Shown piece after piece: positions 1 to 64,000 of a DNA stretch of 64,000 nucleotides. This DNA is from an uncultured Lachnospiraceae bacterium (lineage in GTDB: Bacteria; Bacillota; Clostridia; Lachnospirales; Lachnospiraceae). Within the stretch, counting starts at the first letter, position 1. Every line of letters starts with the position of its first letter. The stretch covers positions 16,659 through 80,658 of the forward strand of contig CAMXQE010000015.1 of NCBI GenBank assembly GCA_947246015.1, written 5' to 3'. Both the position numbers and the translations under genes were made by a program. The notes under the pieces were generated by a model, which made no database searches, had not been told where the DNA came from, and saw only the letters and a program-made list of their open reading frames with translations.

Positions 1-614
1 AAGCGATAGTCTGGAACTGGTATGCGGGAATGGAAAGCGGCAATGCCCTTGCGGAAGTGCTGCTCGGCGAGGTGAATCCTTCCGGTAAGCTTCCGGAAAG
101 TTTTCCTTACAGCCACACGGACTGCAGTGCCCACTGTGTCGGTGACTTTGCCGAAGAGAAGCTGCTGCATTACAGAGAGGGCATCTATGTGGGATACCGG
201 TATTATGAGAAACAGGAGATACCGGTGCAGTATTGCTTTGGACATGGATTGTCATACACGGAGTTTGCCTACAGCGATATGACAATCGAAAAGAGGGAGA
301 GTGCGGCGGAGTTTGGCGTGAAGGTAAGCTGTACGGTGAAGAATATGGGGAAATATGCCGGAAAGGAAATTGTGCAGCTTTATATCAGAGATAAGAACGG
401 CAGGGTGGATAAGCCGGTGAAGGAATTAAAAGGCTTTGAGAAGGTAGAACTGGCGGCAGGGGAAAGTAAGAGGGTGGATATCGGTCTGTCCGGGAGAGAT
501 TTTGCATATTATGAGGAAGCGGCGGGAGAGTTTCAGGTGGTTCCGGGGGAATATGAAATTCTGCTGGGGGCTTCTTCACAGGATGTGCGGCTGTGCGGGA
601 CGGTCAGAGTGTAA
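1..614 (+). CDS. Glycoside hydrolase family 3 (beta-glucosidase-like), C-terminal part, 5' truncated by window edge
   Basis: Open frame runs back to the window edge (AIVWNWYAGMESGNALAEVLLGEVNPSGKLPESFP) and ends in a fibronectin-III-like domain typical of GH3 C-termini. Confidence 0.85.
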   Translation, partial: AIVWNWYAGMESGNALAEVLLGEVNPSGKLPESFPYSHTDCSAHCVGDFAEEKLLHYREGIYVGYRYYEKQEIPVQYCFGHGLSYTEFAYSDMTIEKRESAAEFGVKVSCTVKNMGKYAGKEIVQLYIRDKNGRVDKPVKELKGFEKVELAAGESKRVDIGLSGRDFAYYEEAAGEFQVVPGEYEILLGASSQDVRLCGTVRV

Positions 615-676
615 GATGTCCTGCGCAAAGGAAAACGATGTTATAAGAAAGCAGTAAGGAAGGCGGTGCTGGAAGC

Positions 677-1336
677 ATGGAGAGGAACGCACAGGAAGCA
701 GGGCAGGGGAAAAAGGGAAAATTCATTGCGTTTGAGGGGATTGACGGGAGTGGAAAGAGCACGCAGATAAAACGGCTGGCGGAGCGGCTGAAAAAGGAAA
801 ATATAGACTTTTATATGACGATGGAACCTACGGATGCACCGATTGGCGCGATGATACGTCAGATTCTGAAAGGGCAGATGAAGGCAGACCCAAGAGTAAT
901 TGCGGCATTGTTTGCGGCAGACCGGCTGGACCACCTGCTGAATGATGCAAACGGGATTGCATCTAAGGTAGAAACGGGAACGACGGTGATTACGGACCGG
1001 TATTATTTTTCTTCGTATGCTTATCACAGTGTTGATATGCCCATGGAATGGGTGATTCAGGCGAATGAGCAGAGTGCGGGGATTCTCAGGCCGACGGTTA
1101 CGGTCTTTATAGATGTGGAGCCTGACACGGCAATGGAGCGGATTATAAGGAACAGAGAGCAGCAGGAACTGTTCGAGAAAAAATCCAGATTAGTGGAAGT
1201 CAGGAAGAAATATTTTGAAGCGTTCGACCGGTTGAAAGACGTGGAAAAGATTGTCATTGTGGATGGAAACGGCTCTCCGGAGAAAACGCAGGAGGCTGTC
1301 TGGAAAGAAATCAGAGACTGCCTGGCAGCAAAATAG
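677..1336 (+). CDS. tmk: Thymidylate kinase
   Basis: FIAFEGIDGSGKSTQ P-loop, DRYYFSSYAYH motif. Confidence 0.9.
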   Translation: MERNAQEAGQGKKGKFIAFEGIDGSGKSTQIKRLAERLKKENIDFYMTMEPTDAPIGAMIRQILKGQMKADPRVIAALFAADRLDHLLNDANGIASKVETGTTVITDRYYFSSYAYHSVDMPMEWVIQANEQSAGILRPTVTVFIDVEPDTAMERIIRNREQQELFEKKSRLVEVRKKYFEAFDRLKDVEKIVIVDGNGSPEKTQEAVWKEIRDCLAAK

Positions 1337-1414
1337 AACTTTATATTCCGGATTGGATATGATATTATAAAAATCCATGTAAATAAGTAAAATGATAGAA
1401 AAGGCGGAAAAGAA

Positions 1415-2434
1415 ATGCAAAAAATAAAAGTGTTGGTAGTAGAAGATTCTGCAGTATTCCGTGAAATGCTGGTCAAAGGATTGCAGGAGGATCCGGGGAT
1501 TGAGGTGGTTGCCGAAGCGGAAAATCCCTTTGAAGCCAGGGATGCCATCGAACAGCATCTGCCGGATGTCATTACTTTGGATATAGAAATGCCGAAGATG
1601 AGCGGTATCGATTTCCTGAAGAGACTGATGCCCCAGTATCCCCTGCCGGTCATTATGTTAAGCGGCCTGAACGGAAAAGTGTTTGAGGCGATGGCGGCAG
1701 GCGCAATGGATTTCGTGCATAAACCGGTAAACCTTTCTCCGACGAATGTGAAGGAATTCATCCGTCAGGAATTGATTGTAAAAATAAAAATTGCGGCTTC
1801 GGTAAATGTGGAGAAACTGGTGCGCAGGGAACCGGTTCATCCGTTCAGGGAAGTGAAACTGACCCCGAATAACTGTGTGATTGCAATAGGAGCTTCGACC
1901 GGAGGACCGGAGGCTATCCGGGAAGTTTTAAGCGGGTTTGGCAGGGATATTCCGGGAGTTGTTGTCGTGCAGCATATGCCCGCCGGTTTTACCCGTACGT
2001 ATGCAGAGCGGCTGGACCGGCTCTGCGAAGTGGAGGTAAAGGAAGCGGAAGACGGGGATGCGGTAAGGCAGGGACGGGTACTGTTAGCGCCCGGCGGCCA
2101 TCAGATGAGGGTGGTAAAGAAAGAGGCCGGATATTTCGTATCGGTAAAAGAGGAACCAAAAGTGAGCGGGCACTGTCCTTCCGTAGACGTGCTCTTCGAA
2201 TCCGTGGCGAAAACGGCCGGAGCGGAATCCATAGGAGTGATTCTGACCGGCATGGGCGGGGACGGTTCCAAAGGGATGAAAGAGATGAAGAACCGGGGAG
2301 CCGTTACAATCGGTCAGGATGAAGACACCTGCGTCGTATACGGGATGCCCAAGGTAGCATATGATATCGGTGCGGTAACATATCAGATGCCGCTGGGAGA
2401 TATTGCGGATAAAGTGTATAAGATTTTGGGTTAG
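1415..2434 (+). CDS. cheB: CheB-like response regulator / protein-glutamate methylesterase
   Basis: N-terminal receiver (VLVVEDSAVFREML, DVITLDIEMPKMSG) plus CheB esterase domain (IGASTGGPEAIREVL, VVVQHMPAGFT, LTGMGGDGSKGM). Confidence 0.92.
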   Translation: MQKIKVLVVEDSAVFREMLVKGLQEDPGIEVVAEAENPFEARDAIEQHLPDVITLDIEMPKMSGIDFLKRLMPQYPLPVIMLSGLNGKVFEAMAAGAMDFVHKPVNLSPTNVKEFIRQELIVKIKIAASVNVEKLVRREPVHPFREVKLTPNNCVIAIGASTGGPEAIREVLSGFGRDIPGVVVVQHMPAGFTRTYAERLDRLCEVEVKEAEDGDAVRQGRVLLAPGGHQMRVVKKEAGYFVSVKEEPKVSGHCPSVDVLFESVAKTAGAESIGVILTGMGGDGSKGMKEMKNRGAVTIGQDEDTCVVYGMPKVAYDIGAVTYQMPLGDIADKVYKILG

Positions 2435-2436
2435 AG

Positions 2437-3774
2437 GTGCGGAATATGGGAGAAAGTTATAGTCCGGAAGGAATGCTGGATTCCTATTTGTATGAGTGTT
2501 TCCAACTGCTGGAACAGATGGAGGATATCGTATTTTCGGGAGAGACAGAAGATTTTTTCAGTGCGGAGGATATTCAGGAGATTTTCCGTATCCTGCATAC
2601 GATAAAAGGAACCTCCAGTATTATGATGTATGATAATATCGGAATGGCGGCGCATAAGCTGGAAGATATTTTTTATTATCTGCGCGAGGCTGCCATTGAG
2701 GAACTTCCGAAAGAAGGGCTGTCGGAGTGTATTTACATGGCAGCGGATTTTATGGCGGAGGAATTAAGTAAGATTAAAGAGGGGGAGAATCCGGATGGAA
2801 GTCCGGAAGGAGTCATCCGGGAGGCGGAGCGTTATCTGGAGGAATTGAAATTCCATCTCCGGGAGCAGGGAACCGAACTGCCGCCTGAGAACATATATGC
2901 GGCTCCGGGAATGTATTATAATGCACCGCAGAGAAAAGAAAAACCGAAGAAACCGGTTAAGATAGATTTGGGAATGGAACCGGAGCAGAATCCGGGAATG
3001 CAGCCGGGAGATTACGTTATTCTGGGCGGGAAGCAGACCGAAAAAGATGCTTTGGTAGGCATCCGTATAAGCAAATTAGAAGAAATCACTCTTTTATCCA
3101 AAAAACTGGTACAGCTTGACAAAGAATTGGAAAGAATGGAGAAGAAAGAAATCGAAAGCCGGTTACATGGAATTGTGAAGGAATTGAAAACATGCGTACA
3201 GGATATGAGAAAGACGCCGATAGCGACGGTTTTCCGGAGGATGAAACTGGTGGTATATGACCTTTCCCATAAGCTGTCGAAAGAAATCGGGCTTGAGACG
3301 GAAGGGGAGGAACTTCTCGTGGACCGACTGGTGGCCGAGCAGCTGACGGACCCTTTGATGCATATCGTGAGAAATGCCGCAGACCATGGGATTGAAGACG
3401 TGGAGGAAAGAAAGAAAGCCGGAAAACCTGCGAAGGGTACCATATGGCTGAGTGCGGAAAAGAGGGGAAAGCGCCTCCGGCTGTCGGCAAGGAATGACGG
3501 AAAGGAGCTGGATGCCCGTAAAATATTTGAACGGGCAAGGGAAAAAGGATTCATACCGGAGACGGCGGATATCGGGGATTATACCAGGGAGGAAATCTTC
3601 CTGATGGTTACTTATCCCGGATTTTCCACGATGGATAGGGTGACGGAAATATCGGGAAGGGGAATCGGTATGGATATCGTAGCCAGCCGTTTGGAGGAAC
3701 TGGGCGGCATTTTACGGATAGGAAATATGCCCGGAGGGGGCATGGAAGTCACGATGGAAGTGCCTACAGATTGA
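2437..3774 (+). CDS. CheA-like histidine kinase lacking the C-terminal CheW-like domain
   Basis: Hpt motif (FRILHTIKGTSSIM) and HATPase N/G boxes (HIVRNAADHGIE, GRGIGMDIV); the ORF stops directly after the ATPase domain. Confidence 0.88.
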   Translation: MRNMGESYSPEGMLDSYLYECFQLLEQMEDIVFSGETEDFFSAEDIQEIFRILHTIKGTSSIMMYDNIGMAAHKLEDIFYYLREAAIEELPKEGLSECIYMAADFMAEELSKIKEGENPDGSPEGVIREAERYLEELKFHLREQGTELPPENIYAAPGMYYNAPQRKEKPKKPVKIDLGMEPEQNPGMQPGDYVILGGKQTEKDALVGIRISKLEEITLLSKKLVQLDKELERMEKKEIESRLHGIVKELKTCVQDMRKTPIATVFRRMKLVVYDLSHKLSKEIGLETEGEELLVDRLVAEQLTDPLMHIVRNAADHGIEDVEERKKAGKPAKGTIWLSAEKRGKRLRLSARNDGKELDARKIFERAREKGFIPETADIGDYTREEIFLMVTYPGFSTMDRVTEISGRGIGMDIVASRLEELGGILRIGNMPGGGMEVTMEVPTD

Positions 3775-3870
3775 ATTTCCCGCAGATTGAATTTCCTTCT
3801 TTTCGGAATCGGACGGATGTGTTACAATGGATTCAGATTTTAAGTAACATGCTAGAATAGGAATGATAAG

Positions 3871-4572
3871 GTGGAGACTATGAAGAGAATATTGCTGAAA
3901 CTCAGCGGGGAAGCGCTGGCGGGTGAGAAGAAAACCGGATTTGATGAGGAAACGGTCAGAGGCGTAGCCCTGCAGGTAAAACAGCTGGTGGAAAATACGC
4001 AGGTGGGAATTGTAATCGGAGGGGGCAATTTCTGGCGCGGCCGTTCCAGCGAGCATATCGACCGGACAAAGGCAGATCAGATTGGTATGCTGGCAACGGT
4101 CATGAACTGCATTTATGTATCGGAAATCTTCCGCTCGGCAGGGATGGAGACAGAGATTCTGACACCTTTTTCCTGCGGCTCTTTTACCAAGATGTTTTCC
4201 AAGGATAAGGCTAATAAATATTTTAAGCAGGGGAAAGTGGTATTTTTTGCAGGAGGCACGGGACATCCTTATTTTTCCACGGATACAGGCGTGGTGCTGC
4301 GTGCCGTGGAGGTAGAGGCGGATGTAATACTGCTGGCAAAGGCGGTGGACGGGGTATATGACGCCGATCCGAGGTCAAATCCGGATGCAAGGAAATATGA
4401 GGAAGTGTCGATTGAGGAAGTGATTGCAAAGAACCTTCAGGTAGTGGATATGACGGCATCCATTCTTGCGAGAGACAACCGGATGCCTATGTGGGTGTTC
4501 GGACTAAATGAAACGGACAGTATCGTGAATACGGTAAACGGTAAGTTCAGCGGGACAAAGATAACGGTTTAG
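3871..4572 (+). CDS. pyrH: UMP kinase
   Basis: LLKLSGEALAG, GGGNFWRGR and DADPRSNPDA motifs; followed by frr. Confidence 0.93.
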   Translation: METMKRILLKLSGEALAGEKKTGFDEETVRGVALQVKQLVENTQVGIVIGGGNFWRGRSSEHIDRTKADQIGMLATVMNCIYVSEIFRSAGMETEILTPFSCGSFTKMFSKDKANKYFKQGKVVFFAGGTGHPYFSTDTGVVLRAVEVEADVILLAKAVDGVYDADPRSNPDARKYEEVSIEEVIAKNLQVVDMTASILARDNRMPMWVFGLNETDSIVNTVNGKFSGTKITV

Positions 4573-4590
4573 GACAGGAGGATACGGAAT

Positions 4591-5142
4591 ATGGATGAAA
4601 GACTAAAAGTTTATGATGGGAAGATGAAGAAAGCGTTTGAATATCTGGAGGCTGATTTTATGACCATCCGTGCAGGCAGGGCAAATCCCCATGTACTGGA
4701 TAAAATCAGGGTGGATTATTACGGGACGCCTACGCCGATTCAGCAGGTGGGGAATATTACCGTACCGGAGGCGCGGATGATTCAGATTGCTCCGTGGGAA
4801 AAGTCTTTGATTAAGGAGATTGAGAAAGCGATTCTGGCTTCCGATGTGGGCATCACTCCTTCCAATGACGGTGCGGTAATCCGCCTGGTATTTCCGGAAC
4901 TTACGGAAGAAAGAAGGAAGAGCCTTGCAAAAGAAGTAAAGAAGAAGGGGGAAGACGGCAAGGTAGCAGTCCGTAATATCAGAAGGGACGGAAACGACGC
5001 TTTTAAAAAGCTGGCAAAAGAAGATGTGTCCGAAGATCAGATTAAGCAGCTGGAAGACGAACTTCAGAAGATGACTGACCGGTACATTAAAGATATTGAT
5101 AAATTGGTGGATGAAAAGTCAAAAGAGATTCTTACCGTATAA
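4591..5142 (+). CDS. frr: Ribosome recycling factor
   Basis: RAGRANPHVLDKIRVDYYGTPTPIQQVGNITVPEARM. Confidence 0.95.
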   Translation: MDERLKVYDGKMKKAFEYLEADFMTIRAGRANPHVLDKIRVDYYGTPTPIQQVGNITVPEARMIQIAPWEKSLIKEIEKAILASDVGITPSNDGAVIRLVFPELTEERRKSLAKEVKKKGEDGKVAVRNIRRDGNDAFKKLAKEDVSEDQIKQLEDELQKMTDRYIKDIDKLVDEKSKEILTV

Positions 5143-5280
5143 AGATTCAGGAAAGGGTCAGCGTAAGGGACAGTCGATGCAGTCGTATTGTCCCTTTTGG
5201 CGGTATGGACAGGTACGTGTATACGGATGCACGGAAGCAAAGAGAAGGGGTGCGGCAGCAGGCATGGCAGCCGCGCGGTC

Positions 5281-6036
5281 ATGGGTGACAGGATGCAGGA
5301 AAAGCAGAACGATGGAAATAATAAAGAAAGAAAAATTCCGAACCATGTTGCAATTATTTTAGACGGTAACGGCAGATGGGCGAAAAGCAAAGGGATGCCG
5401 AGGAATTACGGGCATGTACAGGGTGCAAAAGCGGTGGAAGTAATCTGTGAGGAGGCTTACCGGATGGGTATCCGGTATTTAACCGTGTACGCTTTTTCAA
5501 CGGAAAACTGGAACCGTCCGAAGGACGAAGTGGATGCGCTGATGAAGCTGCTGCGCAATTATTTGAAAACCTGTTTAAAGACGGCGGAAAAGAACCGGAT
5601 GTGTGTGCGCATTCTCGGAGACAAGACAGGGCTGGACGAAGATATCCGGCAGCGTATCGAAGAATTGGAAAAGGCGACGGTGAACAATGACGGGCTTCAT
5701 TTCCAGATAGCCCTGAATTACGGCGGCAGGGATGAAATCGTACGGGCGGTGAGGGAACTGTCCCGAAAGGTTGGAAACGGGGAACTGGAGGCAGGGCAGA
5801 TTACGGAAGATATGATAAGCTCCATGCTGGATACCAGAGGACTTCCGGAGCCGGATTTGCTGATACGGACCTGCAATGAGCAGCGGATATCCAATTTCCT
5901 GTTGTGGCAGCTGGCTTATACGGAATTTTATTTTACTTCCGTGGCATGGCCGGATTTTACAAAAGAAGAATTGGAAAAGGCCGTAGAGGCATATAATAAG
6001 AGGGATAGACGATATGGTCTGGTAAAGGGTGATTAG
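5281..6036 (+). CDS. uppS: Isoprenyl transferase / undecaprenyl diphosphate synthase
   Basis: HVAIILDGNGRWAKSKGMPRNYGH, TVYAFSTENWNRP; the ORF track start (5188) is probably too far upstream, ATG at 5281 preferred. Confidence 0.92.
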   Translation: MGDRMQEKQNDGNNKERKIPNHVAIILDGNGRWAKSKGMPRNYGHVQGAKAVEVICEEAYRMGIRYLTVYAFSTENWNRPKDEVDALMKLLRNYLKTCLKTAEKNRMCVRILGDKTGLDEDIRQRIEELEKATVNNDGLHFQIALNYGGRDEIVRAVRELSRKVGNGELEAGQITEDMISSMLDTRGLPEPDLLIRTCNEQRISNFLLWQLAYTEFYFTSVAWPDFTKEELEKAVEAYNKRDRRYGLVKGD

Positions 6037-6048
6037 GAGGTAGCGGTT

Positions 6049-6870
6049 ATGTTTGTGACTCGTTTGCTTAGCGGCATTGTGCTTGTAGTGATTGCCCTTG
6101 TGACGTTGTTTACGGGCGGTTATCTTTTGGCTGCCGTCTGTCTGTGCATTTCCCTGATTGCATACAGCGAGCTTATGGGAGCCTGCGGAATCCACGCTAA
6201 AGGACAGAAGATAAGTGCATTGGAAGGAGCCGGGTATCTGGGAATCTTCGGCTATTATGCAGTGGTGGTATTTACAGGAAACGCAACGGCACAGCTGCTC
6301 GGCATATTATTCGTAATGATTGCATTTATGTTCGTATATGTGTTTGCTTTTCCGAAATTCCGGGCGGAGCAGGTGATGGGCAGTTTTTTCTGTTTTGCTT
6401 ATGCGCCGGTGATGTTCGCATTTATTTATCAGACGAGGAAACTTCCCCATGGGCTCTATCTTGTCTGGATGATTTTCATCAGTTCCTGGATATGCGATAC
6501 CTGTGCGTACCTGACCGGTATCCTGATAGGGAAGCATAAAATGACACCGAAACTCAGTCCGAAGAAGTCCGTGGAAGGAGCGGTCGGCGGTATAGCCGGT
6601 TCTGCGCTGGTGGGCGGTCTGTACGGATATTTTCTGGTGGAAAATGCAGTATCAGGGCAGGAAATCACATGGATTTTGGTTATTATCAGCGCGGCGGGGG
6701 CCATGATATCCCAAGTGGGGGATTTGGCGGCATCTGCGATTAAGAGGAACCATGAAATTAAGGATTACGGTCATCTGATACCGGGACACGGAGGTATTAT
6801 GGACCGGTTTGACAGTGTGATATTTACGGCGCCGATGATTTATGCGCTGGCAGTTCTGTTAATTAAATAA
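6049..6870 (+). CDS. cdsA: Phosphatidate cytidylyltransferase
   Basis: Polytopic; SPKKSVEGAVGG and KDYGHLIPGHGGIMDRFDS signature. Confidence 0.93.
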   Translation: MFVTRLLSGIVLVVIALVTLFTGGYLLAAVCLCISLIAYSELMGACGIHAKGQKISALEGAGYLGIFGYYAVVVFTGNATAQLLGILFVMIAFMFVYVFAFPKFRAEQVMGSFFCFAYAPVMFAFIYQTRKLPHGLYLVWMIFISSWICDTCAYLTGILIGKHKMTPKLSPKKSVEGAVGGIAGSALVGGLYGYFLVENAVSGQEITWILVIISAAGAMISQVGDLAASAIKRNHEIKDYGHLIPGHGGIMDRFDSVIFTAPMIYALAVLLIK

Positions 6871-6968
6871 AGTCGGAATAAGGGCGCTTCAGCGGGGTGC
6901 TGGCTTTAAGCCTGAGGAAGCGTGCATGAGGGATAAGAGTGAAAGATTTTTCAAATCTTTCACTCCGC

Positions 6969-7031
6969 AAGTTTGTGTCTGCGCTGCATCCACAAACTTG
7001 ATATGCGCAAAAAGCAGCGCTGAAATGAGGA
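6969..7031 (+). repeat. Dispersed leader repeat, copy A (upstream of dxr)
   Basis: aagtttgtgtctgcgctgcatccacaaacttgatatgcgcaaaaagcagcgctgaaatgagga; AAGTTTGTG/CACAAACTT stem, loop GCGCTGC complementary to downstream GCAGCGC; preceded by a perfect 12-bp hairpin at 6938-6964. Confidence 0.75.
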
Positions 7032-7036
7032 TACAC

Positions 7037-8182
7037 ATGAAAAAATTGGCTATTTTGGGTTCGACGGGGTCAATAGGAACCCAGACGTTGGAAATTGTGA
7101 GACAAAATGAGGACCTGCAGGTGGTTGCCCTGGCTGCAGGCAGCAATGTAGAGCGGATGGAGCAGCAGATTCGCGAGTTCCGGCCATCCGTGGCGGCGAT
7201 GTGGAGCGAGGAAGCATACAGGGATTTAAAAGCACGTGTGGCGGATACGGGAGTACGTGTCTGCTGCGGCATGGAAGGGCTTTTGGAAATCGCCGTGATG
7301 GAAGAGGTGGAAGTATTGGTTACGGCGATTGTGGGAATGATTGGAATAAGGCCTACGATTGCGGCTATCGAAAGCGGCAAGGCGATTGCACTGGCAAATA
7401 AAGAGACTTTGGTGACGGCGGGGCATATTATCATGCCGCTGGCAGCGGAACATAAAGTTCCAATCCTGCCGGTGGACAGTGAGCACAGCGCCATTTTCCA
7501 GTCCATGAACGGGGAAAATAAGCAGCGCATCACAAAGATACTGCTGACGGCATCAGGAGGGCCTTTCAGGGGCAAAACGAAAGCCGAACTTAAAGATATG
7601 AAGGTGGAGGATGCCCTAAAGCATCCAAACTGGGCGATGGGAAGGAAGATTACCATTGATTCCGCTACCATGGTGAATAAAGGGCTGGAGGTCATGGAAG
7701 CGAAATGGCTGTTCGGCGTGGATTTGGACCGGATTGAGGTAGTGGTGCATCCGCAGAGTGTGATTCATTCCATGGTGGAATATGAGGATGGGGCAGTAAT
7801 GGCACAGCTCGGTATGCCGGATATGAAGCTGCCGATTGCTTATGCGCTGTTTTATCCCGACCGCAGGCCGCTTCCCGGAAAAAGGCTGGATTTTTCCGCT
7901 TTGGGCCAGATGACTTTTGAAAAGCCGGATTTAGAGGTGTTTACCGGATTGAGGCTGGCTTTTGAAGCAGCGGGAACGGGCGGCAGTATGCCTACGGTAT
8001 ACAATGCGGCAAACGAGATGGCGGTAAGTCTGTTTTTGGAACGGAAGATAGGATTTTTGCAGATTCCGGAGCTGATAGGAGCCTGCATGGAACAGCATAA
8101 GACGGTGCCGGCTCCGAATGTGGAAGAAATCCTTCTGGCGGAGCAGGAAGCATATGAATTCATAAGGCGGGTGATAAATTGA
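7037..8182 (+). CDS. dxr: 1-deoxy-D-xylulose 5-phosphate reductoisomerase
   Basis: MKKLAILGSTGSIGTQTLEIV, LTASGGPFRG, VHPQSVIHSMVEY. Start set at 7037. Confidence 0.94.
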   Translation: MKKLAILGSTGSIGTQTLEIVRQNEDLQVVALAAGSNVERMEQQIREFRPSVAAMWSEEAYRDLKARVADTGVRVCCGMEGLLEIAVMEEVEVLVTAIVGMIGIRPTIAAIESGKAIALANKETLVTAGHIIMPLAAEHKVPILPVDSEHSAIFQSMNGENKQRITKILLTASGGPFRGKTKAELKDMKVEDALKHPNWAMGRKITIDSATMVNKGLEVMEAKWLFGVDLDRIEVVVHPQSVIHSMVEYEDGAVMAQLGMPDMKLPIAYALFYPDRRPLPGKRLDFSALGQMTFEKPDLEVFTGLRLAFEAAGTGGSMPTVYNAANEMAVSLFLERKIGFLQIPELIGACMEQHKTVPAPNVEEILLAEQEAYEFIRRVIN

Positions 8183-9234
8183 TAATGACGATTGTTTTAT
8201 TTTTGCTGATATTTGGTCTGGTGGTTATATCCCATGAATTCGGGCATTTTCTGCTGGCGAAGAAGAATGGGATACGGGTCGTGGAATTTGCGGTTGGGAT
8301 GGGGCCTACCTTATTCCATTTTAAGAAGGGAGAGACGGTATACAGTCTGAAAGCTTTGCCAATCGGCGGCGCCTGTATGTTTGATGGGGAGGACGGCGTG
8401 CTGTCAAAAGAGGGTGAGCCGGATGAAGGCTCTTTTCTGGCGGCCAGCGTGTGGGCAAGGATTTCCGCGGTAGTGGCCGGGCCGCTGTTTAATTTGATTC
8501 TGGCTTATGCGCTTTCCCTGATTGTCGTTGCATTTACCGGTTCGAACCGTCCGGTTATCCAGACGGTGCTGCCGGACAGCGCAGCGGAGGCGGCAGGACT
8601 GCAGAGCGGTGACCGGATTACGAGAATCAATGGGGAAAGGGTACATCTCGGACAGCAGGTTACGCTGATTTCGTGGCTGAATAAGGGAGAAGACCTTACG
8701 GTGGAGTTTGTGCGTGACGGGGAAAAAGGAAGCGTGACGGTAACGCCTGTCTATGATAGTGCGGCAGGACGTTATTATATGGGATTCATGGGAGTCAGTG
8801 AATATTTTAAGTGTAATGCGCTGGAAGTATTCCAGTACGGCTTTTATGAATTGGAATACTGGGTAGGGAGTACCTTTAAAAGCCTGGGAATGTTATTTAC
8901 CGGTCAGGTGACGAAGGACGATGTGGCAGGACCTGTGGGAATCGCACAGCTGGTGGGGGAAACCTATGAGACGGAAAAGGAATACGGAGCCGGGTATGTA
9001 ATCCTTTCCATGATGAATATCACGATTCTTCTTTCTGTGAATCTGGGGATACTGAATCTGCTGCCGGTTCCCGCGTTGGATGGCGGCCGTCTGGTGTTCT
9101 TATTGATAGAGGCGGTCCGTGGGAAGCCGATTTCCCCGGAAAAGGAAGGAATGGTACACCTGGCAGGGATGGCGGCATTGATGCTGCTGATGGTGTTTGT
9201 TTTGTTTAATGATATTTCGCGGTTGTTTTCCTGA
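8179..9234 (+). CDS. rseP: RIP metalloprotease (site-2 protease)
   Basis: VISHEFGHFLLAKK, PDZ-like domain, NLLPVPALDGGRL. Confidence 0.92.
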   Translation: MIMTIVLFLLIFGLVVISHEFGHFLLAKKNGIRVVEFAVGMGPTLFHFKKGETVYSLKALPIGGACMFDGEDGVLSKEGEPDEGSFLAASVWARISAVVAGPLFNLILAYALSLIVVAFTGSNRPVIQTVLPDSAAEAAGLQSGDRITRINGERVHLGQQVTLISWLNKGEDLTVEFVRDGEKGSVTVTPVYDSAAGRYYMGFMGVSEYFKCNALEVFQYGFYELEYWVGSTFKSLGMLFTGQVTKDDVAGPVGIAQLVGETYETEKEYGAGYVILSMMNITILLSVNLGILNLLPVPALDGGRLVFLLIEAVRGKPISPEKEGMVHLAGMAALMLLMVFVLFNDISRLFS

Positions 9235-9286
9235 GATTGGGAGAGCAGGCTTTTTGCTGTGCTGTATATGTACGCGAATCAAACAG

Positions 9287-9615
9287 GTAACAGTTCAGCC
9301 GTATTGATTGGCTGTGTGGTTGGGATTCCCCAACCGAAAGAGTTTCACGGCGGCGGAAGATGTTTTGTCCCTGTTTCTAATGCACTGATTTGGATGGATT
9401 TTTCTAAGCAGAATGGCATGTGAACCGGCTGGCTGCGGTACGCCCTCAAGCGGCATCCATGCCGCATCTGACCTCATGCTGTGGCATTCTGCTAAGAAAA
9501 ATTTCCATCCAAATCCAAGCAAGAGAAACAGGGACAAAACATCTTCCGTCGCCGTGAAACTCTTTCGGCCGGAGAATCTTCACCACACAGCCAATCAATA
9601 CGGCTGAACTGTTAC
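9287..9615. mobile_element. Foldback miniature inverted-repeat element, IS66-like ends
   Basis: Ends GTAACAGTTCAGCCGTATTGATTGGCTGTGTGGT...ACCACACAGCCAATCAATACGGCTGAACTGTTAC; imperfect arms of ~130 bp; flanked by exact 8-bp direct repeats TCAAACAG (9279-9286 and 9616-9623). No transposase inside. Confidence 0.85.
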
Positions 9616-9817
9616 TCAAACAGCAGTCCGGATAAATAAAAAGCTTGTTTTTTCCCGACGCGTCCTCTATAATGAATTTATATCCAATCTTTTTACGACA
9701 GATTGCAAAGTCTTGTAATCTGACTCCCAAAAAAAGAATCGAAAAATCAAAAAACAAGAAAATTGAAAAAAGCGAGAAAATCGAAAAAAGAAAACAAAAT
9801 ATGGTGCAGGAGGAAAA

Positions 9818-10540
9818 ATGAAGGTTATTTCAGAAGTATATTGGGACAAAGGGGGGCGGACTGTCAATCAGGATTCTGTTTCTCTCCAGCAGGTCAGCAT
9901 TCGTGGAAAGCGGGCCGTGTTTGCATTAGTCTGTGACGGTATCGGCGGTTTGCAGCAGGGGGAGGAGGCCAGCGGGTTTGTGGCGGAGCGGATGACGGAA
10001 TGGTTCTATACGGAAGCCATCCGAATGTTAAGAAAAAAGAAAGGCAGGAAAAAAATAGGACGGGCAGGTCTGCGGGCGCTGTATGGATGTAACGGGGAGA
10101 TGGGGACATATGCGGGGCGGTGTGGTATAAAGATGGGGACTGCGGTAACGATGGTGTTAATCAGCGGAGGACGGTATCTGTCGTGGCATAGCGGGGATAC
10201 CAGGCTTTATCGTGTGAATCCGGGGCGGGGGAGAAAGCGGATGAAACAGCTGACGGCAGACCATACGGCGGACTACCGTACATTAGTTCGCTGTGTCGGG
10301 AGCTTTCCGTGGAAAGAACCGGATGTATCGGGCGGCAGGCTGAAGAGGAACTGTGTTCTGCTCTTGTGTACCGACGGATTCCGCAACCGGGTGCCGGAGG
10401 AAAAAATCGGGGAGGCGCTGCAGCCCTCGTTTCTCATTTCGCAGGAGCAGATGGGGAAAAGGCTGCGGGAACTTTCCGCCTATGGGAAACGGAACGGGGA
10501 GACAGATAATCGTTCGGCTGTGGTAATTAAGTGTTTTTAA
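9818..10540 (+). CDS. PP2C-family protein serine/threonine phosphatase
   Basis: GGRTVNQDSVSLQ, VCDGIGGLQQGEEAS, WHSGDTRLYR, LLCTDGFRN. Confidence 0.85.
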   Translation: MKVISEVYWDKGGRTVNQDSVSLQQVSIRGKRAVFALVCDGIGGLQQGEEASGFVAERMTEWFYTEAIRMLRKKKGRKKIGRAGLRALYGCNGEMGTYAGRCGIKMGTAVTMVLISGGRYLSWHSGDTRLYRVNPGRGRKRMKQLTADHTADYRTLVRCVGSFPWKEPDVSGGRLKRNCVLLLCTDGFRNRVPEEKIGEALQPSFLISQEQMGKRLRELSAYGKRNGETDNRSAVVIKCF

Positions 10541-10564
10541 GGAAGGTATGGGGAATCACAGGGT

Positions 10565-11959
10565 ATGGAAGGAAAAATGAAAGAGAAATATATATTTTAC
10601 GGGGAAATAGGAAGCGGCGGCAGCGGGAAGGTATTTAAAGCGTATGACAGGCATTTGCAGCGTCTGGTAGCGGTTAAACAGTTTCCGGCGGAGGATGCGG
10701 TATCGGACAGGGAGCTGGAAATGCTGAAAGAACTGTGCCATCCGGCGTTTCCGGCTGTTACGGATTATATAGAGGAACAGGGGTATAAGTATCTGGTGAT
10801 GGAATACATAGAAGGGAAGAATCTGGCGGATTATATACAGGAAAAGGGAGCCGTGGAACAGAAGCGGGCGGTAAAGTGGGCTTTGGAACTGGCCGGGGCG
10901 CTCATTTACCTGCATGAGAGGAAGTGCCCGGTCATTTACCGGGATATGAAGCCTGCCAATGTCATCATCGACGGAAAGGAGCATGTGCGGATGGTAGATT
11001 TCGGTACGGCCTTTCTGCGGTATCAGGAAGGAGAGGAAACCTGTGCCGGCGGTACCTGGGGATATGCGGCTCCTGAGCAGTTTGAAAAGGGAGGCGTCAG
11101 GATGGTGGATGAGAGGAGCGATATATACGGATTGGGCGCGACTCTGTTCCATATGCTGACCGGATGCGACCCGTCCCGTCCGCCTTTTCTAATGCAGCCG
11201 GTCCGGTCTTACGACCGGAGACTGTCGGCGGAACTGGAACGGATTGTACGGAAGGCGACGGAGCAGGAGAGGGAAAAACGGTATGCCAATGTCCGCAGGC
11301 TGAAGCAGGAGCTGGAAAATTATGGAAGAGCCGACCGGATGAAGCACTGTGCAGGCAATGCGGCGAAAGCAGTATATGGTGCGGCATTGGCGGGGTTTGC
11401 TGTTTCTTTTTTCCGGTTGTGGGCATGGATAGAGAGACTGGACGGCGGATTGGGCGGAGGGACTATGGCAGGGAAACTATACGGGATGGAAAGGAGTGCA
11501 GCAGAGGGGAGGATGCTGTTTACCGCTGTCTGTATCCTGCTTCTGTGTATCGGAAAGAGTGCGGCGGACCGGTGGGGAAGCCGGGGATACCGGAGCGTGC
11601 GGCAGGAAAAGAGTGTGCTGCTTACCGTAAAGAAAGGAAAGGGGCTGGCGCTTGTATTCTTGCTGGGCGTACTGGCAGCAGGCAGGAGCGGGGCAGGGAG
11701 CGTGTGGGCAAAAGATACGGCAGGGTACATACAGGACGGGGCGGAGCATACGCTGTTTGTTATCGTGCGCAACGGACAGGGACAGAAGCTGCTCATACGT
11801 TATGATGCCGAATATCCCCTTTCCGATACGCTGAGACTGGAACTTCCGTTAAAGAATTTTGAGGAAGGGGAGCATTACGAACTGCGGCTAGAATGCATCA
11901 ACCGGGAGACCGGAGCGGCGCAGAGCAGAACTTTCTATCTGAAAGGGGTTGAACCCTGA
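10565..11959 (+). CDS. Membrane-anchored Ser/Thr protein kinase with a non-PASTA C-terminal region
   Basis: [42 protein letters not shown]; hydrophobic segments follow, then a short tail beyond the last one. Confidence 0.88.
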
Positions 11960-12047
11960 TGCGGAAATGAGGTATCATAGACATAGATTGGGAATGCAGA
12001 ATCAGGAACCAGGAATGAGGAATCAAGAGAAAGCGGGGGCGGTTGCG

Positions 12048-13106
12048 ATGCACAGAGAACATACAAAGACAGTACGGATAGGAGATAAGGTAATAGGAGG
12101 GGGAAATCCTGTGCTGATACAGTCCATGACAAATACAAGGACGGAGGATGTGGCTGCGACGGTGGAACAGATACACCGGCTGGAGGCGGCGGGATGCGAG
12201 ATTATCCGGTGCACGGTTCCGAATATGGAGGCGGCGCTGGCGATAAAGGAGATTAAGAAACAGATTGCGATTCCGCTTGTGGCGGATATTCATTTTGATT
12301 ATAAGATGGCGGTTGCGGCGATGGAAAACGGGGCGGATAAAATCCGTATCAATCCGGGAAACATCGGCGGACGCGGGAAAGTAGCCGAGGTAGTGCGGGT
12401 GGCCAAAGAAAGAGATATCCCGATACGCGTAGGGGTCAACAGCGGCTCACTGGAAAAGGAACTGGTGGAAAAATACGGCGGTGTTACGGCCGAAGGCATC
12501 GTGGAGAGCGCTTTGGACAAAGTGCGTATGATAGAGGATTTGGGATACGACCGCATGGTTATCAGCATTAAGTCCTCGGATGTCATGATGTGCATTAAGG
12601 CCCATGAAATTCTGGCAAAGCAGACGGATTATCCGTTACATGTGGGAATTACGGAATCAGGGACGCTGATGAGCGGGAATATTAAGTCCGGTATCGGTCT
12701 GGGGGTCATTTTGTATCAGGGAATCGGAGATACCATACGGGTATCCCTGACCGGGGACCCGGTGGAGGAAATCAAGTCGGCAAAGCTGATTCTGCGTACG
12801 CTGGGGCTTCGCAGGGGCGGAATCGAGGTAGTGTCCTGTCCTACCTGCGGAAGGACAAAAATCGATTTGATTGGACTGGCAAATCAGGTAGAGCAGATGG
12901 TGGCGGATATTCCGCTGGATATCAAAGTAGCAGTGATGGGCTGTGCGGTCAACGGCCCCGGCGAGGCGAAAGAGGCGGATATCGGAATTGCCGGAGGCAT
13001 CGGGGAGGGCCTGCTGATAAAGAAAGGGGAAATCGTCCGCAAGGTACCGGAGGAGGAACTGCTGTCTGTACTGCGGGAGGAACTGCTTCATTGGAATCAG
13101 GAGTAA
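12048..13106 (+). CDS. ispG: 4-hydroxy-3-methylbut-2-en-1-yl diphosphate synthase
   Basis: [46 protein letters not shown]. Start set at 12048. Confidence 0.94.
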
Positions 13107-13122
13107 AGTCGGAGAAAGCGGG

Positions 13123-16100
13123 TTGGTCGTGAAAAAGTTTTTTGATGTATTTCCTTCGCTCACGCTGGAGGATAAAATAAAGGATTATTTTGAACAGGTG
13201 GAAGTGGAACGGATTTCTGCTACGAAGCGGAAGGATTTTCTGCGCATTTATATTGTGAGCGGAAGGCTGATAGAAAAAGAGTACATACTGAAAGCGGAGG
13301 AGTCTATAAAAAGGCAGTTGTTTCCCGGCTTTCCGATGGTTATTAAAATATATGAGAAATATCATCTCTCTGCCCAGTACAATCCGGAGAAATTCATGGA
13401 TGTGTACCGGAACAGCATCCTTTTGGAATTAAAGGAATACAGCCCTGTGGAATACAGTGTGTTTAAAAATGCGGATATCTCTTATCCGGAAGAGAACCGG
13501 CTGCTGCTTACCATGGAAGATTCGGTTCCTGCCAGAAGCCGGGAGGAAGAACTGGTGAGGATTCTGGACAAAATCTATAATGAGCGGTTCGGCTTCCGGG
13601 TGGATATCGGGGTGGAATATAAGGAAAGCCGGGCCGGAAAGCGCAGGGACGAGGATGAATTAAAGATTGCAAGGCAGGTAGCGGAAATCAGCGCCGAAAG
13701 TATGGCTTCCGGTGCGGGCAGCCATGAGGATAGTGAAACTGCGCCAAAGCCGGTTCCGGCAGCGGCAGGAAAAGAGAGCCAGTCCAAACCGGCGCGGGAA
13801 GGCGTGACAAAACAGAACGAATCCGGAAGCAGAAGCGGTTTCCGTGCGGGTAAAGGTTCGGACCGGGCGGATTTCAAACGCGCGGTAAAACGTTCGGACA
13901 ATCCGGATGTGATATATGGGCGTGATTTCGATGAGCCGGCAATGAATATCGAAGATATCATCGGGGAAATGGGAGAAGTGGTGATACGGGGAAAGATTAT
14001 CCATTCCGACAAAAGGGCTATTAAGAACGAGAAAACCATCCTTTTCTTCGATATTACGGATTTTACCGATACCCTTACGTTTAAGATTTTCGCCGGGAAC
14101 GACCAGGTGGAGGAAATCGAGCAGGGACTTTTTAAAGGGGCTTTTGTAAAAATAAAGGGAATGGCGGTAATTGACAGGTTCGACAACGAGCTGACCATCG
14201 GTTCCATTGCGGGGGTGAAGAAGATACCGGATTTCACGTCCGCCCGTTCCGATAACAGTGTGCGTAAGAGAGTGGAACTCCACTGCCATACGAAGATGAG
14301 CGATATGGATGGGGTGTCGGAGGCGAAGGATATTGTAAAGCGTGCCTATAAATGGGGCCATCCGGCCATTGCCATCACCGACCATGGCGTCGTGCAGTCT
14401 TTTCCGGATGCCAATCATGTCTGGGAAGATTTGTGGAGGGCAGAAAAGGGGAAGAGAAAGGAAGCCGGAGAAGCGGAACCGGATAAACAGGACTTTTTTA
14501 AAGTCATATACGGAATGGAAGCCTATCTGGTGGATGATTTGAAGGAAATCGTTACCGGAGACAAGGGACAGGATTTTCACAGTACGTTTGTGGTATTTGA
14601 TATTGAAACAACCGGATTTTCACCGGTAAACAACCGCATTATCGAAATCGGCGCGGTAAAAGTGGAGAACGGGGAGATTACGGGTCATTATTCTGCTTTT
14701 GTGAATCCCGAAGTGCCGATTCCTTTTGAAATAGAAAAACTGACAGGTATCAACGATGAGATGGTGGTCGGGGCGCCGGTGATAGATACTGTGCTGCCGG
14801 AATTTCTGGACTTCTGCCAGGATGCGGTGCTGGTAGCCCACAATGCCAATTTTGATATGGGTTTTATCATGGAAAATGCGGCGAGACTGGGCATTGGAAA
14901 GGAATTTACCTATGTGGATACAGTGGGTATTGCCAGAGTGCTGCTTCCCAATCAGGCGAAACATACGCTGGATGCGGTGGCAAAGACCCTGGGAATTTCG
15001 CTGGAAAACCATCACCGTGCGGTGGACGACGCGGAGGCGACGGCAGAGATTTTTGTGAAATTCATTCCCATGTTAAAGGAACGGGATGCGGATACGCTAT
15101 GCAAAGTGAATGCCCTGGGGGATTCCAATCCGGACATTGTAAAGAAGCTGCCCTCTTATCATGCGATTATTCTGGCAAAGAACGATACGGGAAGGGTGAA
15201 CCTTTACCGTCTGGTATCCGAGTCCCATCTGACCTATTTCAGTAAGCGGCCGAGGGTGCCGAAGAGCCTGCTGATGAAGTGCAGGGAAGGGCTGATACTC
15301 GGAAGCGCCTGTGAAGCAGGGGAACTATACCGCGCATTGCTGGATGAAAAGCCCGATACGGAAATCGCAAGGCTGGTGAATTTTTATGATTATCTGGAAA
15401 TCCAGCCCACGGGAAACAATCAGTTTATGATTGCATCCGAGAAAATAAGGAATGTCAATTCCGTAGAAGATATTGAAAATATAAACCGGAAAATCGTGGA
15501 GCTGGGAGAACAGTTCAACAAGCCGGTGGTGGCGACCTGCGATGTCCATTTTCTGGACCCGGAGGACGAGGTGTACCGGAGAATCATTATGGCGGGTAAG
15601 GGGTTTGCCGATTCGGACGAACAGGCGCCTCTTTATCTGCGCACGACGGAAGAAATGCTGGAGGAGTTTGCTTATCTGGGAAGTGACAAGGCGGAAGAAG
15701 TGGTCATTACCAATACCAACCGGATTGCGGATATGGTGGAAACCATGGCGCCGGTCCGTCCGGACAAGTGCGCGCCGGTCATTCCGGACAGTGACAAGAC
15801 GCTGACGGATATTTGTTATAACAAAGCCCATGAGATTTACGGGGAAGAACTGCCGGAAATCGTGGAGGCGCGTTTGAAACGGGAGCTGAATTCCATTATT
15901 ACGAACGGGTTTGCCGTTATGTATATCATTGCGCAGAAACTGGTATGGAAGTCGGTGGAAGACGGATACCTGGTTGGTTCCCGCGGGTCGGTTGGTTCTT
16001 CTTTTGTGGCAACCATGGCGGGAATTACGGAGGTGAATCCGTTAAGTCCCCATTATTACTGCAGCGAATGTCATTACAGTGATTTTGAATCCGAAGATGT

Positions 16101-17667
16101 GAAGGCGTATGCGGGAAGAGCGGGCTGTGATATGCCGGATAAGGTCTGTCCGGTCTGCGGCGCCCTGCTAAAAAAGGATGGGTTTGACATTCCGTTTGAA
16201 ACGTTTTTGGGATTTAAAGGCGATAAGGAACCGGATATAGATTTGAATTTTTCGGGCGAATACCAGAGTAAGGCGCATAAGTATACGGAAGTGATTTTCG
16301 GGGCGGGACAGACGTACCGGGCCGGAACCATCGGTACGCTGGCAGATAAGACGGCATTCGGCTATGTGAAAAATTATTATGAGGAAAGGGGAAAACACAA
16401 ACGGACTTGTGAAATCAACCGGATTGTAACCGGATGTACCGGAATCCGGCGCAGTACCGGACAGCATCCGGGAGGCATCATCGTTCTTCCGCTGGGGGAG
16501 GAAATCAATTCCTTTACGCCGGTGCAGCATCCGGCGAACGATATGACGACGGATATTGTAACGACGCATTTTGATTACCATTCCATTGACCACAACCTGT
16601 TAAAACTGGATATACTGGGACACGATGATCCGACGATGATTCGTATGCTGCAGGATTTGACGGGCATCGACCCTGTTACGATTCCGCTGGATGATAAGCA
16701 GGTTATGTCCCTGTTTAAAAATACCGAAGCGCTTGGTATCACGCCCGACCAGATTGGAGGCTGTAAGCTGGGAGCATTGGGGATTCCGGAGTTTGGCACC
16801 GAGTTTGCCATGCAGATGTTAATTGATACGAAACCGCAGGCTTTTTCCGATTTGGTGCGTATCGCGGGGCTTGCCCACGGGACGGATGTGTGGCTGGGGA
16901 ATGCGCAGACGCTGATTCAGGAAGGAAAAGCCACGATTTCCACTGCCATTTGTACAAGGGATGATATTATGGTATACTTAATTGGTATGGGTGTGGAGAG
17001 TTCCCTTGCCTTTACCATTATGGAAAGCGTCCGCAAAGGAAAAGGGCTAAAGCCGGAGATGGAAGAGGCGATGGTGGCGGCAAACGTGCCGGACTGGTAT
17101 ATCTGGTCCTGCAAGAAGATTAAGTACATGTTCCCGAAAGCACATGCGGCGGCCTATGTGATGATGGCATGGCGGATTGCCTATTGCAAGATTAATTATC
17201 CCCTTGCTTTTTATGCGGCATTTTTCAGTATCCGTGCCTCGGCGTTTTCCTATGAGCTGATGTGCCAGGGGAGGGAGCATTTGGAAAAGGTCATGGCGGA
17301 TTATAAACAGAGGATGGATACCCTCTCCAAAAAGGAGCAGGATTCCTACCGTGATATGAAACTGGTGCAGGAAATGTATGCCAGAGGGTTTGAGTTTCTG
17401 CCGATTGATATTTTTTCCGCCCAGTCGAGACTGTTCCAGATTGTGGACGGCAAGCTGATGCCGTCTTTAAGCAGTATCGACGGATTGGGGGAAAAAGCCG
17501 CGGATTCCATTGTGGAAGCCGCAAAGGACGGGCCATTTTTATCGAAGGATGATTTCCGTCAGAGGGCGAAGGTTTCCAAGACAATTGTGGACCTGATGGG
17601 CAGTCTGAACCTGCTTGGAAATTTACCTGAGTCAAATCAAATAAGTTTATTTGATTTTGTGTCGTAA
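13123..17667 (+). CDS. polC: DNA polymerase III PolC-type alpha subunit
   Basis: 1514 aa; PHP domain (ELHCHTKMSDMDG), exonuclease (FVVFDIETTGFSP), VGSRGSVGSSFVATMAGITEVNPL. Confidence 0.96.
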   Translation: MVVKKFFDVFPSLTLEDKIKDYFEQVEVERISATKRKDFLRIYIVSGRLIEKEYILKAEESIKRQLFPGFPMVIKIYEKYHLSAQYNPEKFMDVYRNSILLELKEYSPVEYSVFKNADISYPEENRLLLTMEDSVPARSREEELVRILDKIYNERFGFRVDIGVEYKESRAGKRRDEDELKIARQVAEISAESMASGAGSHEDSETAPKPVPAAAGKESQSKPAREGVTKQNESGSRSGFRAGKGSDRADFKRAVKRSDNPDVIYGRDFDEPAMNIEDIIGEMGEVVIRGKIIHSDKRAIKNEKTILFFDITDFTDTLTFKIFAGNDQVEEIEQGLFKGAFVKIKGMAVIDRFDNELTIGSIAGVKKIPDFTSARSDNSVRKRVELHCHTKMSDMDGVSEAKDIVKRAYKWGHPAIAITDHGVVQSFPDANHVWEDLWRAEKGKRKEAGEAEPDKQDFFKVIYGMEAYLVDDLKEIVTGDKGQDFHSTFVVFDIETTGFSPVNNRIIEIGAVKVENGEITGHYSAFVNPEVPIPFEIEKLTGINDEMVVGAPVIDTVLPEFLDFCQDAVLVAHNANFDMGFIMENAARLGIGKEFTYVDTVGIARVLLPNQAKHTLDAVAKTLGISLENHHRAVDDAEATAEIFVKFIPMLKERDADTLCKVNALGDSNPDIVKKLPSYHAIILAKNDTGRVNLYRLVSESHLTYFSKRPRVPKSLLMKCREGLILGSACEAGELYRALLDEKPDTEIARLVNFYDYLEIQPTGNNQFMIASEKIRNVNSVEDIENINRKIVELGEQFNKPVVATCDVHFLDPEDEVYRRIIMAGKGFADSDEQAPLYLRTTEEMLEEFAYLGSDKAEEVVITNTNRIADMVETMAPVRPDKCAPVIPDSDKTLTDICYNKAHEIYGEELPEIVEARLKRELNSIITNGFAVMYIIAQKLVWKSVEDGYLVGSRGSVGSSFVATMAGITEVNPLSPHYYCSECHYSDFESEDVKAYAGRAGCDMPDKVCPVCGALLKKDGFDIPFETFLGFKGDKEPDIDLNFSGEYQSKAHKYTEVIFGAGQTYRAGTIGTLADKTAFGYVKNYYEERGKHKRTCEINRIVTGCTGIRRSTGQHPGGIIVLPLGEEINSFTPVQHPANDMTTDIVTTHFDYHSIDHNLLKLDILGHDDPTMIRMLQDLTGIDPVTIPLDDKQVMSLFKNTEALGITPDQIGGCKLGALGIPEFGTEFAMQMLIDTKPQAFSDLVRIAGLAHGTDVWLGNAQTLIQEGKATISTAICTRDDIMVYLIGMGVESSLAFTIMESVRKGKGLKPEMEEAMVAANVPDWYIWSCKKIKYMFPKAHAAAYVMMAWRIAYCKINYPLAFYAAFFSIRASAFSYELMCQGREHLEKVMADYKQRMDTLSKKEQDSYRDMKLVQEMYARGFEFLPIDIFSAQSRLFQIVDGKLMPSLSSIDGLGEKAADSIVEAAKDGPFLSKDDFRQRAKVSKTIVDLMGSLNLLGNLPESNQISLFDFVS

Positions 17668-17713
17668 ATATAGTATAATATAATGAATTCTATTTAAAGG
17701 GTGGAGGGTACAT

Positions 17714-18604
17714 ATGTTTAATCAGATTTTCGGTAAATTTCTTTTGGAACAAAAGTTGATTTCTTCCGAACAATTGGAAGCAATACAGAATAACCAGAAA
17801 AAAACACGGGTTAAACTGGGATTGATTGCCGTCAGCGAAAAACTGCTTTCGCAGGAGCAGGCAAATAAAATTAACAGAAAACAGGCGCTGGAGGATAAGC
17901 GGTTTGGCGATATTGCGGTAGAGATGGGATTTTTAACGGAGAGCCAGGTGGGACGTCTTCTAAAATTGCAGGGGAATCCTTATCTGTCCTTTGTTCAGTC
18001 GGCTACGGAACTCGGAATCATGACGATGGAAGAGATAGAGGCCGGGATGGATTTATACCAGCAGGAGAACGGGTTTACAAATACGGATATGGAGGATTTC
18101 AGGAGCGGCGATGTGGACCGTATGATTCCGCTGTATGTCAGAAGCCCCCAGCCGCTTGCCGCAGGATTAGTGGGCGTGGCTGTCCGTACGATTATCCGCC
18201 TGATTGACAGCGATATATCGATTGAAGCCTCCTATGAGGCCGACAGCTATGAATTTGAGAATCTTGCGATGCAGGAAGTGGAAGGAGAACATTCCATTTT
18301 GCTCGGACTGGCCGGGGAGGGGAACAATCTGCTCGCTATAGCGGAGACGTTCGGCAGGGAAGAATTCGGGAAGATGGATTTGTTCGCTTTTGATTCGGTC
18401 TGTGAGTTCATTAACTGTGTTAACGGATTGTATGCATCGGAACTGAGTCTGCGGAATGTCCAGGTGGATATGGTGCCTCCTACATTTTATCAGGGTGGAC
18501 GTGTAACGGCAGAGGAGAAGTTGCTGATTGTGCCGATTTATGTACAGAACCGCAAGATACGGATTGTGATTGCAACGGATACCGGTGTTAAGATTGAAGT
18601 ATAA
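17714..18604 (+). CDS. MshEN/GspE-N-like repeats fused to a CheX-like chemotaxis phosphatase domain
   Basis: Two N-terminal repeats (FGKFLLEQKLISSEQLEAIQNNQ; FGDIAVEMGFLTESQVGRLLKLQ) and a C-terminal DSVCEFIN (D-x3-E-x2-N) followed ~20 residues later by PP, as in CheC/CheX. Confidence 0.65.
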   Translation: MFNQIFGKFLLEQKLISSEQLEAIQNNQKKTRVKLGLIAVSEKLLSQEQANKINRKQALEDKRFGDIAVEMGFLTESQVGRLLKLQGNPYLSFVQSATELGIMTMEEIEAGMDLYQQENGFTNTDMEDFRSGDVDRMIPLYVRSPQPLAAGLVGVAVRTIIRLIDSDISIEASYEADSYEFENLAMQEVEGEHSILLGLAGEGNNLLAIAETFGREEFGKMDLFAFDSVCEFINCVNGLYASELSLRNVQVDMVPPTFYQGGRVTAEEKLLIVPIYVQNRKIRIVIATDTGVKIEV

Positions 18605-18626
18605 TATAGGGTAGGAGGATAGAATT

Positions 18627-18995
18627 ATGGCAAGAGTTTTGATTGTGGATGATTCCAGAACATCCCGCAAGATGCTGAAAGAAGTTTTGACGGAAGCCGG
18701 ATATGAAATAGCAGGGGAAGCGACGAACGGAGAAGAGGGTGTAATTATGTACAAACAGCTCAAACCCGATGCCGTTACGATGGATATTACCATGCCGGTC
18801 ATGAACGGATTGGAAGCTTTAATCTGCATTAAGAAAGAGGACGATAATGCAAAAGTCATTATGGTAACAGCAGCGGGCCAGAAGGAAAAGATGGTGACGG
18901 CTATCAAAGAGGGAGCGGATGATTTTATTGCAAAGCCTTTTGAGCCGGAGCAGGTGGTGGATGCACTGAACTACGTTCTGCGCAGGAAAGAGTAG
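18627..18995 (+). CDS. Single-domain CheY-like response regulator
   Basis: VLIVDDSRTSRKMLKEVL, AVTMDITMPVMNG, VTAAGQKEKM, AKPFEPEQV. Confidence 0.93.
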   Translation: MARVLIVDDSRTSRKMLKEVLTEAGYEIAGEATNGEEGVIMYKQLKPDAVTMDITMPVMNGLEALICIKKEDDNAKVIMVTAAGQKEKMVTAIKEGADDFIAKPFEPEQVVDALNYVLRRKE

Positions 18996-19144
18996 GGCTG
19001 TAAAGCGGTTAAAACCAATAAAAAAAATAAAAATTGCAGAAAATTGAAGAAAATGAAAAAAAGGGCTTGCATTATTCTGCATTTTGTAATAAAATAAGCA
19101 AGTCGGCAAATGAATGGGTAGTGAACTTATTCATTTGCGAATGT

Positions 19145-19216
19145 GGCTCGTTGGTCAAGCGGTTAAGACGCCGCCCTCTCACGGCGGAAACAGGGGTTCG
19201 ATTCCCCTACGAGCTG
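19145..19216 (+). tRNA. tRNA-Glu(CTC)
   Basis: ggctcgttggtcaagcggttaagacgccgccctctcacggcggaaacaggggttcgattcccctacgagct; anticodon loop CTCTCAC, T-arm GGTTCGATTCC. Confidence 0.95.
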
Positions 19217-19401
19217 TTGACTGTTATATGAATATCATATGAAACAGCCCAACCCGGAAAATGCTGGAAACCTTGACTTTACATGGTTTGCAGTATTTTT
19301 TTATGCACAGGGCATCCAAAGGAAGTCCGTTATAAAAAAGTGTAAAGCCCGTGCGGATTCAACGGACTTTACACTTTTGACCGATTGTTATGGGTTTTTG
19401 C

Positions 19402-19593
19402 TTATTCCTTTATTTTATCAATATCGGTAAGGTTTACGCCCAGAACAGTCAATATTGCTTTTATTGACAAATATTCATCCTTTAATTTCGCATATGTCCT
19501 GGTAGCGCCTTCTTCTTTTGCCACTGCCATATAGTCCTGTATCTTTTTAAAATCATCTATGGCAGTTTTGACAATTTCCGCACCATTTGGCAT
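19402..19593 (-). CDS. Small hypothetical protein (63 aa)
   Basis: Helical, charged 63-aa ORF with a purine-rich region upstream of its ATG; no family recognised. Confidence 0.45.
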   Translation of the reverse strand: MPNGAEIVKTAIDDFKKIQDYMAVAKEEGATRTYAKLKDEYLSIKAILTVLGVNLTDIDKIKE

Positions 19594-19853
19594 ATTATCA
19601 CCTGCTTTCTATGAGTTATCGTTTGATATAGTGTTTTGGTGTTTATATTATAACAAATGGTTGAAGGAGTGTAAAGCTCCCGCTCATTCAATGCGGCCGG
19701 ACTGTTACGGAAAAGGGTCGAAAGTAAAAAAATAAAAAGAAAAAGCTGGTATTTTCCATCCCGATGTGCTATAATCGCATAATGACTGTGATTGTATACT
19801 TTTTTGGTAAAAATCAGCGGATAGATGGTTAGATTAAGGAGGAAACTGTTAAA

Positions 19854-21140
19854 ATGAGTTTACAGGTGGAAAAATTAGAAAAGAACATGGCGAAGCTGAC
19901 GATTGAGGTAGCCCCGGAGGAACTGGAAAAGGCTATCGAAAGGGCTTACCAGAAAAATAAGAAGGGCATCAGCATTCCGGGATTCCGGAAGGGAAAAGTG
20001 CCGCGTCAGATGATAGAAAAAATGTATGGAAAAGAAGTTTTTTATGAAGATGCGGTAAACGATTTGCTTCCCGACGCTTATTCAAAGGCATTGGATGAAT
20101 GTGAGGAAGATATCGTTTCTTCTCCGAAAATCGAGGTCGTTCAGGTAGAGGCAGGACAGCCCTTTATCTTTACGGCGGAAGTGGCGCTGAAGCCGGAAAT
20201 CGGATTAGGAAAATACAAAGGCGTGAAAGTGGATAAGATAGATACGGAAGTGTCCGATGAGGAAGTGGATGCGGAAATCGAAAAAGAGCGTGAAAGAAAT
20301 GCCAGAAATATTGTCGTAGAAGACCGGGCTGTTAAAGACGGAGATATGACAGTGCTTGACTTTGAAGGCTTTGTGGACGGTGTGGCATTTGAGGGTGGCA
20401 AGGGTGAGGATTATTCCCTGACCATTGGTTCCGGCGCTTTTATTCCGGGCTTTGAAGAACAGTTAATCGGCGCAGAAATCGGCAAGGAAACAGAAGTCAA
20501 CGTGACGTTCCCGGAGAATTACCAGGCAGAGGAATTAAAAGGAAAAGCTGCCGTGTTCAAATGCACGATAAAGGAAATCAAAGAAAAAGAACTTCCGGAA
20601 CTGGATGACGAATTTGCAAGCGAAGTTTCTGAATTTGAAACTCTGGCGGAGTACAGAGAAGATTTGAAAAAGAACATCAAAGAAAGAAAAGAGAGCGAAG
20701 CGAAGAGCGAAAAAGAGGATGCGGTTATTGACGCTATCATAAACGACTCGGATATAGAACTTCCCGAGGCAATGATTGAGACACAGCAGAGACAGATGGT
20801 AGACGAGTTCGCGCAGAGAATTCAGATGCAGGGTCTTTCTTTGGAACAGTATTACCAGTTTACGGGCAGCAGTTATGAGATGCTGATAGAGCAGGTAAGA
20901 CCGCAGGCGGAAAAGAGAATCAAATCCAGACTGGTGCTGGAGTCCGTAGTGGCAAAAGAGAACATAGAAGCATCTGAAGAGGATTACACAAAAGAGATAG
21001 AGAAGATGGCTGAAATGTATCAGATGGAGGCAGACAAAGTAAGAGAAATGGTCAGCGAGAGCGGAAAGAAGAACATCATGGAAGATATCGCCGTTCAGAA
21101 AGCTATCGAGTTCGTAGTAGCAAATGCAGTAGAGCAATAA
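19854..21140 (+). CDS. tig: Trigger factor
   Basis: KAYQKNKKGISIPGFRKGKVPRQMIEKMYG-type N-terminus, PPIase-like middle (FVDGVAFEGGKGEDYSLTIGSGAFIPGFEEQL). Confidence 0.95.
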   Translation: MSLQVEKLEKNMAKLTIEVAPEELEKAIERAYQKNKKGISIPGFRKGKVPRQMIEKMYGKEVFYEDAVNDLLPDAYSKALDECEEDIVSSPKIEVVQVEAGQPFIFTAEVALKPEIGLGKYKGVKVDKIDTEVSDEEVDAEIEKERERNARNIVVEDRAVKDGDMTVLDFEGFVDGVAFEGGKGEDYSLTIGSGAFIPGFEEQLIGAEIGKETEVNVTFPENYQAEELKGKAAVFKCTIKEIKEKELPELDDEFASEVSEFETLAEYREDLKKNIKERKESEAKSEKEDAVIDAIINDSDIELPEAMIETQQRQMVDEFAQRIQMQGLSLEQYYQFTGSSYEMLIEQVRPQAEKRIKSRLVLESVVAKENIEASEEDYTKEIEKMAEMYQMEADKVREMVSESGKKNIMEDIAVQKAIEFVVANAVEQ

Positions 21141-21144
21141 AACA

Positions 21145-21292
21145 GCAGAAGTTACTCTTCCGAACAAGAGGCCGGGAGGGATTCTGCGGTGGAATCAAAG
21201 CAGCAGAAGACCGGATGGCCCCCAGAGCAACTTAGGACTGCGAAGCAGGCAGAAGTTACTCTGCTGAAAAGGGGCCAGGAGGGATTCTGCGG
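21145..21292. repeat. Two ~45-bp direct repeats in the tig-clpP gap, each a GCAGAA...TTCTGC hairpin
   Basis: Copies at 21145-21189 and 21249-21292: gcagaagttactct..gaa.a.g..ggcc.ggagggattctgcgg. Confidence 0.75.
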
Positions 21293-21314
21293 AACTGGAA
21301 TAGGAGGACTAGTC

Positions 21315-21911
21315 ATGAGTTTAATACCTTATGTAGTGGAACAGACGAGCAGGGGTGAAAGGTCTTACGATATTTATTCGAGACTTTTAAAAGATCGGAT
21401 TATCTTTCTGGGGGAGGAAGTAAACGATGTTTCCGCAAGCATTGTGGTGGCGCAGCTCCTGTTTCTGGAGTCAGAGGATCCGGAGAAGGATATCCATCTG
21501 TATATTAACAGTCCGGGCGGCGTGATTACGGCAGGAATGGCTATTTATGATACGATGAATTATATTAAATGCGACGTATCCACCGTATGTATCGGTATGG
21601 CGGCGAGCATGGGCGCGTTTCTGTTAGCAGGCGGCGCGAAAGGAAAGAGGTTTGCATTGCCGAATGCGGAAATTATGATTCATCAGCCGGCGGGCGGAGC
21701 GCAGGGCCAGGCGACGGAGATTGAGATTACGGCGAGACATATCCTTGCAACAAAGGAAAAAATGGCGAGAATCATGGCGCAGAATACAGGACAGGATTTC
21801 GAAGTAGTGATGGCGGATACTGAGAGGGATAACTGGAAGACCGCGGAGGAAGCGCTGAGTTACGGTTTAATCGACAAGATTATCGAGAATCATGCGAGCC
21901 TTGAAAAATAG
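21315..21911 (+). CDS. clpP: ATP-dependent Clp protease proteolytic subunit
   Basis: [43 protein letters not shown] (Ser), MIHQPAGG (His). Start set at 21315. Confidence 0.95.
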
Positions 21912-21920
21912 TCAGGAAAT

Positions 21921-21981
21921 GTTTGTGTCTGTACTGCATCCACAAATTTTGAGTGCGCAGAAAACAGCGCAGAAATGAGGA
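21921..21981 (+). repeat. Dispersed leader repeat, copy B (upstream of clpX)
   Basis: gtttgtgtctgtactgcatccacaaattttgagtgcgcagaaaacagcgcagaaatgagga, closely matching copy A before dxr. Confidence 0.75.
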
Positions 21982-23240
21982 AAGAAATGGCAGGGAAAAA
22001 TTCCGACGATATCAGATGTTCCTTCTGCAACAAGCCTCAGAGTCAGGTGAAGAAGCTGATTGCGGGGCCGGCGGGAGTATATATCTGTGATGAGTGTATT
22101 GATATCTGTGAGGATATTATTGAAGAAGAATATGAAGATGAGCCCATAGAGGACGAACTCGACATCAATTTATTGAAGCCGGTGGAAATTAAGGAATTTT
22201 TGGATGATTATGTAATCGGCCAGGAGGAAGCAAAGAAGGTTTTGGCCGTTTCCGTTTATAATCATTACAAGAGGGTTACGGCGCCGAAGGATGACGATGA
22301 TGTGGAACTTCAGAAGAGCAATATCATTATGATAGGGCCTACCGGTTCCGGAAAGACTTTTCTTGCTCAGACGCTTGCGAAAATTATCAACGTGCCGTTT
22401 GCGATTGCCGATGCGACTACGCTGACGGAGGCGGGGTATGTAGGCGAGGACGTTGAAAATATACTTCTGAAGCTGATACAGGCGGCGGATTATGATGTGG
22501 AGCGTGCGCAGTACGGAATTGTATATATTGATGAGATTGACAAGATTACGAAGAAGGGTGAAAATGTATCCATTACCAGGGATGTATCCGGTGAGGGTGT
22601 GCAGCAGGCACTTTTAAAGATTGTGGAAGGAACCGTAGCCAGTGTACCGCCCCAGGGCGGGAGAAAACATCCCCATCAGGAACTGATTCAGATTGACACG
22701 ACGAACATTCTGTTTATCTGCGGCGGGGCTTTTGACGGGCTTGAGAAAATTGTGGAATCCCGTTTGGACCGTACTCCTATCGGTTTCAGTACGGAGGTTA
22801 AGGCGAAGAGTTCCAAGGAAATCGGAGACTTGCTGAAGGAAGTGACGCCACAGGATTTAGTGAAGTTCGGGTTGATTCCTGAATTTGTAGGGCGTGTTCC
22901 GATTACGGTTTCTTTGCAGGGATTGGATAAAGAGGCGTTGATGCGGATTTTAAAAGAGCCTAAGAGCGCCCTTATCAAACAGTATCAGAAATTGTTTCAT
23001 TTTGACGGCGTGAAGCTTACGTTTGAAGCGGACGCCATCGAGGCGATTGCAGATAAGGCGTTTGAGCGTAAGACGGGTGCGAGGGGACTGCGTTCTATCA
23101 TGGAGAAAGCCATGATGGATGTGATGTATCGCATTCCCTCCGATGAGTCGATTGTGGAGTGCGTCGTTACGAAAGGCGCGGTAGAGGGAACCAGCGAGCC
23201 TTTGGTAATCCGCAGGGAAGCGATGCGTCCCGCGAGGTAA
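21975..23240 (+). CDS. clpX: ATP-dependent Clp protease ATP-binding subunit ClpX
   Basis: Zinc-binding domain (CSFCNKPQ...CDECIDIC), [15 protein letters not shown]; start may be 21987. Confidence 0.96.
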
Positions 23241-23272
23241 AAACTGAAAATGCGTATGGAATGGAACTGACG

Positions 23273-23302
23273 AAAACGCCGCCGAAAAGGCGGCGTTTTG
23301 TG
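23273..23302 (+). terminator. Intrinsic terminator after clpX
   Basis: aaaacgccgccgaaaaggcggcgtttt. Confidence 0.85.
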
Positions 23303-23374
23303 CATAATGGCAGGTTCAGGGTTCTTTTCCGGTAATTGAATGGATGTCCGCCGGGGCGGACACAGAGGTGTAAG

Positions 23375-25807
23375 ATGGATGATGTAAAAGTGACAAGATA
23401 TATGCCTACGGTGGCATTACGTGGAATGACTATATTGCCGCAGATGATTATCCACTTTGACTTAAGCAGGGGAAAATCCATTGCGGCAGTGGAACAGGCT
23501 ATGGTGGAGAGCCAGAGGATTTTTCTGGTGACGCAGAAACAGCAGGAGGAAGACGAACCGGATTATGAGCAGGTATATCATATAGGAACGGTTGCATTGG
23601 TAAAACAGGTAATCAAGATGCCGAAGAATATCGTGCGCGTAATGGTGGAAGGCGTTTCCAGGGGAAAGTTGGTTTCTTTTACGGAAAAGGAAGAGTATCT
23701 GGAAGGAGAAATCGAAGAACTGGAGGAAGATTTCCGTCTGAGGGGAACGGTAGAGGAAGAGGCGATGGTACGGCAGATGAAGGAGCTGTTTGCCGGTTAT
23801 GCCTTATTTTACCCGAAAAACGGCGCTGCGTTGGAGCGTCATATTCAGGATATTTATGATTTGGGCCGTCTGCTGGACCAGATAACCATCAATATGCCGC
23901 TGCATTTTGAGAGCAAGCAGAATGTGCTCTCCGCCGTTGACCCGGAGGAGCGCTATCAGGTGTTAGCGGATATTCTTTCCCGTGAAATCGAGGTGGCGGG
24001 AATCCGCCGGGAACTGTCGGAAAAAATCAAGGGACGGGTGGATAAACATCAGAGAGAATATATGCTTCGGGAGCAGCTGCAGTTTATCCGCGAGGAATTG
24101 GGAGAGGATAATTCTTTTTCTGACGCGGAACAGTTTGAAGAAGAGTTAAAAAAGCTGAAAGCGGGAAAAGAGGTAAAGGAAAAGATACAAAAAGAAATTT
24201 CCCGTTTTAAAGGGCTGCCGCAGAGTAGTTCGGAAAGTGCGGTGGAGCGGGGGTATATTGAAACGCTGCTGGAACTGCCGTGGGATAAGAAATCCAAGGA
24301 TAATACGGATATCATAAAAGCTGAGGAAGTGCTGAACCGCGACCATTACGGTTTAAAGCAGGTAAAGGAGAGGGTTTTGGAGGCATTGGCGGTACGGTGC
24401 CTGACGAAACAGGGGCAGTCGCCGATTATCTGTCTGGTGGGGCCGCCGGGTACGGGCAAGACTTCCATTGCAAAGAGCGTGGCAGAGGCAATGGACAAGA
24501 AGTACGTGCGTATCAGTCTGGGCGGCGTGAGAGACGAAGCAGAGATAAGAGGGCACCGGAAGACTTATGTGGGCGCCATGCCCGGCCGTATCGTGGCAGG
24601 TCTGCGGCAGGCGGGTGTGAAGAATCCGCTGATGCTCTTAGATGAAATTGATAAAGTAAGCAGCGATTATAAGGGAGATACTTCTTCCGCACTTTTGGAG
24701 GTACTGGACAGCGAGCAGAACAATAAGTTCAGGGACCATTATGTGGAACTTCCGATTGATTTGTCCGAAGTGCTTTTTATTGCTACAGCTAATTCCACGG
24801 AGACGATTCCGAGACCGTTATTAGACCGTATGGAGTTAATTGAAGTGACCAGTTATACGGCCAATGAGAAATTCCACATCGCCAAAGAACATCTGGCAGA
24901 GAAGCAGTATAAGAAGAACGGGCTGGCGGATGGACAGCTTACAATCAGTGACAGTGCATTAAAGAAAATCATAGAGGCTTATACACGGGAAGCGGGAGTC
25001 CGGGAACTGGAGCGTAAAATAGGAAGCGTATGCAGGAAGGCTGCAAAAGAAATCCTGACCGATAAAAAAGAGTATGTGAAAGTAACCGCGTCGAATCTGC
25101 AGAAGTATCTTGGAAAAGAGAGATACCGTACGGAAAAGGCCAATGAACGCGACGAGGTCGGAATTGTAAGAGGACTGGCATGGACCAGCGTAGGAGGAGA
25201 TACACTTCAGGTAGAGGTCAACCGGATGCCGGGGAAGGGAGAAGTGGAACTGACCGGACAGCTGGGCGATGTGATGAAAGAGTCCGCGATTGCGGGTATG
25301 AGTTATGTGCGTTCGGTGAGCAGGCAGTATAAGATACCGCAGGAGGTTTTCCGGAAAAATGATTTCCACATCCATATTCCGGAAGGCGCGGTACCGAAAG
25401 ACGGGCCAAGCGCAGGTATTACGATGGCGACGGCACTGCTTTCCGCAATTACGGAGATTCCGGTGAGAGCCGATGTTGCAATGACAGGTGAGATTACGCT
25501 GCGGGGGAGGGTGCTTCCCATCGGCGGACTGAAAGAGAAGATTCTGGCGGCTAAGACGGCAGGTATTAAGACTGTGCTGGTGCCGAAGAAAAATGAAAGG
25601 GATATAGAAGAAATATCCGGAGAAATCAAAGCAGGGCTGGCCATTCATTTTGTGGAAACCATGGAAGATGTGCTGGCACATGCATTTACCGAACAGCCGG
25701 GAGAAAAAACGGTACCGGATAAGAAAACAGCGCCGGACGAAAAACTGACGGATAAAGCGGAGACAAAGGCTAAAAGCGGTAAGAAAGGGCAGAAGAACAG
25801 GAATTAA
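23375..25807 (+). CDS. lon: ATP-dependent endopeptidase Lon
   Basis: [18 protein letters not shown], catalytic [12 protein letters not shown]. Start set at 23375. Confidence 0.96.
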
Positions 25808-25809
25808 GT

Positions 25810-26412
25810 ATGGTAATTAAAAGTGTAAATTTGGAGACGGTATGTGGGATTACCAGTAAGCTGCCGGACAATCCCCATATGGAGTTTGCGTTTGCGGGTA
25901 AGAGCAACGTAGGAAAATCTTCTTTGATAAACGGTCTGATGAACCGGAAGTCTTTGGCGCGGACCAGCGCCCAGCCGGGGAAGACTCAGACAATCAACTA
26001 CTATAATATCAATAATGAGCTTTATTTTGTGGATTTGCCGGGATACGGTTATGCCACTGCGAATGAAGCGGTCAAAGCGCAGTGGGGGAAGATGATAGAG
26101 AAATATCTCCATACAAGCAGGCAGCTTCGGGCGGTGTTCCTGTTGGTGGATATACGGCATGAGCCTTCGGCGAATGACCGGATGATGTACGACTGGATAT
26201 GGAAACAGGGCTTTTCCCCGATTATCATTGCAACTAAATCGGATAAAATCAAAAGGAGCCAGATGCAGAAACATATCCAGATGATAAAGACCGGGCTTCA
26301 TGCAAGACCCGATGTGGCAGTTTTTCCGTATTCTGCACTGAGCAAGCAGGGCAGAGAGGAAATCTATGCGCTGCTGGATGAGTATTTGGAGTCCGGAGCA
26401 GAAAAGGAATAA
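25810..26412 (+). CDS. ysxC: Ribosome biogenesis GTP-binding protein YsxC/YihA
   Basis: FAGKSNVGKSSLINGLMNRK, DLPGYGYA, TKSDK. Confidence 0.93.
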   Translation: MVIKSVNLETVCGITSKLPDNPHMEFAFAGKSNVGKSSLINGLMNRKSLARTSAQPGKTQTINYYNINNELYFVDLPGYGYATANEAVKAQWGKMIEKYLHTSRQLRAVFLLVDIRHEPSANDRMMYDWIWKQGFSPIIIATKSDKIKRSQMQKHIQMIKTGLHARPDVAVFPYSALSKQGREEIYALLDEYLESGAEKE

Positions 26413-26526
26413 AATAAGGAATAAAAAAGGAATAAAAAAGGAATAAAAAAGGACAGACATCCTGCTTACCGGCAGGGAGAGTTCGACCGCAGGGGAGCGA
26501 TAGGAAGGGAATCGGAGGTGTTCTTT

Positions 26527-27723
26527 GTGAAACCGTCATCAAGGACTTATTTAAAGGTCATCATGAACCTGGGAATTGCAGTGGTGATTCTGCTGCTTTT
26601 CCTGTTGCTGCTGCCAAGGGTTCTGGTATTTTTCATGCCTTTTGTCATTGGCTGGATTATTGCGATGATTGCTAATCCGCTTGTGCACTTTTTTGAAGAA
26701 AAGTTAAAAATCAGAAGGAAGGCGGGAACGGCATTTGTCATCATAGCAGTTATTGCGCTTGTGGTGCTGGCAGGATATCTCATTGGCTCCAAGGTAGTAC
26801 AGGAAGCGGTAGGTCTGGTGAATGGACTGCCGGAAATGTGGAACAGCGCGGAAGAAGATTTCCGTACGATAGGAAAGAATCTGGATGTACTGTACAGCCG
26901 TTTTCCGGAAGATATACGGAATACGATAGCGGATATCGGCAATCAGATGGAGGGATTTGTAGGGGAACTGGTAGGGCAGGCAGGAACGCCTACCATAGAG
27001 GCCGTAGGGAATTTTGCAAAGAATCTGCCTACGGTTATTATAGGTATTATCATGTGCCTGCTGTCCGCTTATTTTTTCGTGGCGGAGCGGGAGTATATGT
27101 CAGTGAAAGTGAAAGGACATATGCCAAAAGCGGTTATTTACCGGTGGGATATGATGTCGAGGAGTCTGAAGCGTGCCGTAGGAGGTTACTTCAAGGCACA
27201 GCTGAAAATAGAAATATGGATGTATATTCTGCTGGTAATCGGATTTACCGTATTGAAGGTAAATTATGCGCTGCTGATTGCATTGGGAATTGCAGTACTG
27301 GATTTTCTGCCTGTTTTCGGGACAGGAACCGTGCTGCTTCCCTGGGCGGTCATTAAAATTCTCAGTTCGGATTATAAGATGGCGGTGGGGCTGCTGATTA
27401 TATGGTGCGGCGGACAGCTGGCACGTCAGATTATCCAGCCTAAGATTGTGGGGGATTCCATCGGTATGCCGCCGATTCCGACTTTGTTTTTGTTATTCAT
27501 CGGTTATAAAACGGCCGGTGTGTTCGGAATGATTATAGCGGTGCCGATAGGAATTATTATTGTGAATATGTATCAGGAGGGTGTGTTTGATACAACGATT
27601 AACAGTTTCAGGATATTGCTTGCCGGCATTAATAATTTCAGGCGGCTGGAGGAAGAAGATATGGCAGGCGTGGAAGTATATGAACGGCGGCGGGATAAGG
27701 AACATGGGACGGATAAGAAATAG
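26527..27723 (+). CDS. AI-2E family transporter
   Basis: Polytopic protein with typical C-terminal PIPTLFLLFIGYKTAGVFGMIIAVPIGI. Confidence 0.85.
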   Translation: MKPSSRTYLKVIMNLGIAVVILLLFLLLLPRVLVFFMPFVIGWIIAMIANPLVHFFEEKLKIRRKAGTAFVIIAVIALVVLAGYLIGSKVVQEAVGLVNGLPEMWNSAEEDFRTIGKNLDVLYSRFPEDIRNTIADIGNQMEGFVGELVGQAGTPTIEAVGNFAKNLPTVIIGIIMCLLSAYFFVAEREYMSVKVKGHMPKAVIYRWDMMSRSLKRAVGGYFKAQLKIEIWMYILLVIGFTVLKVNYALLIALGIAVLDFLPVFGTGTVLLPWAVIKILSSDYKMAVGLLIIWCGGQLARQIIQPKIVGDSIGMPPIPTLFLLFIGYKTAGVFGMIIAVPIGIIIVNMYQEGVFDTTINSFRILLAGINNFRRLEEEDMAGVEVYERRRDKEHGTDKK

Positions 27724-27813
27724 TCCGCATTCTGTACGGACGCAGGTATGGAGTGCAGATACGGAGTGCGGGTATGGCATACATGACAGGTGAGGAAAGA
27801 AGGCTTGTATAAA

Positions 27814-28797
27814 ATGAAGGTTACGGTATATAGCTGCAGGGAGTTTGATGAAAAGGAGCTGTTTGTAAAGTATGGGGAGGAGCTGGGGTTAGAACTGACG
27901 CTTTGTCCGGACGCACCGGATGCGGGAAATCTTGCCCTGGCAAGAGGGAGTGAGTGTGTGGATATTCTTACTTCCAGGATGACAAGGGAGCTGTTGGAAG
28001 GTTTAAGGGAGAACGGGGTGCGCTATCTGGTGACACGGACGATTGGGTATGACCATATTGATATGGAAGCGGCAAAGGAATTGGGCATTACGGTGGCAAA
28101 TGCGCCTTACGGACCTCACGGGGTGGCGGATTATGCAGTGATGATGATTCTTATGTCCATTCGTAAGATGAAGCGGATTATCGAGCGGACGAATATCCAG
28201 GATTATTCTCTGAAGGGGATTCAGGGCAGGGAATTAAAAGATTTGACCGTAGGAGTAATCGGCACGGGACGGATTGGGGAGACGGTAATTCAGAATTTGT
28301 CCGGTTTTGGCTGCGGGCTGATTGCCTATGATATTTTTGAAAAAGAAGAAGTAAGGAAGTATGCGGAGTATGTGTCGTTGGAGGAAATGTGGAAGCGGGC
28401 GGATGTGATTACCCTTCATGCACCGCTGACCAGTGACAATCATCATATGATAGGGGAAGACAGTATTGCACAGATGAAAGACGGCGTGGTGATTGTCAAT
28501 ACGGCAAGGGGCGGTTTGATTGACTCGCAGGCACTGATTGCCGGAATTGAATCGGGAAAAATCGGCGCCGCCGGGCTGGATGTGGTGGAAAATGAATTCG
28601 GGCTTTATTATTACGACCGGAAATCGGACGTGCTGGACAACCGGGAACTGGCGATTCTGCGCGGTTTTCCCAATGTGACGGTAACGCACCATATGGCATT
28701 TTACACGGATGACTGTGTGGAGACGGTAGTCCGCGATTCCCTGACGGGGTGCAGACTTTTCCTGGAGGGAAAAGAAAATCCGTGGAGGGTTGCATAA
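27814..28797 (+). CDS. D-lactate dehydrogenase-like 2-hydroxyacid dehydrogenase (VanH-related)
   Basis: TRTIGYDHIDMEAAKELGI, VGVIGTGRIGETVI, VNTARGGLID, THHMAFYT. Confidence 0.85.
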   Translation: MKVTVYSCREFDEKELFVKYGEELGLELTLCPDAPDAGNLALARGSECVDILTSRMTRELLEGLRENGVRYLVTRTIGYDHIDMEAAKELGITVANAPYGPHGVADYAVMMILMSIRKMKRIIERTNIQDYSLKGIQGRELKDLTVGVIGTGRIGETVIQNLSGFGCGLIAYDIFEKEEVRKYAEYVSLEEMWKRADVITLHAPLTSDNHHMIGEDSIAQMKDGVVIVNTARGGLIDSQALIAGIESGKIGAAGLDVVENEFGLYYYDRKSDVLDNRELAILRGFPNVTVTHHMAFYTDDCVETVVRDSLTGCRLFLEGKENPWRVA

Positions 28798-29538
28798 TTG
28801 CGGAATATAAAAGTAATACTTCAATATGAAGGGACAAGATATCAGGGCTGGCAGAAGCAGGACAGTACAGGCAATACCATTCAGGGGAAACTGGAGGCGC
28901 TGTTATCAAAGATGTGCGGGAAAAAGGTGGAAGTGGACGGTTCCGGAAGGACGGATGCCGGAGTTCATGCTTTGGGGCAGGTGGCGAATTTTCACATTGA
29001 GACGGAGAAAACGCCAGAGGAAATCATGGATTACATGAATGGTTATCTGCCGGAGGATATTGCGGTCATTCAGGCAGAGGAAGTGCCGGAGCGTTTTCAC
29101 AGCCGTTTGAATGCCAAAGGCAAAACTTACTGTTACCGGGTGTTAAACAGTGATGTTCCACATATATTTGATAGAAGGTATGTGTATGCAGTGCCGGATG
29201 AGCTGGACATGGCTGCCATGCGCCGTGCAGCGGACGCTCTGTGCGGGACTCACGATTACAGGGCGTTTACATCCAATAAAAGGAGTAAGAAATCCACGGT
29301 ACGGACGGTGGATTCTATTGATATAGCAAGAATCGGTGACGAGATACGCTTTACTTTTAAGGGGAATGGGTTTTTGTATCATATGGTACGCATTATGACG
29401 GGAACCCTGCTGGAAGTGGGGATGCATAAGAGGGATGCGGAGCAGATGGAGTGGCTGTTAAAAGAGGGAGTCAGAGAAGATGCGGGGTTTCTGGCGCCTG
29501 CTTTGGGATTGACGTTAGTGGAGGTTCGTTATCAGTGA
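28798..29538 (+). CDS. truA: tRNA pseudouridine synthase A
   Basis: YEGTRYQGWQKQ, VDGSGRTDAGVHALGQVANF. Confidence 0.93.
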   Translation: MRNIKVILQYEGTRYQGWQKQDSTGNTIQGKLEALLSKMCGKKVEVDGSGRTDAGVHALGQVANFHIETEKTPEEIMDYMNGYLPEDIAVIQAEEVPERFHSRLNAKGKTYCYRVLNSDVPHIFDRRYVYAVPDELDMAAMRRAADALCGTHDYRAFTSNKRSKKSTVRTVDSIDIARIGDEIRFTFKGNGFLYHMVRIMTGTLLEVGMHKRDAEQMEWLLKEGVREDAGFLAPALGLTLVEVRYQ

Positions 29539-30020
29539 ATAAGTCAAAACGCATGAAAGTTGTGTTTTTTATATATATAGCAGTTGTCATAAAGGTGATT
29601 ATTTTCAAATATCCGTGGGAAGACCTGCGCGCCATTGTGAACAGCTGGGAAAAAGATGTGATTCTGGAGGGGTTGGATACTGCAAATTTTACGTTGTTTA
29701 AGACGATAAAGATGTATATTGATTATTCTTATATGCTGAACAGTTTTGAAAATCTGGTGGGGAATGTAGTGGTGTTCATTCCCTTTGGGTTTCTGCTGCC
29801 TTATATACAGCCTAAGAGCCGGAATTTTTTTATATTGCTGCTCAATGCATTTCTTTTTGTGCTTGGAATCGAGGTATTTCAGCTGTTCAGCGCATTCGGG
29901 GCGTTTGATGTGGATGATATTTTGCTGAACTGTGTGGGTGCAGTGATGGGATGGGTGGCTTATGTGGAGTGGGAGGCTGTAAAGAAGAAACGGCTTGTGA
30001 AAAGCAGGCAGTGTTTGTGA
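29535..30020 (+). CDS. VanZ-like family membrane protein
   Basis: NLVGNVVVFIPFGFLLPYI...GIEVFQLFSAFGAFDVDDILLNCVGAVMGW; overlaps truA stop. Confidence 0.85.
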   Translation: MNKSKRMKVVFFIYIAVVIKVIIFKYPWEDLRAIVNSWEKDVILEGLDTANFTLFKTIKMYIDYSYMLNSFENLVGNVVVFIPFGFLLPYIQPKSRNFFILLLNAFLFVLGIEVFQLFSAFGAFDVDDILLNCVGAVMGWVAYVEWEAVKKKRLVKSRQCL

Positions 30021-30100
30021 GGTAAAATCTTTCCCTGCCGCGTAATCTGTACAGCAATTTGCAATTTTATAGAAAAGCAAATTTGATAGAAAAGCAAATT

Positions 30101-31030
30101 TTATACGGAGGATGTTTTCTTCGCCTGTCCCGGTGTCATGCCGGTGTGTTTTTTGAATACTTTTGAAAAATAGTAGATATCATGAAATCCTGTCTGTTGT
30201 GCGACTTCTTCTATCGTGTAAAAATTTGTTTCAAGAAGTTGTTTCGCCCTTGCAATGCGTATGGCGTTCAGATAGGAAAAGATGGTTTTGCCTGTCCATT
30301 TCCGGAACTGGCGGTTCAGGTAATCAAAATGGTAATGGAAGTGTTCCTGAAGGAGTTCGCCGGAGATGGGTTCCGCATAATTTTGGTTCAGGTATGTGAT
30401 TAATTCGGGGATGGTCTGTCTTGCTTTGCTGCTGAGGGGAATTTCCCTGCTGCGCATCCCTCTGGCATAATCGGCGGATACCGTAACCGCCAGTTCCTGT
30501 AACCTGCATGATGCCAGCCAGCGGTTGTGACAGTCCATTCCGTGAAAGGCGCTGACAATCTGCTCTGCAATTTCCCTTGTCTGAAGGATTCCCTGTCCGG
30601 TTTCCATCGTATGATGTTTGGGAAATGGGAGTTTTTGTCTGGCTATTGTTTTTGAGTCTTTTTTAATCTCTGTTTCTATTTCTGTTTCTGCTTCTGCCTC
30701 TGTTTCTGATTCCAATTGTCTGGATAAAGTTCCGCTTTCGGCCGGTTTCAGATTTTCCCATGAAAAGTGTACATAGAAAAAACGGCATAACGAGGTTTCC
30801 AGTCCGCGATGCTCCATGGACGGCTCTAACAGAATGATGTCGTTTTCTTTTAAATGATATTCTTTCCTGCCTTCTGCGAGGAACATCTCGCCGGACAGGA
30901 TGTAATAGAGGATGTATTCGTGATACTGCCGCCGGAAATGGATGTAAGGCGGTTTGACAGATGCGAAGTCTGCGGCTGAAATTTGCGGCATTTTCAAGTT
31001 TTCCATGATAAATCCGGTAGTTTCTGACAT
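30101..31030 (-). CDS. AraC-family transcriptional regulator
   Basis: C-terminal double HTH: FRKWTGKTIFSYLNAIRIARAKQLLETNFYTIEEVAQQTGFHDIYYFSKVFKKHTGMTPGQ; cupin-like N-terminus. Confidence 0.9.
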   Translation of the reverse strand: MSETTGFIMENLKMPQISAADFASVKPPYIHFRRQYHEYILYYILSGEMFLAEGRKEYHLKENDIILLEPSMEHRGLETSLCRFFYVHFSWENLKPAESGTLSRQLESETEAEAETEIETEIKKDSKTIARQKLPFPKHHTMETGQGILQTREIAEQIVSAFHGMDCHNRWLASCRLQELAVTVSADYARGMRSREIPLSSKARQTIPELITYLNQNYAEPISGELLQEHFHYHFDYLNRQFRKWTGKTIFSYLNAIRIARAKQLLETNFYTIEEVAQQTGFHDIYYFSKVFKKHTGMTPGQAKKTSSV

Positions 31031-31204
31031 GTGTTATCTCCTTATTTTATTCTCGCGGTGTCTTTCATTATAACAGATTTTCCGGTAGGTGAAAAGATTT
31101 AGAAAGTCGCTAAAATACAAAAACAGGTCTGTATTTTTTATTGTATGGAGCGGAGGATACGGTACAATAGGAAATGTAACAGGCAGATGGGGATGGAGAA
31201 GAAA

Positions 31205-32539
31205 ATGAAGGATATGACACAGGGGGCACCGGCAAAACTGATTCTTGGTTTTGCAATACCGATGCTGATTGGAAACTTGTTTCAGCAGATTTATAATGTG
31301 GCGGATACAATGATTGTAGGGAGATATCTGGGGGAGGAAGCGCTGGCGGGAGTCGGGAGTACCGGAACGCTTACGGCCTTCTTACTTGCGCTGGTGATGG
31401 GGCTGTGCAACGGCGCAGGGCTTATCGTGGCACAGTGTTTCGGCTGTAAGGATTCGGAACAAATGAAAAAGACGGTGATTTCTCTTATATGGGTAGCGGG
31501 AATCATGACAGTGTGCGTGTCGCTGTCCGGTGTTTTTGCATCCCGGTTTTTCCTTACGCTTTTGAATGTGCCGGAGAATGTCATCGGCTATTCCGCAGAG
31601 TATCTGCGTATTGTATATAGCCTTGTGTTTGGAAGCGTTGCTTATAATGGAGCTGCCGCCATCCTGCGCAGTACCGGGGATTCCCGTACGCCGCTTCTGG
31701 CGCTGATTGCTTCTTCCCTGTTAAATGTGGGATTGGATTTATTTTTCATAACCGTTTGCGGAATGGGTGTACCGGGTGCTGCATATGCCACTGTTTTATC
31801 ACAGATTTTGTCAGCGGTTATCTGTATTGCCTACCTTGTGAAAAAACGCCGTCTGCTGAGATTGTCGGGAATGGGAATGAAACCGGAACGGCATTTTGTA
31901 CTGCTGATTATTAAGACGGGGTTCCCTGCGGCTTTTCAGTCATGCATGATTTCCCTCGGGGGCATGAGCGTCCAGCGGCTGATTAATTCTTACGGGGCAT
32001 CCGTCATGGCGGCATATGTGGCGGCAAACCGTATTGACAGTATGGCAATACAGATTATCGTTTCCATTGGAACGGCGTTGTCCGTATTTACCGGACAGAA
32101 TATGGGAAAAAATGATTTCAGGCGTATTCATGAGGGGCTTAGGAAAACGCTTGGAATGATGGTGGCGGCGAGCAGTTTTGTTGCGGTTTTTGTCTTTCTG
32201 TTCCGCCGCAGGCTGATGGGGATTTTCCTGGACCCTGCCGTGTCAGGGGAAGCGATAGAAATAGGGGCAGTTTATCTGTCCATTATCGGTGTGGCGTATC
32301 TGATTGCCGGGATTATGCAGAGCTATCAGAACGTAATCCGTGGTTCCGGCGATATCAATACGTGTATGGTGGCAGGGCTGACCGAGCTTGCCGGACGCAT
32401 TGCGTTTGCTTATCTGCTTTCTTTTTGCATAGGCGTGACGGGCATATGGATTGCCACACCCCTGTCATGGGGCTGCGGCTGTGTGATTCCTGTCATCCGT
32501 TATTATGGGGGAAAGTGGAAGACGAAAAAGCTGATATGA
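31205..32539 (+). CDS. MATE family efflux transporter
   Basis: GAPAKLILGFAIPMLIGNLFQQIYNVADTMIVGRYLGEEALAGVG. Start approximate. Confidence 0.92.
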   Translation: MKDMTQGAPAKLILGFAIPMLIGNLFQQIYNVADTMIVGRYLGEEALAGVGSTGTLTAFLLALVMGLCNGAGLIVAQCFGCKDSEQMKKTVISLIWVAGIMTVCVSLSGVFASRFFLTLLNVPENVIGYSAEYLRIVYSLVFGSVAYNGAAAILRSTGDSRTPLLALIASSLLNVGLDLFFITVCGMGVPGAAYATVLSQILSAVICIAYLVKKRRLLRLSGMGMKPERHFVLLIIKTGFPAAFQSCMISLGGMSVQRLINSYGASVMAAYVAANRIDSMAIQIIVSIGTALSVFTGQNMGKNDFRRIHEGLRKTLGMMVAASSFVAVFVFLFRRRLMGIFLDPAVSGEAIEIGAVYLSIIGVAYLIAGIMQSYQNVIRGSGDINTCMVAGLTELAGRIAFAYLLSFCIGVTGIWIATPLSWGCGCVIPVIRYYGGKWKTKKLI

Positions 32540-32583
32540 GTGGAAAGGTCTGGAGCGTGTTTGAAAATTGCTTTCTGCAGTCT

Positions 32584-32840
32584 TCAAACACGCTCTAAGT
32601 CTGCAAAATCAATGGAAAAATCTTCATAAATGCCGGCTTTGACTTTTTGCCGGAACGTATAGGTTTCCACCCGGAAGCGTTCCTGTTCCAGACAGTATAC
32701 AAAGGTACTTTCCCTGTCGGGGTCGACAATCCAGTATTCCTTTACTCCGGCATCGGCGTACAGGTTCAGCTTCCGGATATAGTCGTGGCCGGAGCTGCCG
32801 GGAGAAACAATTTTAAAATCCTCCCCATATGATGCAATTT
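32584..32840 (-). pseudogene. Uma2-family (DUF820) C-terminal remnant
   Basis: Reverse strand reads IKIASYGEDFKIVSPGSSGHDYIRKLNLYADAGVKEYWIVDPDRESTFVYCLEQERFRVETYTFRQKVKAGIYEDFSIDFADLERV* with no N-terminal half. Confidence 0.7.
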
Positions 32841-32980
32841 TGATGCAAGTCTGTTTTATAATTTATGATAAGAAAGATTCCAAAATAAAAATAACAATAC
32901 CGAAGTGAAAACCTTTCTTCAGGAGGTATATGAGCCGGATGAAATAAACCAAAGACAAGGGAGAAAGCAGGAGGATAAGG

Positions 32981-34663
32981 ATGAAAAAAGCATACAAAAC
33001 GGCAGGAAAATGGAGATTTTGCATGGCGGCGATGCTGAGTATTCTGGTTTTTGCCGGCTGCGGCAGTAAGGCGGCGGAAACCGGAGGCATCGGAGCAAAC
33101 GCCGGAAAGCAGGCAGAAAACCGTACGGAGAGTCAGACAGGGGAAGCGGTTGAAGAAAGCACCAAAAAACAGGCAGGGGAACAGGGCAGAGAAAGCGGAC
33201 AGGAGCAGGCTGGAGAAAAGACGGAAGAAACCACAGGAGACGGGCGGCAGGGGAAAGAGGCCGCAGCATTGCCAGAAGCAGAGGGAACGGCCGCAGATTT
33301 AGGAGCGGAACCGAAGAACCTGTTTGCCTATGAAAGAAAATCCGGTGAAGACGGGGAGTATCTGGTGATTACCGGATTGTCAAAGGAGTGGGAGGAATAT
33401 TTAGCCGGATATGAGAAAGCAGCGCCTAAAGAAGAGGAAGTCAGTCTTGCCGTCTGCATTCCGGAGAAAATTTCGGGAATTACGGTAAAGGAAATCGGAG
33501 AAGGCGCTTTTGCCGGAAAAAAGATAGATACGTTGGAACTGCCGGAAACGATAGAGGTGATTTCGGACAAAGCGTTTCAGGATACAGGGTGCAGTTTTTC
33601 GGATGATTATAAGGGAATCCAGTGTTTTCCGGAAAATCTGAAGGAAATCGGAGCAGGCGCCTTTGAGAACTGTAATTTTGTAAAAGCCGAGTTTCCGGAT
33701 TATCCGGTGCATGTGAAAGAGCGCGCCTTTGCAGGAAACAGAAAGCTGTGGGCGCTTTTTGCAAAGGATGTGGGAACCGTATTGGAAGACGGCGCATTGG
33801 AAGGATGCAGGGAGTCCTTTCTTTTATGCTATGGAGTGAATCCGCAGGGAAAGGAAAATCTGGTGCGCGGATATGCACAGGAAAACGGAATGGATTCCAT
33901 GGAAATCATTTTATCCAAAGAGCCGGTTGTCCGCTATCCGGCAGAGCCGCTTATTTTACAGCCGGAGGTAAGGAATTTCTTTTACGGGGATTATTATGAC
34001 GGAGGAACGGATATTTATCAGGCGCTTTATGAGGAAAATTGGTGCTCGTTCGAGGAAGATGAACAGGCGCCTAATTTCGGATACAGCGACTGGCAGTGGC
34101 CCGGCTGTTCGTCATGGTGTGCCGTGATTGACTTTGAACAGGAAGCGGAAGCGTCCTCGGAACTGGAATCCTTTACCGGGAGGTATGCGGCGGGGAACGT
34201 ACTGCGTCAGGACCGGTACGGGGCCTGGGCGGAAGGTGCGGAAGGGACGGGGATTGGTGAAAGCATCACTTACCGGCAGAGCTGTACGTATCCGACTAAT
34301 AATAAATGGGAGGTTCTGCGCTGGGATTTCAGGGAGCCGGAGACAAAGCAGTGTGACGGTTTCATGCGTTACTCGGAAATCTGCATTGTGAACGGTTATG
34401 CAAAAGACCAAAAGACCTGGGAGGAAAACGGGAGGGTGAAGAAGCTTCTGATGTATGTGGAGGGAAAACCCTATGCTTATCTGGAATTAGAGGATACCAT
34501 TCTGCCCCAGTATTTTCAGCTGCCGGAGGATGATATCAAGGTGCTGAACGGCGGAATGACAGAGTTCCGTTTTGAAATAGAGGATGTTTATGCGGGGACT
34601 GTTTATGAGGACACCTGCCTGACGGGAATCGTCATGGAGTTTACGGGGCGGCACTCGCACTGA
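32981..34663 (+). CDS. Lipoprotein with BspA-like leucine-rich repeats
   Basis: Lipobox ILVFAGCGSK; low-complexity linker; IKEIGEGAFAGKKIDTLELPETIEVISDKAFQ-type repeats. Confidence 0.75.
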   Translation: MKKAYKTAGKWRFCMAAMLSILVFAGCGSKAAETGGIGANAGKQAENRTESQTGEAVEESTKKQAGEQGRESGQEQAGEKTEETTGDGRQGKEAAALPEAEGTAADLGAEPKNLFAYERKSGEDGEYLVITGLSKEWEEYLAGYEKAAPKEEEVSLAVCIPEKISGITVKEIGEGAFAGKKIDTLELPETIEVISDKAFQDTGCSFSDDYKGIQCFPENLKEIGAGAFENCNFVKAEFPDYPVHVKERAFAGNRKLWALFAKDVGTVLEDGALEGCRESFLLCYGVNPQGKENLVRGYAQENGMDSMEIILSKEPVVRYPAEPLILQPEVRNFFYGDYYDGGTDIYQALYEENWCSFEEDEQAPNFGYSDWQWPGCSSWCAVIDFEQEAEASSELESFTGRYAAGNVLRQDRYGAWAEGAEGTGIGESITYRQSCTYPTNNKWEVLRWDFREPETKQCDGFMRYSEICIVNGYAKDQKTWEENGRVKKLLMYVEGKPYAYLELEDTILPQYFQLPEDDIKVLNGGMTEFRFEIEDVYAGTVYEDTCLTGIVMEFTGRHSH

Positions 34664-34698
34664 AGGTATGAAGAAACGGACTGTTTTTTTCGCGGGAC

Positions 34699-34725
34699 TG
34701 CAACTTTTTTTGCATCTGGTGCGTC
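34699..34725 (+). promoter_or_regulatory. Candidate ECF-sigma promoter
   Basis: TGCAAC-17 nt-CGTC upstream of the ECF sigma gene, a common autoregulated ECF -35/-10 pattern. Confidence 0.5.
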
Positions 34726-34979
34726 TAATATAAGAGAAGGCGCAGAACCGTAAAAAAACTTTTTGGTAAAAATAAGAGAAAAATAATAAAATTTTTTGCA
34801 GTATTTTTGTTTTGTATGGGATATTACTATATGAAAGGGCAGAACAGGACGGGATATCCGCCTGTCGTGTCCCCATAAAACAGCAGGAACAGAGACCGGA
34901 TGAAAAATGGAGCGGTGAAAATTGGGAATTTGACATGAAAAAGTAGAAGATAGAATACAGAAAACAGGAAACAGTACAT

Positions 34980-35546
34980 ATGGAAAAAAAGAGCAGAGGG
35001 GCGCAGGAGACTGTTTCTAAGTTCAGTGACATGGATTGGTTACAGCAGAAAATTGACAGATACAGCGATATGCTGTACCGGATAGCTTTTTTGCAGCTTA
35101 GGAACAGCCAGGACGCAGAGGATGTAGTACAGGAAACATTTTATCAGTTTATTAAAGGCAGAAAAGAATTTGAAACGGCAGAACATGAGAAGGCATGGCT
35201 GATAAAGGTAACGCTGAACGGATGCCGGAAAGTATGGCGCTCCGCATGGTACCGGCACAGGGAAACCCTGCCGGAGCAGGAACTGCCGCAGGCCGGGGAG
35301 ACTGAGGCAGGAAGCAGTATGGAGAGCGCCGTTTTGCAGAAGGAACGAAGACGTGAAATCATGGAGACGGTGATGAAGCTGCCGCGGAAATACCGTGAGG
35401 TCATCCATCTGTTTTATTATCAGCAGATGAGTATTAAGGAAATTGCGCTTGTTACGGGCAGGAAGGAGTCCACGGTAACGTCCCAGCTTACAAGGGGACG
35501 GGATATGCTTAGAAAAAATCTGAAGGAGGAGTATCTGTATGAATGA
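34980..35546 (+). CDS. RNA polymerase ECF sigma factor
   Basis: SDMLYRIAFLQLRNSQDAEDVVQETFYQF; region 4 HLFYYQQMSIKEIALVTGRKESTVTSQLTRGRDML. Confidence 0.9.
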   Translation: MEKKSRGAQETVSKFSDMDWLQQKIDRYSDMLYRIAFLQLRNSQDAEDVVQETFYQFIKGRKEFETAEHEKAWLIKVTLNGCRKVWRSAWYRHRETLPEQELPQAGETEAGSSMESAVLQKERRREIMETVMKLPRKYREVIHLFYYQQMSIKEIALVTGRKESTVTSQLTRGRDMLRKNLKEEYLYE

Positions 35547-36603
35547 TTTTAAAAGTGAATACCGGTCAGCCGTACAGGATATGAACATGCCTGGCATGAA
35601 AGAAATTCATATTGATGCTTTTTCCGTATTGGATAAAGGCAGGCACAGGCGGCATGTGGTAAAAAGGGTGCAGCGCGTAACCGCCATGACTTTTTCAGCA
35701 GCGTGCGTCATTTTTCTTTGCGGGTTCGGTACAGTGAAGGCTGCGGAATATATCGGAAACGTGATAAAAGTAAGCGAATGGGGATTTGAATCAGGCGATT
35801 CCGTTACCATGGCAAGAAATGATGCCGGAGCCGGTCAGCCCTATGTGCTGGAAGATGAGATAGGGATTGTTGCCTCAGGCGGTCAGGAAGCCATGCCGGA
35901 GCTGGTGGCAGGGTCTGCCGTAACCGCAGGAGATATGGAGATATCGGACGGCGAAGAGGGAACTGCCGCCAGAGGGGCGCCGGATATGCAGGCTGTTTCG
36001 GAGGAAAACCGGAAAATGTCCGGTATGGAGGATGCTTTGGCATTGGAGGCGGAGGCTGTGCCGGAATTACAGTCGGCAGATATAATGGCAACGGAAGATA
36101 TAATAGAAACGGAAGCGATGGCAGAAACGGAAGCTGTGGCAGAAACGGAAGAAGCAGGTCTGGTGGAGGAAATCCCGGTGAAAAATTATGCATCCTGGGA
36201 AGAATGTATGGAAAATGAAGATTTTATTTTCCCACAGCCGTCTGTAAGTATAGGGCAGCATGTAGAATCCACGGATATTATGGTCTGCGGGAACTGGGTC
36301 ATGGTGCGTTATGATGTGGATGAAAAAGTGCTCTGGCTGGAGCGTACCGACTATGCGGATACGCAGGGACATGCATCGTCCAAGGTATTTCCCGGAGGTA
36401 TATGCAATGAAAGGAGCTATACCACACCGCAGGGCTACACCTATACCCTGATTGATTCCGTAAAGGCAGCGGAAGATGAGCCGCTGCAGATTCACGCGGC
36501 AGTGAGCGTAGGGCATTATGAGGCGTTTATTGACTTCATGGGTTATACGGAAGAGGAAGCAAAGAAGATTATTGACAGCATTGATTTGAGTGTATATGAG
36601 TAG
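35539..36603 (+). CDS. Transmembrane putative anti-sigma factor with DUF4367-like C-terminus
   Basis: Overlaps the sigma gene; single TM; C-terminal WVMVRYDVDEKVLWLERTDYAD...TLIDS. Confidence 0.65.
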   Translation: MNDFKSEYRSAVQDMNMPGMKEIHIDAFSVLDKGRHRRHVVKRVQRVTAMTFSAACVIFLCGFGTVKAAEYIGNVIKVSEWGFESGDSVTMARNDAGAGQPYVLEDEIGIVASGGQEAMPELVAGSAVTAGDMEISDGEEGTAARGAPDMQAVSEENRKMSGMEDALALEAEAVPELQSADIMATEDIIETEAMAETEAVAETEEAGLVEEIPVKNYASWEECMENEDFIFPQPSVSIGQHVESTDIMVCGNWVMVRYDVDEKVLWLERTDYADTQGHASSKVFPGGICNERSYTTPQGYTYTLIDSVKAAEDEPLQIHAAVSVGHYEAFIDFMGYTEEEAKKIIDSIDLSVYE

Positions 36604-36745
36604 GGAGAAAAAACGGCGGAAGTACCGCCGGAGGGTTTTTATGCACAAGGGCACCCATAGGAAATTTGTCAGCAGGGCTGACGGGCGCCCGGTGCAGGAG
36701 TAGGGAGAAAAGCGTCCCTGCCTGATTTGAGAGGAGGAAGCCAAA

Positions 36746-37432
36746 ATGAAAAATGTATTGATTTACAACCAAAACGAAACAAATATGGAAGTGCTCAAGA
36801 TTTTTCTTGCACAGGAAGGCTATCAGGTTCTGGTGGCGAAAGAACTGAAGGATGTGGTGGCGAGGGTCAGGGAAAAGGATATCCATCTGGTAGTGATGGA
36901 TGTTGATTTTCCGAAAAATGACGGAGTGGAACAGCTGAAGGCGATACGGAGCGCAGATAAGATGCCAATTATCGTGCTGTCGGCAAACGATACGGAGCAG
37001 ATGAAGATAGCGGCGCTCAATGCGGGCGCGGATGATTATGTCATCAATCCATATCATCCGTTGGAGTTCATGGCGAGAATCAATTCCCAGTTTAAGCGGT
37101 ATACGCAGCTTGCCAATATGTGTGAGAATATCAACCGCATTTACCGCGTGGACGAACTGGTTATCGATGATGTATTGCGGAAAGTAACGGTAGCAGGCAA
37201 GGAAGTCAGCCTGACGCCGATTGAATATAAAATTCTGAGGCTGTTAGTCAAAGAACGCGGAAAAGTTCTTTCAATCGGACAGATTTATGAATCCATTTGG
37301 AATATGCGGGCAATCGGTGCAGATAATACCATTGCGGTACATATCAGGCATATCAGGGAAAAAATCGAACGGAATCCGAAAGAGCCGCACTATCTGAAAG
37401 TTGTATGGGGGACCGGTTATAAAGTTGGATAA
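36746..37432 (+). CDS. OmpR-family winged-helix response regulator
   Basis: Receiver (VVMDVDFPKNDG, VLSANDT) plus winged helix (LTPIEYKILRLLVKERGKVLS...VHIRHIREKIERNP); no partner histidine kinase adjacent. Confidence 0.9.
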   Translation: MKNVLIYNQNETNMEVLKIFLAQEGYQVLVAKELKDVVARVREKDIHLVVMDVDFPKNDGVEQLKAIRSADKMPIIVLSANDTEQMKIAALNAGADDYVINPYHPLEFMARINSQFKRYTQLANMCENINRIYRVDELVIDDVLRKVTVAGKEVSLTPIEYKILRLLVKERGKVLSIGQIYESIWNMRAIGADNTIAVHIRHIREKIERNPKEPHYLKVVWGTGYKVG

Positions 37433-37455
37433 AAGCCGGATAAAAGGAGAAAAAA

Positions 37456-37503
37456 TAAAAAGGGTTCTTTTTAAGACAGGATATCTTAAGAAGAACCTTT
37501 TTA
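37456..37503. terminator. Bidirectional terminator between convergent genes
   Basis: aaaaagggttctttttaagacaggatatcttaagaagaaccttttt. Confidence 0.75.
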
Positions 37504-38232
37504 CTGTTTCATTTTACACAATACGTACCCTACCTTAATCCATGGCTCCATTTCCTGCGGGCTGCTGTTGTTTACATAAAAAGGCTTTCCAAAACCGTTA
37601 ATCGGTTCCAGTACGCATGGTTCCGCCTGATGGAATTTACGGATATAGGCACGGCCGTCTTCTTTGTTGATGAAAACTCCCGTGTCCCCGTCGCGGATGG
37701 GATTTCGGGAGACGAGGATGATATCACCCTTGTTATAGACAGGATGAAGATGGCTGGATGTAATCTTAATCCCGAAATGCAGGTCGCTGCCAAATCTTCT
37801 CCGGTAAATAGAGGCATTGACCTTTATGATGTCGGCGGAATCATAAATCATCCCGTCCTGCATGTTTCCGGTAGGAACCAAAACGGAGATATAATCATCT
37901 GGTACTTCCTGATGTACTAAAAAGTCGTATTCTATGTTTATGACTGCGGAAACAAAACGGAGCTGGCTTTCGGTCAGGTATTTCAGTTTTGAGATGGCTT
38001 CCGCCGCATGGACGGGATGGTCAATCATTTCAAAAAGCCATTTCCCGCAGAGCTGATACATCAGGAAAGCAGTATAGGAATCAATTTTGGTAGTTTCACC
38101 GGAAATCATTTTCTTATAGCCGGAAAGGGACATCTCCAGTTTTCTGGCCATTTCGGCCTGTGTGAGACCAAGCTGTATCCGTTCCCGCTCCACATTTAAT
38201 GAAAAATTTTTTGCTAATTCCTGCTTTGTCAA
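37501..38232 (-). CDS. XRE/HTH regulator with degenerate S24 (LexA-like) domain
   Basis: N-terminal HTH (LGLTQAEMARKLEMSLSGYKKMISGE); C-terminal IKITSSHLHPVYNKGDIILVSRNPIRDGDTGVFINKEDGRAYIRKF resembles S24 fold without Ser/Lys dyad. Confidence 0.75.
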   Translation of the reverse strand: MTKQELAKNFSLNVERERIQLGLTQAEMARKLEMSLSGYKKMISGETTKIDSYTAFLMYQLCGKWLFEMIDHPVHAAEAISKLKYLTESQLRFVSAVINIEYDFLVHQEVPDDYISVLVPTGNMQDGMIYDSADIIKVNASIYRRRFGSDLHFGIKITSSHLHPVYNKGDIILVSRNPIRDGDTGVFINKEDGRAYIRKFHQAEPCVLEPINGFGKPFYVNNSSPQEMEPWIKVGYVLCKMKQ

Positions 38233-38724
38233 TTAAACCACCCCGCAATCTGAAAAACTGGCTACTTTACGGTACCTTTTGGCTGCCACCCCTTTCCCGA
38301 TTTTAACATATCAGTACCGCAAAGTGCGGATATGATATCGTATAATGAATTTAGTGAAAGAATATGTATCGGGAGGAAAGTGACGGAATAAATAGTTAGT
38401 GATAAGAATATTATATGACAGATTCTGCAATTTTACAACAATTTTAATGTGATTCATATAATAAATGTCAACAATTACTGATTGAATGTTGACAATGAAT
38501 TGTGAAAATATGTAGTTTGCCGTAGACATATTATCTTCAGTGTGTGCACTCATTGTCTGCAACATCTGAGGGGATGTATTTTATGAAAACTGATATGGCG
38601 GGTATCGGATATCTGCTGTAATTGTATAAGTTCTACAATCGCAATGAGGCGACCGGACGGACTGTGGATAGGTGGCTGCGTCATTACATATTTATATAAT
38701 TGGAATGGATAATATCAGAAGGAG

Positions 38725-38778
38725 CATGTAACCATTGCATTAGGATAATGCAATGGTTACATGTTTTCTTCTTTTTTT
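38725..38778 (+). terminator. Strong intrinsic terminator
   Basis: catgtaaccattgcatt-aggat-aatgcaatggttacatg followed by a T-rich tract; no CDS directly upstream. Confidence 0.85.
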
Positions 38779-38832
38779 GTCCGGAGAGGGATAATTCATT
38801 CCTGGTTTCATATTGCGGAACGGGAAAAATGA

Positions 38833-38876
38833 TTGACAGGACTAACGGTGTTAGTATAAAATGAACAGTGTTAGTT
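38833..38876 (+). promoter_or_regulatory. Promoter and probable TetR operator
   Basis: TTGACA-16-TATAAA; palindrome CTAACGGTGTTAG fills the spacer, related half-sites (ACAGTGTTAGT) follow the -10. Confidence 0.65.
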
Positions 38877-38919
38877 ACAGAGGTATAAAGTTACGTTTTT
38901 AACAGGAGTGGAGATTTTT

Positions 38920-39492
38920 ATGGCGCAGAAGGGGCTGAGCAGTGCACATATTATGGAGGAAGCGGTAAGGCTGGTGGAGGAGAGAGGATATGATAACTTC
39001 TCTCTGAGGGAACTGGCAGCCAGGCTGGATGTCCGGCCGGCATCACTCTATAACCATATTGACGGCATCGGTGAAATTAATAAGGCGGTGGCCATGAAAG
39101 CGGCAGATATGCTGAACCGGACTCTGACTGAAGCGGTCGGAGAGCGGGAAGGCGACGAGGCATTCCTGGATGCGGCGAGGGCATACCGCAGCTTTGCGGA
39201 CGGAAATCCGGAGATTTATAAGGCGTTAATCCGTATGCCGGCTTCGGAGAATGAGGATATCCGCCGGGCGGCTTTTGCAAGTTTTGAGCCGCTGCGGGCC
39301 GTGATTAAGAGTTATGGGGCGGCGGAAAGGGACATGATACATTTTTCAAGGGCGCTGCGTTCTGCCATGCACGGTTTCGTGGAGCTGACTTCCAACGGTT
39401 TCATGCAAAGGGATACCGTATCGAGGGAGGAAACGTATGAGGTGCTGATTCACGGTTATCTGAATGTTTTGAAAGGAATTTCGGGAAAATGA
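38920..39492 (+). CDS. TetR-family transcriptional regulator
   Basis: AVRLVEERGYDNFSLRELAARLDVRPASLYNHI; upstream of an ABC exporter pair. Confidence 0.9.
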   Translation: MAQKGLSSAHIMEEAVRLVEERGYDNFSLRELAARLDVRPASLYNHIDGIGEINKAVAMKAADMLNRTLTEAVGEREGDEAFLDAARAYRSFADGNPEIYKALIRMPASENEDIRRAAFASFEPLRAVIKSYGAAERDMIHFSRALRSAMHGFVELTSNGFMQRDTVSREETYEVLIHGYLNVLKGISGK

Positions 39493-41219
39493 AAAAATAC
39501 AAACCTTATGTGAAAAAATACTGGTACTGTTTTATTCTGGGGCCGTTTTTTATGGTGCTGGAGGCATGTGGAGAGTTTATCCTGCCTTACATAAATGCCA
39601 ATATCATTAATATCGGTGCGGCGAACAGGGATATTCCCTATATCATAAAAAACGGGCTGCTGATGCTGCTGATTGCAGGCGGAATGCTGCTGACCGGGGT
39701 GCTGGGCGCTTTTTTTGCCATACGCGGTTCGGCAAGGCTGTCGGCGGGGGTGCGTCTGGATACGTTTGCGAAGATACAGACGTTTTCTTTTTCCAATATT
39801 GATGATTTTTCCACAGGGTCGCTGATTACACGGATTACGAATGATGTCACACAGATACAGAACTTTGCCCAGACACTTTTAAGGGGAATGTTCCGGAGTC
39901 CGGTGATGATTATCGGCGCCCTTGTGATGTCTTTTTATCTGAATCCCTCTTTGGCAGCGGTGATTCTTATTGTGGTGCCATTATTGGCACTGGCGATTGC
40001 GGGAATCATTTTGACCGCTTCTCCGCGGTACGGGCAGATGCAGAAGGCGTTGGACCGGTTAAACAATGGGATTGGGGAAACGGTGACCAATGAGCGTGTC
40101 ATCAAATCCTTTGTGCGGGAGGAATATGAAAAGAAGAAGTTCGCAGAAGTGAATGAGAAGCTGGTCGAAAAAAGTACTGCGGCGTTGAAAATGATGCTGC
40201 TGATACAGCCTGTTTCCGCATTGGTGATGAATGTGACTACCCTGGCGGTCGTATGGATTGCCGGAGGACAGATTATGGCGGGAAGCATGGAGCTGGGAAC
40301 GCTGTCTTCTTTTATCATCTATCTGACACAGGTGCTGACCGCATTGAATTTCCTTGCCAATATTGTGCTGCAGGGGACGAGGGCGGCAGCGTCCGACCGG
40401 CGTATTTCGGAGGTGCTGAATACGGAAGCGGACATAAACGATAAGGGAGCACGTTTTGCAGACCGCGGAGTGGAGAGGGGAAGTATTGAACTGCGCAACG
40501 TTTCTTTCCGTTATTTTAAGAAAAATAAAGAGAAGGTACTGGACAGTGTCAGCCTGACCATAGAAGCAGGGGAACTGGTGGGAATCATCGGCTCTACCGG
40601 AAGCGGCAAGACGACGCTGGTATCCATGATTCCGCGTCTGTATGATGCGGATGAGGGAGAGGTGCTGGTGGACGGCATGAATGTGAAGGATATGTCCCTG
40701 CGCGGGCTGCGGGAAGGCGTTGCCATGGTGCTGCAGAAAAACACTCTCTTTTCGGGAACCATAGCGGAAAATTTACGCTGGGGAGATGAAAATGCCGGGG
40801 ATGAGGAGATAAGGGAGGCAGCGGCAATTGCCATGGCGGACGGTTTTATCCAATCTTTTCCGGAAGGTTATGAAACGGAGCTGGGGCAGGGCGGAGTGAA
40901 CCTTTCCGGCGGACAGAAACAGAGAATCTGTATTGCCCGCGCTTTGTTAAAGCGTCCGAAAATCCTGATACTGGACGATTCCACCAGTGCGGTGGACACG
41001 GCTACCGATGCTTCCATCCGTCGGGCTTTCCGGGAGAAGCTGCCAAAGATGACGAAGATTATCATTGCACAGCGCATTAATTCGGTGATGGATGCGGACA
41101 AAATTATTGTGCTGGACGAGGGACGCGTAGCGGGCTGCGGAAGCCATGGGGAACTGATGGAATCCTGTGAGGCATACCGGGAGATTTACCATTCGCAGAA
41201 GGACGGACAGGAGGTGTAA
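39489..41219 (+). CDS. ABC transporter permease/ATP-binding protein (exporter half 1)
   Basis: Six-TM domain, GSTGSGKTTLV Walker A, LSGGQKQRI signature; overlaps the TetR gene stop. Confidence 0.93.
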   Translation: MKKYKPYVKKYWYCFILGPFFMVLEACGEFILPYINANIINIGAANRDIPYIIKNGLLMLLIAGGMLLTGVLGAFFAIRGSARLSAGVRLDTFAKIQTFSFSNIDDFSTGSLITRITNDVTQIQNFAQTLLRGMFRSPVMIIGALVMSFYLNPSLAAVILIVVPLLALAIAGIILTASPRYGQMQKALDRLNNGIGETVTNERVIKSFVREEYEKKKFAEVNEKLVEKSTAALKMMLLIQPVSALVMNVTTLAVVWIAGGQIMAGSMELGTLSSFIIYLTQVLTALNFLANIVLQGTRAAASDRRISEVLNTEADINDKGARFADRGVERGSIELRNVSFRYFKKNKEKVLDSVSLTIEAGELVGIIGSTGSGKTTLVSMIPRLYDADEGEVLVDGMNVKDMSLRGLREGVAMVLQKNTLFSGTIAENLRWGDENAGDEEIREAAAIAMADGFIQSFPEGYETELGQGGVNLSGGQKQRICIARALLKRPKILILDDSTSAVDTATDASIRRAFREKLPKMTKIIIAQRINSVMDADKIIVLDEGRVAGCGSHGELMESCEAYREIYHSQKDGQEV

Positions 41220-41224
41220 GCGGA

Positions 41225-43177
41225 ATGGAACAGGACAGGCAGGAACGGTTAGTGAAGAAATATGGTTCGTCCGGGGCAGGGGAAAGTACGAAGAAGGAAC
41301 TGAATATTCCGGGCAGGGGGAACAGAGGACGTGCCATGGGGGTAAGCGGGAAGCCGAAGAATCTGAAAAGAACGGTATTCCGGCTGATGAAATATCTGTC
41401 CCATGAAAGGGGAATGCTGGCGGCAGCGATTGGGTGCTGTGTGGTATGCACGCTGACCACACTGGCGGCGTCCTATATGCTGCGTCCGGCAATGAATCGT
41501 TTTTTATATTACGATGGCGGGGAGAAGGCTCTGACGGCAAGGATGGAAGGTCTTGCTCACTGGCTGGGTATTATGGCTGTGGTGTATGCATGTTCCGTCG
41601 TGACCCAGTGGCTGCAGCAGCGGCTGATGCTGACGGTTTCGCAACGTTCGCTGAAGCGGATGCGCAGTGAACTGTATGACCATTTACAGTCCCTGCCTAT
41701 CCGCTATTTCGATACGCACGCATCGGGAGATGTGATGAGCCGCTTTACCAATGATATCGATACGATTGGGGAAATGCTGAATACAACGCTGATACAGATT
41801 GTATCCGGAACCATTACCGTGGCGGGAACAGTGTTTCTGATGCTCTATACCAATGTGCTGCTTGGCGCCATTACTTTAATCATGACACCGGTACTGACGC
41901 TGGTCAGCCGCTGGATTATCAGGAAGGGGCAGGGGGCTTACCGGGAGCAGCAGAAAAATCTTGGTATGCTCAATGGCTTTGCACAGGAGCTGATATCGGG
42001 ACAGCGGGTGGTGAAAGTATTCGGCAGGGAGGAGATTGCCTGTGATGAATTTGAATTTCTGAATGACAGGCTGTGTGAGGCGCAGATGAAAGCACAGTTC
42101 CGTGCGGGTATCATGGGTCCTGTGACCCATCAGCTCTGTAATCTGTCGTTTGCACTGACTGCCTGCGTGGGAGGAATCCTGGTTGTGACGAGGGGGTTTG
42201 ATATCGGCGGACTGACCATATCGGTAGATTATACCAGGCGCTTTAACCGTCCTATTAACGAGATTTCCATGCAGATGAATACCGTGTTCGCGGCGCTGGC
42301 AGGAGCGGAGCGGGTGTTTGAAGTATTGGATGAAGTGCCGGAAGCGGAGAGCCATACGGTAGAAAGGGGAGAAGCGGGAACAGCAGGATTAAAAACGGTG
42401 CGGGCAAAAACGGAGGAATTAGGAGCGGCGGAATTAAAAGCGCTCAGGGGGCATGTAGTATTAGAGCATGTGAACTTTGGCTATGTACCGGAGGTGACGG
42501 TTCTCCATGACATTTCTCTCTATGCCAGACCGGGGCAGAAAATTGCGTTTGTGGGTTCCACGGGAGCGGGGAAAACGACGGTGACGAACCTGCTTTCCCG
42601 TTTTTATGATATCAGGGAAGGGAAGATTACTATTGACGGAGTGGAGCTGGAGCGGATTAACCGACAGTTTCTACGGCAGAATATTGCCATGGTATTGCAG
42701 GATACCCATTTATTTACGGGGACGGTACGGGAAAATATCCGTTACGGACGTCTGGATGCATCCGACCTGGAGGTGGAACAGGCGGCGCGTGCCGCTTCCG
42801 CGCATTCTTTTATTCTACAGTTGGAAAACGGATATGATACGGTGCTGGAACATGACGGCGCGAATCTGTCCCAGGGGCAGCGGCAGCTTCTGAATATCGC
42901 CCGCGCTGCCATAAGCCGTGCACCGATTCTGATACTGGATGAAGCTACCAGTTCGGTGGATACGAGGACGGAGCGGCATATTGAGGAGGGGATGGATGCG
43001 CTGATGGAAGACCGGACCACCTTTGTCATCGCCCACAGACTGTCTACGGTGCGGAAAGCGGATGCAATCATGGTATTGGAGAGGGGAAGGATTGTGGAAA
43101 GGGGAACCCATGAGGAACTGCTGGCTTTTGGAGGCAGGTATGCGGATTTGTATCATGAAATTGCGGAGCTGGACTAA
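41225..43177 (+). CDS. ABC transporter permease/ATP-binding protein (exporter half 2)
   Basis: GSTGAGKTTVT Walker A, LSQGQRQLL signature, adjacent to half 1. Confidence 0.93.
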   Translation: MEQDRQERLVKKYGSSGAGESTKKELNIPGRGNRGRAMGVSGKPKNLKRTVFRLMKYLSHERGMLAAAIGCCVVCTLTTLAASYMLRPAMNRFLYYDGGEKALTARMEGLAHWLGIMAVVYACSVVTQWLQQRLMLTVSQRSLKRMRSELYDHLQSLPIRYFDTHASGDVMSRFTNDIDTIGEMLNTTLIQIVSGTITVAGTVFLMLYTNVLLGAITLIMTPVLTLVSRWIIRKGQGAYREQQKNLGMLNGFAQELISGQRVVKVFGREEIACDEFEFLNDRLCEAQMKAQFRAGIMGPVTHQLCNLSFALTACVGGILVVTRGFDIGGLTISVDYTRRFNRPINEISMQMNTVFAALAGAERVFEVLDEVPEAESHTVERGEAGTAGLKTVRAKTEELGAAELKALRGHVVLEHVNFGYVPEVTVLHDISLYARPGQKIAFVGSTGAGKTTVTNLLSRFYDIREGKITIDGVELERINRQFLRQNIAMVLQDTHLFTGTVRENIRYGRLDASDLEVEQAARAASAHSFILQLENGYDTVLEHDGANLSQGQRQLLNIARAAISRAPILILDEATSSVDTRTERHIEEGMDALMEDRTTFVIAHRLSTVRKADAIMVLERGRIVERGTHEELLAFGGRYADLYHEIAELD

Positions 43178-43281
43178 TGCGTGTTTGCCGGAAAAATTTT
43201 AAAAAAGTTGAAGATTATCCATTTGCATCTGCGTTATAGTAAATGTAGAAAGAAAAAGAAAGGGGTGGGGGTGTTTCTCAT

Positions 43282-43815
43282 ATGAATGCAGTGCAAAATA
43301 GAAAAGAAACAAAGGAAGAGCGGCTGTCAGCAATGATTGACACCTGGCAGAACCTTATCTTTTCCGTATGCTACAAAGTGGTCGGCGATTATTTTGCTGC
43401 GGAAGACCTGACACAGGAGACTTTTTTATCCGCTTATAAAAATCTGGATACCTTCGAAGGAACGAATGAAAAAGCATGGCTGTGCCGGATTGCAACCAAT
43501 AAAGGGATTGATTACCTGCGGAGCGCTGGCAGGAGGGCAGTGCCTACGGAAGATGTTTTTTTCGAGCAGCAGAAGGAACAGAGGGGTTCGCCGGAAGAAA
43601 TTTGTCTGGAAGAAGAAGTAAGAGAACGGCTGCTTGGCTATTGCAGCCAGTTAAGACCTCCTTATAATGAAATTGCTAAGGCTGTTTATTATGAGGAAAA
43701 GAAAGCGGATGAAATCGCAAAGGAGCGCGGAGAGAATGTGAAAACCGTGCAGACGCAGATTTACAGGGCAAGGGACATGCTGAGGAAACTGTATGGAAAG
43801 GAGAGGAGCGCATGA
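43282..43815 (+). CDS. RNA polymerase ECF-type sigma factor
   Basis: LIFSVCYKVVGDYFAAEDLTQETFLSAYKNL; region-4 like VKTVQTQIYRARDMLRKLYG. Confidence 0.88.
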   Translation: MNAVQNRKETKEERLSAMIDTWQNLIFSVCYKVVGDYFAAEDLTQETFLSAYKNLDTFEGTNEKAWLCRIATNKGIDYLRSAGRRAVPTEDVFFEQQKEQRGSPEEICLEEEVRERLLGYCSQLRPPYNEIAKAVYYEEKKADEIAKERGENVKTVQTQIYRARDMLRKLYGKERSA

Positions 43816-44348
43816 GAGAAGAAGAGCACGGGAACAAAATGTACCAATATCTGACGGAGCAGGAATTGGAAGCATTGATTGCGGAAGTGGAAGACCATGA
43901 AATGCTGGCTCCGCCGGTGTATCTGAAAGAATTGATTATGGAAGAAGCGGTAAAGTCCGCAAAGCCCGTAAACACCGCAAAATCCATAACAGGGAACAGA
44001 ATCGACAGGAAAACGGCAAATATACAGTTTATGGTTTACAGTTTAAAAATCATCGGCGCGGCAGCGGCAGCTATTTTCTGCCTGACAATGGTTCCCATGG
44101 ATATGGGTGGCGGTATGGAGAAAATAGAAAATCAAAGGATGGAAGAAGCGATAGAGAAAGACGTGGCACATTACAGGGAAGAAAGCGAGCGGATACTCTC
44201 GGAACCGGTGATGCTGAATGAGGGAGAACGCGGCTTTCGCAGTATTTTGGGAAATGTGTCCGGAAGCGGAATCGGAAGTGATGGGACATTATCTTCCATA
44301 TGGAATCGTGTGACCGGATGGTTTGGAAACGGAGGAAAGGAAGGATGA
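43812..44348 (+). CDS. Single-TM protein, probable cognate anti-sigma
   Basis: Overlaps sigma gene by 4 bp; one TM segment (IIGAAAAAIFCLTMVPM). Confidence 0.5.
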   Translation: MREEEHGNKMYQYLTEQELEALIAEVEDHEMLAPPVYLKELIMEEAVKSAKPVNTAKSITGNRIDRKTANIQFMVYSLKIIGAAAAAIFCLTMVPMDMGGGMEKIENQRMEEAIEKDVAHYREESERILSEPVMLNEGERGFRSILGNVSGSGIGSDGTLSSIWNRVTGWFGNGGKEG

Positions 44349-45034
44349 ATGGAATGAGCAGAAAAAAGAAAAGTGGATTTTTAACGTTTTGTTTTTCACT
44401 TCTGCCCGGTGCGGGGGAGATGTATTTAGGATTTATGAAGATGGGTGTCAGCCTGATGGGATTGTTTTTTGCCCTGTGTGCATTGTCGGCTGTGTTAAAT
44501 ATGCCGTCCGTTATATTCGGAATGGTGGTGGAATGGTTTTACAGTTTTTTCCATGTGCATAATCTGGCGGGGCTGTCAGATGAGGAATTTCTGAATGTAA
44601 AAGACGAATTTCTGTTTAACCTGGATACCTTTTTCAATCTGGATAAGAAAGCGGTGGAAAAGCACAGGCAGGCCATTGCCATTATACTGATTGTAGTGGG
44701 AGCTTTGTTTTTATGGAACGGTATCAAGGACGCAATCTTTATTTACCTGCCGGAAGTGGTATGGAGACTTATCAGCCGCATGGAGCATACGATTCCGAAG
44801 ATTGTGGCTGGAATTGCCATTATTGCGGGAGGCTGTTATATGATAAGAGGAAAAAAAGAGGAACTGAAAGAGGTGATTGTGGATGTGGATGGCACGGTGA
44901 AGGATGCGGACAGTGTCATGCGCGGCAGCGAAGCGGAGAGCGGCAATGCCGACGGCACGGTAATCTACGGCATGGATATGACTGCAGGCAGCGTGCCGGA
45001 AAGGAGCGGTTATGGAGAAGAACAGGAGCACTAG
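44345..45034 (+). CDS. Multi-TM hypothetical protein of the sigma operon
   Basis: FCFSLLPGAGEMYLGFMKMGVSLMGLFFAL; overlaps previous gene; start set at 44345. Confidence 0.6.
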   Translation: MNGMSRKKKSGFLTFCFSLLPGAGEMYLGFMKMGVSLMGLFFALCALSAVLNMPSVIFGMVVEWFYSFFHVHNLAGLSDEEFLNVKDEFLFNLDTFFNLDKKAVEKHRQAIAIILIVVGALFLWNGIKDAIFIYLPEVVWRLISRMEHTIPKIVAGIAIIAGGCYMIRGKKEELKEVIVDVDGTVKDADSVMRGSEAESGNADGTVIYGMDMTAGSVPERSGYGEEQEH

Positions 45035-45356
45035 GATTCACAGGATAGGTACGGTGACTTTCGGAATGATTCTGATAATGTTTGGAATTCTCTTTCTGGC
45101 GCATATTTTTGTCCCATGGCTGAGTTATAGATATATTTTCCGCCTGTGGCCGCTGATTTTCATTTGCCTGGGTGTAGAAGTGCTGCTTGGAAACCACAGG
45201 GCGGCAAAGCTGGCGGAGGCGGAAGAGGGGATTACAGTTAATTTCATTTATGATAAGACGGCAATCCTGCTGACGGTCTGCCTTACGTTCTTTGGTATGG
45301 TGCTGGCCATGATGGATTACCTGATACAACTGGAAAACTGGTATATCCGATTTTAA
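45012..45356 (+). CDS. Small membrane protein of the sigma operon
   Basis: RIGTVTFGMILIMFGILFLAHIFVPWLSYRYIFRLWPLIFICLGVEVLLG. Confidence 0.6.
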   Translation: MEKNRSTRIHRIGTVTFGMILIMFGILFLAHIFVPWLSYRYIFRLWPLIFICLGVEVLLGNHRAAKLAEAEEGITVNFIYDKTAILLTVCLTFFGMVLAMMDYLIQLENWYIRF

Positions 45357-45364
45357 AGAAAAAA

Positions 45365-45400
45365 GATTCGGGCAAAGCGAGGTGCTTTGTCCGAATCCAT
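45365..45400. terminator. Hairpin between convergent genes
   Basis: gattcgggcaaagcgaggtgctttgtccgaatc. Confidence 0.6.
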
Positions 45401-45437
45401 TGAGGAGGAAATCCTGACAGGCTGAAAATGCGTTCTG

Positions 45438-46009
45438 CTATTTTGATGCTGCCTCGGCAAATTTGACGGTTACGAGATTTTCATAAGGAACCCGTTCGGA
45501 AAGTTCGCCTGCCTCGTCTAAAATATTCTGAAGCAGGGTAAAGGCATCTTCCTCAAAGACCAGGTTATCTTTCCATGTGTCCTGCTCATAATAGCGGGTG
45601 ACAATGGCGGTAATGGTTTCCAAATCCGTTTCTTCAAACTGCGGGGCTATTGCTTTGGCGATTTCTTCCGGTGTATGGCTCTGTACATAATCCATGCCTT
45701 TCTGAAGGGCATTGGTGAAAGACTGGATGAGTTCCGGGTTGGAGTCGATGAAACTCTTCTTTGCACTGAATGCAGTATACGGGACATAACCGGAGTCTTC
45801 ACCCAGAGAGGCTATTACATAGCCGTCCCCTTTAGATTCCAAAGAGGTGGCGTGCGGTTCGAACTCTACTGTGAAGTCACCCTGCCCGCCGGAAAATGCG
45901 GCAGCGGTGGAACCGAAATCAATGCTTTGGTCGATATTGAGGTCGGTTTGGGGGTCGATATTGTTTTTCTTGAGAATGTATTCAAAGACCATTTCGGGCA
46001 TACCGCCGG
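45438..46009 (-). pseudogene. ABC substrate-binding protein (NMT1/SsuA-like), C-terminal part of split gene
   Basis: GGMPEMVFEYILKKNNID...; joins exactly to the N-terminal part at 53,523-54,014 across the island. Confidence 0.9.
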
Positions 46010-46057
46010 TTCGGCACAGCATTATGAAAAAATGATGAAACTCAAAATTTTGCAGGA

Positions 46058-46089
46058 TTGAAAATATTGTCGAGATGTGATAGTATAAT
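46058..46089 (+). promoter_or_regulatory. Candidate promoter of the TIR operon
   Basis: TTGAAA-17-TAGTATAAT inside the island, ~180 nt upstream of the TIR gene. Confidence 0.45.
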
Positions 46090-46162
46090 GAAAAGGCTGT
46101 TGAAGGAAGCGTACAAGGGGAATGATAATTATATAGGCAGGTTTATTTATGCGTATACTTTT

Positions 46163-46197
46163 ACCACTGGAGGCTTAGGCTTGCGGTGGTTTTTTAA
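46163..46197 (+). terminator. Terminator-like hairpin in the leader of the TIR operon
   Basis: accactggaggcttaggcttgcggtggttttttaa: 7-bp stem followed by T6. Confidence 0.45.
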
Positions 46198-46269
46198 TGC
46201 GCATGGGTGCATAAGGAAATCCGCAGTGCTTGTGTAGCGGCCCCGATTGGAAAATAGCAGGAGGTACAA

Positions 46270-46803
46270 ATGGAGCGACATTTTAAAATAGCATTATCTT
46301 ACGCAACAGAAGATCAGGATTTAGTAGAAAAAGTATATCATTATTTAAGAGCAGAAAAGGTAGATGCCTTTTTTGCACCGTCACCAGAAGGCCAGGTATA
46401 TCTTAGCGGGAAAAACCAAAGAGAAGTTTTTTATGATATTTTTGGATTAAATGCGGAATATGTGGCTTTGTTTGTTTCGAAATATTATGTGGCGAAAGCG
46501 GTTCCCATGGAAGAGGCGTCGATTGCGATTGCGAATCATGGGGAAACAGGCAGTGTAATTCCGGTCTATTTAGATGGAACTTCCCTGCCTGCCGATTTGT
46601 TCCAACCCCGGAATACGAATTATTTTAAGGAAAACAATCCGGCTAAGATTGCAAAGCATCTTGCGGCAAAGATAAAATCAGCGGATGGAACCGGGCAGGG
46701 GAGGCCGGCACAAAAAAATATGAAAAGCAATATGACCATAACAGGAAATTCAGCTGAGAAACAGATTTTTATTCAAGAATTAAATGGGAGTATAGAATTA
46801 TGA
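46270..46803 (+). CDS. TIR-domain protein (putative immune effector)
   Basis: FKIALSYATEDQDLVEKVYHYLRAEKVDAFFAP...AEYVALFVSKYYVAKAVPMEEASIAIA...VIPVYLDGTSLP; AGGAGG ribosome-binding site. Confidence 0.82.
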   Translation: MERHFKIALSYATEDQDLVEKVYHYLRAEKVDAFFAPSPEGQVYLSGKNQREVFYDIFGLNAEYVALFVSKYYVAKAVPMEEASIAIANHGETGSVIPVYLDGTSLPADLFQPRNTNYFKENNPAKIAKHLAAKIKSADGTGQGRPAQKNMKSNMTITGNSAEKQIFIQELNGSIEL

Positions 46804-48290
46804 ACCCTGCGGATGAGATAAAAGAGAAAACAAATGAAGATATAAAAGATGACCCGGATAAAAGGGAGGAGAAAGATGATCCGGATGAAAAAGAGGAGAT
46901 AGATGACCCGGATGAACTGGAGAAAGAAAAAAAGTCCAGTGAATTTACTGTAAAAGATAATATGGCGCAGTATCAGATATTTATACAAAATCTGGATAAT
47001 TTATTCGCCGGTTATAAGCAAAGTCCAAAAGAGACTAAGGAAAAGCAGAATGTAAAAAAATATGATTTGCGGAATACGGATGATTGTTCGGAGTTTGTAG
47101 AAAAGTACAGGGATAGTGAATATGTAGCTGTTGCAGTTATTCTGAGTGTTTTTGAAGTGATATCCATAGGAGATTTGCCGGATTTGGAAGAACAGCTTTT
47201 GGAGTATCTTCCAATAGCGGAAAAGCCGGATGATGAAGCAGCGGATGCACGCAGAACTCAAAGAAATCCATACATATCTTTGAATACTATTTTAGCAGTA
47301 ATAGGAGGGGAAAAGTTCGTTGCCGGAGATGGAAGGACATACGTTTGTCTGGAAGAGGATACAAAGCAGGCACTGGTGAATATTTTAGAATTATTTCCGG
47401 TTTTGCGCCGGACGATTATCACGTGGCTGATTCATCTTCATGAAGTTTATCAATACCGTACAAGTTTTGATGCATATCAGATTATGGCAGCGTTTGCAAG
47501 AGTAATCTCGGTGGATATAACAGATGCTAAAACGCAGATTTTTCCTAAATTATATGCCAATCCTGATAACGTAGGTTTGTTAGGGAATTTAGCGTATAGA
47601 TTATATGGAGAAGCTGATGTAAGGAAGGATATGGAAGACATTATTATACACTGGGTCAAGTCTGATAGCATATGGCTTTGGAAATCGGCTTGTTTGGCCT
47701 ATGTGTTTTTGATGGAAGACGGTAACAGTATTTCTTTTGGGAAAGGCTTGAATCGGGCAGTCCGTAAAAGATTTTATAATATGAAAAGAAATGACTTAAA
47801 TTTTTTAGCGGTGCTTTTAATTCAGTCCAAACATTTCCGGTCCATGCTGGCTGAGATTATATATGGTGTATTTGGGGATATGGATAGCAGGGAAGAAAAA
47901 ATGTATTTGGCGCAGAGGTATATTTATCTGATACGATATGGTTATTATCAGGTGAAACCGTCTGCCAGGGAACTGCCTTTGGTGGCCTGCGATACGAAGA
48001 GGCAGCAGGAATGTCTGATTCCGGTGGTCCGGCAGGTTATGCTCACATATCATTTACGTAAACAGTTATATGCGATTTTGAGGGCATATTTGGAAGAATT
48101 GTCCGGTTATGAGTTTTCGGCGGATATGATAAATCATATTGCTGCATATTTTTACAATATGGCTTTCGAGCCATCATATCTGAAGGATGTTTTGTTTTTT
48201 CTGCAGGGGTGTAAAAATGAAGCGGCAAGGCAGGTTTATCAGAGACTATATGAAACATACGAGAAAAAAAGGAGTGTTTTACTGACATGA
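46800..48290 (+). CDS. 496-aa protein of unknown family; acidic DDPD-repeat N-terminus, short QIFIQNL motif, long largely helical body
   Basis: ATGA overlap with the TIR gene; N-terminal region motif matches the TIR C-terminus; no recognised NTPase motifs. Confidence 0.8.
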   Translation: MNPADEIKEKTNEDIKDDPDKREEKDDPDEKEEIDDPDELEKEKKSSEFTVKDNMAQYQIFIQNLDNLFAGYKQSPKETKEKQNVKKYDLRNTDDCSEFVEKYRDSEYVAVAVILSVFEVISIGDLPDLEEQLLEYLPIAEKPDDEAADARRTQRNPYISLNTILAVIGGEKFVAGDGRTYVCLEEDTKQALVNILELFPVLRRTIITWLIHLHEVYQYRTSFDAYQIMAAFARVISVDITDAKTQIFPKLYANPDNVGLLGNLAYRLYGEADVRKDMEDIIIHWVKSDSIWLWKSACLAYVFLMEDGNSISFGKGLNRAVRKRFYNMKRNDLNFLAVLLIQSKHFRSMLAEIIYGVFGDMDSREEKMYLAQRYIYLIRYGYYQVKPSARELPLVACDTKRQQECLIPVVRQVMLTYHLRKQLYAILRAYLEELSGYEFSADMINHIAAYFYNMAFEPSYLKDVLFFLQGCKNEAARQVYQRLYETYEKKRSVLLT

Positions 48291-49174
48291 ATGAATTTGA
48301 AAACGGGTTAATCATCAGGGATGAAGCGTATCAAAATGGATTTTTTCCTAAGGTTCCAAAAGTTGGAAAGCGTGGTTCCGCGTATATACTGACCGGCGGA
48401 TGTGCCAATGATATTATCGTGGATGACCATACAACATCAAAACAGATACGCCAGGGAAAGTATACGAGGCTTGTAGAGATATCTACGCTTCCTTACATAA
48501 AAGAAATCAGATTCCAGTCGCTTGGCAAGGAGATGCATTATTCCTTTGAGGTTTATGTGAAAGCTGTGATACAGGTTCGTAATCCCATCACTTTTTATGA
48601 GAACAGGAACATAGATGTGGATGCATATTTTGAAAATCTGTTTTCACTGGATGTCAGAAGGATTACGAGAAAATACAGTATTTTAAATTATGCCGGAATG
48701 GATGAGGAGCTGACGCAGCAATTATCTTCTTATAATACGGTGGATGAGGCAACAGGGTTTGAATATCAGATATCAGTGGTTGATGCGACACCTGGTGAGA
48801 ATGCACAGGAATATGTACAGAAATACGGAAAACAGCAGCTGGATGCTGAAATGAAAAAAAATGCCAGAAATTTAACCAGTTCATTTTCTGCTGATTATAA
48901 AGTGGCTGTTATGACAGAAGTGGCGGAAGGGAAGCTGTCTGAACTGGAAGCAATACAAAAGATAAAAGAATATGAAAATTCGAATTTTGAAGAAAAGGTT
49001 AACTATCTTGATGAATTGCGGAAAAAAGGATTTATAACAGATAGTGAGACAAATGAGCGTATAAGGCCTGTTCTGAATGGAATTTTGGAAAAAGGGGAAC
49101 CGTATCGGCAGGAAAGTTATTCCGGACAGGAGGATACGTTAGGGATGGATGAATTTTATACAGAGGAAGAATGA
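48287..49174 (+). CDS. Probable SPFH/band-7-like protein
   Basis: ATGA overlap; YSFEVYVKAVIQVRNPITFYENRNIDVDAYFENLF...GFEYQISVVDATPGENAQEYVQKYGKQQLDAEMKKN resembles SPFH organisation; remote call. Confidence 0.5.
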   Translation: MNEFENGLIIRDEAYQNGFFPKVPKVGKRGSAYILTGGCANDIIVDDHTTSKQIRQGKYTRLVEISTLPYIKEIRFQSLGKEMHYSFEVYVKAVIQVRNPITFYENRNIDVDAYFENLFSLDVRRITRKYSILNYAGMDEELTQQLSSYNTVDEATGFEYQISVVDATPGENAQEYVQKYGKQQLDAEMKKNARNLTSSFSADYKVAVMTEVAEGKLSELEAIQKIKEYENSNFEEKVNYLDELRKKGFITDSETNERIRPVLNGILEKGEPYRQESYSGQEDTLGMDEFYTEEE

Positions 49175-49989
49175 ATATGATAATCAATAAATTTATATCA
49201 TTTCCGACCTGGATTCGGGCGGCTGTTTTGCTTCTTATAATCATGGTACTTTTATGGAGGGTTTTGCGGAAACCCATACTTTGGATTTTATCCGTGGTTC
49301 CGGTTCTGATGAGAAAGGTTTTCCGTGGTATATACCTTTTGCTGGAAATGCCGGTAGCAATGCTCCATACGAGGTTTGGCGCAGGATTTTATACGATTGA
49401 CAATGGAATGGCGCAGGCCGGGGAAAAAGTGGATAAGTTCATGGAGTATTGGTATATACGGTGGCATTCTCCGAAAGAGTACCGGCTTGGAGTGAATCTG
49501 CTGGTTTATGGTGTGTGTATTTTACTTATAGCAATTCCATCTCTGGCACATTCGGACAATGTTATTTTGGGATTGGCAGAGAGAATTTATATTGGCGGTG
49601 AAACATTTATAATGGAACTGGCAGGCGGGAGAGAGCGGTATAACTTTATCGAAGAAACTGTGGCAGAGCCAGAGGAACAGTTGGAGAATGAAAGGACAGA
49701 GGAGGTACCTTTTGAAATAACGCTTGTGGTTTCCGGTGTCAGCAGTTCATTATTGGTCAGGGATGTGCCTTCTATGGAAAACTGTGCGGTACTGGAACGG
49801 CTGGGAAATGGCGATATGGTTACCTGGAAGGGTGAAATGCGGTTTTCTGAGGCGGAAGATGAACATGTGGAACCTTGGGTAAAAATTGTGACAGAGGAGG
49901 GGACGGAAGGTTGGAGCAGGCTTTTTTATCTTCAGCCGGAAGAGTATGCAGATATGGAATTGCGGGTTGGACGAAATAACATCAGATAA
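49171..49989 (+). CDS. Membrane protein with C-terminal SH3b-like domain
   Basis: ATGA overlap; TM segments near residues 15-45 and 110-125; C-terminal SLLVRDVPSMENCAVLERLGNGDMVTWKGE...WVKIVTEEGTEGWSRLFYLQP. Confidence 0.7.
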   Translation: MNMIINKFISFPTWIRAAVLLLIIMVLLWRVLRKPILWILSVVPVLMRKVFRGIYLLLEMPVAMLHTRFGAGFYTIDNGMAQAGEKVDKFMEYWYIRWHSPKEYRLGVNLLVYGVCILLIAIPSLAHSDNVILGLAERIYIGGETFIMELAGGRERYNFIEETVAEPEEQLENERTEEVPFEITLVVSGVSSSLLVRDVPSMENCAVLERLGNGDMVTWKGEMRFSEAEDEHVEPWVKIVTEEGTEGWSRLFYLQPEEYADMELRVGRNNIR

Positions 49990-50061
49990 GGCAATGGTCA
50001 TTTTTACACCATGTATGAAAATTCCGAAAATATTACGAGGATTTTGCAATGCATATATTTT

Positions 50062-50109
50062 GCGGCTGCTACGAGGGTCACATACCAACACATTGAAGAT
50101 GTGTTTGCG
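50062..50109 (+). repeat. Dispersed hairpin repeat, copy 1
   Basis: gcggctgctacgagggtcacataccaacacattgaagatgtgtttgcg; matches 59571-59617. Confidence 0.7.
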
Positions 50110-50147
50110 AATGGTGGACACATCAATCTCACTGGATGTGCCAAGTT

Positions 50148-50426
50148 TCACTTGCCGAATAAGTCTGCGTGACTGCCCGTTGCGGTTGCCGAAAGAATCA
50201 AGACATTTTCGTATATTTGATACATAAGCAGCCAGTCAGGTTCTATGTGGCACTCCCTGAAATCATGTAGATTTCCGCTTAATTGGTGGTCCTTATATTG
50301 AGCAGGTAACGGATTGCCAGATGCTAACAATGAAAGAACATTGATAAGTTTGTCCATTTCCTTTCCCCGTTTTTTCATTAACTTAGCATCTTTTTTCATG
50401 CGGGTGGTATAAACAATCTTATACAT
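50148..50426 (-). CDS. YafQ/RelE-family mRNA interferase toxin
   Basis: KDAKLMKKRGKEMDKLINVLSLLASGNPLPAQYKDHQLSGNLHDFRECHIEPDWLLMYQI. Confidence 0.93.
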   Translation of the reverse strand: MYKIVYTTRMKKDAKLMKKRGKEMDKLINVLSLLASGNPLPAQYKDHQLSGNLHDFRECHIEPDWLLMYQIYENVLILSATATGSHADLFGK

Positions 50427-50429
50427 GGT

Positions 50430-50693
50430 TCATTCCTCCAACATAGAAGCAACGGCATCCGTGGCAGTATCAAAAGGACCGGTAAGATTGCGTTGGAATC
50501 TGCTGTCATAAATAGCTTCTTGAAGCGAAGCAGGTATTGTCTTATGCTGTACAGAAAATGGAATACCAGCATTTTCGATAGCTGCGTTTAAAAAGATGCG
50601 AATAGCTGTTGATGTATCCAAACCAAGACTGGAAAATAATGTATCAGCCTGCTTTTTTAATGTGTCGTCAATACGAATTTGTAATGTAGCCAT
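50430..50693 (-). CDS. RelB/DinJ-family antitoxin
   Basis: MATLQIRIDDTLKKQADTLFSSLGLDTSTAIRIFLNAAIENAGIPF; start corrected to 50693. Confidence 0.93.
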   Translation of the reverse strand: MATLQIRIDDTLKKQADTLFSSLGLDTSTAIRIFLNAAIENAGIPFSVQHKTIPASLQEAIYDSRFQRNLTGPFDTATDAVASMLEE

Positions 50694-51064
50694 ATTGCAC
50701 CTCCATGGATTTTGTAGTAACATTGTATCATATAAACAATATAGAAGCAATGATAATTTAGAGATTTAGAGCTGGATAGCAGATACGTAAATATCGCCGG
50801 ACATGAGGTGGTGTTTTACCAATCGATATATCAAAATTATATGAAATGTGACTTGATACAGAGAAGATAGTCTGGGCGGTTGATTATGCTGTGGAAACGT
50901 TAAAAGCACAACTTGGGTTTGAATTATAATGCATAACTATTTGTTGATACCTCTGAATTATATTTGACAGCGGTCAGAAGGCTATTCAGAACTGATGCTA
51001 TAGGAATTTTGTGGGATTTGGCGAAATATTGAAAAATGGCTTGAAATTAAAGAGTTTCGGGCTT

Positions 51065-51103
51065 GGAGGGGTTCACCGGAGTGACTGGTGGACTCCTCTT
51101 TTT
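51065..51103 (+). terminator. Terminator-like hairpin inside island
   Basis: ggaggggttcaccggagtgactggtggactcctcttttt. Confidence 0.6.
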
Positions 51104-51433
51104 GTGGATTTTTGATGCCGTTGACCCAAAATCCAACAGTTAGGACAGAACTTGGAAGTAATAAAAAACAGATTGCGGAAACAGACGGTATGATTATGAA
51201 GCTCTTTAAGCAGAATTGAAGTCTTATGCACAGGGGGGCAGCGAAATTAGCTGCTACGCAGCATGTACCACACACCTCACGCGAAGGGCAGGGAGAAAAG
51301 CTTTCCTACTTGATTATAGTCGGTATACACAGGCGGATTTACAAGCTTAAAAAGACCGGAAATGGAGATGCCATGAAACAAAACAGCAATTTTCCAGCAA
51401 AATCAACATATAATCAACAAAGGAGTCAGGAGG

Positions 51434-51613
51434 ATGCTTATGACAAATAACAGAAGCGTACATTATCTGTTCCGGACAGGGAACATGCCGGATGAAGAAG
51501 TGGAGAAGATAAAGGAGATGTATGCCAGAAAAGGAATCAGGGTGGTAGTGCTGACGGAAGGACCGGAAAATATCCATGACGGGCTGAAGGGGATGCTTTT
51601 CAACCACGGATAG
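51434..51613 (+). CDS. 59-aa small protein upstream of the recombinase (missed by ORF track threshold)
   Basis: MLMTNNRSVHYLFRTGNMPDEEVEKIKEMYARKGIRVVVLTEGPENIHDGLKGMLFNHG*; AGGAGGATG context. Confidence 0.6.
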   Translation: MLMTNNRSVHYLFRTGNMPDEEVEKIKEMYARKGIRVVVLTEGPENIHDGLKGMLFNHG

Positions 51614-51630
51614 GAACCGGAGGGATAGGG

Positions 51631-53466
51631 ATGACTGTAGGATATCTGAGACTGTCACGGGATGAAGACCGGAAGCAGTATGTTTCCATAGAAAACCAAA
51701 AGCTGATTTTAAAGCAGTATGCCATATCAAACGGGCTGCGGATTGACGTGTTTTATGAAGATGACAATATATCCGGCTATACATTTGAACGTCCCGGAAT
51801 GAAAAAAATGCTCCGGGACATTGATTCCGGCCTGATAGACACCGTACTGGCCAAAGACCTGTCCCGTCTCGGCAGACACAACGCAAAAGTGCTGCTGCTG
51901 ATAGAGGATTTCAAGGAGCGCGGAATCCGCCTGATACTGGCAGATGACAACTATGATTCCTTCTATACGGAGGAAGATGATATCCTTGGAATTAAGACGT
52001 GGTATAATGAGCGTTATGTGAAAGATACCAGTAAGAAGATGAAAAGGACGCTGCGTGCAAGGCAGAAAGAGGGAACTCTGGCAGTCAGGCCGTGTTTTGG
52101 CTATGAGGTAGTGCCGGGAGATAAGCTTGGATTGTGTATCGTGGAAAGCGAAGCAAGGATTATCAGGAGGATTTTTGGCCTGTACCTGGAGGGAAACGGC
52201 TACCGGAAAATAGCGGGAATCTTTAATGATGAAGCAGTCCCCACTCCTTCCATGCTGATGAAACAGCGCGGCAGCAAAGGATTTACCGGCACGGCCGCAG
52301 GGCAGTGGTCTTCCGAAATGGTCCGCGATATACTGAAAAATGATGGATATGTGGGAAAACTGCGGATGCATGTCAGGGAGAGGAAAACCATACATGGAAC
52401 GGATTTAAGGGTTCCAAAGGAGGAGCAGTATGTGTTTGACCACCATCACGAAGCCATCATAGACACGGAAACTTTCCGGATGGCGCAGGAACTCATGGAA
52501 AAGAGGATACGTACCAACTATAAGGGGCAGAGGACGAATTACAGCATATTCAGCCAGTGCGTGTTCTGCCGGGACTGCGGGAACCGGATGACCCTGATTC
52601 GAAGGAAGAGGAGAAGACAGCAGACCTATTTCATCTGCCGTACTTACAATGCAAAAGGGAGCCGGTACTGCAGCGCGCATACGCTGGATGAGGATGAACT
52701 GCTGGAAGCCGTACTTCATTATCTGCAGATATGCAGGGAAGCGCTGTACGATGATATCCTGCACTATACGCTGGATAAACAGGAAGCAAGGGAAAAGCAG
52801 GAGGAAGCGTTCCGGAAGGAGCTGGAAGCTTCCCTTTACAAACAGCAGAGAAAACTGGAAGTGATTCTGGAGCAGAAGATAAGCAGGATGGCGGCAGACA
52901 TGGAGAATGCCCATATTCTGGAAGCCACTTATGATAAGCTGGAAAAGGATACCCTGTGGCAGATACGCAGGCTGGAAGAACAGATGCAGGAGCTGGAAAG
53001 GGAGCAGGAAGGGCGGAGGGCGGATGCGGGGACAGCCGCGAATGCCGTGGATATTCTGGATAAGGTCATTGCAGAGAAAGAGCTGACAGCAAAAGATGTT
53101 GAACTGTTAATCGAAAGGATTATCGTGGATAAGGACGGTTCCTTTGAAATCCGGCTCCGGCATGGGCTGGCGGCCCTCGTAGATGAAAAAGAAGTGGTTC
53201 AGAGACTGGAAAGTGAGAAGAATATTTTCAGGGATGTGCTGAAGGTGATATTAGAGGAAAAACAGACCAGAGGCTACACTTCCGTAAAACATATGAGCAG
53301 GCGGCTCAGGGAAATGGGATGGACTGTTTCACCAAAGTCATCCGCGCCGTTCTTTGGCCAGTTAACCGACATGGGCATTGTCCGGAAGACGGAGAATCCC
53401 TTAAAGCCTTATACAATCGTACCGGAAGACGGAGAAATCAGAAAATACATAGAAATGGAAAAATAA
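51631..53466 (+). CDS. Large serine recombinase
   Basis: VGYLRLSRDEDRKQYVSIENQ, DNISGYTFERPGM, DLSRLGR, zinc-finger-like CVFCRDCGNRM...FICRTYNAKGSRYCSAHTL, coiled coil. Confidence 0.96.
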   Translation: MTVGYLRLSRDEDRKQYVSIENQKLILKQYAISNGLRIDVFYEDDNISGYTFERPGMKKMLRDIDSGLIDTVLAKDLSRLGRHNAKVLLLIEDFKERGIRLILADDNYDSFYTEEDDILGIKTWYNERYVKDTSKKMKRTLRARQKEGTLAVRPCFGYEVVPGDKLGLCIVESEARIIRRIFGLYLEGNGYRKIAGIFNDEAVPTPSMLMKQRGSKGFTGTAAGQWSSEMVRDILKNDGYVGKLRMHVRERKTIHGTDLRVPKEEQYVFDHHHEAIIDTETFRMAQELMEKRIRTNYKGQRTNYSIFSQCVFCRDCGNRMTLIRRKRRRQQTYFICRTYNAKGSRYCSAHTLDEDELLEAVLHYLQICREALYDDILHYTLDKQEAREKQEEAFRKELEASLYKQQRKLEVILEQKISRMAADMENAHILEATYDKLEKDTLWQIRRLEEQMQELEREQEGRRADAGTAANAVDILDKVIAEKELTAKDVELLIERIIVDKDGSFEIRLRHGLAALVDEKEVVQRLESEKNIFRDVLKVILEEKQTRGYTSVKHMSRRLREMGWTVSPKSSAPFFGQLTDMGIVRKTENPLKPYTIVPEDGEIRKYIEMEK

Positions 53467-53522
53467 GATGTGTAGATGATGGATGCGTTCCTGAAACAAT
53501 AGAACCATTTTTGCAAAACCGG

Positions 53523-54014
53523 GGGCATACCGCCGGCCCTTCCGCCCAATACATCCTTACCCTTTAACATATCCCATGAAAAATCGGAAACCGGTTCTCT
53601 GGAGACGAGAAAGTTGCCGGCGCGCTGGGTCAGCTGGGCAAAATTGACGGCATAGTCCTGTGTGCCTCCAATGTATGTGTAGATGGTACTTTCGCTGCCC
53701 ATAAAGCCGATATCCGCTTCTCCGGTGAGCAGGGCGGTCATTGTTTTATCCGCCCCGAAGCCGGTAACCAGTGTCAGGTCGATGCCTTCATCTGCAAAGT
53801 ATCCCTCTTCTATGGCGACATACATAGGTGCATAAAAGATGCTGTGGGCGACTTCGTTCAGAGTAACTTTTGTCAGTCCTTTGGAATTTTTGGTTGTCCC
53901 GTCATCCGTTTTGCCGCATCCAATGAAGCATGAGCATAGGAGCGCAGCGCACAGTCCCAGGACGGTTATCATCCGGAATATCGGATAAGTATTGTTTTTT
54001 TGCATATTTTTCAT
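53523..54014 (-). pseudogene. ABC substrate-binding protein (NMT1/SsuA-like), N-terminal part of split gene
   Basis: Lipoprotein signal LLCSCFIGCGKT; LNEVAHSIFYAPMYVAIEEGYFADEGIDLTLVTGFGADKTMTALLTGEADIGFMG...GKDVLGGRAGGMP then junction. Confidence 0.92.
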
Positions 54015-54148
54015 AATACCTCCATAAATAATGATGGTTTATTATATTGGGAAAATGGAAAAGGCGTGCTTGTACTGGACAATAAATGGCAAAGTCGCTA
54101 TAATGTTTAAAGAAATAATCGGGAGAACAGACGGAGGATACAGCGGAA

Positions 54149-55510
54149 ATGGGATTGATAAGAGCGATTAAGGAAGCAGTAGGTACAGCGGCGGCAGACC
54201 AGTGGAGAGAGTATTTTTACTGTGATGCGCTGGATAACAGCGTATTGGTGACAAAAGGCAAAAGGCGCGTAAATAATGGAAGAGGCAGCAACAATAAAGG
54301 CGTAGATAACATTATCACCAATGGTTCGGCTGTGGCGGTCAACGAAGGGCAGTGCATGATTATCGTGGAGCAGGGGAAGGTGGTGGAGTTCTGTGCGGAA
54401 GCAGGGGAATTCATATACGATACCTCATCGGAGCCAAGTCTGTTCTATGGTGATTTCGGTGAGAGCGTGGGAAAGACATTTGCCGCGATAGGAAGACGTT
54501 TTACATTCGGGGGAGATTCGGCGAAAGACCAGCGGATTTACTTCTTCAATACAAAGGAAATCATGGGGAATAAGTATGGGACGGCGAGTCCGGTGCCGTT
54601 CCGCGTGGTGGATTCCAATATCGGACTGGATGTGGATATCGCACTGCGGTGCAATGGGGAATATTCATATAAGATTACAGACCCGCTGCTGTTCTATGCC
54701 AATGTGTGCGGAAATATAACCGGGGATTACACGCGGGATAAGATAGACAGCCAGCTGAAGACGGAGCTTTTAACCGCTCTGCAGCCGGCTTTTGCAAGAA
54801 TTTCCGAGATGGGTATCCGTTACAGTTCCATTCCGAAACATGCAATGGAACTGGCGCAGATACTGAATGAAGAATTGTCGGCCAAGTGGTCGCAGCTGCG
54901 GGGGATTTCCATTGTCTCGTTCGGGGTCAATTCGGTAAAAGCATCTGCGGAAGACGAGGAAATGATTAAACAGCTTCAGCGGACGGCCGTATACCGGAAT
55001 ACGGATATGGCGGCGGCTGCGTTGGTGGATGCACAGGCTGACTCCATGCGGGCGGCGGCTTCCAATCAGTCCGCGGGGCCGATGATGGGATTTGCGGCAA
55101 TGAATATGGCGAATATGGCAGGCGGGATGAATGCCAATGCGCTGTTCCAGATGGGACAGCAGGGAAATGGGCAGACAGCTGTGCAGGGAACCGGGCAGCA
55201 GGCAGGCGGAATGGGAGGAGCGGCAGATACGGCAGACGGCTGGAACTGTAGCTGTGGAGCCGTGGGCAATAAAGGAAAATTCTGTGTGGAGTGCGGGGCA
55301 CCGAAACCGGCAGCGGGCTGGATGTGCAGCTGCGGGGCGGTGAATAAAGGAAAGTTCTGTAGTGAGTGCGGGAAGAAGAAACCGGAGGAAGCTCCTTTGT
55401 ACCGGTGCGATAAGTGCGGCTGGGAACCGGAAGACCCGAAGAATCCGCCGAAATTCTGTCCGGAGTGCGGAGATCCGTTTAACGGGGAAGATATAAAACA
55501 GGATAATTAA
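54149..55510 (+). CDS. SPFH-domain protein with C-terminal zinc ribbons (virion-core-like/YdjI-type)
   Basis: N-terminal MGLIRAIKEAVGTAAADQWREYFYCD; three C-terminal zinc-ribbon units (WNCSCGAVGNKGKFCVECGAPKP etc.). Confidence 0.85.
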   Translation: MGLIRAIKEAVGTAAADQWREYFYCDALDNSVLVTKGKRRVNNGRGSNNKGVDNIITNGSAVAVNEGQCMIIVEQGKVVEFCAEAGEFIYDTSSEPSLFYGDFGESVGKTFAAIGRRFTFGGDSAKDQRIYFFNTKEIMGNKYGTASPVPFRVVDSNIGLDVDIALRCNGEYSYKITDPLLFYANVCGNITGDYTRDKIDSQLKTELLTALQPAFARISEMGIRYSSIPKHAMELAQILNEELSAKWSQLRGISIVSFGVNSVKASAEDEEMIKQLQRTAVYRNTDMAAAALVDAQADSMRAAASNQSAGPMMGFAAMNMANMAGGMNANALFQMGQQGNGQTAVQGTGQQAGGMGGAADTADGWNCSCGAVGNKGKFCVECGAPKPAAGWMCSCGAVNKGKFCSECGKKKPEEAPLYRCDKCGWEPEDPKNPPKFCPECGDPFNGEDIKQDN

Positions 55511-55513
55511 GGG

Positions 55514-56293
55514 ATGGCAGAACTTATGGATTCGATATCTGGCCATGCGGCGGCTGTATTGCTGCTGCTTTTGTCCATGGCAGCAGCCGTATGGATTGCG
55601 GTGCGTATCATAAAACGAAAAGTAAGAACATTCAGCCGGCTGGTATGGGGAACGGACAGTTTATCCGGAGGGGTGGAAAAGATGCGGGCGGATTATGCCA
55701 TAACGCCTAAGTCCGTGTCTGCCATGACCAGCCTGTATCTGCCGAAAATCAATGCGGATTTTCCGGAATTTAAATATGATGAAATGAAGAAACGGGCGGA
55801 AAATGTGCTGCTATACTATCTTATGGCCATTGACCAGGGACAGGCCGGAGTGCTTCGGGATGCCAACAGACGCCTGAAGGATAAGCTTCAGGCGGTAATC
55901 AGTATGCAGAAGACAGCAGGCAGGCGCGAACACTTCCAATCGGTGAAAATACACCGCACGGAAATCTCCGCGTACCGGAAAAGCCAGGGGAGATGCATCA
56001 TTACGTTCCAGTCGGCACTGCAGTATATCCATGGAGTATCGGAAGGGGACGGCAGCGGGGATGTGCAGATGGACAGGCTGCCCACGCAGACGAAATATGA
56101 TGTGGATTTGGTATACATACAGGATGAGCGTATAGTGGAAGATGAACGGGATTACGGGCTGGGATTGAACTGTCCGAACTGCGGGGCGCCGATAGCCGCG
56201 CTGGGGGCGAAGGTCTGTGAATACTGCGGAACGCCGGTGGTGGAGTGGAATCTCTATGTATGGACGTTCGGCGATGTACGCGAAGTGAAGTAA
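55514..56293 (+). CDS. Single-TM protein with C-terminal zinc ribbon
   Basis: N-terminal TM; C-terminal NCPNCGAPIAALGAKVCEYCGTPV. Confidence 0.7.
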   Translation: MAELMDSISGHAAAVLLLLLSMAAAVWIAVRIIKRKVRTFSRLVWGTDSLSGGVEKMRADYAITPKSVSAMTSLYLPKINADFPEFKYDEMKKRAENVLLYYLMAIDQGQAGVLRDANRRLKDKLQAVISMQKTAGRREHFQSVKIHRTEISAYRKSQGRCIITFQSALQYIHGVSEGDGSGDVQMDRLPTQTKYDVDLVYIQDERIVEDERDYGLGLNCPNCGAPIAALGAKVCEYCGTPVVEWNLYVWTFGDVREVK

Positions 56294-56331
56294 AAAGGCG
56301 GAAGGCGGCAGACGGAAAGGGAAGAAAGATT

Positions 56332-58773
56332 ATGAGCATATACGATACATTGAATGAACAGCAGAAGCAGGGGGTCTTTACGACCGAGGGGCCGGTGCTG
56401 CTTTTGGCGGGGGCCGGGAGCGGCAAGACCAGAGTGCTGACGCACAGAATCGCCTACCTGATTGAAGAAATGGGAGTGCAGCCTTTCCATGTTCTGGCAA
56501 TTACGTTTACGAATAAAGCGGCCGGAGAAATGCGGGAACGTGTGGATTCCATTATCGGTCACGGAGCCAGTCAGATATGGGTATCCACGTTCCATTCTAC
56601 TTGTGTCAGGATTCTCAGACGGTACATAGACAGGATAGGGTTTGATAATCATTTTACCATTTATGATACGGATGACCAGAAGACCGTGATGAAGGATGTC
56701 TGCAAACGCCTTCAGATTGATACGAAGATGCTGAAGGAAAGGACGATTATGGGAGCCATATCTTCGGCAAAGGATGAACTGATTTCTCCGGAGGATTATC
56801 GGATTCAGGCAATGGGAGACTATCAGAGGACAAAAATCGCACAGGCGTATCTGGAGTATCAGACAGTGCTGCGAAAAAGCAATGCGCTGGATTTTGATGA
56901 TTTGATTGTAAAGACGGTAGAGCTGTTCCGGCTCTGTCCGGATGTGCTGGCAGGGTATCAGGACAGATTCCGGTATATCATGGTGGACGAGTATCAGGAT
57001 ACCAATACAGCGCAGTTTGAGTTTGTGCGGCTGCTGGCATCCCAATACAGGAATCTCTGTGTGGTGGGGGATGATGACCAGTCCATTTATAAATTCCGGG
57101 GGGCCAATATACGCAATATTCTGGATTTTGAAAAAGTGTATCCGGAGGCGGAGGTCATCAAACTGGAACAGAATTACCGTTCTACGCAGAATGTGCTGGA
57201 TGCGGCGAATGCAGTAATCAGGAACAACATAGGACGGAAGGAGAAGGCGCTCTGGACACAGAATGGCGAGGGCAGCAGCGTGCACTTCCGGCAGTTTGAT
57301 ACAGCCTATGACGAAGCGGAATTTGTAGCGGATGATGTGGAAAGGAAAAAGAGAGAGGGGATTTTGGATTACGGCGGCTGTGCGGTTCTTTACCGTACCA
57401 ATGCACAGGCGCGTATGCTGGAAGAGCGGTTTGTGGTGGAAGGGATTCCCTATGATGTGGTGGGAGGTACGAATTTCTATGCCCGCAGGGAAATCAAGGA
57501 TATGCTTGCCTATTTGAAAACGGTTGACAACGGTAAAGATGACGTGGCGGTAAAGCGTATTATCAATGTGCCGAAGCGCGGAATCGGTGCGACTACAATC
57601 GTGCGGGTGCAGGAATATGCGGATATGCGGGGTATCAGCTTCTATGATGCGCTGCGGGAAGCAGATCAGATTATGACCATCGGGAAGAGTGCGGCGAAGC
57701 TGAAGCCTTTTGTTACCATGATTCAGACATTCAGGAGTAAGTTGGAATACTATGGTCTGGAAGAACTGATAAAAGATATCATAGAAACGACCGGGTATGT
57801 GGAAGATTTGAAGAATTCGGATGATGAGGATGCGGAGGACCGGATTAACAATATCGATGAGCTGATTAGTAAAATCGTAGCTTATGAAGAGAGCCATGAG
57901 GAGGCGGATTTAAGCGAGTTCCTGGAAGAAGTAGCTTTGGTGGCGGATATAGACCGCATAGAGGGGGACAGCAACCGGGTACTGTTGATGACACTGCACA
58001 GTGCGAAAGGTCTGGAATTTCCACATGTATATCTGGCGGGTATGGAGGATGGTGTATTTCCCAGTTATATGTCCATCAGTTCGGACAGTATAGAGGATGT
58101 GGAAGAGGAGCGGCGTCTGGCTTATGTAGGTATAACGAGGGCGAAAGAAGATTTGACCCTTACCTGTGCAAAGCAGAGGATGATACGGGGGGAAACCCAG
58201 TATAATCCGGTGAGCCGGTTTGTGAAAGAGATACCGGAAGAACTGCTGGACCGGAAAGTCCCGTCCGTGAAGCGGTGGGATGCTGCGGAATATGAAGAGG
58301 ATTCCTATGAGAGAAATCATTTCAAGGCGAAGCCTTTCGGTTTGGATTATATGCAGCAGTATGGAAAAATAGGAAATAGCGGGCCGGATACCGGATTGGA
58401 CGGCAGCGGGGAGGAAGAAAGCCGCCGCAGCACCGGCACGTATGAACCTGTTTTTGGTAAAACAAAGACTGTTTCCATTAAACCGAAGCCGAAAGCGACT
58501 GCAGTACCGAAGCGTACGCCGACAGAGAACAGACCTTTTATAGCCGGAGGCGGTGTGGGCGCTTTGAAGGGAGTAAACGGTCTGAGCAAAGGGGTGCAGA
58601 CGGCGGGGGCGCCGGATTACGGTGTGGGCGACAGGGTGAAGCATGTGAAATACGGAGAAGGGACAGTCACCAATATCGAGGAAGGACCGAGGGATTATCA
58701 GGTAACAGTAGTTTTTGACGGCGCCGGACAGAAAATCATGTATGCCGCTTTTGCAAAATTGAAAAAGTTATAA
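56332..58773 (+). CDS. pcrA: ATP-dependent DNA helicase PcrA/UvrD
   Basis: LLAGAGSGKTRVLTHRIAYLI, VDEYQDTNTAQ, VGDDDQSIYKFRGA. Start set at 56332. Confidence 0.95.
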   Translation: MSIYDTLNEQQKQGVFTTEGPVLLLAGAGSGKTRVLTHRIAYLIEEMGVQPFHVLAITFTNKAAGEMRERVDSIIGHGASQIWVSTFHSTCVRILRRYIDRIGFDNHFTIYDTDDQKTVMKDVCKRLQIDTKMLKERTIMGAISSAKDELISPEDYRIQAMGDYQRTKIAQAYLEYQTVLRKSNALDFDDLIVKTVELFRLCPDVLAGYQDRFRYIMVDEYQDTNTAQFEFVRLLASQYRNLCVVGDDDQSIYKFRGANIRNILDFEKVYPEAEVIKLEQNYRSTQNVLDAANAVIRNNIGRKEKALWTQNGEGSSVHFRQFDTAYDEAEFVADDVERKKREGILDYGGCAVLYRTNAQARMLEERFVVEGIPYDVVGGTNFYARREIKDMLAYLKTVDNGKDDVAVKRIINVPKRGIGATTIVRVQEYADMRGISFYDALREADQIMTIGKSAAKLKPFVTMIQTFRSKLEYYGLEELIKDIIETTGYVEDLKNSDDEDAEDRINNIDELISKIVAYEESHEEADLSEFLEEVALVADIDRIEGDSNRVLLMTLHSAKGLEFPHVYLAGMEDGVFPSYMSISSDSIEDVEEERRLAYVGITRAKEDLTLTCAKQRMIRGETQYNPVSRFVKEIPEELLDRKVPSVKRWDAAEYEEDSYERNHFKAKPFGLDYMQQYGKIGNSGPDTGLDGSGEEESRRSTGTYEPVFGKTKTVSIKPKPKATAVPKRTPTENRPFIAGGGVGALKGVNGLSKGVQTAGAPDYGVGDRVKHVKYGEGTVTNIEEGPRDYQVTVVFDGAGQKIMYAAFAKLKKL

Positions 58774-58905
58774 TTTTATCAAATTTTTATAGTAAATTTT
58801 TGGAATTAGTGTTATATTATATATAATATATGGTCGGCAGGATGGAATGAAAAGGCCGGCAACGGGTAACAATAAACCGAATAAAGACAAAGAGAGGTAT
58901 GGGTC

Positions 58906-59196
58906 ATGAATAAACTGGATAGGTTGAATAAGCTGAACAAATTGGAAGAATATATCGATATGAGCAGGATTAACGAACTTCTGGGAAGGAAAGAAGAAGA
59001 GGAAAAGAAATGCAATACTATACTTTGGGTGTTTGCCGTAATCGGAGCGATTGCAGCAGTTGCAGGTATTGCATATGCGGTATACCGTTACCTGAAGCCG
59101 GATTATCTGGAAGATTTTGAAGATGATTTTGACGATGATTTCGATGACGATTTCTTTGAAGATGAGGATGATGAGGACGCATCGGAGAACGAGTAA
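58906..59196 (+). CDS. Small single-TM protein with acidic tail
   Basis: One TM (ILWVFAVIGAIAAVAGIAYAVY), C-terminal DDFDDDFDDDFFEDEDDED. Confidence 0.7.
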   Translation: MNKLDRLNKLNKLEEYIDMSRINELLGRKEEEEKKCNTILWVFAVIGAIAAVAGIAYAVYRYLKPDYLEDFEDDFDDDFDDDFFEDEDDEDASENE

Positions 59197-59310
59197 GGAA
59201 CGGTATCGGTAATCGTATGCATAAGCCAAATACTCGGTTGCAGGCAGTAAGGCACCTGAGTCCTGCGGCATTTGCTGAATGTAAATAGGAATAAAAGACA
59301 GAAAGCATGA

Positions 59311-59347
59311 AACGGAGTGTACTTATGCGTACATTCCGTTTTTTTGC
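59311..59347 (+). terminator. Intrinsic terminator
   Basis: aacggagtgtacttatgcgtacattccgttttttt. Confidence 0.8.
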
Positions 59348-59570
59348 ACAGGGGATTTTGCTGCTAAAGCAGCGTGCGCCCCGCGCGGCGAGTAGGTGAG
59401 AAGATCATTCCCTTACTCGATTATACGAAACTGCGGTCTGTAAAGAAAAATATTCCGGGTTTTTTGGCGGAAAGCATTAACGGGCCATGGGGCCGCCCGG
59501 CTGTTGGTTTGACCGCAGAATGTAAGTTTATTCCCGCGGGCAACGAGCCAAGTGTCTGCAACATTTGGAG

Positions 59571-59617
59571 ACTGCCGCGAGGGTCAAATACCAACACATC
59601 AAAGATGTGTTTGCGCT
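59571..59617 (+). repeat. Dispersed hairpin repeat, copy 2
   Basis: actgccgcgagggtcaaataccaacacatcaaagatgtgtttgcgct; AACACATC-AAA-GATGTGTT stem, matches 50062-50109. Confidence 0.7.
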
Positions 59618-59697
59618 CTGCAGCGCTGCAGGTTTGATACCTCGTTGCTTGCTGTGGGGGCTTTGATTATAAAAGAGAGAAGGAGCTGCGATAGGAA

Positions 59698-61074
59698 ATG
59701 AAAAAGGGACAGGTAATAGAGGGAACCGTGGAACGGGTGGATTTTCCCAACAAAGGAATTCTGGTTTGTGAGGAAAGGACATGTGTGGTGAAAAATGCCC
59801 TTCCGGGACAAAAAATATCGTGCAGAATCAATAAAACAAGAAAGGGGAAAGCGGAAGGAAGATTGTTGGAGGTATTGGAGAAGTCGCCTTTGGAAACGGA
59901 GAGTCCCTGTCCGCACTTTGGCGTCTGCGGAGGTTGTGTTTATCTTTCCCTGCCTTATGAAGAGCAGCTCCGGGTAAAAGAGGAGCAGATTAAGCGGCTT
60001 TTGGGGACGGTGCTGCAAAAGCAGGAAACACCGTATCTTTATGAAGGGATTAAGGGCAGTCCGAAAGCATACGGATACCGGAATAAGATGGAATTTTCCT
60101 TTGGAGATGAAGTAAAGGACGGGCCGCTGGCTTTAGGGATGCATAAACGGGGCAGCTTTTATGATATTGTGACAGTAGATGGCTGTCAGATTGTGGATGA
60201 GGATTACCGGAAAATCTTAAGCTGTGTGAGAGCGTATTTTGACAGCCGGAAAGTGAGTTTTTACCATCGGCTGAGGCATGAGGGCTATCTGCGCCATCTG
60301 TTGGTTCGGAAAGCGGCAAAGACGGGAGAAATTCTGATTGCACTTGTAACAACCACGCAGGAGGAATATGACCTGGAGCCTTTTAAGGAGGCATTACTGG
60401 GGCTTGTTTTGGACGGGACGATTGTGGGAATTCTTCATACGAAGAATGATTCCGTAGCGGATGTGGTGCAGAGCGATGAGACAGTAATCTTATACGGAAA
60501 GGATTATTTTTATGAGGAATTGCTGGGACTGAAATTCCGTGTTTCCCAATTTTCTTTTTTCCAGACGAATACTTATGGGGCAGAGGTGCTGTATACTACG
60601 GTACGGGAATATATCGGTTCCCTGTCGGAGAAAAAGGATAAGGTGGTTTATGACCTGTACAGTGGGACAGGGACGATTGCACAGATGATGGCGGATGTGG
60701 TCGGTAAGGTAATCGGAGTGGAAATCGTGGAGGAAGCGGTGGAAGCTGCGAGACAAAACGCACAGTTAAACGGACTGGACAATTGTGAATTCATAGCGGG
60801 AGATGTGCTGAAGGTGTTAGACGGTATCGGGGAGAAGCCTGATTTTATCATTCTGGACCCGCCGAGGGACGGGGTGCATCCGAAAGCATTGAAAAAGATT
60901 ATTGATTACCGCGTGGAGCGGCTGGTTTATATATCCTGTAAGCCTACCAGCCTGGTCAGGGATTTGGAGGTGTTTCTGGAAAACGGGTATGAGGTGGTGA
61001 GAGTGGGGAGCGTGGACCAGTTTCCGTTTACGGGGAATATTGAGACGGTATGTTTATTGAACCGCATAAAATAA
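59698..61074 (+). CDS. TrmA/RlmD-family 23S rRNA (uracil-5-)-methyltransferase
   Basis: TRAM domain, CPHFGVCGGCVYLSLPYEEQL cluster motif, DLYSGTGTIAQMMA, LDPPRDGVHPKAL, YISCKPTSLVRDL. Confidence 0.92.
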   Translation: MKKGQVIEGTVERVDFPNKGILVCEERTCVVKNALPGQKISCRINKTRKGKAEGRLLEVLEKSPLETESPCPHFGVCGGCVYLSLPYEEQLRVKEEQIKRLLGTVLQKQETPYLYEGIKGSPKAYGYRNKMEFSFGDEVKDGPLALGMHKRGSFYDIVTVDGCQIVDEDYRKILSCVRAYFDSRKVSFYHRLRHEGYLRHLLVRKAAKTGEILIALVTTTQEEYDLEPFKEALLGLVLDGTIVGILHTKNDSVADVVQSDETVILYGKDYFYEELLGLKFRVSQFSFFQTNTYGAEVLYTTVREYIGSLSEKKDKVVYDLYSGTGTIAQMMADVVGKVIGVEIVEEAVEAARQNAQLNGLDNCEFIAGDVLKVLDGIGEKPDFIILDPPRDGVHPKALKKIIDYRVERLVYISCKPTSLVRDLEVFLENGYEVVRVGSVDQFPFTGNIETVCLLNRIK

Positions 61075-61193
61075 GGGTTTATAGGGAATTATAGGGTGTG
61101 GAAATGGGTGATTTGCCACCAGTTTGCCACCGTAATTTTAAAAAGTACGAAAAAGGGCTGAACTTTCGTGAACGGGTTCAGCCCTTGTATTAT

Positions 61194-61430
61194 TTATGAG
61201 TTTTTTTGGCCTACTGCCTGTTCAAAGAGGTCAACAGACCGTGCCGCCATGGCTTCCGTGTCATGCACATAGGTTTGAAGGGTTGTCTGGATATTGGAAT
61301 GCCCTAACCGGGTTTGCACGTCCTTTATATCAGCGCCGGATTCAATTAGAATTGTGGCGTGGGTATGCCGCAGGGAATGATAATCAAAAAGCCAATCCCT
61401 CACTGGGGCATACCATTGACATTGAGAAAG
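61194..61430 (-). pseudogene. Tyrosine recombinase (phage/ICE integrase), C-terminal remnant
   Basis: [57 protein letters not shown]; upstream part replaced by IS sequence. Confidence 0.85.
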
Positions 61431-61436
61431 TGCGGA

Positions 61437-62447
61437 ATGCTTACTGAAGCGCAAAGGACAATCCGGCAGAGGAAAATATCTTCCGGCAGTTACGCTTACT
61501 ACCTTCACAACCTTAAGAAAGTAGACAAAAAGGATTTAGCAGAGGACTATGGCAAAAATAAGTATAAGCTTCACTATATCTACCGGGAATTCCAGATAGA
61601 TTTCTTTAAGATGGACTTAAATTCTCTGCCTAAGAATGCTTCCTCCCTTAAATTCAGCAGGTTTGATTCCAATGTTATGTCCCTATGCCTTACTCTGCAT
61701 GTAAATCTTGGGCTGTCTCTGAGGAAAACCAGACAGGCACTGAAAGATTTGTATAATATCTCCATTTCCCACCAGCAGATAGCCAACTACTGTAAGACCA
61801 CCGCTGTCTGTATCAAACCATTCGTCGATAACTACGATTACAAGCCGGGTAATGTCCAGACCGCCGATGAAACTTACATCAAAATCCGTGGTGTAAAAGC
61901 CTACATCTGGTTCATCATGGATGCTGCGTCCCGCTCTGTCCTTGGCTATCAGGCATCTGATAACCGTGGTGTCGGCCCCTGTATCCTTGCCATGAGAATG
62001 GCCCTGAAACATTTCAAAGAACTTCCCGAAAAGTTTAAGTTTATTGCAGACGGATACTGCGCCTATCCACTGGCTGCCCAGCAATTCTTTCGTGAATTTG
62101 GTGACAGGTTTAAGTTTGATATCACACAAGTAATCGGACTTGCCAACGATGATGAAGTATCCAGGGAATTTCGTCCGTACAAGCAGATGATCGAACGCCT
62201 GAACCGTACATACAAAGCTTCCTACAGACCTACCAACGGATTTGACAACATCGATGGCGCTAACTACAACTTAGCCCTGTGGGTTGCCTACTACAACTTT
62301 CTAAGGCCGCACAAACACGCTGGATACAAAGTTTTAAACAGCGTAGAGAGGCTGGAAGGTGCCGGAAATATGCCGGGTAAATGGCAGCTCTTGATTTTCC
62401 TTGGTCAGCAGACTATCTTAAATCTACAAAAACAAGCATCCGCATAA
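61437..62447 (+). CDS. DDE-type IS transposase, possibly 5' truncated
   Basis: [36 protein letters not shown]...[11 protein letters not shown]...[43 protein letters not shown]. Confidence 0.8.
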
Positions 62448-63010
62448 ATGGAGCGGAACCGTTGTCAGGAGAATCGTGGAATACCACAGCGCCACTGGCG
62501 CGAGGATATGCCGCGAAAGTCTCTTGGCATAAGGTTCTCGGATTATCCTGTTTCAGTAGAAAAGGGGCAGCTGCGCCCTTTTCCTGCCTTCCGGCGAGGA
62601 CGGGTTCGGGCAGAGCCCGATAATGGGTCAAGGGACTGGTCCCTTGTAGGGTTTGGGGCAACGCCCCAAGGTCTAAACCCATCAATATCTACAGTTTTCA
62701 AGGTTCATCAGAGCCTGTTTTTTTGACTCCGTTTTTTCATAAATCATTTGACACTATCAGTGAAACCGGCATCACATAAAGAAGAATACCGTAAAATATG
62801 TAAGAAAGAAATCCACCCCCGTATTTGTAAAGGTAACTTCTACGGGAAGCTTGAATAGGGGTGGAATTTAAATTTGCAAATGAGGGAGAAAAAAAGTTAT
62901 AAAAAATTCATAAAAAGTTTTGTTGCATTAACCGAAATAAGAGAATAAAATGTAGATAGGAAAGTATGAATTTTTGGAGAAAAGCCAGACTAACAAAGGA
63001 GGTGTTTTTT

Positions 63011-63205
63011 ATGGCAACTTCAAGTATCACGAAAAATTTTGTCATTTCCGGCAAGGAACAGGTGGAGATGTTTGTCAATGCGATTGAAGAATCTGCCAAG
63101 AACCGTCCTGTCCGTACTCCTGTAGCAGCAAGGTTTGTCAAGGATGAAGCGGAATTGATAGAATTTTTAGAACAAAGGGAGAAAGTGAATGGGGGCAGAA
63201 GATAA
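63011..63205 (+). CDS. Small antitoxin-like protein paired with a GNAT protein
   Basis: MATSSITKNFVISGKEQVEMFVNAIEESAKNRPVRTPVAARFVKDEAELIEFLEQREK; overlaps downstream gene. Confidence 0.6.
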   Translation: MATSSITKNFVISGKEQVEMFVNAIEESAKNRPVRTPVAARFVKDEAELIEFLEQREKVNGGRR

Positions 63206-63800
63206 ATTTTTAGTTACCAACATTCGCCGTTATCTCAACAGTGACAATCCAAAACTCGGAGAGGACAGGCTTATTCAAGAAATCTCCGAGTTTTCTTGTC
63301 CGAGGAATCCGGATGTTGAACTTTTTTTGAAGAAAAATGCAATAGAATTTACAAAAAAGAACCAGTCAGTTACATACCTTGTATTTTCACTAAGCAGCAT
63401 GAAATTGGTCGGTTATTTTACCATTGCCTTAAAGCCTCTGACTGTCAGGGGTGAAACGGTAAGCAATACCATAAAAAGAAAGTTGCTGCGCGTCAGTGAA
63501 CTTGATAAGAAATCAGATACATATACCATGTCAGCGTTTTTAATCGCACAGCTTGGGAAAAATTATACAGATGGCAGGAATAGAGAAATTACAGGAAAAG
63601 AGCTTGTAGAGTTGGCGTGGACAGTAGTAGAGGAAGGACAGTATATGTATGGCGGTATGGTAACATTCTTGGAAGCAGAGAATGAGGAAAAACTGCTGGA
63701 TTTCTATAAAGCAAACCGTTTCTCGCAGTTTGACACCAGACAGACCGCATCGGATACAGACGAACCGCATGAGCTGGTACAGCTCTTAAGGTTGCTCTGA
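63189..63800 (+). CDS. GNAT-fold acetyltransferase, probable toxin of a type II TA pair
   Basis: VTYLVFSLSSMKLVGYFTIALKPLTV...SAFLIAQLGKNYTD...VVEEGQYMYGGMVTFLEAENEEKLLDFYKANRF; overlaps small upstream gene. Confidence 0.65.
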   Translation: MGAEDKFLVTNIRRYLNSDNPKLGEDRLIQEISEFSCPRNPDVELFLKKNAIEFTKKNQSVTYLVFSLSSMKLVGYFTIALKPLTVRGETVSNTIKRKLLRVSELDKKSDTYTMSAFLIAQLGKNYTDGRNREITGKELVELAWTVVEEGQYMYGGMVTFLEAENEEKLLDFYKANRFSQFDTRQTASDTDEPHELVQLLRLL

Positions 63801-63913
63801 TATGCCGAAAGCGCATTTTGTCGAATGGCGAATTAGGTGGGGTAAATCTTCAGCAGGGGGGGTAAAAGAGGGTAAACATTTTTACCCCGGGGTAAAAGTC
63901 ATCACCAACAGCG

Positions 63914-64000
63914 GTTATTCAAAACTGGATGAGAAATCAGGATATGATAGAATTTTTAGGATTATGGGAAAGACTCCATAATCCAGATTTTAAACCCCTC
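63914..64000 (+). other. Start of a KilA-N-like coding segment, runs off the window, apparently frameshifted
   Basis: Translation AVIQNWMRNQDMIEFLGLWERLHNPDFKPL resembles KilA-N; no in-frame start seen. Confidence 0.4.

Follow-up and report, generated by a model that had tools for sequence, protein, structure and literature searches.

A foldback element between rseP and a PP2C phosphatase gene is very probably an IS66-type MITE with a TwoAYGGAY-derived passenger

The window analysed here, a 64,000-nucleotide stretch of DNA from an uncultured Lachnospiraceae bacterium, contains a 329-bp foldback unit that is very probably a non-autonomous MITE of the IS66 type (ISBst12-like single-ORF group) with a TwoAYGGAY passenger, inserted between rseP and a PP2C phosphatase gene. 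Insertion at this site would have duplicated the octamer TCAAACAG, and the family evidence described below suggests that a transposase supplied in trans moved the element by acting on its 14-bp ends. The interior would be a passenger, a long-stem hairpin apparently descended from a TwoAYGGAY (RF01731) foldback, whose centre would survive without one of the two AYGGAY hairpins. As an RNA family, TwoAYGGAY has been an orphan since 2010.

The element is an imperfect palindrome of 329 bp, at positions 9287–9615 of the window. Its terminal inverted repeats match perfectly (14/14), with GTAACAGTTCAGCC at 9287–9300 (plus strand) and its complement at 9602–9615 (minus strand), and the foldback arms, at 9287–9418 and 9482–9615 (both plus strand), are complementary at 118 of 134 aligned columns around a 63-nt centre. 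The octamer TCAAACAG stands outside both ends, at 9279–9286 and 9616–9623, as an 8/8 target duplication. Folded as RNA, the element reaches −231 kcal/mol (z = −22.9), and none of 100 shuffled sequences folds equally well. A Pfam search of the open reading frames inside it matched no family, so that it has no transposase gene, and the reading frames on the two strands mirror one another across the palindrome, in agreement with an earlier sequence-only reading of this DNA that had called them mirror products rather than genes. Upstream lies the gene for an RseP-type M50 site-2 protease (8179–9234, plus strand; Pfam PF02163, E = 8e-59) and downstream that for a PP2C phosphatase (9818–10540, plus strand; PF13672, E = 6e-8), which is followed by a Ser/Thr kinase gene. 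The same reading had described a 329-bp foldback with an exact 8-bp duplication between rseP and PP2C genes, and we confirm its coordinates, ends, arms, flanking octamer and location.

The 14-bp end belongs to a large family. In the 3.9-Mb host assembly, a search for GTAACAGTTCAGCC gave 40 exact copies and 72 when one mismatch was allowed, against 0 for the reversed control; the 14-mer is present in 13 of 16 genomes of the genus, with up to 145 exact copies in one of them (G003). Among 21 family elements chosen solely by their end pairs and ranging in length from 29 to 466 bp, 18 are flanked by a direct repeat at 7–8/8 identity. The length of this repeat is exactly 8 bp: the ninth flanking base matches in only 10% of cases, and cross-paired flanks, used as a control, share a mean of 2.2 of 8 positions, with none reaching 7. 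The interiors of these MITEs are unrelated and occur as types of 29, 31, 57, 72, 100, 113, 139, 192/196 and 329 bp. The many same-end copies and the family-wide 8-bp rule uphold the original proposal of a foldback MITE with IS66-type ends. Its suggested search for other copies succeeded in part: BLAST of the searched genomes returned no whole copy of the 329-mer and matched the centre alone, and together with the 14-mer counts this leaves the ends and the centre, without the outer arms, as the recurring parts. The host has 72 ends, yet a single copy of the full 329-bp interior.

The smallest family members, four MITEs of just 29–31 bp (L034, L037, L074 and L086, the last at G013:C5 from position 319), have ends that nearly touch and 8-bp duplications that are intact. 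The first 31 bases of a 196-bp MITE form the same hairpin ending in CTGTTAC, and the 196-bp element itself also ends in CTGTTAC. Slippage between these repeats would explain the 31-bp forms, and we therefore read the 29–31-bp MITEs as probably derived from longer ones by internal deletion. For the 31-bp form, the alternative of a mini-element that transposes independently was considered and dropped in favour of deletion within the 196-bp form.

Genes that carry the same end point to the kind of transposase involved. In two congeners (G002, L123; G003, L121) GTAACAGTTCAGCC or GTGACGGTTCAGCC is found 31–45 bp beyond the stop codon of a PF03050 gene, and a PF03050 fragment in a third (G004, L112) has the same end at an equal distance from the domain; the IS66 genes of G002 and G003 are broken, and their proteins are 67% identical over the shared part. 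Related IS66 elements with GTTACAGTTCA-type ends and 8-bp duplications are present in the family. One relative (L118) is 2287 bp long, with perfect GTTACAATTCACGGCCTA ends (GTTACAATTCACGGCC type), an intact ORF and an 8/8 duplication of AACGGTTC; another, from a different genus (L226), is 1984 bp long, with perfect GTTACAGTTCACACCC ends, an 8/8 duplication of GTATTAGA and one in-frame stop in its transposase gene. In ISDge4, an active element of the ISBst12 group, the ends are GTGACTACTCAGCA and GTAACTGCTCAGCA and the 8-bp repeat is CCTCGATG (PMC12898284).

The window element resembles this group in its GTAAC-type 14-bp ends, which are 11/14 identical to one ISDge4 end, and in the DDE_Tnp_IS66 genes of congeners that bear its end; its 8-bp target duplication, many copies and lack of coding capacity are likewise shared with IS66/ISBst12 elements or with MITEs in general. 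It combines the 5′-GTAA or GTTA-type ends with the 8-bp duplication that mark IS66/ISBst12 elements, and differs from them in the broad length range and unrelated interiors of its family. From the sequence of the ends, the length of the duplication and the genes that bear the same end, we infer that an IS66-type transposase probably mobilised the MITE. The IS66-like termini recognised by the sequence-only reading gain support from the IS66 genes that bear this end in three congeners and from the nearly identical ISDge4 end GTAACTGCTCAGCA. Of the parental IS66 that it proposed to look for, the searched genomes yielded these broken genes and no intact IS with exact GTAACAGTTCAGCC at both ends. 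Points against the MITE reading include this missing intact parent, the interior without a second full-length copy, and a PF03050 search of the host assembly that returned no IS66 transposase, in an assembly that is 84% complete and from which the gene may be missing.

The centre of the element resembles a known RNA family. An Rfam search at gathering thresholds gave no match on the element, and RF01731 emerged in an E-value search, on the minus strand at 9384–9518 (32.9 bits, E = 0.0037; gathering score 43). A genus-specific covariance model made from 17 genus copies locates a degenerate TwoAYGGAY unit at 9395–9505 (minus strand) with 74.9 bits and E = 2.3e-15. The stretch 9380–9468 matches the central parts of further long foldbacks, both in the host and in congeners. 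Scanning 84,980 species genomes for an exact pattern yielded 20 stretches, from Lachnospiraceae in every case, and the unit common to them is RF01731 (98.2 and 83.1 bits for copies in G005, 88.3 for a host copy on contig C4). What the window copy has in common with this family is the inner stem TTTTCTTAGCAGAA/TTCTGCTTAGAAAA together with one CANGGATG hairpin. The left side of the stem, TTTTTCTAAGCAGAAT at 9398–9418, is conserved in every core copy that the pattern scan found and is complementary to the right side at 9482–9502; the surviving hairpin, GCGGCATGGATGCCGC with loop CANGGATG, is at 9450–9465 (minus strand). The window copy differs in that the second AYGGAY hairpin has been deleted, its score falls under the gathering threshold, long copy-specific arms extend beyond the Rfam model, and transposon ends surround it. 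Judged by these similarities, the centre derives from RF01731, read on the minus strand, and is a decayed descendant and not a full member; this is new relative to the sequence-only reading.

RF01731 is dispersed through the genus, in 12 of 16 genomes, with 58 copies in G015, 53 in G004 and 28 in G005, and it occurs in 65 of 397 Lachnospiraceae genomes (58 genera; six candidates per genome scored). The G015 copies share a core, and their arms of ∼90 nt vary among copies yet match within each copy: a copy's own arm scores a median of 142, against 26 for the arms of other copies, and is the best match in 16 of 18 cases. Within the genus, TwoAYGGAY units form the centres of foldbacks that are scattered in many copies, each with arms of its own that are self-complementary. 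IS66-type ends on both sides were found for only two of 112 distinct cores, those of the window and of L144 in G013, the latter with three mismatches per end and a 6/8 duplication; in two further foldbacks, L205 (G013) and L004 (G006), the contig breaks after one such end. Against the main reading, all except a handful of the 112 foldbacks are without IS66-type ends, and others bear different outer repeats, such as ACGGAAATCAATTTTG in G015, where target duplications are weakly supported (4 of 21 foldbacks, compared with 1.7% expected by chance). The window element is a MITE carrying a TwoAYGGAY foldback, which is no proof that IS66 moves every TwoAYGGAY unit.

These results suggest that TwoAYGGAY in Lachnospiraceae is a scattered multi-copy hairpin element and not an obvious gene-control RNA. 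Its dispersal in up to 58 copies per genome, together with at least one case of packaging in an IS66-type MITE with a clean target duplication, shifts the question from which gene is regulated to how the units move and how their arms stay matched. A wider proposal, which we consider somewhat less likely than not, is that TwoAYGGAY in Lachnospiraceae is not a conventional regulatory RNA and instead forms the conserved centre of a mobile foldback DNA element found across the family, with arms that are rewritten in each copy and kept self-complementary by DNA-level homogenisation, ANGGA loops that serve recognition by a protein required for spread, and a ride in IS66-type MITE ends in some species, as in the window.

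Several further regularities were seen among the dispersed copies. In nearly all G015 copies (L163–L182), purines make up ∼70% of the 5′ arm on the AYGGAY strand, although the arm sequences have nothing else in common. Adjacent copies 200–1100 bp apart are divergent, minus strand then plus strand, in 8 of 8 distinct pairs, and two core copies each are present at loci L136, L137, L138, L146, L148, L152, L166 and L244. L052 and L060 are apparently one insertion site in IMSAGC_002 and S4_Bin4, with arms that have been altered in parallel on both sides. A crude test for gene-end preference, based on ORF orientation around 73 copies, gave no clear bias.

The matching of arms and stems could in principle reflect selection for an RNA structure, with mobility secondary, or a process acting on the DNA palindrome itself. 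The core stems are Watson–Crick in 3163 of 3343 cells, with strong two-sided changes in all stems, as selection for structure would predict, and tandem G-A pairs have been described on the AYGGAY strand of the motif (PMC4333381). However, an RNA-level constraint should favour G-U pairs on one strand, and G-U is as rare as A-C, with counts of 31 and 29 among the 3343 core-stem cells and of 89 and 96 in the arms, so that neither strand is RNA-like in its wobble. In addition, template switching in quasipalindromes is a known process by which inverted repeats become more perfect without any selection (PMC7202029). As in that process, the arms of each TwoAYGGAY copy agree with one another and the copies diverge; the difference is that here the pattern extends across a dispersed element family and is known from sequences alone. 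We consider it most likely that template switching in the palindrome, and not selection for an RNA fold, holds each copy's arms complementary, and the arm covariation is probably DNA-level palindrome correction. Our confidence in this is moderate because the tRNA control for the wobble count (GU 6, AC 4) is small and not a sharp positive control. RNA-structure selection on the arms and central stems seems to us unlikely. Together with paired flanks, the G-U versus A-C count suggests a countable test for separating structured RNAs from DNA foldbacks in surveys of RNA motifs. The one functional idea for TwoAYGGAY in the searchable literature is that of Gardner and Eldai, who predicted that it binds CsrA (PMC4333381), which would make the minus-strand RNA a regulatory sponge. 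The loop consensus that we derived independently, CANGGAYG with an invariant G-G-A, fits the CsrA/RsmE motif, intact members carry GGA in hairpin loops as CsrB/RsmZ-type sponges do, and CsrA is present in 12 of 16 genus genomes. Even so, we regard this role as very improbable. The window copy retains one of two hairpins, and hence a single site, scores under the Rfam cut-off and has no promoter-like site nearby on either strand in a promoter scan; up to 58 dispersed copies with copy-specific arms are unlike a housekeeping sRNA or the single locus of a CsrB/RsmZ-type sponge. Nor does the distribution of RF01731 track CsrA across the genus, leaving a sponge role unsupported by co-occurrence: CsrA is undetectable in G003 (97% complete, 10 copies), as it is in the host and G013, both with incomplete assemblies, and three genomes have CsrA but no TwoAYGGAY motif.

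The position of the element raises another explanation, that the long hairpin has been domesticated as a terminator or RNase III processing site separating the rseP operon from the PP2C–kinase operon. The very stable fold favours this, as do the intact, partial or remnant TwoAYGGAY units after rseP in G014, G013 and G009 and the ordinary hairpins at the same place in other congeners. Against it, no T-run follows position 9615 and a terminator scan makes no call on the element, so the earlier suggestion that it could terminate transcription is not supported for an intrinsic terminator; a weak terminator-like site at 9223–9248 already precedes the element. In addition, G005, the closest relative by RseP, has no element there, and the perfect target duplication is more in keeping with a recent insertion than with a conserved part. 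We think domestication improbable, to much the same degree as RNA-structure selection. We favour a passive mobile insertion on the grounds that the hairpin lacks a T-run, that CsrA escapes detection in G003 and that three CsrA-bearing genomes are without a copy. Most likely, then, the MITE inserted passively at an intergenic position that tolerates it, and any transcript that reads through from rseP would form a strong hairpin here, which would probably be a processing site.

The region after rseP varies among congeners. A TwoAYGGAY unit or remnant lies directly 3′ of rseP in 4 of 16 (window positions 9234–9818, L205, L209 and L210), with different arms and ends. The unit in G013 has a GTAACAATTCAGCC end and the contig stops inside it, and that in G009 is a remnant; G002, G008, G011 and G012 keep the rseP–PP2C order without a unit. 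This recurrence argues against pure chance of place and may reflect either target preference or old shared ancestry.

Elsewhere in the window, a lone near-copy of the MITE end, GTAACAGTCCGGCC, lies without a partner at 19695–19708 (minus strand), and a hairpin beginning AGTGTAAAGCCC occupies 19336–19378. A 24-nt direct repeat with a spacing of 329 spans both the hairpin and the near-copy.
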